DNA from: Bacillota bacterium | Lineage (GTDB): Bacteria; Bacillota; Clostridia; Lachnospirales; Lachnospiraceae | Reading direction: 5' to 3' | Length of the DNA stretch: 44,619 nucleotides | Assembly (NCBI GenBank): GCA_023663285.1 | Contig: JAMPHT010000023.1 | Location: 1 to 44,619 of the forward strand | Shown here: positions 1 to 44,619 of the stretch, one piece after another | Numbering within the stretch: the stretch's first letter is position 1 | Layout of the letters: every line of letters begins with the position of its first letter | Made by a program: the position numbers and the translations under genes | Notes under the pieces: generated by a model | What the model saw: only the letters and a program-made list of their open reading frames with translations | What the model was told of the DNA's origin: nothing | The model's database searches: none

Positions 1-2
1 AG

Positions 3-29
3 CGAAGCGGCATCAAAGATGCCGCTTCG
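3..29. repeat. Perfect 12-bp hairpin near the window start
   Basis: The arms CGAAGCGGCATC (3-14) and GATGCCGCTTCG (18-29) are perfect inverted repeats around an AAA loop. There is no T-run after the stem, so it is not a standard intrinsic terminator on the plus strand. It could be the end of a transcript from a gene before the window, or part of the hairpin-rich element that follows. Confidence 0.6.
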
Positions 30-62
30 GTGGCTACTGTGTGAAAAGTAACTAAATTAATT

Positions 63-207
63 GATGGCGGCAGCTGACAGGCATTCTCATACAGACCCGC
101 TTTCGCTTGGAGGCGCGATGTAACGGTACATAAGCAGGCGTGTTGCGCCTGCTAAGTACCGACATCTTGCACAGTCTGTATGAGAATGCCTGTCAGCTGC
201 CGCCGTC
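63..207. repeat. Large nested inverted repeat, 31-bp perfect outer arms
   Basis: Bases 66-96 are the exact reverse complement of 174-204. Three more pairs (63-65 with 205-207, one a G-T wobble) lengthen the stem. Inside it, 117-121 pairs with 162-166, 124-129 with 156-161, and AGCAGGCG at 133-140 with CGCCTGCT at 146-153. The whole block can fold into one long branched hairpin. No gene lies in it. I saw no clear target-site duplication in the flanks. It may be a palindromic mobile or repetitive element, or a structured RNA; the sequence alone does not decide. Confidence 0.7.
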
Positions 208-346
208 ACTTTACAAGGCTGGACTATCGTGCGGAAAATAATGTAGGCTTCAGGTATTTTTCAGGGAAAAATGTAGATTCCCGCAGGATAGACCCGTACT
301 GTCGGTCTTTTTGACGGGGGAGGGCGAAAAGCGCGATGAGTTGGAG

Positions 347-376
347 TTGCTGTATCAAAGTTTTATCTTTTATAAT
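347..376 (+). promoter_or_regulatory. Predicted promoter of the Spo0A-like gene
   Basis: TTGCTG (347-352) and TATAAT (371-376) are separated by 18 bases and lie about 85 bases before the start codon at 460. The -10 is perfect and the -35 is fair. Bases 208-346 hold no gene; a weak five-pair hairpin with a T-run (290-313) is the only other signal there. Confidence 0.5.
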
Positions 377-388
377 GGTATTTAGATA

Positions 389-417
389 ATAGAATCTTTT
401 TTTCGATTCTATTTTTG
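389..417 (+). terminator. Terminator-like hairpin in the leader of the Spo0A-like gene
   Basis: ATAGAATC (389-396) pairs with GATTCTAT (405-412) around a T-rich loop and is followed by TTTT. It sits between the predicted promoter and the ribosome site, so it would be transcribed in the leader. It is AT-rich and may be weak; an attenuator role is inference. Confidence 0.35.
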
Positions 418-459
418 AAAAAATGGTACTTTGACTTTCTTCAACTTGGAGGTAATTCT

Positions 460-975
460 ATGGAACAACTTAACGTTACGGCCGCAAAAGATAATGAGAG
501 AATATACAAGATCCTGGGAGATTTGATGAATGGGGACAAGGAGTTTCAGATCATGATCACGGTTCCATCCGCAAAGGCTGACAGTGATCGTACCGCGCAG
601 GAGGAGGCAAAAAAGGAGGTGATCAGGGATCTGGAGCAGGATGTGACCGACATGATACATGAGATAGGAGTTCCCGCACATATCAAAGGCTATCAGTACT
701 TGAGAGAGGCGATCATGATGTCGGTGGAGGATCCGGCCATGATAAGCTCTATCACCAAGATACTTTATCCCACCATAGCAAAGCGTTTCCAGACCACATC
801 CAGCAGGGTGGAGAGAGCGATCCGACACGCTATCGAGGTGGCATGGAGCCGCGGCAGGATGGAGACCCTGGACGCACTGTTCGGCTATACTATCGACACG
901 GGCAAGGGAAAACCTACCAACTCGGAGTTCATTGCGCTGATCGCCGACCGGATAAGGCTTTCTTACAGAGAATAA
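460..975 (+). CDS. Receiver-less Spo0A-type DNA-binding protein
   Basis: 171 residues. From about residue 55 the protein closely follows the effector domain of sporulation master regulator Spo0A. It has the stretch [19 protein letters not shown], then [18 protein letters not shown] (the recognition-helix region) and KPTNSEFIA near the end. Full-length Spo0A is about 265 residues, with an N-terminal phospho-receiver and its aspartate. Here only some 50 polar residues without receiver motifs precede the effector domain. The start at 460 is chosen because GGAGG (448-452) lies just upstream; the longer open frame from 415 has no such site. The gene has its own predicted promoter and stands alone before glgA. 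It probably binds DNA without phosphorylation control, or pairs with another protein. A separate full-length spo0A elsewhere is expected but cannot be seen here. Confidence 0.85.
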
Positions 976-998
976 ATGCAGAGAATAGAAAAAAATGC

Positions 999-1027
999 TT
1001 TCCACTGAAATCATCCTGTTGTATAAT
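999..1027 (+). promoter_or_regulatory. Predicted promoter of glgA
   Basis: TTTCCA (999-1004) and a perfect TATAAT (1022-1027) are separated by 17 bases. The -10 ends 39 bases before the glgA start, in the short gap after the Spo0A-like gene, so glgA appears to have its own promoter. Confidence 0.55.
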
Positions 1028-1066
1028 CAAGGTGTGTGACATGAAATCTTACAGTGGAGGGTTACA

Positions 1067-2512
1067 ATGAAGAAGATTCTTTTTGCGGCGTCAGAAGGCG
1101 TTCCCTTTATCAAGACAGGCGGGTTGGCGGATGTTGTGGGCTCCCTTCCGAAATGTATTGACAAACAGTATTTTGATGTGAGGGTCATCATCCCCAGATA
1201 TGCCTGCATGAAGCAGGAGTGGAAGGACAGGATGCAGTATGTCAGCCACTTCTACATGGACTATGACTGGAAGAACGTGTATGTGGGTGTGTTGGAAGCG
1301 GAAGTGGAGGGCGTACATTATTATTTTATCGACAATGAATATTATTTCAGCGGCTCCAAGGTGTACAGCGACGACCCGAAATGGGAGATCGAGCGGTATG
1401 CGTTTTTCTCCAAGGCGGTTTTATCGGCGCTGCCGGTGATCGGCTTCCGGCCGGACGTGGTCCACTGTCACGACTGGCAGACGGGCCTGATCCCCGTGTA
1501 TCTGAAAGAACGTTTTCAGGGGGATGAGTTTTACCGGGGGATAAAGTCGGTCATCACCATCCACAACCTGAAGTTCCAGGGGAAATGGGATACAAAGACG
1601 GTGCAGGGGATCACCGGGCTGCCGGAGTATTTCTTCACCCCTGACAAGCTGGAGGCATACAAGGATGCGAATCTGCTGAAGGGCGGCATCGTTTACGCGG
1701 ATGCGGTGACTACCGTGAGCAGCACTTACGCAGAAGAGATCAAGACGCCCTTCTACGGGGAGGGCCTGGACGGGCTGCTCCGCGCCAGGGCCAACGATTT
1801 AAGGGGAATCGTAAACGGCATTGATTATGCGGAATTTGATCCTGAGACAGATTCCTATATTGTAAAGCAGTACAACGCCGTGAATTTCCGCAAGGAAAAG
1901 GTGAAGAACAAGCGCGCCCTGCAGCAGGAGTTGGGGCTGTGCCAGGATGACAGAAAAATGATGATCGGCGTGGTATCCCGCCTGACGGATCAGAAGGGCT
2001 TTGATCTGATCGCCTACATCATGGACGAATTATGCCAGGATGATATTCAGCTGGTGGTGCTGGGTACAGGCGAAGAGCGCTATGAAAATATGTTCCGTCA
2101 TTTCGACTGGAAATACGGGGATAAGGTTTCGGCGAATATTTATTATTCCGATGCGCTGTCCCACAAGATCTATGCTTCCTGCGACGCATTTCTCATGCCC
2201 TCGCTGTTTGAGCCCTGCGGTCTGAGCCAGTTGATGGCACTGCGTTACGGCACTATTCCCATCGTGCGTGAGACAGGTGGTCTGAAGGATACCGTACAGG
2301 CATATAATGAATACGAAGGAATCGGAACAGGCTTCAGCTTTACCAATTATAATGCCCATGAAATGTTAAACGCCATCCGTTACGCGGAGCGCATCTACTA
2401 CGACCGGAAACGGGAGTGGAACAAGATGGTTGACAGGGCTATGGCCCAGGACTTTTCCTGGTATACCTCCGCAAGGAAGTATCAGGAGATGTATGACTGG
2501 CTGATAGGCTGA
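1067..2512 (+). CDS. glgA: Glycogen synthase (ADP-glucose type)
   Basis: 481 residues, the normal length for bacterial GT5 glycogen synthase. It extends alpha-1,4-glucan chains from ADP-glucose in the cytoplasm. The N-terminal KTGGLADVVGSLPK motif (about residues 17-30) is the ADP-glucose binding signature. HCHDWQTGLIPVYLK follows in the first Rossmann half, and the C-terminal half carries SRLTDQKGFDLI and the PSLFEPCGLSQLMALRYGT motif with its conserved glutamate. The start at 1067 has GGAGGG upstream. No other glycogen genes are beside it. The next gene follows after 19 bases and may share its transcript. Confidence 0.96.
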   Translation: MKKILFAASEGVPFIKTGGLADVVGSLPKCIDKQYFDVRVIIPRYACMKQEWKDRMQYVSHFYMDYDWKNVYVGVLEAEVEGVHYYFIDNEYYFSGSKVYSDDPKWEIERYAFFSKAVLSALPVIGFRPDVVHCHDWQTGLIPVYLKERFQGDEFYRGIKSVITIHNLKFQGKWDTKTVQGITGLPEYFFTPDKLEAYKDANLLKGGIVYADAVTTVSSTYAEEIKTPFYGEGLDGLLRARANDLRGIVNGIDYAEFDPETDSYIVKQYNAVNFRKEKVKNKRALQQELGLCQDDRKMMIGVVSRLTDQKGFDLIAYIMDELCQDDIQLVVLGTGEERYENMFRHFDWKYGDKVSANIYYSDALSHKIYASCDAFLMPSLFEPCGLSQLMALRYGTIPIVRETGGLKDTVQAYNEYEGIGTGFSFTNYNAHEMLNAIRYAERIYYDRKREWNKMVDRAMAQDFSWYTSARKYQEMYDWLIG

Positions 2513-2531
2513 AGAGCAGGAATAGAATCAA

Positions 2532-4214
2532 ATGGGAAACAATAGTGCAGGTAATAACTCTCACGGCAGGGATAACGCCTTTCTTGTGCAGGCGGGAATC
2601 TTAGCCGCCGCAGGAATCATCAGCAGGATAATAGGGCTCCTTTACAGGGGCCCTTTACATCGTGTCATCGGTGACCTGGGGATGGGCTATTATCAGACTG
2701 CCTATGAATTCTATACCATTATTCTGCTGATCTCATCCTACAGTATTCCGGCTGCGATCTCCAGGGTGATTGCCCAGAAGCTGGCGCTGAAGGAGTACAA
2801 AAATGCCCACAGGATATTCCTGTGCGCGTTGGGATATGTGCTGGCGGTAGGAGGGATCGCAAGCTTATTTTTGTTCTTTGGCGCGGGACTGCTTGTGGAG
2901 GATGAGGTGATCCCGGTGCTGCGCACTTTTGCTCCTACTATCTTCATATACGGTATCCTGGGGGTGCTGCGGGGCTATTTTCAGGCCCATAAAAGCATGG
3001 TCCAGACATCCGCTTCCCAGGTGCTGGAGCAGATCGCAAACGCTGTGGTCAGCGTAGGCGCCGCGTACCTTTTGATCCACAGCAGCTTTGCGGCTATGGA
3101 GATGCCTGCGGACAGGGAAGGAATGGTACTCTGGGGCACAAAAGGAGCCGTGGGCAGCGCCATGGGAACGGGCGCAGGGGTGCTGGCGGCGCTTTTGTTC
3201 ATGGTGGGCATATATGCCTTGAACAGGGGGATGTTTCAGAGACGGCTCCGGCGGGACAGACAGGGAGAAGTGGATTCCTATGGTTCTATCTTAAAGACGA
3301 TCACGCTGGTGGTGACGCCCTTTATCTTAAGTACGGCGGTCTATAACTTAAGCAGGACCGTAAATAATACTCTGTACACCAGGGTACTGCCTGCCCTGAA
3401 GGAGCTGGACACGGTGACTGTCCATGCCCGCTGGGGCGTGCTTTCCGGCCAGGCGCTGATCATATCCAACATCCCGGAGGCATTTGCGTCAGCTATGGCG
3501 GCAGCTATGCTTCCGGCGGTGGCGCAGCTGATGGCGGCAAAGAAGATAAAAGAGGCGAGGGAGAAGATCGGGCTGGCGGTGAAAACCACCATGATCATTT
3601 CCATTCCCTGTGCGGTGGGACTGCTTGTCCTGGCAAGGCCCATTATAGGACTGCTGTTTCCCAGCAATACGCAAGCGTCGGAGGATCTTGCAACGGGTCT
3701 GCTGATGGCGCTGGCTGTCTCGGTGATTTTTTATGGGCTGTCTACCTTAAACAGCCAGATCCTGCAGGGGCTGGGCAAATTGAACGTGCCCATCATCAAC
3801 GCCGGAATATCCCTGGTGATCCAGGCGGCGGCAGCCTTTCTCCTGCTGTATTATACGAAGCTGGATCTGTACAGCATCGCCATCGCCAATGTGGTGTACT
3901 CCGGCTCCATGTGTATCCTGAATCAGATCGCTGTGCGGAGGGCGGTGGGATACCGGCAGGAGCTTCTGCGTACCTTTCTGATCCCTCTGATGGCGTCCGC
4001 TTTTATGGGAGCTATAGCCTGGGGGGTGTATGAGCTGCTGCTGATATTGACGAAATCTCCCCGGATCTCTGTGATACCGGCTGTTTTGATCGGGGCGGCG
4101 GTTTACTTTGCTCTGCTGATCTTGTTCAGAGGGGTGACGGAGGAAGAATTGAAGAGCTTTCCCAAGGGGCGTCTGCTGGTGCGGATCGCAAGGAAGTGCA
4201 GGCTGTTAAAATAG
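2532..4214 (+). CDS. SpoVB/MurJ-like polysaccharide or lipid flippase
   Basis: 560 residues, almost entirely hydrophobic helices, in keeping with the 12-14 membrane spans of the MVF/MOP flippase superfamily. The N-terminus (GILAAAGIISRIIGLLYRGP) and the region around YYQTAYEFYTIILLISSYSIP match the SpoVB branch, which moves lipid-linked precursors across the membrane during cortex or cell-wall synthesis. Two polar loops (about residues 190-215 and 235-250) break up the membrane segments. The gene starts 19 bases after glgA with an AGCAGGA site. Whether it is the sporulation protein SpoVB or a general flippase cannot be settled; related paralogs are common in Clostridia. Confidence 0.85.
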   Translation: MGNNSAGNNSHGRDNAFLVQAGILAAAGIISRIIGLLYRGPLHRVIGDLGMGYYQTAYEFYTIILLISSYSIPAAISRVIAQKLALKEYKNAHRIFLCALGYVLAVGGIASLFLFFGAGLLVEDEVIPVLRTFAPTIFIYGILGVLRGYFQAHKSMVQTSASQVLEQIANAVVSVGAAYLLIHSSFAAMEMPADREGMVLWGTKGAVGSAMGTGAGVLAALLFMVGIYALNRGMFQRRLRRDRQGEVDSYGSILKTITLVVTPFILSTAVYNLSRTVNNTLYTRVLPALKELDTVTVHARWGVLSGQALIISNIPEAFASAMAAAMLPAVAQLMAAKKIKEAREKIGLAVKTTMIISIPCAVGLLVLARPIIGLLFPSNTQASEDLATGLLMALAVSVIFYGLSTLNSQILQGLGKLNVPIINAGISLVIQAAAAFLLLYYTKLDLYSIAIANVVYSGSMCILNQIAVRRAVGYRQELLRTFLIPLMASAFMGAIAWGVYELLLILTKSPRISVIPAVLIGAAVYFALLILFRGVTEEELKSFPKGRLLVRIARKCRLLK

Positions 4215-4285
4215 GGGGGCGGAGAACTTCTGTATCGGATGTGACAGCGCTGTTGATCGGCTTTGGTCAGAAAGGGGGGGCAGCT

Positions 4286-4819
4286 ATGGAAAATGATGGC
4301 TTTCGCAAAGCCTTGTCCGATTTTGCCTTTGACGTGGCAAGCGGGGGCGCTATCCGCCATCTGACGGATCTGGGATACACGGTAAAGCAGATACAGGAAC
4401 AGCTGGATTTTCCCACGCCCCTTGCCCGGATACAGGAGGCGGTGTGGAAGCGGCTGACAGACAGCGGGGTCATTCTTCTGGAGGAGCCGGGGCATCTGGA
4501 ATCGAAAGAAACAGTGCGCTATGTCCGGGAGTACGACAGCTACGGCAAGGCAAGCTTCCGGCGGGTGGTGGAGGAAAATCCCCGGCCTGAGGCGGAGGGC
4601 GGCTTCCTAGCCTGTGAGTTCGGCATAGTACGGTACAGAGACACAGAGAAATACGGGAAAGTACTGGCGGCATTGGACGAGAGACAGGCTGAATACATTG
4701 ATGGGCTGCCCTGGCCGAAGCGGAGAGTCTGGCACAGGGCGGATGAACGTATGCTGGAGATCGAAAGACGGCTGCGGACCGCAGGGCTGGAACAGGGAGT
4801 GTGCCATATGATACGGTGA
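4286..4819 (+). CDS. Unrecognised 177-residue protein
   Basis: I do not recognise this family. The start at 4286 follows a G-rich site (AAAGGGGGGG, 4271-4280); an in-frame ATG at 4196 would overlap the flippase gene and has no good ribosome site. The N-terminal half is helical, and its segment LTDLGYTVKQIQEQLDFPTPLARIQEAVWKRL resembles a helix-turn-helix fold, which is only a resemblance. The C-terminal half is charged (YGKVLAALDERQAEYIDGLPWPKRRVWHRADERML). There is no signal peptide or membrane segment. Its distance from the flippase (71 bases) allows cotranscription. Bases 4820-5062 hold no gene, only a predicted promoter. Confidence 0.7.
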   Translation: MENDGFRKALSDFAFDVASGGAIRHLTDLGYTVKQIQEQLDFPTPLARIQEAVWKRLTDSGVILLEEPGHLESKETVRYVREYDSYGKASFRRVVEENPRPEAEGGFLACEFGIVRYRDTEKYGKVLAALDERQAEYIDGLPWPKRRVWHRADERMLEIERRLRTAGLEQGVCHMIR

Positions 4820-4874
4820 TCGCAGAAAGAGGGGGACCTCGGATAAAAGATTGCGCGAAAAAAGAAAATATTTC

Positions 4875-4903
4875 TTGCGAATACTCTGCAGATGTGTTAT
4901 CAT
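4875..4903 (+). promoter_or_regulatory. Predicted promoter of the Rpn-like gene
   Basis: TTGCGA (4875-4880) and TATCAT (4898-4903) are 17 bases apart and about 160 bases before the Rpn-like start. This is a moderate match, and it would give a long leader that includes the ribosome-site hairpin at 5037-5056. Confidence 0.4.
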
Positions 4904-5036
4904 TGATACAAAGCATAACCGTTTCTAATTTTCAGTCAATTTCTGTCAAATCAATCAGAACGATCGGAAAATCTATGCTTTTGAATTCAAATCTATAAAA
5001 AAGCAGGAGATTTTCAAGTTGCCATCCAAGGGAAAG

Positions 5037-5056
5037 CCTCCTGTACGCAGAGGAGG
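5037..5056 (+). promoter_or_regulatory. Ribosome site paired in a hairpin before the Rpn-like gene
   Basis: CCTCCT (5037-5042) is the exact reverse complement of AGGAGG (5051-5056), the ribosome site of the gene starting at 5063. The loop is 8 bases. If formed in the mRNA, this stem would hide the site and keep translation low, which would suit a potentially toxic nuclease. The pairing is seen; the regulatory role is inference. Confidence 0.5.
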
Positions 5057-5062
5057 AAGAGG

Positions 5063-5992
5063 ATGGAGATAGTATCATTGAAGTACGATTTCAGTTTTAA
5101 GCAGCTCATGCTGAACGAAGAGGTGCGAAAGTATTTTATCAGCGACGTTCTGGGAATTCCGGCGGGAGAGATCCGTTCCGTCCGCCTGGCGAATCCGTTT
5201 CTTTGGAAGAGGTATGTCAGGCAGAAGCAGGGGATTCTGGATGTGCGGGTGGAGTTGAACGACGACAGCCGGGTGAACATAGAGCTGCAGATTCGGATGG
5301 TGGCGCAATGGGACAAGCGGAGCCTGTTTTACTTAGCGAAGATGTTCACGGAGGACCTGCTGTCAGGGGAGCGCTATCATAAGCTGAAAAAGTGTATCTG
5401 CATCAATATTCTGGACTTTGACCTGAACGAGTCCCCGGCATACCACAGGAGGTATAGGCTGCGGGACGAGAATGGGGAAGAATTCTCGGATATGTTCGAG
5501 ATACACGTGATCGAACTTAAAAAGCAGATAAGCGGAGACAAGCCGTTGGATGACTGGATCCGGCTGTTCAACGCGGAGACGGAGGCGGAACTGGATATGA
5601 TAAAGGCAAAGACAGGGAATCCGGGCATACTGGAGGCAGTAAAAGAGGTAAAGGTCATGAGTCTGAGGAAGGATCTGCGTGCGTTGTACGAGGGGCATAT
5701 GAGGGAGATACGGGACAGATATGCCAGGGATGATTATGTCAGGGAGGAAGGACGAGCAGCGGGAGAAGCAACTGGCAGGGCAGAGGGAGAGGCAGCTGGA
5801 AGGGTCAAAGGAAAGGCGGAAGGAAAGGCCGAGGATGTCCTGCAGCTTTTGTCCTTGAAAGGCCCGGTCCCGGAGGGACTGGAACGGCGGATCCGCGAGC
5901 AGAAGGACATGGACACATTGAGCGGCTGGCTGGTCACAGCTGCCAGAGCGGAGAGCGTGGAGGAATTTGAACAAAAGGAGTTTCAAAAATGA
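5063..5992 (+). CDS. Rpn/PD-(D/E)XK-family putative transposase nuclease
   Basis: 309 residues. The N-terminal YDFSFKQLM, the GILDVRVEL segment (Asp60) and NIELQIR (Glu74, Gln76) fit the D...ExQ core of PD-(D/E)XK nucleases of the Rpn (recombination-promoting nuclease) group, often annotated as putative transposases. YLAKMFTEDLLSGERYHKLKKCI is also typical. Residues about 227-253 are a low-complexity run of Gly-Glu-Ala and Gly-Lys-Ala units, a frequent variable tail in this group. The start at 5063 has AGGAGG seven bases upstream, inside a hairpin. The gene stands alone and no terminal repeats of a transposon were found. Rpn proteins cut DNA and promote RecA-independent recombination in E. 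coli; activity here is inferred from the motifs. Confidence 0.85.
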   Translation: MEIVSLKYDFSFKQLMLNEEVRKYFISDVLGIPAGEIRSVRLANPFLWKRYVRQKQGILDVRVELNDDSRVNIELQIRMVAQWDKRSLFYLAKMFTEDLLSGERYHKLKKCICINILDFDLNESPAYHRRYRLRDENGEEFSDMFEIHVIELKKQISGDKPLDDWIRLFNAETEAELDMIKAKTGNPGILEAVKEVKVMSLRKDLRALYEGHMREIRDRYARDDYVREEGRAAGEATGRAEGEAAGRVKGKAEGKAEDVLQLLSLKGPVPEGLERRIREQKDMDTLSGWLVTAARAESVEEFEQKEFQK

Positions 5993-6012
5993 GGAGTGCT
6001 TCGGTGCTCCTC
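5991..6012. terminator. UUCG-capped hairpin at the end of the Rpn-like gene
   Basis: GAGGAGTGC (5991-5999) and GTGCTCCTC (6004-6012) pair, with two G-T wobbles, around a TTCG tetraloop closed by C-G. The stem starts inside the stop codon. There is no T-run on the plus strand, so it may protect a transcript end rather than terminate by itself. Confidence 0.4.
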
Positions 6013-6047
6013 CCGACCTTATAATTATCCTTCTGCTATTATCTCCA

Positions 6048-6227
6048 TCATCTCTTTCGTTCAGCTCTTGCAGCGGCAATCTCCGCGTTGATTTCATCTA
6101 AGGATATTTCCGGTTCATCCGCCATCTGTTTTCTGGCCTCATAAAAAGCGTTAAACGCATCTTCTATCGTAATCGTATGTTCTGGTAATGCTGCTTCGCT
6201 ATTTTTATATGCCTTATGAAAAATTTT
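6048..6227 (-). pseudogene. Start-less remnant of a small antitoxin-like gene
   Basis: On the minus strand, codons directly after the TGA of the J-domain/TPR gene stay open and in the same frame for 59 more codons. The translation contains TIEDAFNAFYEARKQ, MADEPEISLDEINAEI and AAARAERKR. This kind of sequence recalls the C-terminal part of small antitoxin-type proteins of Clostridia; that is recollection, not a search. No ATG, GTG or TTG with a ribosome site is present before the conserved part. It is most simply the tail of a decayed gene, whose front has been lost or replaced by the end of the TPR gene. Read-through of the TGA is the less likely alternative. Confidence 0.5.
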
Positions 6228-9200
6228 TCAAGAGGAGGTCATCTCCTCCAGTCTTTGAATGCGGTGTATGAGATCCATGTCCGCCCGGAAAAGCGCCAGT
6301 ACCCTGCGGTAGCAGGCAAGCGCTTCTTCTGTTTCACCTCGCGCCTCATGGAGAAACCCCTGTATTTCCGGTAAGCGGATGCAGGTTTCATGGGAGCACT
6401 TAGAACACATGGGCCTGGAGCACATCCACTTCAGATATTCCTCCGCCTTTTCCAAATTTCCCTTTGCAATCTCACACTTTGCCAGCTGGTATGCGTTTTC
6501 CACGCCGGCGCTGATATCATCCAGATACTGTTCCACTGCGCTTTTTTCTTTATTATAATTGTACGCCTTCTCGATTTCCTGATAAAATTCATCCGCATAA
6601 TGGGAAGCCTTCTCCTGATCGCCCAAAAGTCTGCAGCATTCCATTAATGTGTACAGGATCTCGCCGTCCCAGTCTCCCTTTGCCTTGACTTTTTTATAGG
6701 CGGTAAGGGCGGCGGACAGCGCAGCGGATGCGTTATTTTCATACAACAGATAATCCGCAAGCGCCGACCATGCATTGCCGGAATCATACTGCTCCGCCAG
6801 CCTTTTAGCGCGCTCAGTATAACTTTCCTCCCCTTTTTTGCCCGACAGCCAGTCATAGCTTAAATTGGCAAACTCATAGTCCTCCCTGTCTGCCAGTCCG
6901 ACCTCCAACTTTTCCCTGTCAACTGCCCTTGCTTTCTCAACCTCCCCCAGCTTTTTATACATCCAGATCAATGTATCATAGAACCAATTGTCAGGATTGT
7001 CTTTAAAACGTTCGATTCCCTGTCTGAACCAATCCTCCGCTTCCTGAAATCTGCCCATTCTGCACAGACAGCAGGCACCGTCCCCATATGCTACGGATTC
7101 CGGACCTCCGCTGCCTGCCGCGTCTATGGCTTTTTGCAGGTATACAAGCGCTTCCTCATATCTGCCCAGATTCCTGAGCGCCTTACCCTTGCCGGCATAG
7201 GAATAATGGCTTTCTTTCAACGCTAAGGACTTATCAAAATACGCCAAAGACTCTTCGGCCCGTCCCATAATGCTTAAAAGCAGAGCTTTTCGTCTGACAT
7301 TCAGCGCACTGTCAGGGGTAAGCTCTAATTGGCGGTCCATGTAAGGCATTGCAATTTCTCCATAATACCGATTCCCTGTATTCCACATAATAAGGCGGTA
7401 GAGGTTTGCAATTTCTCCGTTTGCCTCCCTATTCTCAGGATTCAGCTCCAACGCTTTCTTAAAATAAGAAATCGCATCTTCTCTTCTTTCCGCAGAGCGC
7501 ATACGATATGCCACGGTGATGCAGTATCGCTCTGAAATATTCACTCTCTCCTCGTATTTGTGATACTCTGAAAGCGCTCCGTCAGTATCCTTCATATCCA
7601 TCAGCGCATCGGCAAACCAATAATGACAGGCATCTCTGTCCTCATATTTCAATGCCCTGCGAAAACAGCGGACTGCTTCCTTAGGATGTACGCGGCTGCA
7701 CTCCGCCGCTCCCAGTTCCATGAACAGGGAGCACATCTGCTCGTCGTTTGCGGGATTTTGCTTATATTTTGTCTTTACCTCCCTGATCAGATTTGTAAGC
7801 TCCTTATTCAGGCGAAAGTCTGACCTGCGGTTTTGATGCTCCAGCTCTGTCAGATAGCTTCTCTCCTCCAGACGAAGGTTCCGCAGCTTTAAGATATCAA
7901 GCATGATGCTGTCTGTTTCCGCTTCCTTCGCTAGCTGAAGGATATGTGCCGCGTCCTTATACTGCCTGTAATTAATGAAAACTTCCGCCGCATTTTCATA
8001 AATGTCCGCCATCCCTTTATAAAGCTTATGGGCAGCATAAAAACAATCAACCACCTCCTGGTCGCGGTGCAGTTCCTTGCAGGCTTTCTGTTTCTGCACA
8101 TAAGCCGGAAACCAGCCTGCATCTATGGCAATCATTTCGTCCGCCAGCCTGACGGCATCCTCCCATTCTTTTAATACTATCTGCATAATTAAGATATTCT
8201 GGCGGATATCCAGTCTGTCAGGAGTAAGCCTCGCCGCTTCCGTATATGCTTCCTTTGCTTTGTGATAGGCGTTCTGTTCTCCGGCTGCCCCAAGCTGGTA
8301 AAATGCCGCTCCTTCCCAAAGGTAGCTTTTGGTTTCATAATAAAGCTTATCTTCCGCTTCACTCTCCGCAAGTTCTTCCCTCCAGGAACGACATCCCCGG
8401 ATGGTCTCCTGATACCGTTTCAGATGATAATTAAAAGAGATGCGGAAACCTTGGTAATTGCGTATTTCTTTCGTTAAATCCGGTCTCTGCTCCATAAGGC
8501 CCAAGGATTCCTGTTCTCTTTCATTCCGTCCAAGGACGTCAAGCAGGCACTCAAACTCCGTTTCGATAAGCACCTGGGGCTCTTTCTCATATTTTTCCAG
8601 AAATTGCCGATCCAGATCATGGGCATACTCCTCCAGTTCTTTTCCGTTTTGGTTCTGCATAGCTGCGGAGCAGTGCCGAATCGCCTTTGCCAGATTGCCC
8701 TTCTCCTCTTCGCAGAAGCTTAAATATTTTTCCGCCTGATAATAATTTCTGTCGCAATAGGGTGAAAGCTGTTTTTCCGCTTCCTCATGGGCGCCGCATT
8801 CGTAAAGGATTTCTCCCCCTATCACCTGCACATGAATATTATCTTTATATTGTTCGCTTAAGGGGCGTATGAGCGCAAGGGCATCCTCCTTTCTGTCCAA
8901 AAGCATCAGCGCATACGCCTTCTGCGTTTCAAACTGCGGATGAAAAATTCCCAGATGCTCCATGGTCTGTACGGTCTGCCATGCAGCCCTGCCGTCCCTC
9001 CTTGCATTCTGTTCGCTCAGATTATAATACTCTCTGATAAATCCGTCATAATCCGCATCATCAGCCCCTCGGAAGCCTGCATAATCAAAATCCGTTCTGT
9101 CGTCTGTATCATCAATCTTACGCAGCACGAAATCTACAAAATTCACGGGAAAATGTTCTTTAAAGCTGCCTGCATCCTGTTTTATATGGAAGACTCGCTC

Positions 9201-9602
9201 AAAAAGTTGATAAACTCTGACGGGCAGCTGGTAATGACCGGTCAGGAAAGAAAACAGCTTCCACTTTGCATTCTCGCCCTCGTCCAGAGAAAGACAGACA
9301 TCATCCTGCAACAGCTTCTCCCATTCCTTTTCATCCAGACGTTTGGGCAGCGAAAAATAGACCTCCCTGACACGCTCCATCCATAGCCCCGAAGGCGTGG
9401 TATCGGTCTGCTTTTCCTCCCCTTCCTCCGGCGTTTCTGCATACTTTAAAGCGCCTTCGTATGCTTCTCTGAGCCTCTTGAATCCTTCCGCATCATCCTC
9501 CGGGTGAGTGTACTGCAGGCGTTCCCGGTACGCGCTGCGTATGGCTTCCGCATCCTTTGTTTTTTCAATTTCCAGCAACGCAAACATCAATTTTTCATCC
9601 AT
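6228..9602 (-). CDS. Large J-domain protein with a long TPR array
   Basis: 1124 residues, start at 9602 after an AAAGGA site; an ATG 75 bases upstream has no ribosome site. Residues 1-52 form a J-like domain (AIRSAYRERLQYTHPEDD...RLREAYEGAL). The signature is His-Pro-Glu (33-35), not the His-Pro-Asp that DnaJ proteins need to stimulate DnaK ATPase. From about residue 240 to the end the protein is almost all helix pairs of tetratricopeptide type, for example GRYEEALVYLQKAIDAAG and YFKKALELNPENREANGEIA. A short Cys-rich patch (WMCSRPMCSKCSHETC) lies near residue 1080. No signal peptide or membrane span is seen. Such proteins are probably co-chaperone or scaffold proteins in the cytoplasm. The gene is alone on the minus strand with a strong promoter. 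Confidence 0.8.
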   Translation of the reverse strand: MDEKLMFALLEIEKTKDAEAIRSAYRERLQYTHPEDDAEGFKRLREAYEGALKYAETPEEGEEKQTDTTPSGLWMERVREVYFSLPKRLDEKEWEKLLQDDVCLSLDEGENAKWKLFSFLTGHYQLPVRVYQLFERVFHIKQDAGSFKEHFPVNFVDFVLRKIDDTDDRTDFDYAGFRGADDADYDGFIREYYNLSEQNARRDGRAAWQTVQTMEHLGIFHPQFETQKAYALMLLDRKEDALALIRPLSEQYKDNIHVQVIGGEILYECGAHEEAEKQLSPYCDRNYYQAEKYLSFCEEEKGNLAKAIRHCSAAMQNQNGKELEEYAHDLDRQFLEKYEKEPQVLIETEFECLLDVLGRNEREQESLGLMEQRPDLTKEIRNYQGFRISFNYHLKRYQETIRGCRSWREELAESEAEDKLYYETKSYLWEGAAFYQLGAAGEQNAYHKAKEAYTEAARLTPDRLDIRQNILIMQIVLKEWEDAVRLADEMIAIDAGWFPAYVQKQKACKELHRDQEVVDCFYAAHKLYKGMADIYENAAEVFINYRQYKDAAHILQLAKEAETDSIMLDILKLRNLRLEERSYLTELEHQNRRSDFRLNKELTNLIREVKTKYKQNPANDEQMCSLFMELGAAECSRVHPKEAVRCFRRALKYEDRDACHYWFADALMDMKDTDGALSEYHKYEERVNISERYCITVAYRMRSAERREDAISYFKKALELNPENREANGEIANLYRLIMWNTGNRYYGEIAMPYMDRQLELTPDSALNVRRKALLLSIMGRAEESLAYFDKSLALKESHYSYAGKGKALRNLGRYEEALVYLQKAIDAAGSGGPESVAYGDGACCLCRMGRFQEAEDWFRQGIERFKDNPDNWFYDTLIWMYKKLGEVEKARAVDREKLEVGLADREDYEFANLSYDWLSGKKGEESYTERAKRLAEQYDSGNAWSALADYLLYENNASAALSAALTAYKKVKAKGDWDGEILYTLMECCRLLGDQEKASHYADEFYQEIEKAYNYNKEKSAVEQYLDDISAGVENAYQLAKCEIAKGNLEKAEEYLKWMCSRPMCSKCSHETCIRLPEIQGFLHEARGETEEALACYRRVLALFRADMDLIHRIQRLEEMTSS

Positions 9603-9663
9603 ATTGTACGAAAATCCTTTTATGTATATTTTTGTATATATGCCTGAATATCTGTCTGACTTT

Positions 9664-9692
9664 ATTATAATACCCATGCAAAAAGCTGTAAA
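9664..9692 (-). promoter_or_regulatory. Predicted promoter of the J-domain/TPR gene
   Basis: Read on the minus strand, TTTACA (9692-9687) and a perfect TATAAT (9669-9664) are 17 bases apart, about 60 bases before the start at 9602. This is a strong match to a sigma-A-type promoter. Confidence 0.65.
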
Positions 9693-9772
9693 TCCTTGAT
9701 ATTAAAACCTGGATTGATTTGCAGATAGAGACAGAGTGATAGAGACAGATTCCATTATTGAAAAGAAAAAGA

Positions 9773-9801
9773 TTGCCCTTTCCCTCTGCTTCGTGTATAA
9801 T
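9773..9801 (+). promoter_or_regulatory. Predicted promoter of the FlxA-like gene
   Basis: TTGCCC (9773-9778) and TATAAT (9796-9801) are 17 bases apart and 69 bases before the start at 9871. It is divergent from the J-domain/TPR promoter about 80 bases away. Confidence 0.6.
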
Positions 9802-9870
9802 ATAAGGCATAAAAGGTGTCAGAAAGCGTTTGGCTGGTTCATTCTTCGTAAAGGAAAGGGAGAGGAAGGT

Positions 9871-10728
9871 ATGGGAATTGGCGGTGTAAAAGCGATGGAC
9901 GGCATGGTGGACGTACAAAGGACGGCGGTTCGGCCGGTAGATTTTGCCAGTAAGAATATTCAGGACAAGATTTCAAACGTACAGCGGCAGAAGCAGGGAC
10001 TTTCTTCAAAGCAGGAAATGTCTGCGGAGGAGAAAGCGAAAGAGAGCCAGGAGCTTCAGCAGGAGCTGAGCAGCCTGAACACACAGCTGAGGCAGCGGCA
10101 GGCGGAGGCCCGCAGGGAACAGCAGAAGGAGGTCCTGCTGGAGGAGACGCGGCTTGCGGACAGCCCTGCGGCAGATGCGGAAAAGGGCGGAGCCAAAGCA
10201 GTTGAGAATGAGGAAAAGAATAAAGCAGACCGCGGAGCAGGAGAAGAGAGGGCGATCAATGTTGAGGGCCCTGAAAAGGAAGCTGTAAGCAGTGAAATCC
10301 GGGCTGCGGAAAAAGAGACGGATGACAGGGAGCCGGAGGACGTCGGAATGCCTGCGGGAGAAATGCGGGCAATCGTTGAGAGAGAAGCTTCCGGGGAGCA
10401 GACGAAGCGCAGGCAAGCCGTGATAGCCAGGCTGGAGAGCGGCATCGTGATCCTAAAGGGAGAGATCAGACAGGATGAGCTTCGGGGCGCGGATGTGGAG
10501 AAAAAGAAAGCGGAGCTTAAAAGGCAGGAGCAGAAAGTACAGAAAGCTTCTTCCGGGCTTCCGGATGTAAAGGGACCTTCAAAAACGGCAGGCAGGGCGG
10601 CAGGGACCGGGAACGATGCCCCGGAAGAGAGAGCCAGGGCGGCAGAGGTGAGACGCAGCCGGGACGGAGTGGTCATTGTGACACAGGGCATGACGCCCAA
10701 TGCATTGGCGGATAATTATTTCAGATGA
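9871..10728 (+). CDS. FlxA-like coiled-coil protein
   Basis: 285 residues, with a good GAGGAAGG ribosome site directly before 9871. Residues about 25-85 (NIQDKISNVQRQKQGLSS, MSAEEKAKESQELQQELSS, LNTQLRQRQAE) match the pattern of FlxA-like proteins: paired helices around a Ser-x-Glu-Glu-Lys link. The middle is highly charged and probably disordered or coiled coil, and the end (GVVIVTQGMTPNALADNYFR) is more ordered. No signal peptide or membrane span is present. In E. coli flxA is a flagellar-regulon gene of unknown role; no flagellar gene is present here, so a link to motility is not supported. A terminator follows at 10741. Confidence 0.55.
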   Translation: MGIGGVKAMDGMVDVQRTAVRPVDFASKNIQDKISNVQRQKQGLSSKQEMSAEEKAKESQELQQELSSLNTQLRQRQAEARREQQKEVLLEETRLADSPAADAEKGGAKAVENEEKNKADRGAGEERAINVEGPEKEAVSSEIRAAEKETDDREPEDVGMPAGEMRAIVEREASGEQTKRRQAVIARLESGIVILKGEIRQDELRGADVEKKKAELKRQEQKVQKASSGLPDVKGPSKTAGRAAGTGNDAPEERARAAEVRRSRDGVVIVTQGMTPNALADNYFR

Positions 10729-10740
10729 GACAGGACGAGG

Positions 10741-10783
10741 CTGCCGCTTTCAGACTTATGGTCGCGAAGGCGGCAGATTTTTT
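10741..10783 (+). terminator. Intrinsic terminator after the FlxA-like gene
   Basis: CTGCCGCTTTC (10741-10751) pairs with GAAGGCGGCAG (10766-10776), with one wobble, and is followed by A and six T. It ends the FlxA-like transcript 13 bases after the stop codon. Confidence 0.85.
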
Positions 10784-10860
10784 ATTGAATAGGAAATACG
10801 GACTTGGAAAGCTCCACTGTTCTGCGCATGAGGCGTTGAAATGCCGGAAGGGAGGAAATA

Positions 10861-11430
10861 ATGGATATAAAGGCATATCTTGATTTTTTGAACATAGCGG
10901 AGAAGCTGAAATGCAATACGCGGCACTCTTATACCTCATCCGGACGGCATGAGAGCGTAGCGGAGCACAGCTGGCGGCTGGCTCTGATGGCGTATCTGAT
11001 CGGGGATGAATTCCCTGATGCGGATATAGACAGGGTCATCCGGATGTGCCTGTTCCACGATATGGGAGAGGCTGTCACCGGGGACATTCCCTGCTTTGAA
11101 AAGACAGACAGGGATGAGGCTGTCGAAGAGGAAGCGGTGGCATGGCTGTTGAAACAGCTTCCTGCGCCTTATTGCGAGACCGTGGGGCAGCTGTTTAGGG
11201 AGATGGAGGAGCAGCAGACTGTGGAGGCAAAGCTGTATAAGGCGTTGGACAAGCTGGAGGCGCTGATCCAGCACAACGAGGCGGATATTTCCACCTGGCT
11301 TCCGCTGGAGCATGAGCTGCAGATGACCTATGGAACCAAAGAATGCGGTTTTTCGGAATATCTCACCGCACTGCGGGATGCGGTGCGGGAGGATTCCGTG
11401 CGAAAGCTGGAGGAGGGCAAAATTTACTGA
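10861..11430 (+). CDS. HD-domain phosphohydrolase, HDDC2/YfbR-like
   Basis: 189 residues. The metal ligands of the HD superfamily are visible: His36 in ESVAEHSWR, His66-Asp67 in CLFHDMGEAVTGDIP, and a later Asp in the LDKLEALIQHNEADISTW segment. The order and spacing fit the HDDC2/YfbR branch, which removes phosphate from deoxynucleoside 5'-monophosphates in the cytoplasm. The start at 10861 has GGGAGG upstream. The gene follows a terminator, so it needs its own promoter, which I could not place with confidence. The substrate is inferred from the family. Confidence 0.85.
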   Translation: MDIKAYLDFLNIAEKLKCNTRHSYTSSGRHESVAEHSWRLALMAYLIGDEFPDADIDRVIRMCLFHDMGEAVTGDIPCFEKTDRDEAVEEEAVAWLLKQLPAPYCETVGQLFREMEEQQTVEAKLYKALDKLEALIQHNEADISTWLPLEHELQMTYGTKECGFSEYLTALRDAVREDSVRKLEEGKIY

Positions 11431-11499
11431 AAATGTCAAGTGATCTGTAAGGGTCTCTGGTACAATGGTCTTACGGTACCGAAGGAGATGGAGATCAAT

Positions 11500-12312
11500 A
11501 TGCAGAACATTGAACTGTTGATGGCGTCGCTGGAATATATCGAAAGCCATCTGAAGGATGACATCCGGACAGAGGATGTAGCCGAGGCGTGTTTTTGCTC
11601 CAGGTCCACTCTGGAAAAAATGTTTCGCTGTGTGAACAATATTTCCGTCCATGAATATATCGTGCGGCGGAGAATGATGCTGGCGGCCAGGGAACTGTCC
11701 GCAGGAAACGCTGTTTCCATACTGGAGGTGGCGCTGAAATATGGCTACAGCACACACGAATCCTTTGCACGTGCATTTGAACAGATCTGGAACTGTAAAC
11801 CCTCAGAATTTCGCAGGGCGAAATACACTGAGCTGTTTCCGAGGTTTAGTGCACCTCCGGAGAAGGGAGACGAGTATATTATGCAGAGAAGGCACGTAGA
11901 TATCAGCGGATTATATGATTTGTTTCAGGAGCGAAAGGACTGCCTGTTTTTATGCAGTGACATCAAGAATATGATGCGCATCAACGAAATATCCAGAAAG
12001 GCGGGGGATCTGGCGATCTTAGAGCAGATGCGCAGGCTCACTGCCGCTTCCGGCGGGGATGACGTGGTGTTCCGCATCGGCGGGGACGAATTCTGTATTC
12101 TGACGGCCAGCAGCGACAGGGGCTATGCCGAGCAGCTGGCGGAGAAGATCAAAGCCATGAACGGTCAGACCTTTGAATATGAGGGGGAGCAGATCCCGCT
12201 GTCCCTTTATGCGGCGGTGGCGGACGTGCAGAGCGGCGCACGCTATGAAGAGCTGTTTGAGGGGCTGCACAATGCCATTAAGGACTGCAAGCCCTTTCAG
12301 GAAGAGGCGTGA
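11500..12312 (+). CDS. AraC-type DNA-binding domain fused to a divergent GGDEF domain
   Basis: 270 residues. Residues 1-105 form an AraC/XylS double helix-turn-helix (IRTEDVAEACFCSRSTLEKMF, then ISILEVALKYGYSTHESFARAF-like spacing and NCKPSEFRRAK). Residues about 130-265 resemble a diguanylate cyclase domain with an intact RIGGDEF (191-197), the first metal aspartate in SDIKN, and Asn and Asp at the expected guanine-binding places (RINE, AGD). The usual second Asp and the Phe-Lys of the D-x-D-x-F-K motif are changed (Lys, Met, Met). AraC domains are normally C-terminal to a sensor; here the order is reversed. The protein may bind GTP or c-di-GMP as a ligand rather than make it. The start at 11500 uses GGAG at 11490; an extended -10 (TGGTACAAT) ends at 11466. 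Confidence 0.75.
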   Translation: MQNIELLMASLEYIESHLKDDIRTEDVAEACFCSRSTLEKMFRCVNNISVHEYIVRRRMMLAARELSAGNAVSILEVALKYGYSTHESFARAFEQIWNCKPSEFRRAKYTELFPRFSAPPEKGDEYIMQRRHVDISGLYDLFQERKDCLFLCSDIKNMMRINEISRKAGDLAILEQMRRLTAASGGDDVVFRIGGDEFCILTASSDRGYAEQLAEKIKAMNGQTFEYEGEQIPLSLYAAVADVQSGARYEELFEGLHNAIKDCKPFQEEA

Positions 12313-12455
12313 AGGAAATGTGAAAGAGTTGCCTGAAGGGGTTAAGATTTCCGAAGCTTCTTCCGAAATATACTTCAGAGAGCGTAAACGCTCAGAATGT
12401 AAACGGATTTACCGGCGTTTTCAAAAATGTCGAAAAAGCTATGGAGGGCGAAAAA

Positions 12456-13181
12456 ATGGAGAAGATCGGAAGTTACGGCTCTTATCAGAGCAACATCTAC
12501 GAGCAGACCAAGGCTGCGGCAAACACATCAAGAACAGCTGCCGCAAAGAATGCGGAGGCTGCAAAGAGCAGCAGTAAGGTGGAATTGAGCAGCGCGGCGA
12601 AGGAGCTGTTGAAGGAGCTGCACAATACCTATGGTAATACGGATTTCATGGTTGCCAATTATGAGACCGAGGAAGAGGCGGCGGAGTATCTTTCCAGAGG
12701 TACCAGCACATACAGCGTCCTGCTGACCCCTGAGGAGCTGGAAAAGATGGCGGCGGACGAGGACTATAAGAAGAAAAATCTTCAGACGCTGGACGATGCG
12801 GTGGCAAAGCTGGCGGATATGAAAAACCAGCTGGGCGACAAGGGTGAGGAAGTGACCCGCGTCGGCATGACCATCGGAGACAATGGTCAGGTCTCCTATT
12901 TTGCGGAACTGGAGAAGTCCTCTGAAAAGCAGAAGGAGCGCATTGAGAAGCAGCGCGCGGACAAGAAGGAAGAGGCTGCAAAAGAGGAGAAAAAGGCAGA
13001 GAAGGAAAAGATGGAAGAACGTTATTCTGACGGAAGCTTCATCCGTGAGGGCACAAAGCGCACCACATTGTTTGCTGACTCCGTGAAGGAGCTGCAGGAT
13101 AAGATCGGTGCGTTTGACTGGAGTACCGTTCGCGAGGACGGTCTTGCTTCCAGCGGCAGCCGCTTTGATTTTACGGTTTAG
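12456..13181 (+). CDS. Unknown coiled-coil protein, DUF6033-like
   Basis: 241 residues, start chosen at 12456 because GGAGGG (12443-12448) lies eight bases upstream. The protein has a Ser/Ala-rich front (SYGSYQSNIYEQTKAAANTS), a conserved-looking middle (LLKELHNTYGNTDFMVANYE, EYLSRGTSTYSVLLTPEELEKMA, YFAELEKSSEKQKERIEKQR), a Lys/Glu coiled coil and a Trp-containing end (DKIGAFDWSTVRE). By memory this pattern matches Lachnospiraceae proteins labelled DUF6033; no function is known to me. There is no signal peptide. It follows the AraC-GGDEF gene by 143 bases and ends at a strong terminator. Confidence 0.65.
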   Translation: MEKIGSYGSYQSNIYEQTKAAANTSRTAAAKNAEAAKSSSKVELSSAAKELLKELHNTYGNTDFMVANYETEEEAAEYLSRGTSTYSVLLTPEELEKMAADEDYKKKNLQTLDDAVAKLADMKNQLGDKGEEVTRVGMTIGDNGQVSYFAELEKSSEKQKERIEKQRADKKEEAAKEEKKAEKEKMEERYSDGSFIREGTKRTTLFADSVKELQDKIGAFDWSTVREDGLASSGSRFDFTV

Positions 13182-13240
13182 GGGCTTCATCCGGGTTTGT
13201 GATTCCGTTAAAGCGGGATCATGGCACATTAAAATGGATT

Positions 13241-13276
13241 CGGGCGGCATAATGCACAATATGCCGCCCGTTTTTT
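13241..13276 (+). terminator. Strong intrinsic terminator after the DUF6033-like gene
   Basis: CGGGCGGCATA (13241-13251) pairs perfectly with TATGCCGCCCG (13260-13270) and is followed by six T. This separates the DUF6033-like gene from the CarD-type regulator. Confidence 0.93.
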
Positions 13277-13319
13277 GTGCGCAGTTTTCACAAAAATCTG
13301 TAATAAATAAAAAAATTAA

Positions 13320-13349
13320 CTGACATTTCTCGGATTAATCTGTTAAAAT
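13320..13349 (+). promoter_or_regulatory. Predicted promoter of the CarD-type gene
   Basis: CTGACA (13320-13325) and TAAAAT (13344-13349) are 18 bases apart, about 47 bases before the GTG start. The surroundings are AT-rich, as expected upstream of a sigma-A promoter. Confidence 0.5.
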
Positions 13350-13396
13350 AAGGGTATAACATTATTGTGGGGTAAATTTGGGAAAGGAGAGTTCTT

Positions 13397-13906
13397 GTGT
13401 TTGAGATAGGCGAGTATGTAGTGTGTGGCAACAAAGGGGTCTGTGTGGTGGAGAATATCACCACTCTTGATATTGCGGGCGTTGACAGGGAGCGGAAATA
13501 TTACATTCTTAAGCCGAAGTATCAGAAGGGAAGTACGGTGTATGTGCCGGTGGATTCGACGAAGGATTCCATGCGGCGCGTGATCAGGCGCGAGGAGGCA
13601 CAGAAGCTGATCGATACGATCACGGACGTTCCTCTGCTGGCCATCACCAACGAAAAATTATCGGAGCAGATATATCGGGAGTGTCTGAAGAGCGGGAACT
13701 GTGAGGAATGGGTCCGGATACTCAAGACCATATGGCGGAGAAAGCAGGAACGCCTGCGGGCAGGGCGGAAGGAGACGGCTGTTGACGCCAGATATTTCCA
13801 TATGGCCGAGGAGAGTCTGTATGGGGAGCTGGCAGTTGCGCTGGATCTGAAGCGTGAAGAGGTGGAAGCCTATATTGAAAAGGCTGTGAGCCGTGAACCG
13901 GCCTGA
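13397..13906 (+). CDS. CarD/CdnL-type transcription regulator
   Basis: 169 residues, with a GTG start at 13397 after AAAGGAGA. The N-terminal part (FEIGEYVVCGNKGVCVVENI, then YYILKPKY and STVYVPVD) is the CarD/CdnL RNA-polymerase-interaction module, which binds the beta subunit lobe and steadies open promoters. The rest is helical (IDTITDVPLLAI, LKREEVEAYIEKAV) and fits the C-terminal DNA-contacting helices. The length is typical of Firmicutes members. It is a monocistronic gene between a terminator and the thrS T-box leader. Confidence 0.9.
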   Translation: MFEIGEYVVCGNKGVCVVENITTLDIAGVDRERKYYILKPKYQKGSTVYVPVDSTKDSMRRVIRREEAQKLIDTITDVPLLAITNEKLSEQIYRECLKSGNCEEWVRILKTIWRRKQERLRAGRKETAVDARYFHMAEESLYGELAVALDLKREEVEAYIEKAVSREPA

Positions 13907-13950
13907 AAAAAAGACTTTACATCCGGCACAAAAAGTATTATGATAGGTGA

Positions 13951-14220
13951 AAGCGATGAAGAGAACAGTAGGATGCGGGGGAGCCCCAGAGAGAGCCGCC
14001 TGTCCGGATGCAGGACAGAGCTGAAAGCGGTTTGGCAGGAGCGCATTTGAAAACCATCTCGGAGTGGCCTTAATACGGCCCGGTGGCTCCCGTTACGAGC
14101 AAATGAAGGTGGCAAAGAGACCGGCAGTTTCAAACAGTCTGCGGTCATTTGCAACAAGGGTGGAACCGCGTTCATGAATGATACGTCCCTTGCAATAGAA
14201 ATATTGCAGGGGATTTTTGT
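13951..14220 (+). promoter_or_regulatory. T-box leader of thrS, predicted threonine specifier
   Basis: The leader has the T-box marks in order. It starts with GCGATGAAGAGAACAGTAGG (about 13953-13972), which gives the 5' strand of Stem I. A likely specifier ACC at 14053-14055 follows a GAA on the 3' strand. The conserved box TGGAACCGCG at 14161-14170 pairs with the tRNA acceptor end, and a terminator follows at 14186. Uncharged tRNA-Thr would stabilise the antiterminator and allow thrS expression. The specifier is my best reading and agrees with the downstream gene; AAC would be the frame alternative. Confidence 0.93.
14186..14218 (+). terminator. T-box terminator before thrS
   Basis: CCCTTGCAAT (14187-14196) pairs with ATTGCAGGGG (14203-14212), with one wobble, extended by T14186-A14213 and followed by five T. 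This is the off-state structure of the T-box switch. Confidence 0.9.
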
Positions 14221-14262
14221 ATGCATCTTAAGAACGGCGGATGAAAGGAGAAGGAGGAGAAA

Positions 14263-16227
14263 ATGAAGATCACATTGAAGGATGGCTCCGTGAAGGAGTA
14301 TGCAGAAGCAAAAAGCGTTTACGATATTGCCCTTGACATCAGCGAGGGCCTTGCCAGGGCGGCCTGCTGTGCCAGGGTGAACGGGGAAGTGGCGGATTTA
14401 AGGACCGTGCTGGAAAAAGACTGCGAGCTGCAGATCTGTACCGCAGGCGACCCGGAGGGTCTTGCCACCATTCGGCATACCGCATCCCATGTGCTGGCGG
14501 AGGCGGTGAAAAATCTTTTTCCCGACGCAAAGCTGACCATCGGCCCCAGCATAGATACCGGATTTTATTATGATTTTGACCACGCTCCCTTTTCCAGAGA
14601 GGATCTGGACGCTCTGGAGGCGGAGATGAAAAGAATTATCAAGCAGGGGGCGAAGCTGGAAAAGTTTACCCTTCCCCGGAATGAGGCGATCAAGTACATG
14701 GAGGAAAAGGGGGAGCCCTACAAGGTGGAGTTGATCCGGGACCTGCCGGAGGATGCGGAGATCTCCTTCTACAGTCAGGGGGATTTTGTGGATCTGTGCG
14801 CAGGTCCTCATCTGATGAGTACCAAGGGGATCAAGGCGTTCAAGCTGACCTCATCCTCCATGTCCTATTGGCGGGGAGACTCTGATAAAGCAAGGCTGCA
14901 GCGTATCTACGGAACCGCATTCAATAAGAAAGAGGAGTTGGAGGAGTACCTTGCCTACTGGGAGAATGTGAAAAACCGTGACCACAATAAGCTGGGCCGG
15001 GAGATGGAGCTGTTCACCACGGTGGATGTCATCGGCCAGGGACTGCCCCTGCTGATGCCTAAGGGTGCAAAGATCATCCAGACCATGCAGCGATGGATCG
15101 AGGATCTGGAGGACAACGAGTGGGGTTATATGCGTACCAAAACACCTCTCATGGCAAAGAGCGATCTGTATAAGATCTCAGGACACTGGGACCATTACAA
15201 GGAGGGGATGTTTGTATTCGGAGACGAGGAGAAGGATAAAGAAGTGTATGCCCTGCGGCCTATGACCTGCCCCTTCCAGTATTACGTCTATAAGGCCAGC
15301 CAGAAATCCTACCGGGATCTGCCCTGCCGCTACAGCGAGACCTCTACCCTGTTCAGAAACGAGGATTCCGGCGAGATGCACGGACTTACCCGCGTGCGCC
15401 AGTTTACCATCTCCGAGGGACACCTGATCGTGCGGCCGGACCAGATGGTGGAGGAATTCAAGGGCTGCCTTGCCCTGGCAAAATACTGCCTGGAGACTCT
15501 GGGAGTCAATGAGGATGTGACCTATCATCTGTCCAAGTGGGACCCTGACAACAGGGCAAAATATATCGGCGAACCTGAGGTGTGGGAGGAGACCCAGGGG
15601 CATATCCGCAGGATACTGCAGGAGCTGGAGATCCCTTTTAAAGAGGACGTGGGCGAGGCGGCTTTCTACGGGCCCAAGGTCGATATCAACGCTAAAAATG
15701 TATACGGCAAAGAGGACACCATGATCACCATTCAGTGGGACGCTCTGCTGGCGGAGCAGTTTGATATGTACTATATCGACCAGAACGGCGATAAGGTGCG
15801 GCCCTACATTATCCACAGGACCTCCATGGGCTGCTATGAGAGGACCCTTGCCTGGCTGACGGAGAAGTATGAGGGCAAGTTCCCCACCTGGCTGTGCCCG
15901 GAGCAGGTGCGGGTACTGCCTATTTCCGAAAAGTTTTCCGAGTATGCGGGGAAGGTGGCAGCCTCCCTGAAAAAGAGCGGCGTGCTTGCCACGGTTGATG
16001 AACGTTCCGAGAAAATCGGCTATAAGATCCGGGAGGCAAGGCTGGATAAGATCCCCTATATGCTGGTAGTGGGCCAGAAGGAAGAGGAAGAAGGCGTCGT
16101 GTCCGTGAGAAGCCGGTTCCTGGGGGACGAGGGCCAGAAGTCCCTGGACGACTTTACCGAACATATATGCAGAGAGATACGCACCAAAGAGATCCGCAAG
16201 GAGCTGGTGCAGGAGGAAATGAAGTAG
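14263..16227 (+). CDS. thrS: Threonyl-tRNA synthetase
   Basis: 654 residues, the normal bacterial length. It charges tRNA-Thr with threonine. The N-terminal TGS domain (MKITLKDGSVKEYAEAKS) is followed by the editing domain with RHTASHVLAEAV and the second-site HxxxC-type elements (FVDLCAGPHL). The class II core shows motif 2 (FRNEDSGEMHGLTRVRQFT) and motif 3 (IIHRTSMGCYERTLAWLTE), and an anticodon-binding domain closes the protein (LCPEQVRVLPISEKF). The start at 14263 follows AAAGGAGAAGGAGG. Expression is expected to depend on the T-box leader. Confidence 0.98.
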   Translation: MKITLKDGSVKEYAEAKSVYDIALDISEGLARAACCARVNGEVADLRTVLEKDCELQICTAGDPEGLATIRHTASHVLAEAVKNLFPDAKLTIGPSIDTGFYYDFDHAPFSREDLDALEAEMKRIIKQGAKLEKFTLPRNEAIKYMEEKGEPYKVELIRDLPEDAEISFYSQGDFVDLCAGPHLMSTKGIKAFKLTSSSMSYWRGDSDKARLQRIYGTAFNKKEELEEYLAYWENVKNRDHNKLGREMELFTTVDVIGQGLPLLMPKGAKIIQTMQRWIEDLEDNEWGYMRTKTPLMAKSDLYKISGHWDHYKEGMFVFGDEEKDKEVYALRPMTCPFQYYVYKASQKSYRDLPCRYSETSTLFRNEDSGEMHGLTRVRQFTISEGHLIVRPDQMVEEFKGCLALAKYCLETLGVNEDVTYHLSKWDPDNRAKYIGEPEVWEETQGHIRRILQELEIPFKEDVGEAAFYGPKVDINAKNVYGKEDTMITIQWDALLAEQFDMYYIDQNGDKVRPYIIHRTSMGCYERTLAWLTEKYEGKFPTWLCPEQVRVLPISEKFSEYAGKVAASLKKSGVLATVDERSEKIGYKIREARLDKIPYMLVVGQKEEEEGVVSVRSRFLGDEGQKSLDDFTEHICREIRTKEIRKELVQEEMK

Positions 16228-16349
16228 AGCAGTCGGAGACCTGTCGCCGCAGAGGCTGGTATCCGGCGGAAGAGACTTCCATGTATATTCTTTCAAAAAA
16301 TGTAAATACTTGTGATTGTTCACAAAAAACGCATAATAAGGAGGAAATC

Positions 16350-16670
16350 ATGGCGGATCTGAAGTGTTCGGTAGAAAATTGTACCTATAACGAGGAGCAT
16401 CTGTGCAGCAAGGGAGACATTCTGGTGGGCGGAAAACGCGCCGACTGCTGTGATGAGACGTGCTGTGAAAGCTTTTCGCAGAGACGGGAGGGACGGGATT
16501 CCTTTAAGAATTCCACTTGCCATCCCACCAGGACCATCAGCATTGACTGCGAAGCGGCCCAGTGCGTTTACAATGCGGATTATAAGTGTACCGCAGGCCA
16601 TGTGGATATCAAGGGCTGCGGCGCCTGCGACTGCCAGGGGACGGCGTGTGCAACGTTTGAAGAAAGATAA
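16350..16670 (+). CDS. Cysteine-rich protein with two DUF1540 modules
   Basis: 106 residues with 17 cysteines. Two similar units are visible: LKCSVENCTYNEEHLCSKGDI ending in CCESF, and IDCEAAQCVYNADYKCTAGHVDI ending in TACATF. Each has the spacing of the DUF1540 family, probably a small metal-binding (zinc) fold. No signal peptide is present. The start at 16350 has AAGGAGG eight bases upstream; a longer open frame upstream lacks a site. The gene lies 122 bases after thrS and before the rpsO promoter. Its role is unknown. Confidence 0.85.
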   Translation: MADLKCSVENCTYNEEHLCSKGDILVGGKRADCCDETCCESFSQRREGRDSFKNSTCHPTRTISIDCEAAQCVYNADYKCTAGHVDIKGCGACDCQGTACATFEER

Positions 16671-16681
16671 GAAATTCCATG

Positions 16682-16710
16682 TTTACTTTTCCTTCCGTAT
16701 GTGGTAATAT
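16682..16710 (+). promoter_or_regulatory. Predicted rpsO promoter
   Basis: TTTACT (16682-16687) and TAATAT (16705-16710) are 17 bases apart, immediately after the DUF1540 gene. The leader to rpsO would be about 100 bases. Confidence 0.5.
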
Positions 16711-16726
16711 ATAACAGTATGATTTA

Positions 16727-16816
16727 GCCGACGCCCGGCTTTCGGACACTCCGACCGATGCTTAGTGTCAGGCGGTTCATGCGAAACAGAATATATTTTT
16801 ATGGAGGAAAAGAGAA
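16727..16816 (+). promoter_or_regulatory. Structured leader of rpsO, possible S15 autoregulation site
   Basis: GACACT (16745-16750) pairs with AGTGTC (16764-16769). CGCC (16732-16735) can pair with GGCG (16771-16774) outside it, while CCGA (16728-16731) can instead pair with TCGG (16742-16745). Such competing helices before rpsO are typical of leaders bound by S15 itself, but these leaders differ between lineages, so the assignment is inference. Confidence 0.4.
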
Positions 16817-17083
16817 ATGATTTCTAAGGAAAAAAAGACCGCGATCATGAATGAGTATGCAAGGACGCCCGGCGACACCGGTTCCCCTGAGGTACAGGTG
16901 GCAGTCCTGACCGCAAGGATCCAGGAGCTTACCGAGCATCTGAAGGAGAACCCCAAGGATCATCATTCCCGCCGCGGTATGCTGAAGATGGTAGGCCAGA
17001 GGCGCGGCCTGCTTGAATATCTCAAAAAGAAGGACATCGAGAGATATCGTTCTCTGATCGAGAGACTGGGCCTGAGAAAATAG
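16817..17083 (+). CDS. rpsO: 30S ribosomal protein S15
   Basis: 88 residues, the exact usual length. [22 protein letters not shown], then [26 protein letters not shown], are the conserved helices that bind the central domain of 16S rRNA. The start has GGAGG upstream. The rpsO-pnp order seen here is also that of many other bacteria. Confidence 0.99.
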
Positions 17084-17099
17084 CGTGAGTAAAGGAAAG

Positions 17100-17273
17100 G
17101 CGGAAGTGCTGTTATTTTGCGGCGCTTCCGCTTACCGTGTGTGAGAGGGACGTCTGAGGAGCCGCTTCTTTGGGAAGCGTTCAGATGGCGTCGTCATACC
17201 GGAAAGTGGTAACCCGGAGCAGAAGAAAGCTCCGAGACCGCTGAAAAGGATATGGGGGCCATGTTTTTTTCAG
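17100..17273 (+). promoter_or_regulatory. Hairpin-rich rpsO-pnp spacer
   Basis: The first stem is GCGGAAGTGC (17100-17109) with GCGCTTCCGC (17122-17131), one wobble, without a T-run. CGGAGC (17215-17220) pairs with GCTCCG (17229-17234). CTGAAAA (17241-17247) pairs with TTTTCAG (17267-17273). The 263-base spacer has no gene. In E. coli a hairpin at this place is cut by RNase III and lets PNPase control its own mRNA; the same logic may hold here but is not shown. Confidence 0.5.
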
Positions 17274-17346
17274 TAGTTTCGGTATCTTCTGTTCCATTAC
17301 AATAGATTAAGCTTTATGCCGCATATGCGGCGGAATGGAGGATCAT

Positions 17347-19437
17347 ATGTATAAGAGCTATGAATTGGAGCTTGCAGGACGTACCCTGAAGGTCGATATC
17401 GACCGTGTGGGTAAGCAGGCAAACGGCTGTGCATTTATGCACTACGGCGACACGGTCGTGCTTTGTACCGCCACCGCATCCGAAAAGCCCAGGGAGGGGA
17501 TCGATTTCTTCCCCTTGAGCGTGGAGTATGAAGAGAAAATGTACTCGGTGGGAAAGATTCCCGGCGGCTTTAACAAGCGCGAAGGCAAGGCCAGCGAGAA
17601 CGCCATACTGACCAGCCGGGTCATCGACAGGCCCATGCGCCCCCTTTTCCCAAAAGATTACAGAAACGACGTTACCCTGAACAACATGGTGATGAGCGTA
17701 GACCCTGAATGCCGTCCTGAGTTGGTGGCCATGATCGGCGCTGCCATTGCCACCTGTATTTCTGATATTCCCTTCGACGGTCCCTGCGCCATGACCCAGA
17801 TGGGTATGATTGACGGCGAGCTTATCGTCAATCCCTCCCAGGAGCAGTGGAAGAAGGGCGACTTGAACCTGACCGTTGCTTCCACCAGGGAAAAGGTCAT
17901 CATGATCGAGGCGGGGGCAAACGAGGTGCCTGAGGCAAAGATGATCGAGGCGATCTACAAGGCTCATGAGATCAACCAGACCCTCATTGCGTTTATTGAC
18001 AGGATCGTGGCGGAGTGCGGCAAGGCGAAGCATGAGTACACCAGCTGCGCGATCCCCCAGGAAATGTTCGACGAGATGTACAGGCTGGTTACCCCGGAGG
18101 AGATGGAGGTAGCCGTATTTACCGATGACAAGCAGACCCGCGAGGAGAACATCCGCAATATTACCGCAAAGCTGGAGGAAGCCTTTGCAGAAAACGAGGA
18201 ATGGCTGGCTATCCTGGGCGAGGCTGTTTACCAGTATGAGAAGAAAACGGTCCGCAAGATGATCTTAAAAGACCATAAGCGTCCCGACGGCCGTGAGATC
18301 ACCCAGATCCGTCCTCTGGCGGCGGAGGTGGATATCATCCCCAGAGTACACGGCTCCGCTATGTTTACCAGAGGGCAGACCCAGATATGCAACGTATGTA
18401 CCCTGGCTCCCCTTTCCGAGCAGCAGAAGCTGGACGGGCTGGATGAAAATGAGGTCAGCAAGAGATATATGCACCATTATAATTTCCCTTCCTACTCCGT
18501 GGGCGAGACAAAGCCCTCAAGAGGACCCGGAAGGCGTGAGATCGGCCATGGCGCTCTGGCGGAGAGGGCACTGATTCCCGTTCTGCCAAACGAAGAGGAG
18601 TTCCCTTATGCCATCCGCACAGTGTCGGAGACCTTTGAATCTAACGGGTCCACCTCCATGGCTTCCACCTGTGCTTCCTGTATGTCCCTGATGGCGGCAG
18701 GCGTGCCCATCAAGAAGATGGTGGCGGGTATTTCCTGCGGTCTGGTGACAGGCGAGACAGATGATGATTTTGTACTGCTCACCGATATCCAGGGGCTTGA
18801 GGATTTCTTCGGAGACATGGATTTCAAGGTGACCGGTACTACGGAAGGCATTACCGCTATCCAGATGGATATCAAGATACACGGACTGACAAGGCCCATC
18901 GTGGAGGGCGCTATCGCAAGATGCCGGGAGGCAAGGCTGTTCATTATGGACAACTGCATGAAGCCTGCGATCTCCGCTCCCAGACCGGAGGTTGGACCTT
19001 ATGCGCCCAAGATCATCTCCCTCCAGATCGATCCTGAGAAGATCGGTGATGTGGTGGGACAGAGAGGCAAGACCATCAATGAGATCATCGCCCGCACCGG
19101 CGTCAAGATCGACATCACGGATGACGGCCAGGTATCTATCTGCGGAACAGACAAGGAGATGATGGACAAGGCGTTGGAGATGGTGAAGATGATCGTCACC
19201 GACTTTGCGGAAGGCCAGATCTTCAAAGGCAAGGTGGTCAGCATCAAGGAGTTTGGCGCGTTTATTGAATTTGCTCCCGGCAAGGAGGGAATGGTACACA
19301 TCTCCAAGATCGCAAAGGAGAGGATCAACAGGGTGGAGGATGTGCTTACCCTGGGCGATATGGTCACCGTTGTCTGCCTTGGCAAGGACAAGATGGGCAG
19401 GATCAGCTTCTCCATGAAGGACGTTGCACAGCAGTAA
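17347..19437 (+). CDS. pnp: Polyribonucleotide nucleotidyltransferase (PNPase)
   Basis: 696 residues with the complete PNPase layout. There are two RNase PH-like halves (the second with GERALIPVLPNEEEFPYAIR and ESNGSTSMASTCA), a KH domain with the GQRG loop near residue 569, and an S1 domain to the end (GKVVSIKEFGAFIEF, KEGMVHIS). It degrades RNA from the 3' end using phosphate. I chose 17347 rather than the in-frame ATG at 17335, because GGAGG (17337-17341) overlaps the upstream ATG and sits five bases before 17347. Confidence 0.98.
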   Translation: MYKSYELELAGRTLKVDIDRVGKQANGCAFMHYGDTVVLCTATASEKPREGIDFFPLSVEYEEKMYSVGKIPGGFNKREGKASENAILTSRVIDRPMRPLFPKDYRNDVTLNNMVMSVDPECRPELVAMIGAAIATCISDIPFDGPCAMTQMGMIDGELIVNPSQEQWKKGDLNLTVASTREKVIMIEAGANEVPEAKMIEAIYKAHEINQTLIAFIDRIVAECGKAKHEYTSCAIPQEMFDEMYRLVTPEEMEVAVFTDDKQTREENIRNITAKLEEAFAENEEWLAILGEAVYQYEKKTVRKMILKDHKRPDGREITQIRPLAAEVDIIPRVHGSAMFTRGQTQICNVCTLAPLSEQQKLDGLDENEVSKRYMHHYNFPSYSVGETKPSRGPGRREIGHGALAERALIPVLPNEEEFPYAIRTVSETFESNGSTSMASTCASCMSLMAAGVPIKKMVAGISCGLVTGETDDDFVLLTDIQGLEDFFGDMDFKVTGTTEGITAIQMDIKIHGLTRPIVEGAIARCREARLFIMDNCMKPAISAPRPEVGPYAPKIISLQIDPEKIGDVVGQRGKTINEIIARTGVKIDITDDGQVSICGTDKEMMDKALEMVKMIVTDFAEGQIFKGKVVSIKEFGAFIEFAPGKEGMVHISKIAKERINRVEDVLTLGDMVTVVCLGKDKMGRISFSMKDVAQQ

Positions 19438-19454
19438 ACAGTAAAGGCAGGTAA

Positions 19455-19502
19455 GGGCGCTTTCGGGGCGGCAGAGATGCCGCTTTGAGGGCGCCCCATT
19501 TT
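19455..19502 (+). terminator. Terminator after pnp
   Basis: The outer arms GGGCGC (19455-19460) and GCGCCC (19491-19496) enclose a second stem, GCGGCA (19468-19473) with TGCCGC (19478-19483). CATTTTAT follows. It ends the pnp transcript just before the tldD ribosome site. Confidence 0.6.
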
Positions 19503-19518
19503 ATAAAGGAGGGTTATT

Positions 19519-20898
19519 ATGTTATCCCAGAAGATTATCAGGGAGGCTCTGATCAGAGCGCTCTCAACAGGCGCGGATTACGCGGAGGTGTATGCGGAGC
19601 ATACCGGACAAAAGACCATCAGCCTGGTGTCGGCAAAGGTGGACAAGATAGCGGATGCGGTGATCTCCGGTGTGGGGATCCGTATTTTCAAAGGTACCAG
19701 GTGCGTGGTGGGTTCCGCATCCTCCCTGGACGAGGCGGCGGTGCTGGACTGTGCATCCAGGGTGGCGGACGCGCTGGAAGGCGCGCCGGAGTATGAGAAT
19801 GTTGTGCTGAGAGAGCGCATCTTTGGAGATATCCATCCGGTGCGAATCGTCCCTGCAGGGGTGGAGAATGCCTGCAAGATCGATTATGTCCGGGAGATGT
19901 GCCTGGCGGCAAAGGAGTACAGCCCGGAGATCTCCCAGGTGACCGGTTCTTTTCTGGAGGTGGATCACAAGATACTGATTGCCACCAGCGAGGGACTGTT
20001 GGCCACAGACCGGCAGATCCGTACCAGGGTAAATGTTTCCGCCATTGCCAGCGACGGCGGCGAGAACCAGACGGGAAGCACTGCTCCCGGCGCCCGGAAA
20101 GGACTGGAGCTGTTTGAGGATCATGATCCGAAGGAGCTGGGCCGAAAGGCGGCAAAGCAGGCGGTCACTATGCTGCACGCAGGGTACATCAATGCGGGAG
20201 TGATGCCGGTAGCTATTGAGAACGGCTTCGGCGGCGTGATCTTCCATGAGGCCTGCGGACATTCCCTGGAGGCTTCGGGGGTTGCTTTGGGTCAGTCCCA
20301 GTTCTGCGGCAAGCTGGGACAGCAGATCGCCAATCCCAAGGTGACCGCCATCGACGATGGTACGATTCCAAACGGCTGGGGCTCCATGAACATTGACGAC
20401 GAGGGAACGCCCGCCCAGCGGAAGGTCCTGATCGACAAGGGCATTTTAAAGACCTATATGATCGATAAGCTGAACGGCAGACGCATGGGTATGGAGTCCA
20501 CAGGAAGCTCCAGACGCCAGAGCTATCAGTTCGCGCCTACCTCCAGGATGACCAATACTTACATAGATGCAGGTGAGGACAGAGATGAAGATATTATCGC
20601 ATCCATAGAATACGGCTTATATGCAAAGGATATGGGCGGCGGTTCCGTGAATCCCGTCACCGGACAATTCAATTTCGCTGTCAAGGAAGGCTATGTTATC
20701 AGAAACGGCAAGATCTGCGAGCCGGTTCGGGGCGCAAGCCTTGTAGGGAAGGGATCTGACGTCATCATGAGCATTGACATGGTAGGCAGGAATGTGGCCA
20801 GGGCCCAGGGAATGTGCGGCGCATCATCGGGAAGTATTCCTACGGATGTAGGCCAGCCCCTGATCCGTGTTTCTTCCATTACGGTGGGGGGGCGCTAA
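19519..20898 (+). CDS. tldD: TldD metalloprotease subunit
   Basis: 459 residues. GGVIFHEACGHSLEAS (about residues 238-253) carries the HExxxH zinc site of TldD, the catalytic half of the TldD/TldE protease. Late motifs such as GQFNFAVKEGYVIRNGKI and GMCGASSGSIPTDVGQP also fit. The partner TldE is encoded 203 bases downstream. In E. coli the pair unfolds and trims peptides, including microcin B17 precursor, and degrades the antitoxin CcdA. Good ribosome site AAAGGAGG before 19519. Confidence 0.93.
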   Translation: MLSQKIIREALIRALSTGADYAEVYAEHTGQKTISLVSAKVDKIADAVISGVGIRIFKGTRCVVGSASSLDEAAVLDCASRVADALEGAPEYENVVLRERIFGDIHPVRIVPAGVENACKIDYVREMCLAAKEYSPEISQVTGSFLEVDHKILIATSEGLLATDRQIRTRVNVSAIASDGGENQTGSTAPGARKGLELFEDHDPKELGRKAAKQAVTMLHAGYINAGVMPVAIENGFGGVIFHEACGHSLEASGVALGQSQFCGKLGQQIANPKVTAIDDGTIPNGWGSMNIDDEGTPAQRKVLIDKGILKTYMIDKLNGRRMGMESTGSSRRQSYQFAPTSRMTNTYIDAGEDRDEDIIASIEYGLYAKDMGGGSVNPVTGQFNFAVKEGYVIRNGKICEPVRGASLVGKGSDVIMSIDMVGRNVARAQGMCGASSGSIPTDVGQPLIRVSSITVGGR

Positions 20899-21005
20899 AG
20901 GTGAAAAGAACTTCTAACACTCGCAGCAGAGGCTGCTTCGTGAAGAAGTTCTAAGTCTGCTTTGCAGACTTTTTTCACCTCGAAGAATCCGCAGGCGGAT
21001 TCTTC
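20899..21005. repeat. Multi-stem hairpin element between tldD and tldE
   Basis: AGGTGAAAA (20899-20907) pairs perfectly with TTTTCACCT (20972-20980). Inside lie two arms: GAACTTCT (20908-20915) with AGAAGTTC (20944-20951), capped by GCAGC/GCTGC (20923-20936), and AAGTCTGC (20953-20960) with GCAGACTT (20964-20971). The result is a three-way junction. The second arm is followed by T and works as a terminator candidate for tldD. Next comes a separate hairpin with arms GAAGAATCCGC (20982-20992) and GCGGATTCTTC (20995-21005). The same arms recur at 32844-32867. The element begins one base after the tldD stop. Confidence 0.75.
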
Positions 21006-21101
21006 CCGATAAGTATGACTGTGTCTGAGTGCTGCCGGGCACAGAGCAGCAGGCCGGATGGGGCCTGTCATAAGAAAAGCAGCGCAGAAATGAGGAGCGA
21101 T

Positions 21102-22445
21102 ATGACATATCAGGAATTTAAAGAAGCCGTGATCAGCGTTTCCCATGAACAGCAGGTGGCGGATTATGAGCTTTATTATACGGAAAGTGATTCTGCTTCT
21201 GTGGAGACCTTTCAGCAGGAGATAAAGGAATACAGTACGGATAACAGCATGGGCGTCTGCTATCGCTGTGTCAGGGACGGAAAGGCAGGCTATGCCTCCA
21301 CGGAGAATCTCACGGAGGAAGAGGCCAGGTCCTTGGTGCTTCGGGCTCTGGAAAATGCAGGATCCATCGAAAGCGAGGCGGAAGCCTTTATCCATGAAAA
21401 AGGAGACGCCTATGGCATACTGCCTGAAAATACCTGTAAGGAACCTGAGGTTGGAGAGATGAAGGAGGCGGCCCTTGCCCTGCAGAGAGAAATGTACGCC
21501 GCAGATCCCCGTGTGGCGGACGGCACCCAGAGCATTGTGGCTTACGGAAGGAGCACCTATGCGCTCTGCAATTCCAAGGGGCTTGACCTGGAGGATAAGG
21601 CGGCCTATACGCTGTGTATGGGGCTTGCGCTGGTACATGACGGCGGGGAGATGTATGACGGCAGCGAGGATAAGGATGGGAATCTGGCGGACTTTGATTT
21701 AAAGGAGATTGCCGGGAAGGCGGTGGAGGACGCAGTATCCGCCATCGGCGCGGACAGCGTGCCCAGCGGTAAATATAATGTGGTATTCATGGGCCGGGCC
21801 TTTGCCCAGCTGCTCTCTACCTATGACTCCGTATTTTCTGCGGAGGCGGCCCAGAAGGGAATGTCTCTGTTGAAGGATAAGGAAGGGGAGAAAATAGCGG
21901 CGGACATCGTGACAGTCATCGACGATCCCAGGCATGAGAAAAGCCTTGTGAAGAGGACCTTTGACGGCGAGGGCGTTGCCACCTATGAGAAGAATGTGAT
22001 CGAGGACGGCGTGCTCAAGACCCTGCTCCACAACTTAAGCACCGCGGCAAAGGCGGGAGTAAAGTCCACGGGCAACGGCCAGAAAGCGTCTTACGCTTCC
22101 AACGTGGGAGTGGGTCCCTTCACCCTTTATTTAAAGCCTGTAGAAGGAACGGAGGAGGAGCTTCTGGCAGCGGCGGAAAGCGGCGTCTGCATCAAGGGCG
22201 TATCCGGCCTGCACGCGGGCGCAAATCCCGTGACGGGAGACTTTTCGCTCCTGGCGGAGGGCTTCCGCATCGAGAACGGGAAAAAGACGGCTCCGGTGAA
22301 GAATATTACCGTCTCCGGAAATTTCTTTACCCTGCTGAAGGAGATCGACCGGATCGGAACGGATATGAAATTCATCAGAAGCATGGGCGGCAAGTGCGGT
22401 TCTCCCTCTGTGCTGGTGCGGGATATGAACATTGCGGGACAGTGA
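21102..22445 (+). CDS. tldE: TldE/PmbA subunit of the TldD/E protease
   Basis: 447 residues, start at 21102 after TGAGGAG. It shares the TldD/PmbA fold but has no HExxxH site, as expected for the non-catalytic partner. Motifs include SMGVCYRCVRDGKAGYAST at the front, and SGLHAGANPVTGDFSLLAEGF plus ITVSGNFFTLLKEIDRIGTD near the end, which are typical of PmbA. It acts with TldD as a heterodimer in the cytoplasm. The two genes are separated by the hairpin element at 20899-21005. Confidence 0.92.
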   Translation: MTYQEFKEAVISVSHEQQVADYELYYTESDSASVETFQQEIKEYSTDNSMGVCYRCVRDGKAGYASTENLTEEEARSLVLRALENAGSIESEAEAFIHEKGDAYGILPENTCKEPEVGEMKEAALALQREMYAADPRVADGTQSIVAYGRSTYALCNSKGLDLEDKAAYTLCMGLALVHDGGEMYDGSEDKDGNLADFDLKEIAGKAVEDAVSAIGADSVPSGKYNVVFMGRAFAQLLSTYDSVFSAEAAQKGMSLLKDKEGEKIAADIVTVIDDPRHEKSLVKRTFDGEGVATYEKNVIEDGVLKTLLHNLSTAAKAGVKSTGNGQKASYASNVGVGPFTLYLKPVEGTEEELLAAAESGVCIKGVSGLHAGANPVTGDFSLLAEGFRIENGKKTAPVKNITVSGNFFTLLKEIDRIGTDMKFIRSMGGKCGSPSVLVRDMNIAGQ

Positions 22446-22511
22446 CGGACGCATATGTCGGTATGCTGTCTGTGCTTTGCGATTCTTTTATTATTGTTTA
22501 TATTTATTTAA

Positions 22512-22539
22512 TTGCATTGTGACATAAAGCGTGTAAAAT
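22512..22539 (+). promoter_or_regulatory. Predicted promoter before the 22633 cluster
   Basis: TTGCAT (22512-22517) and TAAAAT (22534-22539) are 16 bases apart. A terminator-like hairpin starts two bases later, so this promoter would read through it. Confidence 0.4.
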
Positions 22540-22540
22540 G

Positions 22541-22589
22541 GTAACTATTCAGAGCCATGAGCGGGCAAAGACTCTGGATAGTTACTTTT
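22541..22589 (+). terminator. Terminator-like hairpin after tldE
   Basis: GTAACTATTCAGAG (22541-22554) pairs with CTCTGGATAGTTAC (22572-22585), with one wobble, and is followed by TTTT. It can end the tldE transcript. Because a promoter lies directly before it, it could also act as an attenuator for the next gene cluster. Confidence 0.75.
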
Positions 22590-22632
22590 GTCATGGAAGA
22601 GTTACAGATAAGAAGGGAAAGAGTGAGGGACT

Positions 22633-23028
22633 ATGAGAGAAAGATTACAGCGCTTTATGTGGGGCAGATACGGATATGACGAGTTGGGCCGCTTTTTGAT
22701 GATTTCCGCCGTTGTCTGCATGGTGCTGTCGCTGTTCCCCAGGGGACATTTGTTTTATGTGATTGCCGGGGTGGCAATGGTATATGCTTATTTCCGTATG
22801 TTTTCCAGGAATATCGGGAAGCGTTCAGGGGAAAACCGGTGGTTTCTGAATAAGACGGCCAGGCTGAGGGCGCTTTTCGGGAAAAAGAAGCGTGAGATGG
22901 GGCAGATGAAACAGTATCATATCTATAGATGCCCCAAATGCAGACAGAAGATACGGGTCCCCAGAGGACGGGGCCGCATTGCCATCACCTGCAGAAAATG
23001 CGGCACGGAATTTATCAAAAAGAGTTGA
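22633..23028 (+). CDS. Small membrane protein with C-terminal zinc ribbon
   Basis: 131 residues. Two adjacent hydrophobic segments (about 20-50: FLMISAVVCMVLSLF, then FYVIAGVAMVYAYFRMF) form a membrane hairpin. A basic stretch follows, then a zinc ribbon with two Cys pairs (RCPKCRQKIRVP and TCRKCGTEF), about residues 101-127. Function is unknown. It starts a tight cluster: the next gene begins nine bases after its stop, so the two are probably cotranscribed. Confidence 0.75.
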   Translation: MRERLQRFMWGRYGYDELGRFLMISAVVCMVLSLFPRGHLFYVIAGVAMVYAYFRMFSRNIGKRSGENRWFLNKTARLRALFGKKKREMGQMKQYHIYRCPKCRQKIRVPRGRGRIAITCRKCGTEFIKKS

Positions 23029-23037
23029 GGACGGAGT

Positions 23038-23862
23038 ATGTTCGGGTATATTATTATCAATAAGGCCGAAATGAAATTCAGGGAATTTGATGTCTATCAT
23101 TCCTTTTACTGTGGGATCTGCCGGGACCTGAAACGCAAATACGGGGCGTCGGGTCAGATCGCATTGAGCTACGACATGACCTTTGTGGCCATGCTGCTCA
23201 CGGGCCTGTATGAGCCTGAGACCCGTGAGGGGAGCTGCAAGTGCATCGCACACCCCTTTGAAAAGCATGGGACCCGGAACAATATCTTTACGGAGTATGC
23301 CGCAGATATGAACGCACTGTTTGCCTGGTACAAGTGCAGGGACGACTGGGCGGATGAGAGGAAGCTCTGGAAGCTGATCTACGGGCGGATACTGGAAGGA
23401 AAGACCGGAAAGCTTAAGGATAGCTACGGTGATAAGCTGAAAGAGATCGGCCTGCTGATGCAGAGCTTTTCGGAGGCGGAGCTAAAAGACGGGGCGGATA
23501 TCGACACCATGGCGGGACTGTTCGGCCGGGTCATGGGGGAGATCATGACGCCGAGAGAGGACGAGTGGGCGGAGAACCTGCGCGCCTTTGGATTTTTCCT
23601 GGGAAAATTCATCTATCTCTGCGACGCATACGAGGATGTGGAGAAGGATATAAAGAAGGGAACCTTTAACCCGCTGAAAACAAGGTATGGAAAGCCGGAC
23701 TTTGAAGAGGAATGCAGGACCATCCTCATGCTGATGATGTCGGAATGCTGCAGGGAATTTGAAAAGCTGCCCATTCTGGAGAATGTGGAGATCCTGCGCA
23801 ATATTCTGTATTCGGGCGTATGGGGCCGGTATGAGGCGGCTCATGAAAAGAGGATGCAGTAG
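23038..23862 (+). CDS. DUF5685-like helical protein
   Basis: 274 residues. The front MFGYIIINKAEMKFREFDVYH-type start followed by FYCGICRDLKRKYG, and the segment YLCDAYEDVEKDIKKGTFNP (about residues 193-212), match proteins I remember as DUF5685. The Asp-rich segment recalls the metal-binding helices of all-alpha prenyl synthases, but a second Asp-rich motif is not clear, so enzyme activity is not claimed. Cysteines near the front (CGIC, CKC) may bind metal. The gene is nine bases after the zinc-ribbon gene and 12 bases before the DnaJ-like gene. Confidence 0.7.
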   Translation: MFGYIIINKAEMKFREFDVYHSFYCGICRDLKRKYGASGQIALSYDMTFVAMLLTGLYEPETREGSCKCIAHPFEKHGTRNNIFTEYAADMNALFAWYKCRDDWADERKLWKLIYGRILEGKTGKLKDSYGDKLKEIGLLMQSFSEAELKDGADIDTMAGLFGRVMGEIMTPREDEWAENLRAFGFFLGKFIYLCDAYEDVEKDIKKGTFNPLKTRYGKPDFEEECRTILMLMMSECCREFEKLPILENVEILRNILYSGVWGRYEAAHEKRMQ

Positions 23863-23874
23863 AACGGAGATGAA

Positions 23875-24597
23875 ATGTACGATCCATATAGTGTGTTAGG
23901 GATAAGCAGAAGTGCAACCGAAGAAGAGATCAAAAAAGCATATAAGGCGCTGAGCAGGAAATATCATCCCGACGCCAATATCAATAATCCCAACAAGGAC
24001 CAGGCGGAGGAGAAATTCAAGGAGATCCAGGCGGCCTACCAGCAGATCATGAAGGAGAGGACCTCAGGCTATGCGGGAGGTGGCTACGACAGCTATGGCA
24101 GGGGAAGCTCCGGCGGTGGCGGCTATCGGGGACCCTTTGAGGGCTATGGGTTTGGCGGATTTGGAGGAGGCTTCGGCCAGGAGACCGGCTATGAGGATAA
24201 CACCTATATCCGGGCGGCGGGGAATTATATCCGAAACGGTTATTACAGGGAAGCCCGTACTGCGCTGGACGGAATGAGACCGGAAGAGAGGTCTGCAAGG
24301 TGGTACTATTACAGCGCCATTGCCTATTCCGGGCTGGGAAGCAATGTGGCGGCGTTAGAGCACGCCAGACAGGCGGCGGCCCTGGAACCGGGCAACATGA
24401 GCTATTCCCGGCTGGTGCAGCAGTTTGAGAGCGGCGGGGACTGGTATCAGCAGCGCCAGGCCGCCTACGGCTATCCCACGGTGGGCGGCAATAACCTGTG
24501 TCTGCGGCTGTGCATTGCCAACCTTATCTGCAATATGTGCTGCCTGGGCGGCGGCTGCTGCGGAGGCGGCATGACGGGGCCGGGATTCTATTACTGA
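23875..24597 (+). CDS. DnaJ-like protein with Gly-rich linker and Cys-rich tail
   Basis: 240 residues. Residues 1-60 are a J domain with an intact His-Pro-Asp (31-33). A Gly/Tyr-rich linker (about 65-108) follows, then a short TPR-like helical part ([28 protein letters not shown]), and finally a Cys/Gly tail ([14 protein letters not shown]). It should be able to stimulate DnaK, unlike the large J-like protein at 6228-9602. Client proteins are unknown. Its last seven bases overlap the end of the convergent DtxR-type gene. Confidence 0.85.
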
Positions 24598-24965
24598 CAG
24601 GCGGTTCCGTTTACATACTTTTTGATGGCCTCAAAGCTTTCCCGGCTGATGATGTGTTCCATTTTGCAAGCGTCCTCCAGGGCGGTGTGTTCATCCACCC
24701 CCAGCCGCATCAGCCAGCCGGAGAGAAACTCATGGCGCTCATAGATCATCTCGGCGATCTCCCGGCCGGCGGGGGTCAGGGTGATGAAGCCGGATTTGTC
24801 TACTACGATATGTTCCTTTTCCCGCAGATGCTTCATGGCAACACTGACGCTGGACTTTTTGAAGCCCAGCTCGTTGGCAATGTCCACGGAGCGGACCACG
24901 GGAAGCTGCCTGCTCAGTATTAGTATGGTTTCCAGATAATTTTCCGCAGATTCATTTACATTCAT
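24591..24965 (-). CDS. DtxR/MntR-type metal-dependent repressor
   Basis: 124 residues. The N-terminal winged helix ([30 protein letters not shown]) and the metal-binding dimer region ([31 protein letters not shown]) are typical of the DtxR/MntR family. The protein is short and lacks the C-terminal SH3-like domain, as in MntR-like members. It senses Mn or Fe and represses metal-uptake genes; no transporter is in this window, so its targets are unknown. It is transcribed away from the LytTR gene and converges with the DnaJ-like gene. Confidence 0.9.
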
Positions 24966-24999
24966 TTCGTAATCCCCATTTCATGTTTTAAGTACATTC

Positions 25000-25028
25000 A
25001 GTATAGCACGGAATTTGAATTCAGGCAA
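25000..25028 (-). promoter_or_regulatory. Predicted promoter of the DtxR-type gene
   Basis: Read on the minus strand, TTGCCT (25028-25023) and TATACT (25005-25000) are 17 bases apart and 34 bases before the start at 24965. Confidence 0.55.
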
Positions 25029-25068
25029 ATCAACTTTATATAGGGGTGTGAACCGTAAGGTATTCTTC

Positions 25069-25101
25069 TTGCTTTCCGGCAGCGGCGTATGTTATAACAT
25101 A
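25069..25101 (+). promoter_or_regulatory. Predicted promoter and palindrome before the LytTR gene
   Basis: TTGCTT (25069-25074) and TATAAC (25093-25098) are 18 bases apart. The -10 lies within a perfect 14-base palindrome, TATGTTATAACATA (25088-25101). Such a palindrome over the -10 could be an operator, or a chance product of the AT-rich -10. Confidence 0.5.
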
Positions 25102-25134
25102 TATATGACTTGTTTGTATAATGGCAGGAGGCAT

Positions 25135-25839
25135 ATGAATTACAAAATTTCCATCATAGACGACAGCTTGACCGATACGGAATATGTGGCTGCGCTTGTG
25201 GGCGGCTGGGGAAACGCGGCAGGGCATACCTTGAAGATCCTTACATTTCCGTCTGCGGAGGCTTTTCTTTTTCAATATGAGGAAGAGCGGGATTTCGATA
25301 TTCTCCTGCTGGATATAGAGATGAAAGAGATGAACGGTGTTGACCTTGCAAAGAGGGTACGTCAGGACAACAACGGGGTCCAGATCGTTTTTATCACCGG
25401 GTATCCCGATTTTATGGGGGAAGGGTATGAGGTGGCTGCCCTGCATTATCTTTTAAAGCCGGTCTCCGGTGAAAAGCTGTATGAGGTGCTGGACAGGGCT
25501 GCCGCTAATCTGGCAAGGACGGAAAGGCGGCTGGCGGTGACCTACGACCGCAGGACGGAGCTTGTGCCGCTGTCTCAGATCCTCTATATCGAGGCCCAGA
25601 AGCAGTATGTGCTGATCCACACCTTTGGGGAAACCTACCGGATGAAACAGTCCTTCGGGGAAACCATAGAGGAGCTGGATGAATTCTTTTTCAAATGCCA
25701 GCGTTCCTTCTGTGTCAATCTGCGTCATGTCACAAGAATAAAAAGCAGCTGCGTGGCGCTGAAAAACGGCGAGGAGATTCCTGTGGGGCGGGGAATGGCG
25801 GAGAAGATCGGAAAAGAGATAATACGTTTGTTCCCGTGA
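25135..25839 (+). CDS. LytTR-family response regulator
   Basis: 234 residues, start at 25135 after AGGAGG. The receiver domain has the acidic pair in IIDDS, the phospho-acceptor in DILLLDIEM (near Asp59) and the Lys of LLKPVSGEKL. The LytTR DNA-binding domain covers about residues 130-232 (LSQILYIEAQKQYVLIHT, FFKCQRSFCVNLRHVTRIKS). It is the output half of the pair with the kinase at 25892 and probably controls the ABC exporter genes that follow; that link is inferred from position. Confidence 0.93.
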   Translation: MNYKISIIDDSLTDTEYVAALVGGWGNAAGHTLKILTFPSAEAFLFQYEEERDFDILLLDIEMKEMNGVDLAKRVRQDNNGVQIVFITGYPDFMGEGYEVAALHYLLKPVSGEKLYEVLDRAAANLARTERRLAVTYDRRTELVPLSQILYIEAQKQYVLIHTFGETYRMKQSFGETIEELDEFFFKCQRSFCVNLRHVTRIKSSCVALKNGEEIPVGRGMAEKIGKEIIRLFP

Positions 25840-25891
25840 GAAATGCGGATACAAAGACGGATGCAGGCATTGAGCGAGAGGCAGGGCAGAT

Positions 25892-26548
25892 ATGTTGTTA
25901 CAAAGGTGGATCGACAAAAGGGTCGAGGATTATCAAAGGGACCTGCTTCAGAAATATTGTGATGAGGTGGAGTCCATGTATACGAAGATGCGGGGCTGGA
26001 GGCACGATTATCACAATCATATCCAGGCCCTGCAGGCAAGCATGGCGCTGGGGAAATATGACGAGGTGAACGAATATCTGCGGGAGCTGAATGATGACCT
26101 GACCCAGGTGGACGCCACGGTGAAAACAGGCCGGGTGATGATCGACGCGATTCTGAACGGAAAGCTGAACATTGCCGCCCAGAATGAGATCGCGGTCAAT
26201 GTCAGGGCGAAGCTCCCCGGAGAAATACCGGTCAAGGATGTGGATTTGTGCGCTGTCATCGGGAATCTGCTGGACAACGCCATCGAGGAGAACAGGCGGC
26301 TTCCCCTGGGAGATCGGTTTATCCGCATTTATATCGGACAGAAGAATACCCAGCTCTATCTTGCCTTCACCAATGCTGCCGGGAAGAAGAGAGAGAAGCG
26401 TAAAAATCTGTTCCTGTCCGCAAAGGGGGCCCGGCATGGTCTGGGCCTTGTCCGGGTGGAAGGCCTTATAAAAAAGTATGGCGGATTGTTTACAGCGGAC
26501 AGCGAGGACGGCGGATTTACGGCGGAGGTGTTGATCCCGCTGGAATAG
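25892..26548 (+). CDS. GHKL sensor kinase without membrane sensor domain
   Basis: 218 residues. The phospho-acceptor box is WRHDYHNHIQAL (about 36-47) and the ATP site includes VIGNLLDNAIEENRRL and a late GARHGLGLVRVEGLI. This is the AgrC/NatK-like kinase group. Unlike the second kinase of this window, it has no transmembrane region, only about 35 residues before the H-box. It therefore must sense something in the cytoplasm or work through a membrane partner such as the neighbouring transporter. It begins 52 bases after the response regulator gene. A terminator follows at 26564. Confidence 0.88.
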   Translation: MLLQRWIDKRVEDYQRDLLQKYCDEVESMYTKMRGWRHDYHNHIQALQASMALGKYDEVNEYLRELNDDLTQVDATVKTGRVMIDAILNGKLNIAAQNEIAVNVRAKLPGEIPVKDVDLCAVIGNLLDNAIEENRRLPLGDRFIRIYIGQKNTQLYLAFTNAAGKKREKRKNLFLSAKGARHGLGLVRVEGLIKKYGGLFTADSEDGGFTAEVLIPLE

Positions 26549-26563
26549 GGGAGAAGGGCTTAA

Positions 26564-26614
26564 CGCATTTCGTTCACCGAAAACGACTTTTGGTTGACGA
26601 AATGCGCTTTTTTT
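26564..26614 (+). terminator. Intrinsic terminator between the kinase and the ABC genes
   Basis: CGCATTTCGT (26564-26573) pairs with ACGAAATGCG (26597-26606), with further pairing towards the loop, and is followed by seven T. It separates the two-component genes from the ABC exporter genes, so these need another promoter or read-through control. Confidence 0.88.
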
Positions 26615-26672
26615 GTATATTGGGTGTATTCTGATCTTTGGACAGGACTGGAAGTATGAAAGGAGAAAACAG

Positions 26673-28496
26673 ATGGAATCAAAGCGTAAGCCGAAATACG
26701 GGCTGTTTTCCTGTGTGGGATACATTTACCGCCTGCTGTGGCAAAGCGAGAGAGGGCTGGTGTTTACGGGGATCTTTACCGTGCCGATATCTCTGGCGTT
26801 ATCGGCGCTGGCGCTCTACACGCCGCCTGTGGTGCTGGCGGCGCTGGAGGCATCGGAGGGCTTCTCAACGGTCGCCCTGGTGATCGCAGGTCTGCTGCTT
26901 GCCGGACTGCTGTGCGATATGGCCAACAATATCCTGTCCGCAAGGATCAACAGCTCGGAGCATTATGTCCTGGCACAGATGAACTATACCTGGAACAAGT
27001 ATACGCGTCAAAGGGACTGGTATCACACATATGATACGAATGTACAGAAGCTGGATGAACGGGCGAACAATGCCATTAATGACAATCACACGGCAGGGGT
27101 ACATTTTCCCATGGATTTCTCAGATATGATTGCCAAACTGCTGAATTTCCTGCTGTTTGGGACGGTGGTCTCCATGCTGCACCCGGCGGTCATCCTGCTG
27201 CTTGCCGCCGGATGCGGACTGAACGCCCTCATGGGAAGGTGGGAGCGGAGAAAAAACTGGGAGGAGCGGGATGTCCGCAATGAGCTTGAGAAAAAGATGG
27301 ATTATCTCACTTTTAATGTATGTCCTGATTTCGGCTATGCCAAGGATATCCGCCTGTACGGCATGAAGCAGTTTCTCCACGACAGGATGGAGCAGCTGCT
27401 TTCCTTAAGTATTGCCGAGCAGAAAAAGCTGGAACGTCGCAGTATTCTCACGGCGTTTGTAAACTATCTCATTATCCTGCTCCGGGACGGGGCGGCCTAC
27501 GGATTTCTCATTGGAGAAGCGGTGAGGGGAAATGTGGACGCCGCCTCCTTTGTGCTGTATTTCTCAGCCATCACATCCCTGTCGGGGGTGATGGACAGTA
27601 TCCTGGGAAAGATAAACCGGGTCTTTGAGGGCGCCATGCAGGTCTCGGATCTCAGGGAGGCCATGGAGGTGGCGGACAGGCTGAACAGAGGGCCGGGGAT
27701 ACCGGCGCCCAGGGGCCCCTTTTCCATTGAATTCAGGAACGTATCCTATCAGTATCCCAAGGGTGAGAAAAAGGTGCTGGACAATATTTCCTTTAAGATA
27801 GAGGCAGGAGAGAAGATCGCGCTGGTGGGCCTGAACGGTACGGGGAAAAGTACCCTGACCATGCTGATGTGCGGACTGCTCCTGCCGGACGAGGGAGAGA
27901 TCCTGCTGGACGGACACAGCTTATACGAATATAACCGGGACGAGATGTATGGGTTGTTCGGCGTGGTGCCCCAGAGGTTCAACCTTCTGCCGGTGACCGT
28001 TGCGCAGAATATTGCCTGTGCAGTAAGGGAAGAGGAGATCGACCGCGACAGGGTGAAGGCCTGCATTGAGCTGGCGGGGCTGACGGAGAAGATCGATTCG
28101 CTGTCTAAAGGGATGGATACGCCCATGGGGCGGGAGCTTTACGAGGACGGTATAGAACTGTCCGGCGGGGAGACCCAGAAACTTTTGCTGGCCCGGCTTC
28201 TCTATAAGGATCCGGCCTGTATGATCCTGGACGAGCCCACGGCGGCGCTGGACCCCATCGCGGAGGACCGGATGTACCAAAGCTATGATCGGATCGCGAA
28301 CGGGGCAACCTCCGTATTCATTTCCCACCGCCTGGCGTCCACAAGATTCTGTCACCGGATCTTCCTGCTTGACAACGCCGGGTTTGCGGAGTCCGGCACC
28401 CATGAGGAGCTGATGGCCGCCGGCGGAAGGTACAGGGAGCTGTTTGAGATCCAGAGCAGGTATTACAGGGAGGGGAAGCAGAATGAAATGGAATGA
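26673..28496 (+). CDS. ABC exporter half-subunit, membrane and ATPase domains (first)
   Basis: 607 residues, start at 26673 after AAAGGAGAA. About residues 25-340 hold six hydrophobic spans of the type I exporter fold. The ATPase domain follows, with Walker A GLNGTGKST (about 386-394), signature LSGGETQ (about 496), and Walker B MILDEP with AALDP (about 517-527). The His of the switch loop is in VFISHRLAS. No peptidase domain is present at the front. It overlaps the next subunit gene by 14 bases and very probably forms a heterodimer with it. Substrate unknown; placement behind an AgrC/LytTR-like pair suggests export of a peptide or lipid, which is inference. Confidence 0.92.
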   Translation: MESKRKPKYGLFSCVGYIYRLLWQSERGLVFTGIFTVPISLALSALALYTPPVVLAALEASEGFSTVALVIAGLLLAGLLCDMANNILSARINSSEHYVLAQMNYTWNKYTRQRDWYHTYDTNVQKLDERANNAINDNHTAGVHFPMDFSDMIAKLLNFLLFGTVVSMLHPAVILLLAAGCGLNALMGRWERRKNWEERDVRNELEKKMDYLTFNVCPDFGYAKDIRLYGMKQFLHDRMEQLLSLSIAEQKKLERRSILTAFVNYLIILLRDGAAYGFLIGEAVRGNVDAASFVLYFSAITSLSGVMDSILGKINRVFEGAMQVSDLREAMEVADRLNRGPGIPAPRGPFSIEFRNVSYQYPKGEKKVLDNISFKIEAGEKIALVGLNGTGKSTLTMLMCGLLLPDEGEILLDGHSLYEYNRDEMYGLFGVVPQRFNLLPVTVAQNIACAVREEEIDRDRVKACIELAGLTEKIDSLSKGMDTPMGRELYEDGIELSGGETQKLLLARLLYKDPACMILDEPTAALDPIAEDRMYQSYDRIANGATSVFISHRLASTRFCHRIFLLDNAGFAESGTHEELMAAGGRYRELFEIQSRYYREGKQNEME

Positions 28497-30375
28497 CGGT
28501 CAGGCAAAACGCACGCTTTTGGAAGAATGGGGGCTGATCTGGCGGGGAGTGAAGCTGCTGAATAAGATACTGCCCCGGTTTTGGCTGTATCAGGTGCTTT
28601 GCACCCTTGCCGAGACCTTTTCGCCCTATTTCGGCCTCTATATGTCCGCACAGATGGTAAACGAGCTGGCGGGAGACTGCGATCGCAGGAGGCTGCTGAT
28701 GTTTACGGGGATCACGGTCCTCGGCGGGCTGATGATCTCCCTTGTGATGAAGATATTACAGAGCCGCAGGACCCTGTGCGACGAATTTATGTTCAGCAAT
28801 TATGCGGCATGGCTGGCTGACGTGCAGAATGATTTTCAGTACGAGCACCTTGAGGATGCGGATGTGCGGCTCCGCCGCTCGGAGATCGACGCCCGCTTAA
28901 ACGCCACCGGCGCAGGGCTTTTCCAGGTGAAATGGCAGATGACATCCCTGCTTGGCGATATTTTGAATGTTATTTTTTCCGTCTCCCTGACAGTGTCCAT
29001 GTTTACTATGAGATCCGAGGGGGAATATAGGGGGGTGTTCGGATTTATTGATTCTCCGGCGTCTGCAGTGGCGATTCTGGGGCTGATTGCCGCGTATTCC
29101 TTCTGTTCCGTAAAGCTCAACGCTGTCCGGGCGGTGCGTCAGCAGGGAGCGGTCAATAAGATCGCAGAGCAAAATGTCCATTTCAGGGCCTTTTTCCGCC
29201 ATTGGGGAGCTGACATGGTCATGTTCGATCTGAACCATATTGTGATGGAAGAATTCCGTAAGCACAGACTTCGTCCGGAATGGGTCCGGGAGATGGAACA
29301 GGCTACCGTCAGATATAATTTTCTGTCGATCCTCCTGAATGGGGTGTTGAACCTGTGTGTATTTCTTTATACGGCGGCGAAGGCATTTATCGGCGCGTTC
29401 GGGATCGGCAGCTTTATCCTCTATCAGGGCGCGACGAAGCGGTTCGTATCGGCGGTCTCGGACATTGCCGCGAGCCTGGGCAGGCTAAGGCAGAATAATG
29501 TCTATCTGGTACCCCTGTATGAATATCTGGACCTTCCCAACAATATGTACAAGGGGACTCTGGCTGTGGAAAAGCGGGACGATATCGATTACGAAATCGA
29601 ATTCAGGGATGTGAGCTTTAGGTATCCCGGCGGGGAGACCTGGGCGCTGCGTCATGTGAGCATGAAATTTAAGATTGGCGACAAGCTGGCCATCGTGGGA
29701 GAGAACGGTTCGGGAAAGACCACCTTTATCAAGCTGCTCTGCCGGCTGTACGACCCTGCTGAGGGCAGGATATTGCTGAACGGCATTGACATTACCCGGT
29801 ATCGGTACGATGAATATATGGCGTTATTTTCCGTGGTATTTCAGGATTACAGTATCTTCGGCTTCCCGCTGGGGGAAAATGTGGCTGTGAGCGATGTGTA
29901 CGACAGACTTAAAGTGCGTGACTGCCTGAACAGGGCCGGGCTTGGGAGTAAGCTGGAGGAGCTTGGCAGGGATGCTTTAGGTTTGGCCATCGGGCGGGAA
30001 TATGACAGCCTGGGAGCGGACTTTTCAGGCGGGGAGCTGCAGAAGATCGCCCTGGCCAGGGCGCTGTACAAGGATGCGCCCTTTGTGGTGCTGGATGAGC
30101 CCACGGCGGCGCTGGACCCCATCGCGGAGGCCGCGGTCTATGAGAATTTCAACATATTGGTGGAGCATAAGACTGCCGTATTCATCAGCCACAGGCTGTC
30201 AAGCTGCCGGTTCTGCGATTCCATCGCCGTGTTCGACAGGGGGCGGCTGATCCTGCAGGGTGCCCATGACGAGCTGGTCACAGACGGGGACGGCAAATAC
30301 AGCCGCCTCTGGCACGCCCAGGCCAAGTACTATGCGGCGCCCATGCAGTCACGGGAAAATACCGGCATTTTATGA
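28483..30375 (+). CDS. ABC exporter half-subunit, membrane and ATPase domains (second)
   Basis: 630 residues. The start at 28483 lies inside the end of the first subunit gene, with AGGGAGGGG upstream, so the two are translationally coupled. A membrane domain (about 30-340) is followed by an ATPase domain with Walker A GENGSGKTT (about 406), signature FSGGELQ (about 514) and Walker B VVLDEP with AALDP (about 534-545). VVFQDYSIFGF is a Q-loop with aromatic neighbours. Both ATPase sites of the pair look intact. No gene for a small exported peptide lies directly beside the pair. Confidence 0.92.
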   Translation: MKWNDGQAKRTLLEEWGLIWRGVKLLNKILPRFWLYQVLCTLAETFSPYFGLYMSAQMVNELAGDCDRRRLLMFTGITVLGGLMISLVMKILQSRRTLCDEFMFSNYAAWLADVQNDFQYEHLEDADVRLRRSEIDARLNATGAGLFQVKWQMTSLLGDILNVIFSVSLTVSMFTMRSEGEYRGVFGFIDSPASAVAILGLIAAYSFCSVKLNAVRAVRQQGAVNKIAEQNVHFRAFFRHWGADMVMFDLNHIVMEEFRKHRLRPEWVREMEQATVRYNFLSILLNGVLNLCVFLYTAAKAFIGAFGIGSFILYQGATKRFVSAVSDIAASLGRLRQNNVYLVPLYEYLDLPNNMYKGTLAVEKRDDIDYEIEFRDVSFRYPGGETWALRHVSMKFKIGDKLAIVGENGSGKTTFIKLLCRLYDPAEGRILLNGIDITRYRYDEYMALFSVVFQDYSIFGFPLGENVAVSDVYDRLKVRDCLNRAGLGSKLEELGRDALGLAIGREYDSLGADFSGGELQKIALARALYKDAPFVVLDEPTAALDPIAEAAVYENFNILVEHKTAVFISHRLSSCRFCDSIAVFDRGRLILQGAHDELVTDGDGKYSRLWHAQAKYYAAPMQSRENTGIL

Positions 30376-30474
30376 GTGACCTGGTTTAAGAGAGTTTTAT
30401 CGGACTTTAAATTTTATATGATATGCCTGTGAAAACATTGACAGAAAACTCTGTTTTGAAATGGAGGCGGTACA

Positions 30475-30858
30475 ATGAGGAAAAAAGCAGGCAGCTTTCG
30501 ATTTTGGGCTGCAACGGTCATCTTGGTATCGGTTGCGGCCCTGTCCTTTGCGGGAACGGTGATGTGCAGGACAGACCTAAACGACACGGAGCTGGAAGGC
30601 TATTATCGGGAAAAGGAGAAGCAGCTGGTAAAGGATACCAGAGCCTATTTAAGCGGCAGCGGCTTTGACAACAGCGGCGTGATGCTGACCAGGGTGCTGG
30701 ATGAGAATGGCAGCCGGACGTATACGGTCACCGTTCATCACAGTAAGATAGACAGGATGCAGGAGGCGGAGCGGGACGCACTGGTCAGGGAGCTGGAGAC
30801 CCTTGCCTTTAAAGACGGCAGCTGCACATTTTACTACACATTTCTTTTTGACAATTGA
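30475..30858 (+). CDS. Small membrane-anchored or exported protein of unknown function
   Basis: 127 residues. A basic start (MRKKAGSFRF) and a hydrophobic stretch (WAATVILVSVAALSFAGTVMC) form a signal anchor or signal peptide. The exported part is charged and of mixed alpha/beta appearance (YTVTVHHSKIDRMQEAERDALV, CTFYYTFLFDN). I do not recognise the family. Good GGAGG ribosome site. It stands 99 bases after the second ABC gene and could be part of the same transcript. Confidence 0.7.
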   Translation: MRKKAGSFRFWAATVILVSVAALSFAGTVMCRTDLNDTELEGYYREKEKQLVKDTRAYLSGSGFDNSGVMLTRVLDENGSRTYTVTVHHSKIDRMQEAERDALVRELETLAFKDGSCTFYYTFLFDN

Positions 30859-30868
30859 CAGGAATCAC

Positions 30869-30897
30869 ATGACATTTCAGGGAAATTGGGGTATACT
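30869..30897 (+). promoter_or_regulatory. Predicted promoter of the DUF1653 gene
   Basis: ATGACA (30869-30874) and TATACT (30892-30897) are 17 bases apart, 37 bases before the start at 30935. A perfect TTGACA lies at 30855-30860 but is too far from this -10. Confidence 0.55.
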
Positions 30898-30934
30898 CTT
30901 TTTAGATTTCTGATAAGAGAGGAGCGCGCCCTAT

Positions 30935-31591
30935 ATGTCATTTATTCCGAAACCACATGAAATTTACAAGCATTTTAAAGGGAATCTGTACCAGATAACA
31001 GCGGTGGCGGAGCATACTGAGACAGGCGAACAGCTGGTGGTCTATCAGGCGCTGTACGGAGATTTTAAGACCTATGCCAGACCTCTTTCCATGTTTACCG
31101 ACAGGGTGGACAGGGAAAAGTATCCGGAGGCACCCCAGGAATTCCGATTCGAGCTCCAGGGGCCCGACGGGGAGCGGCAGAGAGCGGAGGCGGGCACAGG
31201 CTTAGCGCCGGAGCGGGCTGCGGATACAGCGCCAGGTCAGACGCCGGATGCAAAGGCAGCAGAACGGGGGTCGAAGGCAGAGGCAGAAAGGGGCGGGGAG
31301 ACGGCAGCCCCTGCTGCCCGCACAGCGGACGGGGAGTGGAGCAAAGAGGAAAACATCGAAGGCGAGCTGACCCTCGACCCCATGGTGCTGGAGTTCCTGG
31401 ACGCGGATGAGTATGAACAGCGGCTGAATATCCTGGCAGGACTGCACCACAGGATCACCGATGAAATGATCACCACCATGGCGATCGCCTGTGATGTGGA
31501 GATCGCTGAGGGTGATATTGAGGAGCGGTATGAGGCGCTGAAGGCCTGTCTGCTGACCAGAGAGCGGTACGAGTGCAATCGTATCAGGTAG
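30935..31591 (+). CDS. DUF1653-domain protein with disordered middle
   Basis: 218 residues. The first 70 residues (KPHEIYKHFKGNLYQITAVA, LVVYQALYGDFKTYARPLSMF) match DUF1653, a small beta-rich domain of unknown role. Residues about 80-140 are Ala/Glu/Gly-rich and probably disordered. The last 75 form a helical domain (VLEFLDADEYEQRLNILAGL). Many DUF1653 proteins are only the first domain, so this is a longer version. No membrane segment is seen. The start is preceded by GAGAGGAG. Confidence 0.8.
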   Translation: MSFIPKPHEIYKHFKGNLYQITAVAEHTETGEQLVVYQALYGDFKTYARPLSMFTDRVDREKYPEAPQEFRFELQGPDGERQRAEAGTGLAPERAADTAPGQTPDAKAAERGSKAEAERGGETAAPAARTADGEWSKEENIEGELTLDPMVLEFLDADEYEQRLNILAGLHHRITDEMITTMAIACDVEIAEGDIEERYEALKACLLTRERYECNRIR

Positions 31592-31669
31592 GCCAAAGCC
31601 AGAAAACTTCCTTTTAAGATGCAGGCACAGACGGCTGGAAGCGGAAGCGGCAGCAGAAGGGAGCGGCTT

Positions 31670-32758
31670 ATGGCATATGTTATGGATCAGAAGATGGTGA
31701 TAGGGGTATCCTCCAGAGCGTTGTTTGACCTGACGGTGGAGAATGAGATATTTGAGACCCAGGGACTGGAGGCATATTGCAGGTATCAGGTGGAGCATGA
31801 ACAGGAGGTATTGAAGCCGGGACCGGGATTTCAGCTGATCCAGTCTCTTCTGCGGCTCAACGAGTGTGTGGAGAAGAGAGATTTGATCGAAGTCATCATT
31901 ATGTCTCATAACAGTCCGGATACGTCCCTTAGGGTCTTTAATACCATTGCCTATTACGGGCTGCCCATCACCCGTTCCGTTCTGGCCAGCGGAGCGTCTC
32001 TTGCGCCCTATCTGGCGGCATTTGGCACAGACCTGTATCTGTCCGCCTGCGAGGAGGATGTGCAGAGTGCGATCGACAGCGGTATCGCCGCGGGAATCAT
32101 CTGCACCGGAGGCGCAGGGGATCGCGGGGGACAGGAAAGAGCGGCAGTAAAGCATGACGCCAAGATCATCCCCATGCCCGGCAGGGAGCGCCGGACATTG
32201 TCTGGCGCGTCCCATGTGGGATCGTCCCGCGGCGCTGCCGAAGCGTTGCCCCGCAGTGCTGCCGGTACAATGTCCCGCGGCGTCTCGCAGACGTCGGCGC
32301 CGGCCTCATCCCTGACCCCCGGCCAGATACGCATTGCCTTTGACGGAGATGCCGTTCTGTTCACGGACGAGTCGGAGGTGATCTTTCAGGAAAAGGGCCT
32401 GAATGCTTTTGAGGAAAACGAGAAAGTCCATGCCAGCGAGCCCCTGGCGGAAGGCCCCTTTGCCAACTTTTTGAAAAAGCTTTCGGATCTGCAGAGGGAG
32501 CTTGGAACAGAGAATTGTCCTGTCAGGACGGCTCTTGTCACATCCCGCAGCGCCCCTGCACACGAGAGGGTCATACGTACCATGCGGGCATGGAACGTAA
32601 GGGTGGATGAGGCGTTTTTCCTGGGAGGACTGGAAAAGAGAGAGTTTTTAAAGGCATTCGGGGCGCAGATCTTCTTTGACGACCAGTCGGTACACACCCA
32701 GAGCGCGGCCCAGGCGGTTCCTGCCGCCCGTGTCCCCTATCGCCGCAGGCAAGTATGA
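31670..32758 (+). CDS. Cytosolic 5'-nucleotidase (NT5C1-like family)
   Basis: 362 residues, start at 31670 after AAGGGAG; an ATG at 31619 has no ribosome site. IGVSSRALFDL and the later IAFDGDAVLF (about residues 221-230) are marks of the 5'-nucleotidase family PF06189, which hydrolyses nucleoside monophosphates. VIIMSHNSPDTSLRVFNTI and ALVTSRSAPAHERVIRT also fit. Residues about 155-215 are a Ser/Ala/Arg-rich insert (RRTLSGASHVGSSRGAA) that looks like a flexible linker and is not part of the core fold. The gene comes 78 bases after the DUF1653 gene. Confidence 0.85.
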   Translation: MAYVMDQKMVIGVSSRALFDLTVENEIFETQGLEAYCRYQVEHEQEVLKPGPGFQLIQSLLRLNECVEKRDLIEVIIMSHNSPDTSLRVFNTIAYYGLPITRSVLASGASLAPYLAAFGTDLYLSACEEDVQSAIDSGIAAGIICTGGAGDRGGQERAAVKHDAKIIPMPGRERRTLSGASHVGSSRGAAEALPRSAAGTMSRGVSQTSAPASSLTPGQIRIAFDGDAVLFTDESEVIFQEKGLNAFEENEKVHASEPLAEGPFANFLKKLSDLQRELGTENCPVRTALVTSRSAPAHERVIRTMRAWNVRVDEAFFLGGLEKREFLKAFGAQIFFDDQSVHTQSAAQAVPAARVPYRRRQV

Positions 32759-32760
32759 AC

Positions 32761-32868
32761 GGAATGAAGATTTTCTAAGGCAGCAAAGAGGGTGCATAGC
32801 ACACCTCTTTGGACGCTGCCTAAAAAAATCTAAGTCATTCCGGGAAGAATCCGCTTGCGGATTCTTCC
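32761..32868. repeat. Long imperfect hairpin plus shared palindrome
   Basis: GGAATGA (32761-32767) pairs with TCATTCC (32835-32841), AGATTTT (32768-32774) with AAAATCT (32825-32831), AGGCAGC (32778-32784) with GCTGCCT (32115 + 700, that is 32815-32821), and AAAGAGG (32785-32791) with CCTCTTT (32804-32810). This is one long stem with small bulges. It is followed by a hairpin with arms GAAGAATCCGC (32844-32854) and GCGGATTCTTC (32857-32867), the same arms as at 20982-21005. It starts two bases after the 5'-nucleotidase stop. Bases 32869-32949 hold no other signal that I can name. Confidence 0.7.
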
Positions 32869-32949
32869 GGCCCTGCGGCGGTTTATTGACTATTTGTGCT
32901 GCCGCGGGTGATTGGTTGTGTGATCAAAGCACGTGAAACAGGTATAAGT

Positions 32950-34734
32950 ATGAAATACGATAATATAGTACAGGCGCGTTTTATAAGCCGCCCCAACCGT
33001 TTTATCGCCTATGTGGAGCTTGGGGGGAAAACAGAAAAAGTCCATGTGAAGAACACCGGGCGCTGCAGGGAGCTTCTGCAGCCCGGTGTGGTTGTTTATC
33101 TGACGAAAAGCGAAAATAGAGCCCGCTCCACTGCCTACGATCTGGTGGCGGTGGAGAAGGGAGAGCGCATGATAAATATGGATTCTCAGGCGCCTAACAG
33201 GGCGGTGGAGGAATGGCTGCGCTCAGGTTCCTTTTTGCCGGATGTAAGGGTGGTGCGTCCGGAGACTGTCTACGGCAGTTCCCGTTTTGATTTCTATCTG
33301 GAGACGGAAACGGAAAAAATCTTTATGGAGGTGAAGGGGGTCACCCTGGAGGAAGAGGGGGTCGTCCGGTTTCCCGATGCGCCCTCCGAGCGGGCGGTAA
33401 AGCATATGGAGGAGCTGATCCGGGCGAAGGGCGCAGGATATCGCGCTTTTGTCATGTTTGTGATCCAGATGGAAAATGTAGATCATTTTGAACCAAACAG
33501 GGACACTCACCCGGAATTTGGAGACGCGCTGTGCAGGGCGGCGGATGCCGGAGTGGAGATACTGGCTTACGACTGCAGGGTGACAGGGGATTCTCTGACG
33601 CTGAATGAACCGGTTCCGGTGAGACTTAAGGAAAACTTAAGGCTTGAAACCATTCCCAAACCGCTTCTGGAATGGTATGATAAAAACAGAAGGATCCTTC
33701 CCTGGCGGGAAGAGCCGACGCCTTACCGGGTATGGGTGTCGGAGATCATGCTGCAGCAGACCAGAGTGGAGGCGGTCAAGCCCTATTTTGAGCGGTTTAT
33801 GTCTGCGCTGCCGGATGTCAGGGCGCTGGCAGAGGCTGAGGAGGAGCAGCTGTTGAAGCTCTGGGAGGGACTTGGATACTATAACAGGGTGAGGAATCTG
33901 CAGAGAGCGGCATTGCAGATACTGAATGAGTATGGCGGCGAGATGCCGGAGGAGTATGAGGAGCTTCTAAAGCTTACCGGTATCGGCAGCTATACGGCAG
34001 GAGCCATTGCGTCCATAGCCTACGGCAGGCCCGTTCCTGCGGTGGACGGGAATGTTCTCCGGGTGCTGGCAAGGCTGAGGAAGGACGAAAGGCTTATCAC
34101 AGACGGAAAAGTAAAGACGGCGGTAGAGCAGGAGCTGTGGGAGGCTATGCCTGCGGATCGTTCCGGAGAGTTCAACCAGGCTATGATGGAGATCGGCGCC
34201 TGCGTCTGCATTCCGGTGGGCGCGCCGCTCTGCGGTATCTGCCCTTTAAGTCATCTCTGTCTGGCTCATGGGGACGGCACAGAGACGGAGTTTCCCAAAA
34301 AGGAAGGGAAAAAGCCCCGTAAGATAGAAGAAAAGACGGTGCTGGTCATCCGGGATGAGAACAGGGCCGCTATTCACAAGCGCCCGGCAAAAGGGCTTCT
34401 GGCGGGAATGTATGAGTTTCCCATGCTGGAGGGCTATCGGACGGCGGAGGAGGTAACGGCTTATCTGGCGGAGAACGGCGTCCGGGTGCTGCGCATTCAG
34501 CCCCTGGAGGAAGCCAGGCATATCTTTACCCATAAGGAGTGGCATATGAAAGGCTATATGGTCCGGGTGGATGAGCTGGACCACGGAAGCCCCGGCGAGG
34601 ACAGCAGGAGCTGGCTTTTTGTGGAGCCGGGTGAGACCGAGGAAAGGTATCCGATACCGTCAGCGTTTGCCGCCTACACCGGATATCTTAAGATACGCCT
34701 GGGAAAAGAGAGGTATGAGGAGGAAGAAAGGTGA
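32950..34734 (+). CDS. mutY: Fusion of SfsA nuclease-like domain and MutY adenine glycosylase
   Basis: 594 residues. About residues 1-230 are a full SfsA-type protein (FISRPNRFIAYVELGGKTEKV, HVKNTGRCRELLQPG, VYGSSRFDFYLE, IFMEVKGVTL), a DNA/RNA-binding PD-(D/E)XK-like nuclease family. From about 235 a complete MutY follows: WREEPTPYRVWVSEIMLQQTR with the catalytic Glu, VPAVDGNVLRVLARL with the catalytic Asp, four Cys of the iron-sulfur cluster (CIPVGAPLCGICPLSHLC), and a C-terminal Nudix-like domain (LLAGMYEFPMLEGY). MutY removes adenine opposite 8-oxoguanine. The reading frame is continuous across the join. The ribosome site is weak (AAACAGG). The stop overlaps the next gene by four bases. 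Confidence 0.9.
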   Translation: MKYDNIVQARFISRPNRFIAYVELGGKTEKVHVKNTGRCRELLQPGVVVYLTKSENRARSTAYDLVAVEKGERMINMDSQAPNRAVEEWLRSGSFLPDVRVVRPETVYGSSRFDFYLETETEKIFMEVKGVTLEEEGVVRFPDAPSERAVKHMEELIRAKGAGYRAFVMFVIQMENVDHFEPNRDTHPEFGDALCRAADAGVEILAYDCRVTGDSLTLNEPVPVRLKENLRLETIPKPLLEWYDKNRRILPWREEPTPYRVWVSEIMLQQTRVEAVKPYFERFMSALPDVRALAEAEEEQLLKLWEGLGYYNRVRNLQRAALQILNEYGGEMPEEYEELLKLTGIGSYTAGAIASIAYGRPVPAVDGNVLRVLARLRKDERLITDGKVKTAVEQELWEAMPADRSGEFNQAMMEIGACVCIPVGAPLCGICPLSHLCLAHGDGTETEFPKKEGKKPRKIEEKTVLVIRDENRAAIHKRPAKGLLAGMYEFPMLEGYRTAEEVTAYLAENGVRVLRIQPLEEARHIFTHKEWHMKGYMVRVDELDHGSPGEDSRSWLFVEPGETEERYPIPSAFAAYTGYLKIRLGKERYEEEER

Positions 34735-35759
34735 AATTGTTATCCATAGCGGTTCCCTGCTATAATTCGGAAAAATATATGAGAAAGTGCATCGAGTCCC
34801 TTCTGGCGGGAGGCGAGGATGTGGAGATCATCATTGTGGACGACGGCTCCACCAGGGATGCAACAGCGGAGATCGCGGATGAATATGCGGCAAAATATCC
34901 TACTATCGTCAAAACGGTGCATAAGGCAAACGGCGGCCACGGCTCCGCGGTGAACACGGGGATCGACTATGCCACGGGGCTTTATTTTAAGGTGGTGGAC
35001 AGCGACGACTGGGTGAAAAAGGAAGCCTATGCAAAGGTGCTGGATACCCTGCGGGAATTTGCAGGGGGGGCGCAGGTGCTGGATATGCTGGTGTGCAACT
35101 ATGTCTATGAAAAAGAGGGCGAGAAGAAAAAGAAGGTCATTCAATACCGCCACAGTCTGCCCATGGACCGTATGTTTACCTGGGAGGACTGCCATCATTT
35201 CCAGAAAGGCCACTATATCCTGATGCACTCTTGTATTTTCAGGACAAAGCTGCTGAAAGAGTGCGGGATACGGCTTCCGGAGCATACCTTTTATGTGGAC
35301 AACCTCTATGTGTTTGAGCCTCTGCCCCATGTAAAGAATATGTATTATCTGGATGTGAATTTTTACCGTTATTATATTGGCAGGGAGGATCAGTCCGTCA
35401 ACGAGGAGGTCATGATCTCCCGCATCGACCAGCAGATAAAGGTCAATAAGCTGATGATCGATTATCTGGTGGGAAAGAAAGCGGAGCTGGTGAAGCATAA
35501 GCGTCTGTACCAGTACATGAGAAACTATCTGGAGATCATCACCACCGTTTCCTCGGTGCTGCTGATACGCTCCGGCACGGAGGAAAATCTGGCAAAGAAA
35601 GTGGAGCTGTGGCAGTATTTAAAGGAGAAGGACAGAAAGCTGTACCACTGGCTGCGCCACGGTATCATGGGAGAAGCCATGAACCTGCCCGGCCGGGGCG
35701 GACGCAAGATCTCGGTGGAGGGCTATAAGATCTGCCGGAAGATATTTAAGTTTAACTGA
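34731..35759 (+). CDS. Family 2 glycosyltransferase
   Basis: 342 residues with a GTG start at 34731, overlapping the MutY stop (GTGA) and with GAGGAGG upstream. The GT-A fold marks are clear: LLSIAVPCYNSEKYMRKCIESLL, VEIIIVDDGSTRDAT, HGSAVNTGIDYATG, and the metal-binding VDSDDW (about residues 89-94). The C-terminal part is helical and has no membrane spans, so the enzyme is probably soluble or peripheral. The sugar and acceptor are not predictable. Coupling to a DNA repair gene is likely an operon accident. Confidence 0.92.
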   Translation: MKLLSIAVPCYNSEKYMRKCIESLLAGGEDVEIIIVDDGSTRDATAEIADEYAAKYPTIVKTVHKANGGHGSAVNTGIDYATGLYFKVVDSDDWVKKEAYAKVLDTLREFAGGAQVLDMLVCNYVYEKEGEKKKKVIQYRHSLPMDRMFTWEDCHHFQKGHYILMHSCIFRTKLLKECGIRLPEHTFYVDNLYVFEPLPHVKNMYYLDVNFYRYYIGREDQSVNEEVMISRIDQQIKVNKLMIDYLVGKKAELVKHKRLYQYMRNYLEIITTVSSVLLIRSGTEENLAKKVELWQYLKEKDRKLYHWLRHGIMGEAMNLPGRGGRKISVEGYKICRKIFKFN

Positions 35760-35768
35760 ATCGATCCG

Positions 35769-36455
35769 TCACCCTGCCGCCTTTTCCCGATCCTTGTTTG
35801 CGGGTCTGCCTGTAAGCAGCCATTCCCTTCTGTAAACAACTGCGTACAGCACTGCGCCCATGAGGATCCCTGTCACCACATCGAACACGGAGTGCTGCTT
35901 GATGAACATGGTGGAAAGGATGATGGACACACTCAGCACGCCGGAAGCGATTTTAATGGGCTTTCCGAATCTGCTCCGGGACAGCTCGCCGCTGTGCATG
36001 ACTGCGAAATGGGCGCCCATGGAATTGAACACATGGATGCTGGGCCAAAGGTTTGTGGGGGTGTCTGTATTCCAAAGTGCGGATATCAGCCAGGTAAAGC
36101 AGTTGTCCCTGGGAAGGGAGGCGGGCCTTAAGTCATGTCCGTTGGGCCATAAGGTGGAGACGATCAGGAATATGGTCATCCCCGTAAACAGAAAGGCGCA
36201 CGCCTTGTAATAGTCCTGCTTGTTTTTAAAGAACAGGTAGACGACTACGGCGGCCACATATCCGAACCACAGCAGATAGGGAATGATGAAAACCTCGCAA
36301 AAGGGAATGTAGTCATCCATGCTGACGTGTATTATCTGATAATTCTTAACGTTTGTCTGCTCCAGCCAGGCGAACCAGGCCAGGTAGATCACCATATAGA
36401 TCAAAAGCGGAACGCCATGCTTATACTTTGCCCAAAAGCTTTTACATTTTTTCAT
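35769..36455 (-). CDS. PAP2-family membrane phosphatase
   Basis: 228 residues, start at 36455 after AAGGAGA. About six hydrophobic segments. The active-site motifs are in the order expected for PAP2: LRPASLPRDN, WPSIHVFNS (motif 2 with His), and KQHSVFDVVTG (motif 3 with His and Asp). Family members remove phosphate from lipid phosphates or undecaprenyl diphosphate at the outer membrane face; some are inositol-phosphoryl transferases. It lies beside the diacylglycerol kinase gene on the same strand, which suggests lipid metabolism. It has its own predicted promoter. It converges on the glycosyltransferase gene. Confidence 0.88.
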   Translation of the reverse strand: MKKCKSFWAKYKHGVPLLIYMVIYLAWFAWLEQTNVKNYQIIHVSMDDYIPFCEVFIIPYLLWFGYVAAVVVYLFFKNKQDYYKACAFLFTGMTIFLIVSTLWPNGHDLRPASLPRDNCFTWLISALWNTDTPTNLWPSIHVFNSMGAHFAVMHSGELSRSRFGKPIKIASGVLSVSIILSTMFIKQHSVFDVVTGILMGAVLYAVVYRREWLLTGRPANKDREKAAG

Positions 36456-36486
36456 TTTACTTCTCCTTAAGCTTTGAATCATCTAT

Positions 36487-36514
36487 AGTATAGCGTCAAT
36501 TTTGAAAAATGCAA
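36487..36514 (-). promoter_or_regulatory. Predicted promoter of the PAP2 gene
   Basis: Read on the minus strand, TTGCAT (36514-36509) and TATACT (36492-36487) are 16 bases apart, 31 bases before the start at 36455. Confidence 0.45.
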
Positions 36515-36553
36515 TGGCTTTTTTTCGTTCTTAAAGTTATCTTAAGAAAACCT

Positions 36554-37498
36554 TTAGGTTTGGCTCCTGATAATGCGGAGGGCGTTCTGTTCGCAGGTCA
36601 CGGTGATGCTGCTGCTCTTCCGGGTGACCTCGCCGTCTGTATGTACCCAGAGCGGGGAGGATACCTCTATAGTAACCTTTTTCGCCTGATAGGGCGTGAT
36701 GCCGTTGAAACGATAGTGCTTTCCCTCGAAGGCTGTGGGCAGGGCATAGAGGATCAACGCCTTTGAAATATCGCCTACGGCGCACAGATTTAAGACGCCG
36801 TCCGTGGCGTCCGCATCGGGGCTGAACATGAAGCCTCCGCCTTCAAAGCGGTGAAGCATACAGGCGGTGAACAGGATGTTGCCGATCTCAACAGGCGTCT
36901 TATCATCCAGAACCAGCCTGCCGGAAATTGCCTTTGCGGCAAAGAGCTGTTTTAAGGCGATACTGAGGTAGGTCAGCTTTCCCAGGCCGATCTTGTTCAG
37001 CACCTTTTTTGCCCTGGAGCGCAGTGCCTCCTCACACACGGCGGCGTCGAAGCCGATACCGCAGCTGACTGCAAACCTGCGTCTGCTGCCGTCGGAATAG
37101 GTGACGGTCCCCAGATCCATGGAGCAGGCCGTGCCGGAGTGCAGGATCAGGTCAAGGGCGGCGGTGGGGTCGGTAGGGATACCCAGGTCCCTTGCCAGGT
37201 CGTTGCTGGAGCCGGTGGGAATGTAGCCCAGGATGACCTTTGAGGTATCCGGCATACCCTGGATTGCCTCGTTCACCGTTCCGTCCCCGCCCAGGATGAT
37301 CAGCGACACCGGGTCGCTGTCGGCGTTGGACACATTGGAAAGTATCTTTCCTGCAATTTTTGCCACATCTCCGGCCTGCTCGGAAAAGTAGGCGCGGTAT
37401 TCGACGCCGCCTCTTCCCAGGGCAGGCTCCACCTGATCCTTCCAGATCTTCAGACCCTTGCCTGAGCGGGAAGCCGGGTTGATGATGATATGATACAT
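36554..37498 (-). CDS. Diacylglycerol/lipid kinase of the DagK/YegS family
   Basis: 314 residues. The front IIINPASRSGKGLKIW and the GGDGTVNEAIQG motif (about residues 68-79) with IPTGSSNDLARDLGIP form the nucleotide-binding site of the family. The C-terminal domain shows FEGGGFMFSPDADATDGVLNL and WVHTDGEV, with conserved acids. It phosphorylates diacylglycerol or a similar lipid with ATP at the membrane. The start at 37498 follows AGAGAGG. It shares an intergenic region with the divergent glyA gene. Confidence 0.93.
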   Translation of the reverse strand: MYHIIINPASRSGKGLKIWKDQVEPALGRGGVEYRAYFSEQAGDVAKIAGKILSNVSNADSDPVSLIILGGDGTVNEAIQGMPDTSKVILGYIPTGSSNDLARDLGIPTDPTAALDLILHSGTACSMDLGTVTYSDGSRRRFAVSCGIGFDAAVCEEALRSRAKKVLNKIGLGKLTYLSIALKQLFAAKAISGRLVLDDKTPVEIGNILFTACMLHRFEGGGFMFSPDADATDGVLNLCAVGDISKALILYALPTAFEGKHYRFNGITPYQAKKVTIEVSSPLWVHTDGEVTRKSSSITVTCEQNALRIIRSQT

Positions 37499-37541
37499 GG
37501 AGAATGAACCTCTCTTTCGTTAATAATATGCGTCTGCCTCT

Positions 37542-37570
37542 ATTTTAACAGCAGAATCACCATTCGTAAA
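37542..37570 (-). promoter_or_regulatory. Predicted promoter of the lipid kinase gene
   Basis: Read on the minus strand, TTTACG (37570-37565) and TAAAAT (37547-37542) are 17 bases apart, 43 bases before the start at 37498. It lies back to back with the glyA promoter. Confidence 0.5.
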
Positions 37571-37578
37571 TAAAATCA

Positions 37579-37607
37579 TTTTCTTCCCGGAATTTCCATG
37601 ATATAAT
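37579..37607 (+). promoter_or_regulatory. Predicted glyA promoter
   Basis: TTTTCT (37579-37584, a poor -35) and a perfect TATAAT (37602-37607) are 17 bases apart. Transcription from here would give a leader of about 175 bases that starts with the hairpins at 37610. Confidence 0.5.
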
Positions 37608-37609
37608 GT

Positions 37610-37718
37610 GCGCAGAAGAAAAACAAGCGACTGCGAAGCAGGCATTTGTTTTTCCTGCGCCATTAACGAGCAAACAGTCTGCGAAGCAGACAATAAAGCG
37701 CTGAAAGCGCGGGTTTGC
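37610..37718 (+). promoter_or_regulatory. Structured leader of glyA
   Basis: First unit: GCGCAG (37610-37615) pairs with CTGCGC (37655-37660), and GAAAAAC (37618-37624) with GTTTTTC (37648-37654); inside is CTGC-GAA-GCAG (37631-37641). Second unit: GCAAAC (37670-37675) pairs with GTTTGC (37713-37718) and encloses two hairpins, GTCTGC-GAA-GCAGAC (37677-37691) and GCGCT-GAA-AGCGC (37698-37710), a three-way junction. All three terminal loops are GAA. I do not recognise a known riboswitch: no THF, glycine or ZTP consensus was found. It may be a cis-regulatory RNA or a repetitive hairpin element inserted in the leader. Confidence 0.6.
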
Positions 37719-37788
37719 GAGTGTAGACGATCAGTAACCGCAGAGGAAAAGCAAAGCTTGCGAATAACAGAAAACAGGAGGATCTTAA

Positions 37789-39027
37789 ATGTATTCATTG
37801 GATGAAGTGAGGGCGGTGGACCCTCAGGTGGCCCAGGCGATCGTGGACGAGCAGGAGAGGCAGAACAGCCACATTGAGCTGATCGCCTCGGAGAACTGGG
37901 TGAGCAAGGCGGTGATGGCGGCAATGGGCAGCCCGCTGACCAATAAGTACGCGGAGGGCTATCCCGGCAAGCGCTATTACGGCGGCTGCGGCTGCGTGGA
38001 TGTGGTGGAAAGCCTGGCCATTGAGCGCGCAAAGGAGCTGTTCGGCTGTGAATATGCCAATGTGCAGGCTCATTCCGGCGCTCAGGCAAATATGGCGGTA
38101 CAGTTCGCGGTCTGTCAGCCGGGAGATACTATCATGGGCATGAATCTGGATCACGGCGGGCACCTGACTCACGGCAGCCCGGTGAATATGTCCGGAAAAT
38201 ATTTTCACATTGTTCCTTACGGAGTCAATGACCAGGGCTTTATCGACTATGACAGGCTGCGGGAGATCGCCCTGGAGGCAAGGCCGAAGATGATCATCGC
38301 AGGCGCTTCCGCATATGCCCGCACCATTGATTTTAAAAAGTTTCGTGAGGTCGCGGACGAGGTGGGGGCTGTCCTTATGGTGGATATGGCACATATTGCG
38401 GGACTTGTGGCGGCAGGGCTCCATCCCAGCCCCATTCCCTATGCCCATGTGACTACCACCACCACCCATAAGACCCTGCGGGGACCCAGAGGCGGCCTGA
38501 TCCTATCCAGCAATGAGGTGAATGAAAAGTATAACTTTAACAAGGCGATCTTCCCCGGCATTCAGGGCGGGCCGCTGATGCACGTCATCGCCGCAAAAGC
38601 CGTCTGCTTCAAGGAGGCGCTGAGCGATGATTTCAAGGTGTACCAGCAGGGCATCATCGACAATGCCCAGGCGTTGTGCAAAGGTCTGCTGGAGCGGGGC
38701 ATTAAGATCGTGTCCGGCGGCACCGACAACCATCTGATGCTGGTTGACCTGACCAACTTCGGGCTCACCGGAAAGGCTGTGGAAAAGCTGCTGGATGCGG
38801 CGCATATCACCTGTAATAAGAACACGATCCCCAACGATCCCCAGTCTCCCTTTGTGACCAGCGGTATCCGTCTGGGGACCCCTGCCGTCACCTCCAGAGG
38901 CATGAATACGGCTGACATGGATAAAATAGCAGAGGCCATTGCCCTGGTCATCAAGGGCGGCGAGGAGAAGATCCCGGAGGCATATGCTATCGTGAAGGAA
39001 CTGACGGACAGGTATCCGCTGATCTAA
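37789..39027 (+). CDS. glyA: Serine hydroxymethyltransferase
   Basis: 412 residues, full length. It interconverts serine and glycine with tetrahydrofolate and is the main source of one-carbon units. [29 protein letters not shown], and [14 protein letters not shown] with the pyridoxal-phosphate lysine (about residue 228) are all intact. The start at 37789 has CAGGAGG upstream. It follows a 290-base divergent intergenic region with a structured leader and ends at a terminator. Confidence 0.98.
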
Positions 39028-39093
39028 GGGGACTGATGGGCTGCTTTTGGCTGTCGGGAACAGGGTTGCGGAATCTCATACTTGTGTCTGTAT

Positions 39094-39135
39094 AACAGGG
39101 AAACGATCGGTCGTTCAGGTTGTTTTCCTGTTTTG
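39094..39135 (+). terminator. Terminator after glyA
   Basis: AACAGGGAAAC (39094-39104) pairs with GTTTTCCTGTT (39122-39132), with one wobble, followed by TTG within a T-rich stretch. The rest of the 299-base gap before 39327 holds a predicted promoter and no gene. Confidence 0.7.
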
Positions 39136-39250
39136 TTGTGCCATAATTAAGGTGATTCCCGCGCCGTTGCTTACAGCGGGAGCACCGGCTGTATCGGTAT
39201 GGCGTAAACGGTCGAAATCCCGGTGTAAGCGGCTTTTGCACTTAGGTTTC

Positions 39251-39280
39251 TTGACGACCTTTGTACGGGTGTGGTAAGGT
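39251..39280 (+). promoter_or_regulatory. Predicted promoter of the second two-component operon
   Basis: TTGACG (39251-39256) and TAAGGT (39275-39280) are 18 bases apart. The -35 is strong and the -10 is weak, which may point to an activated promoter. Confidence 0.4.
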
Positions 39281-39326
39281 AGGAAAGGAAATGATGACAG
39301 GGTGAAAGGTACCGTAGAGCGGCGGG

Positions 39327-40037
39327 ATGTATGCAGATATGAAGATTGCGGTTTGTGATGATGAGATCGTCCTGGTAAAACAGATATATCAATATCTCTG
39401 GGGGCAGCCGGACTGCTCCGTGGATTGTTTTTCTTCCCCGGAGCGGCTTCTGGCGAAGTATGAGGCGGGAGAGCGTTACGATGTGCTGTTTTTGGATGTT
39501 TTGATGCAGCCGGTCAACGGCATTGCCCTGGCGAAGAAAATCAGAGGTATGGACAGGAACGCTGTTCTGATCTTTCTGACCGCCTATTTGGAGTACGCGC
39601 CGGAGGGTTATGAGGTGAATGCCTTCCGCTATCTGTTGAAGCCGGTAAAGGAGCAGGATATTGCCGCGGTGATGATGGAGGTGCGTCGGGAGCTGGAAAG
39701 TACCCGCACGCTGGCGGTAAGGACTTCCGGGTGCGAAATGCTGCTGCATACAGGGGAGCTGAGGTATCTGGAGGCGGATAACAAGGATACGCTTCTTTAT
39801 TATATGGATGATAGGATCACGCTGCGGAAAGGGCTGAACGAACTGGAAGCACAGCTCTCTCCCTTTTTCTTTTTCCGTGTCCACCGGAAATTTCTTGTGA
39901 ATCTGACCCATGTCCGGGAATTCGATGAGACGCGGCTGACGCTGGACTGCGGAAAGACGCTTCCTATCAGCCGCAGGCGGAGCAGGGCTTTTCGTCTTGC
40001 GCTGGGGGCATACATCGACGGAGGCCTGAACAGATGA
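39327..40037 (+). CDS. LytTR-family response regulator (second)
   Basis: 236 residues. The receiver domain (MKIAVCDDEIVL, DVLFLDVLMQPVNGIALA, FRYLLKPVKEQD) has all phosphorylation residues. The LytTR DNA-binding domain covers about residues 130-230 (LRYLEADNKDTLLYYM, FFFFRVHRKFLVNLTHV). Neither 39327 nor the in-frame ATG at 39339, which would begin directly with the receiver, has a clear ribosome site, so the start is uncertain by four codons. The last four bases overlap the kinase gene (ATGA). It probably controls the lipoprotein/permease genes downstream. Confidence 0.92.
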   Translation: MYADMKIAVCDDEIVLVKQIYQYLWGQPDCSVDCFSSPERLLAKYEAGERYDVLFLDVLMQPVNGIALAKKIRGMDRNAVLIFLTAYLEYAPEGYEVNAFRYLLKPVKEQDIAAVMMEVRRELESTRTLAVRTSGCEMLLHTGELRYLEADNKDTLLYYMDDRITLRKGLNELEAQLSPFFFFRVHRKFLVNLTHVREFDETRLTLDCGKTLPISRRRSRAFRLALGAYIDGGLNR

Positions 40038-41335
40038 ACGCTTATGTATATGCTGTTATATCTAATCTGCTGGATTACTGGATCCTGATTTTGATCATGC
40101 AGTATGTCTGTGCCGCTCACATGGATCTGGGAAGAAGAAACGCGGTCATCCGCTCCTGCATCTCTGTGCTGTGGACAACGATCACCGCTTTGCGCCCGCT
40201 TCCCTCTGTATTTGATTTTTCTGTCACTGTGGCGGTGGAGATCATTTTGAGCGTGTGTCTGTTCAGCAGGCGGAGGCTTTCGGATCTGCTGCGCTTTTTC
40301 CCGGCTGTTTGTGTTTATCTCTTTCTGGATCTGCTTCCCGTTACGCTGGTGGAGGAGATCGTCTCTCCCGCCAATATTCAGCTGGCGGCGCAGGAGGATT
40401 CGCGGACGCTTTTCAGCTTCATGGCAGATGCAACGCTGCTTGTCCTGCTGCTCATTCTGCGCCATGTGCAGCTCAAGTATGGAACCAGGGTGCATTTTTC
40501 GGGGAAAGAAGTGTTTGGCAGCATAGCGCTGCTCTTTTTCTCCTTTATCGACGGCGCGCTGATCCTCATGGTGAACCGTGCGCAGCATACGCCCATATGG
40601 TATTGGCTGTATATGTTTATCTTCGTGGGCGGATATCTGCTGGGAGTGGGATATTTTGCATACAGCCTGGTGGAGTCCAGAAAGAGAATTTACCGCCAGA
40701 CCATGGCGAGATGCGAGACGGACTATCTGCAGGTGCAGCTGGACGCACTGCAGGAGGTGAAGGAGAATGAAACCGAGGTGCGGAAAATGCGCCACGATCT
40801 GACCAATCATCTGGCGGTCATCTCGTCGCTGTGTCAGGAGGGCGATTACGAGGAGGTCAGAAGGTACACGGAACAGCTGAGCCACGAGGCGCCCGCCGTG
40901 GGCGGCAGGATACCTACAGGCAACAGGGTGGCGGACCTGGTGGTGGCTTCAAAGAGCAGGATCTGTGAGGCAAACGGGATCGCCTTTGAATTTTCGGGGA
41001 ATCTGGAGAACCTGAGGGGGATGGCGGCAACCGATCTCTGCGGGCTTCTCGCCAACGCTTACGACAATGCCATAGAGGCGTGTATGGCGCAGGCGGAGCG
41101 TTATATCCGTACCAGGGTGAGCGTCACCCGGAATTATACGGTGATAGAGATCGTGAATCCTGTGGAGAGGAAGGTATCCGTCCGCGGCAACAGCATACCT
41201 ACCGGGAAGAAGAACAAAAAGGACCATGGATACGGCATTGAGATCATGAAGCAGATCGCCGGAAAATACAACGGAAGCTGTACCATGCGCTGCGATGGGA
41301 AGGAATTCTGCCTGAAGCTGGCGCTGCTGACGTAG
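40034..41335 (+). CDS. Membrane GHKL sensor kinase, AgrC-like
   Basis: 433 residues. About residues 5-215 hold six or so hydrophobic spans (for example ADATLLVLLLILRHV and YWLYMFIFVGGYLLGVGYFAY). The catalytic half has the H-box KMRHDLTNHLAVI, the N-box LCGLLANAYDNAIEACM and the G-box KKDHGYGIEIMKQI. The build is that of AgrC-type kinases, which detect peptides or envelope stress. It overlaps the regulator gene by four bases (ATGA), so translation is coupled. It ends about 100 bases before the first lipoprotein gene. Confidence 0.93.
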   Translation: MNAYVYAVISNLLDYWILILIMQYVCAAHMDLGRRNAVIRSCISVLWTTITALRPLPSVFDFSVTVAVEIILSVCLFSRRRLSDLLRFFPAVCVYLFLDLLPVTLVEEIVSPANIQLAAQEDSRTLFSFMADATLLVLLLILRHVQLKYGTRVHFSGKEVFGSIALLFFSFIDGALILMVNRAQHTPIWYWLYMFIFVGGYLLGVGYFAYSLVESRKRIYRQTMARCETDYLQVQLDALQEVKENETEVRKMRHDLTNHLAVISSLCQEGDYEEVRRYTEQLSHEAPAVGGRIPTGNRVADLVVASKSRICEANGIAFEFSGNLENLRGMAATDLCGLLANAYDNAIEACMAQAERYIRTRVSVTRNYTVIEIVNPVERKVSVRGNSIPTGKKNKKDHGYGIEIMKQIAGKYNGSCTMRCDGKEFCLKLALLT

Positions 41336-41359
41336 CTTCGCTGCTCTTTGCAGGGCTTG

Positions 41360-41388
41360 TTGACAAGAGAGGCATAAAATACTACAAT
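41360..41388 (+). promoter_or_regulatory. Strong predicted promoter of the first lipoprotein gene
   Basis: TTGACA (41360-41365) and TACAAT (41383-41388) are 17 bases apart. The -35 sits in CTTGTTGACAAGA, a context shared with the promoter at 42745-42773. Confidence 0.75.
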
Positions 41389-41440
41389 ATAGCTGTAGCA
41401 TATAAACTGTTCTGGGGATATTTGCGGAGGTAAAGAAATA

Positions 41441-42691
41441 TTGCAAAAACGGATCACCTGCGCCCTGTTACTGATAGTGCTTTCTCTTTGGCCTGCGGCC
41501 TGTTCCGGCGATTCCTCCGAAGAGGGGATCTTAAGCCCGGAGGAGATGGAGGCTGCGCACCTGGAAATGGAACTGACAGAGGGGGTGCTGGTAGATGCAG
41601 GGATCACGCCCTACAGCCGCTATGAGAACGGCCTGAGCGCTTATTATGTATCTATGAAGTCTCAGGAAGAAAATTTAGTGACAGAGGAGGAATTCATAGC
41701 CTCCCCTGTTATCTATGGGTATTCTGTGGAAGAGTTTGCCCGGCTGCTGGCGGAGCAGGGCGGATTTTCGCCGGAATATACCTGGGAGGTACGTCTTATT
41801 CCGGGAGAGGCGCTGGGACATCTGGTCATGCAGGATCAGGCAGGAATTGAAAGGACACTTTATTGCAGCTGGCGAAGGGATGAAGCGGGATGTGTGGAAG
41901 TGACTCCGACTTCGCTGATCTACAATTATGAATGGGATTGCTTTGACAGTAATGCAGCCGGCGCCCTTATGTATATGACGGAGCCCGATAAGTCCGAGCT
42001 TACATTTGCGTCCTCCGGGGAGCTGGAGGTGCAGGCGGAAAAAATACTGAAGCAGCTGACGGGTGAGGAATATTACCCGGAAGTTCTTTGTTCTCCCATG
42101 GGGGAGACGAACCGGCAGAAGATGAGAGACCGCGGGGGCAGTATATTGGACGAAGTTTCCGACAATGCCTCTTATCAGAAGGAGGATTATTATGGATTCA
42201 GCTTTTATCGGGATGTGGATGGCTTTCCCCTGATGTATCTGACCGGCTCGCTTGTCCTGACGGAGGCTGTTGCATGGGATGAGGAGCTGGACGTGCAGGT
42301 TCACGGGAATCATATAATACCCGGCATTGCGCAGGCGGATTTCGTCAGTTGGGGGGAAGGCAGCGGGCTCCGGTGTCTGGACATAACCAGGGAGCTTTGT
42401 ATGCAGGAGGTTTACAGGGAACGGGAAAGCGTCTGCGATATCAACAGGATACTGGAAAACGCAAAGCAGTATTTCGACAGCATCCTGCTTCCCGCCGCCG
42501 TGACGGTGAACCGCATCGAGATAGCGTATTCCTATTGGTTTTCGGATGCGGAGGACGGGCCGCTGCGCAATATTGCGGCTCCCTTCTGGGTGGTACAGTA
42601 CTGGGATCCCGCCTCGGAAATGCAGATGGTGTTGGTATTTGACGCCTTTTCCGGGCAGCTGCTGTTCAGCGAGATGAACTATCAGCCCTAG
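41441..42691 (+). CDS. Lipoprotein, paralog 1 (TTG start)
   Basis: 416 residues. Translation starts at a TTG (41441), with GGAGG ten bases upstream. The N-terminus is a lipoprotein signal (MQKRITCALLLIVLSLWPAAC, lipid Cys at 21). Conserved blocks with the second copy are HLEMELTEGVLVDAGITPYSRY near the front, YSVEEFARLLAEQ, YNYEWD, GEEYY with PMGETNRQK, and almost the whole last 88 residues from RESVCDINRILENA. I do not recognise the family. The protein should sit on the outer membrane face. It may be the extracytoplasmic partner of the two-component system or of the permease that follows; this is inference. Confidence 0.8.
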   Translation: MQKRITCALLLIVLSLWPAACSGDSSEEGILSPEEMEAAHLEMELTEGVLVDAGITPYSRYENGLSAYYVSMKSQEENLVTEEEFIASPVIYGYSVEEFARLLAEQGGFSPEYTWEVRLIPGEALGHLVMQDQAGIERTLYCSWRRDEAGCVEVTPTSLIYNYEWDCFDSNAAGALMYMTEPDKSELTFASSGELEVQAEKILKQLTGEEYYPEVLCSPMGETNRQKMRDRGGSILDEVSDNASYQKEDYYGFSFYRDVDGFPLMYLTGSLVLTEAVAWDEELDVQVHGNHIIPGIAQADFVSWGEGSGLRCLDITRELCMQEVYRERESVCDINRILENAKQYFDSILLPAAVTVNRIEIAYSYWFSDAEDGPLRNIAAPFWVVQYWDPASEMQMVLVFDAFSGQLLFSEMNYQP

Positions 42692-42744
42692 GAGCGAACC
42701 TTTTATACACGGAAGAATGCCAAGAACGAATTTTGAGCAGGTTG

Positions 42745-42773
42745 TTGACAAGACAAAGACAATATATTATAAT
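42745..42773 (+). promoter_or_regulatory. Perfect consensus promoter before the secreted protein gene
   Basis: TTGACA (42745-42750) and TATAAT (42768-42773) match the consensus exactly with a 17-base spacer. The start codon is 46 bases later. The -35 context GTTGTTGACAAGA matches that of the promoter at 41360. Confidence 0.85.
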
Positions 42774-42819
42774 AATTAAGTACCATAAAACATTTTATTA
42801 AATGTGAAAGGAGAATCAT

Positions 42820-43239
42820 ATGAAAAAGAAAAAAGTTTTTAACCAGAAAGCGGTTGCAATGTTGATGACGTTGAGTCTGGCCTTTACATTTTGTTGGGGG
42901 CTGTCCGTACTGAAGGTGGATGCGTATACAACCGATGTGACAAAGACATGGTACTATGATACGAACACAAGGTCTTATAAGCCGGCAAATACACAACCGG
43001 CAACGATTTCGCTCTCTTCTGGCGCCAGTGACAGAGCCCACATAGGTGCGGCGGTTACGAAACCTTACGCCCCCTTTGCTAGAGTAACAGTGGGGCAGCA
43101 GTTTGACTATAATACAACAAAAAATTTTGCTTATCTGAATCCTGACACCGCAGGCGACGGTTACTATATTGTGGGTATGCGTCTGACGACAGATTCTCTG
43201 GCGACCAGCGTCCGGGCTACTTATTCGTTTACACCTTAA
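42820..43239 (+). CDS. Small secreted protein of unknown function
   Basis: 139 residues, with AAAGGAG upstream. A basic start (MKKKKVFNQK) and a hydrophobic core (AVAMLMTLSLAFTFCWGLSVL) form a signal peptide with a likely cut after VDA (about residue 36). The mature part of about 100 residues is rich in Thr, Ser, Tyr and Ala and looks beta-rich (WYYDTNTRSYKPAN, GDGYYIVGMRLTTDSL, SVRATYSFTP). It has no cysteine, so no disulfides or lanthionines are possible. Not recognised. It lies between the two lipoprotein genes, has a perfect promoter, and ends 37 bases before the second lipoprotein gene. Its DNA is richer in AT than its neighbours. Confidence 0.75.
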   Translation: MKKKKVFNQKAVAMLMTLSLAFTFCWGLSVLKVDAYTTDVTKTWYYDTNTRSYKPANTQPATISLSSGASDRAHIGAAVTKPYAPFARVTVGQQFDYNTTKNFAYLNPDTAGDGYYIVGMRLTTDSLATSVRATYSFTP

Positions 43240-43276
43240 ATGTTGTCGATCAAGCTGTGTGGGAGGTAAGTAAATA

Positions 43277-44530
43277 TTGAAAAAGCGGATTATCCGGACT
43301 ATATTATTATTTTTGATTTCTTTTTTGTTCACCGCTTGTTCCGACTCTGCTGCAAGTGACAGGCTTGTAACACAGGAGGAGATGGAGGGTACGCACCTGG
43401 AGATGGAACTGACAGAGGGGGTGCTGGTAGATGCCGGAATTACGCCATACAGCAGATATGGGAACGGCCTGAGCGCCTACTATGTAACCAGTGAGATCAG
43501 GGAAGAAGATCTGGTGACGGAGGAGGCGTTTTTGGCCGCTCCCGCCATTTATGGGTATTCTGTTGAGGAATTTGCCCGGCTTCTGGCGGAGCAGAGCGGG
43601 TTTTTGCCGGAATACACCTGGGAGGTACGTCTTAATCCGGGAGAGGCGATAGGATATCTGGTCATGCAGGATCAGGCAGGAGTTGAGAGGACATTATGGT
43701 GCGAATGGCGTATGGATGAGGGAGGTTGGGTGGAGTCGAATCCGAATGTCGTATTCTATAATTATGAATGGGACAGCTTTGATCACAATGCAGCCTGTAA
43801 TCTTTTAAGCCATGCTGTTCCAGACGAGTCTGAACTGGATTTTGCGTCCTCTGAGGAACTGGCGGCACAGGCGGGAAAAATCCTTATGACCGTGACAGGG
43901 GAGGAATATTACTCGGAAGTTATTTGTGTTCCCATGGGGGAGACGAACAGGCAGAAGCTGAAAGATTGCGGCTATGAGATTCCGGGAGATTTAGCTGACA
44001 GCAATTCGCCGTATCTGGAGGAGGATTATTACGGATATATATTTTACCGGAATATAGACGGATTCCCTTTAAGATATCTGAGTCTCTCGATGATCTTGAC
44101 GGAAAATACCGTCTGGGACGAGGAACTGGACGCTCAGCGCTATCTGGATCTTCTGATACCGCTTATAGCAGATAAGCAGTTTGTCAGTTTTGGGGAGACC
44201 GAAGGACTTCGGTATTTAAGCACGGACAGAAAACCCTGTATCATGGAAGCTTATAAGGAAAGGGAAAGCGTCTGCGATATCAACAGGATATTGGAAAACG
44301 CGAAGCAGTATTTCGACAGCATCCTGCTTCCCGCTGCCGTGACGGTGAACCGCATCGAGATAGCATATTCCTATTGGTTTTCGGATGCGGAGGACGGGCC
44401 GCTGCGCAATATTGCGGCTCCCTTCTGGGTGGTACAGTACTGGGATCCCGCCTCGGAAATGCAGATGATGCTGATATTTGACGCTTTTTCCGGGCAGCTG
44501 CTGCTCAGCGGGATGAACTATCGTCCCTAG
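43277..44530 (+). CDS. Lipoprotein, paralog 2 (TTG start)
   Basis: 417 residues, TTG start at 43277 with GGGAGG ten bases upstream, the same unusual arrangement as in copy 1. The lipoprotein signal is MKKRIIRTILLFLISFLFTAC with lipid Cys at 21. Similarity to copy 1 runs along the whole length. The middle has drifted (roughly half the residues match by eye), while the last 88 residues differ in only about five places. The stop is 16 bases before a probable permease gene. Function unknown; family not recognised. Confidence 0.8.
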   Translation: MKKRIIRTILLFLISFLFTACSDSAASDRLVTQEEMEGTHLEMELTEGVLVDAGITPYSRYGNGLSAYYVTSEIREEDLVTEEAFLAAPAIYGYSVEEFARLLAEQSGFLPEYTWEVRLNPGEAIGYLVMQDQAGVERTLWCEWRMDEGGWVESNPNVVFYNYEWDSFDHNAACNLLSHAVPDESELDFASSEELAAQAGKILMTVTGEEYYSEVICVPMGETNRQKLKDCGYEIPGDLADSNSPYLEEDYYGYIFYRNIDGFPLRYLSLSMILTENTVWDEELDAQRYLDLLIPLIADKQFVSFGETEGLRYLSTDRKPCIMEAYKERESVCDINRILENAKQYFDSILLPAAVTVNRIEIAYSYWFSDAEDGPLRNIAAPFWVVQYWDPASEMQMMLIFDAFSGQLLLSGMNYRP

Positions 44531-44546
44531 AAAGAGGGGTATAACT

Positions 44547-44619
44547 ATGAAAATGACGGGAATCCGCCTGTTTAAGGTAAATTTGCTGCGGATGGTGAGA
44601 CAGCCCCTCTTCTGGGGGG
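44547..44619 (+). CDS. Probable ABC transporter permease, 5' end only
   Basis: The open frame starts at 44547 after AGAGGGG and runs off the window. The 24 visible codons read MKMTGIRLFKVNLLRMVRQP and then LFWG. A basic amphipathic start followed by Arg-Gln-Pro and aromatic residues is common at the front of ABC-type permeases, but too little is visible for certainty. It directly follows the second lipoprotein gene. Confidence 0.5.
   Translation, partial: MKMTGIRLFKVNLLRMVRQPLFWG

Follow-up and report, generated by a model that had tools for sequence, protein, structure and literature searches.

A single-frame fusion of SfsA and MutY recurs in Lachnospiraceae genomes

MutY is a glycosylase that removes adenine mispaired opposite 8-oxoguanine. 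In the window analyzed here, i.e., the whole stretch of 44,619 nucleotides of a Lachnospiraceae contig, a single gene encodes this repair enzyme and, in front of it, a complete SfsA protein. We asked whether the two families are truly joined and what an SfsA tied to MutY might do. The passages on SfsA in PMC1189080 predict a PD-(D/E)XK nuclease with an OB fold, describe the Escherichia coli protein as a nonspecific DNA binder and call its mechanism unknown. The NCBIfam family TIGR00230 bears the name DNA/RNA nuclease SfsA, and in our literature search we recognized no paper as an experimental nuclease test of SfsA. Members of the family were found in both bacterial and archaeal control genomes.

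The fusion gene and its two halves

The gene occupies positions 32950..34734 of the forward strand, on which its domains, the junction and the two flanking genes described below also lie. It is a single open frame of 594 codons plus stop with an ATG start and no internal stop codon, as the initial annotation had it, and its ATG is preceded by AGGT, a short match to a ribosome-binding site. Pfam places SfsA_N at residues 12-77, SfsA at 80-213, HhH-GPD at 263-393, NUDIX_4 at 463-576 and an HHH motif at 328-356 of the protein; all five matches exceed their cut-offs, the HHH motif barely. The protein also passes both NCBIfam equivalog cut-offs, reaching 187.9 bits for sfsA (TIGR00230, cut-off 126.45) and 320.3 bits for mutY (TIGR01084, cut-off 286.5). 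By homology, the chain unites two full-length proteins, as the initial annotation stated: SfsA accounts for residues 1-226 and MutY for about 231-594, the join falling at about 33628-33640.

The SfsA half consists of the N-terminal OB domain (32983..33180, PF17746, 6.8e-22) and the PD-(D/E)XK-type nuclease domain (33187..33588, PF03749, 2.1e-47). Residues 8-226 align with residues 9-234 of E. coli SfsA (PDB 4dap) and so reach the last residue of the E. coli protein. The predicted nuclease residues D114, E127 and K129 (FDF ... EVK) are encoded at 33289..33336, and the residues given as ID-EVK in the SfsA passages of PMC1189080 are found here as F-D114 and E127-V-K129. Our SfsA alignment comprised 54 sequences from fused, 19 from adjacent and 98 from separate loci; two copies of the window (L001, L002), one short sequence (L158) and one fragment (L198) were left out. 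E127 and K129 are present in all of them (54/54, 19/19 and 98/98), and G130, F141, P142, D143, A144 and R148 are likewise invariant across these 171 rows, while D114 is kept in at least 95% of the fused and of the separate set and is invariant in an alignment of 26 rows. The acidic and lysine residues which the initial annotation wished to see checked are thus in place, and its alternative of an SfsA half stripped of all nuclease residues can be set aside. Standalone SfsA (TIGR00230; PDB 4da2, 4dap) shares with the fusion the OB domain, the SfsA domain, the D and ExK residues and the full length; the fusion differs in that the C-terminus of SfsA continues directly into MutY. In the source genome this domain is the sole SfsA match.

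The MutY half comprises the HhH-GPD glycosylase domain with E265, Y348 and D366 (33736..34128, PF00730), four iron-sulfur cysteines C420, C428, C431 and C437 (34207..34260) and a C-terminal Nudix-like domain (34336..34677, PF14815, 2.4e-24). Residues 234-552 align with 12-330 of PDB 6q0c. The three glycosylase residues and the four cysteines occur in 52/52 fused, 19/19 adjacent and 63/63 other MutY sequences (five sequences, among them the two window copies, were kept out of this alignment), so that the catalytic Glu and Asp, the cysteines and the Nudix-like tail named in the initial annotation are all present and conserved. The Nudix-like domain also carries the F-S/T-H loop of MutY at 526-528, FTH in the window protein, with F526 and H528 invariant and T or S at 527 in the fused rows. 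The fusion thus displays the features that define MutY, an HhH-GPD domain with Glu and Asp, the 4Fe-4S cysteines and the Nudix-like domain with its loop, and from the family we infer that this half removes adenine opposite 8-oxoguanine. Standalone MutY (TIGR01084; PDB 6q0c, 1rrq) has the same glycosylase domain, Glu, Asp, Tyr, four cysteines and Nudix-like domain. In the fusion, by comparison, a complete SfsA stands in front, and in the cysteine spacing C-x7-C-x2-C-x5-C the first gap is one residue longer than in 6q0c (x7 vs x6).

At the junction (33628..33639) about four residues separate the end of the SfsA homology from the start of the MutY homology. A separate MutY made from an internal start was considered and rejected for the window gene, since the junction stretch holds one GTG and no ribosome-binding match. 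At 31 of 53 fused loci the junction has a start codon with a ribosome-binding match of at least four bases, 16 of these being ATG, and MutY may also be made on its own there. Among 56 fused loci the linker is 4 to 58 residues long, which argues against a fixed geometry of the two halves; the variable linker points to tethering and not to a rigid composite site.

Comparison with the nearest relative (L003) gave a dN of 0.079 and a dS of 0.645 for the SfsA half and a dN of 0.059 and a dS of 0.696 for the MutY half. Five pairs of fused genes were compared in this way; in each half, differences that alter the protein are much less frequent than silent differences, and in two of the five pairs the silent sites are saturated. 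Judged by these substitutions both halves are under purifying selection. Together with the retained catalytic residues this rules out a degenerate SfsA.

Distribution of the fusion

The genus of the window's genome was sampled with 61 genomes, own genome included, and by hand count the fusion is present in 47. In 39 of these a single match spans both halves; in the other eight the halves share a frame with a longer linker, and three of the eight (G014, G050, G053) were confirmed in sequence. Two genomes (G022, G033) have partial matches including parts of both halves, and in one (G032) sfsA and mutY are split into adjacent genes. Five have a MutY with no SfsA half beside it: in four of these (G011, G018, G046, G056) MutY occupies the usual locus and the genome yields no match to SfsA, so MutY is not strictly dependent on SfsA. 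The fifth, the one-contig genome G006, has a solo MutY at the usual locus (L219) and an SfsA (L220) about 73 kb away which belongs to a different branch of SfsA (with L151, support 100/99). MutY fragments only were found in G019 and G023, and no MutY match in G008, G025, G043 and G058, whose assemblies are 63-81% complete.

The family sample comprised 299 genomes from 298 genera, about one genome per genus, and 155 of them contain SfsA. We examined 150 SfsA loci from 149 genomes (30 + 120 fetched); the six remaining SfsA genomes (G070, G162, G171, G203, G319, G333) have weaker or unlisted matches. The genes are fused at 34 loci, three of them incomplete (two at contig ends, L106 and L158, and one with a shortened MutY frame, L119), and adjacent at 18, always in the order sfsA to mutY on one strand. 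At the remaining 98 loci, among them L198 with a fragment of 88 codons, mutY is absent over a distance of about 3 kb or as far as the contig extends. In three family members (G212, G266, G320) SfsA occurs without a MutY match at E 1e-30, which implies a MutY-independent role of SfsA somewhere.

In the genomes listed from beyond the family the two genes lie apart. Among the matches listed for a class sample of 341 genomes, both halves are covered only in the window's genome and in G045 of the same genus, and among those listed for a phylum sample of 299 genomes only in the window's genome; no fusion outside Lachnospiraceae is among the matches listed for either sample. Adjacency was found in 0 of 28 listed genomes outside the family with both genes (18 from the class and 10 from the phylum sample, hand count), and the closest sfsA and mutY outside the family among the genomes listed are about 9 kb apart (G712). 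For genomes outside Lachnospiraceae, the statement that SfsA and MutY are normally separate genes is therefore borne out.

From a scan of 84,980 species genomes we analyzed the best 80 matches. Fourteen are fused (L239-L252) and belong to Lachnospiraceae (several), Tyzzerella, Lachnoclostridium, Sellimonas, Dorea, Mediterraneibacter and one Clostridiales. Two have neighboring sfsA and mutY (L255, L265), in one the contig with MutY also bears a fragment of SfsA (L254), three have SfsA without a MutY match in its vicinity (L307, L314, L317) and 60 have no SfsA match. One of the loci (L304), which its match range had suggested to be a divergent fusion, was dropped because an SfsA match is absent. 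We also looked at six loci with long frames for other SfsA fusions. Judged from the frames alone no second domain was seen: three (L324, L326, L327) have an extra frame before SfsA only, and in the other three (L322, L323, L325) the SfsA frame found has 226-240 codons.

The same domain order, which the initial annotation suggested looking for elsewhere, thus recurs in many Lachnospiraceae genomes, and with 47 fused genomes in the genus the fusion is not confined to one strain. The source assembly, a draft in 90 contigs with 86% completeness, could raise the suspicion of a frameshift or assembly error at the join; such an artefact is virtually excluded, because the same join recurs in many separate assemblies: in the 47 genus genomes, at the 34 family-sample loci, five of these in single-contig assemblies (G094, G144, G250, G291, G355), and in the complete Lachnospiraceae genome AP025576.1 (L244). 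The sfsA-mutY fusion is a genuine and widespread joining of two known families, neither an artefact nor the oddity of a single strain. A literature search, with subscription papers and domain-architecture databases outside its scope, found no description of an SfsA-MutY fusion.

History and neighborhood of the locus

A quick tree of SfsA (168 rows) unites all but two of the 53 fused rows, 51 in number, with one adjacent row in one group, and L050 and L085 stand apart; the fused state requires four changes, of which supported branches force one. The corresponding numbers are 12 changes, three forced, for a quick MutY tree (137 rows), five changes, three forced, for a careful SfsA tree (58 chosen rows) and six changes, three forced, for a careful tree of both halves (36 chosen rows). 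In the careful analyses, not one of 200 bootstrap trees placed the fused rows on a single side. AU tests did not reject a single fused clade, neither for SfsA with all chosen fused rows (p 0.0996), nor for SfsA with L050 and/or L085 left out (p 0.314, 0.219 and 0.228), nor for both halves (p 0.11). On the best trees the fusion would thus have been gained and/or lost more than once; in view of the AU tests and of the single change forced in the larger SfsA tree, several independent gains are not proven. A single origin was tested on these trees and is neither established nor rejected by them.

The four genus MutY rows without SfsA are nested within the fused genus group of the quick MutY tree, and the stretch before the glycosylase of some solo MutY resembles by eye the linker of fused relatives (L219 vs L009 and L228). 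Such a linker-like stretch fits a history in which the SfsA half was lost once the genes had fused. Among the adjacent pairs, six of 19 have both genes in the same frame and close together. Judged by sequence comparison, the fusion is related to the sfsA-mutY gene pair recurring in Lachnospiraceae.

Upstream of the fusion lies a gene for a 5′-nucleotidase (PF06189, 31619..32758), found in this position at several fused and adjacent loci, and downstream a family 2 glycosyltransferase gene (34731..35759), whose start and the stop codon of the fusion overlap. A glycosyltransferase also follows many adjacent pairs, the fusions of the genus and five solo mutY loci of the genus; the four SfsA-less mutY genes of the genus stand after a DUF1653 or 5′-nucleotidase gene and before the glycosyltransferase. 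A DUF1653 protein (30935-31591 in the window) and the PF06189 5′-nucleotidase recur upstream of sfsA-mutY loci, and it is conceivable that these upstream genes are linked to oxidized nucleotides. Elsewhere in the window we noted a perfect 31-base inverted repeat near its start (66-96 and 174-204) and two similar neighboring reading frames at 41441-42691 and 43277-44530, lipoprotein-like by eye and perhaps a tandem duplication.

What the tethered SfsA may do

The fusion is a genuine, inherited protein that combines two enzymes. Our preferred reading, which we hold tentatively, sees in it an ordinary MutY to which a nuclease-competent SfsA is tethered, so that SfsA would be delivered to the DNA that MutY scans. 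The SfsA half is predicted to be a metal-dependent, nucleic-acid-binding nuclease; MutY would carry it to the scanned DNA, where it would work on nearby DNA or on a repair intermediate, and the benefit would lie in 1:1 co-delivery of SfsA and MutY rather than in a rigid joint active site. SfsA may plausibly act on the product of MutY; the initial annotation suggested that it could cut or hold DNA at MutY lesions. Co-delivery is supported by mutY adjoining sfsA unfused at 18 and being fused to it at 34 of the 150 loci, by the 0 of 28 adjacent pairs among the outside genomes counted, by the five or six changes of state on the careful trees, and by catalytic residues kept throughout with dN below dS in both halves. 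Against it stand the solo MutY genes without SfsA, the occurrence of SfsA without MutY, the spread of linker lengths and the AU tests, which do not reject one fused clade.

Nearly as credible is that neighboring genes ran together harmlessly as a by-product of an operon, with SfsA having a job unrelated to MutY. This would fit the recurrence of unfused adjacent pairs, six of 19 in the same frame and close, the solo MutY and the split pair within the same genus, the varying linker and the recurrent glycosyltransferase and nucleotidase neighbors, whose role in repair is not obvious. A mere by-product is, however, harder to reconcile with the constant order and strand of the adjacent pairs (18/18), with the lack of such pairs in the 28 outside genomes counted among those listed, and with the retention of the fusion in 47 of 61 genus genomes, both halves being intact where compared. 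Between co-delivery and a neutral fusion of operon genes we see little difference in likelihood, with a slight lean towards co-delivery.

It is improbable that SfsA serves as a DNA-binding or regulatory OB module which holds MutY on the DNA while its nuclease site is unused. The OB domain is present and nonspecific DNA binding is described for the E. coli protein in PMC1189080, but E127, K129, F141, P142, D143 and A144 are invariant in 171/171 sequences, as would be expected of a catalytic site in use.

Still less do we favor SfsA as the AP endonuclease of the pathway, nicking the abasic site made by MutY, although the predicted nuclease residues are intact and SfsA is tethered to the very enzyme that makes this site. 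XthA is over its cut-off in 55 of 61 genus genomes, the window's genome included, and Nfo in 23 (the window's genome not among them); one or the other is found in 59. Four of the six genomes without XthA have Nfo (G001, G012, G027, G033), and G039 and G051 (61% complete) have neither. SfsA is therefore unlikely as a substitute AP endonuclease, and AP incision does not in general require it; the idea that it fills in for a missing one is unsupported. The Pfam and NCBIfam matches of the fusion protein include no AP endonuclease family of the XthA or Nfo type. The suggestion of the initial annotation that SfsA processes the abasic site is weakened by these counts, by the four MutY genomes without SfsA and by linkers of 4-58 residues.

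A further reading would make SfsA a nuclease of 8-oxoguanine repair, which cuts or trims the strand beside the abasic site left by MutY or destroys the oxidized strand. We regard this as rather unlikely; if true, bacteria mostly without recognizable Fpg would have a one-protein repair path, and SfsA would gain a defined cellular role. As to Fpg/MutM, a match over the family cut-off was seen in one of 61 genus genomes and weaker ones in 10 others, with none in the window's genome. In that draft genome (86% complete) an OGG_N match is also absent, though MutY is present.

Comparable bacterial fusions, in which a glycosylase or nuclease of DNA repair carries a further domain, are described in PMC1839093: Ada-AlkA, and Cho with a DNA polymerase III epsilon-like exonuclease. 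There, too, separate forms occur in relatives, as with SfsA-MutY; these fusions use other domains and contain neither SfsA nor MutY. The covalent and widely retained link to a repair enzyme of known chemistry gives a testable hint where SfsA may work and makes it possible to ask whether SfsA acts on MutY-processed DNA. Lachnospiraceae, a gut-associated family, offer natural fused, adjacent, split and SfsA-less forms to compare.

We also inspected the neighbors of the separate sfsA loci for functional hints and found little that is clear. At four of these loci, including L110, a reading frame resembling by eye a UvrD/PcrA helicase lies downstream of sfsA.
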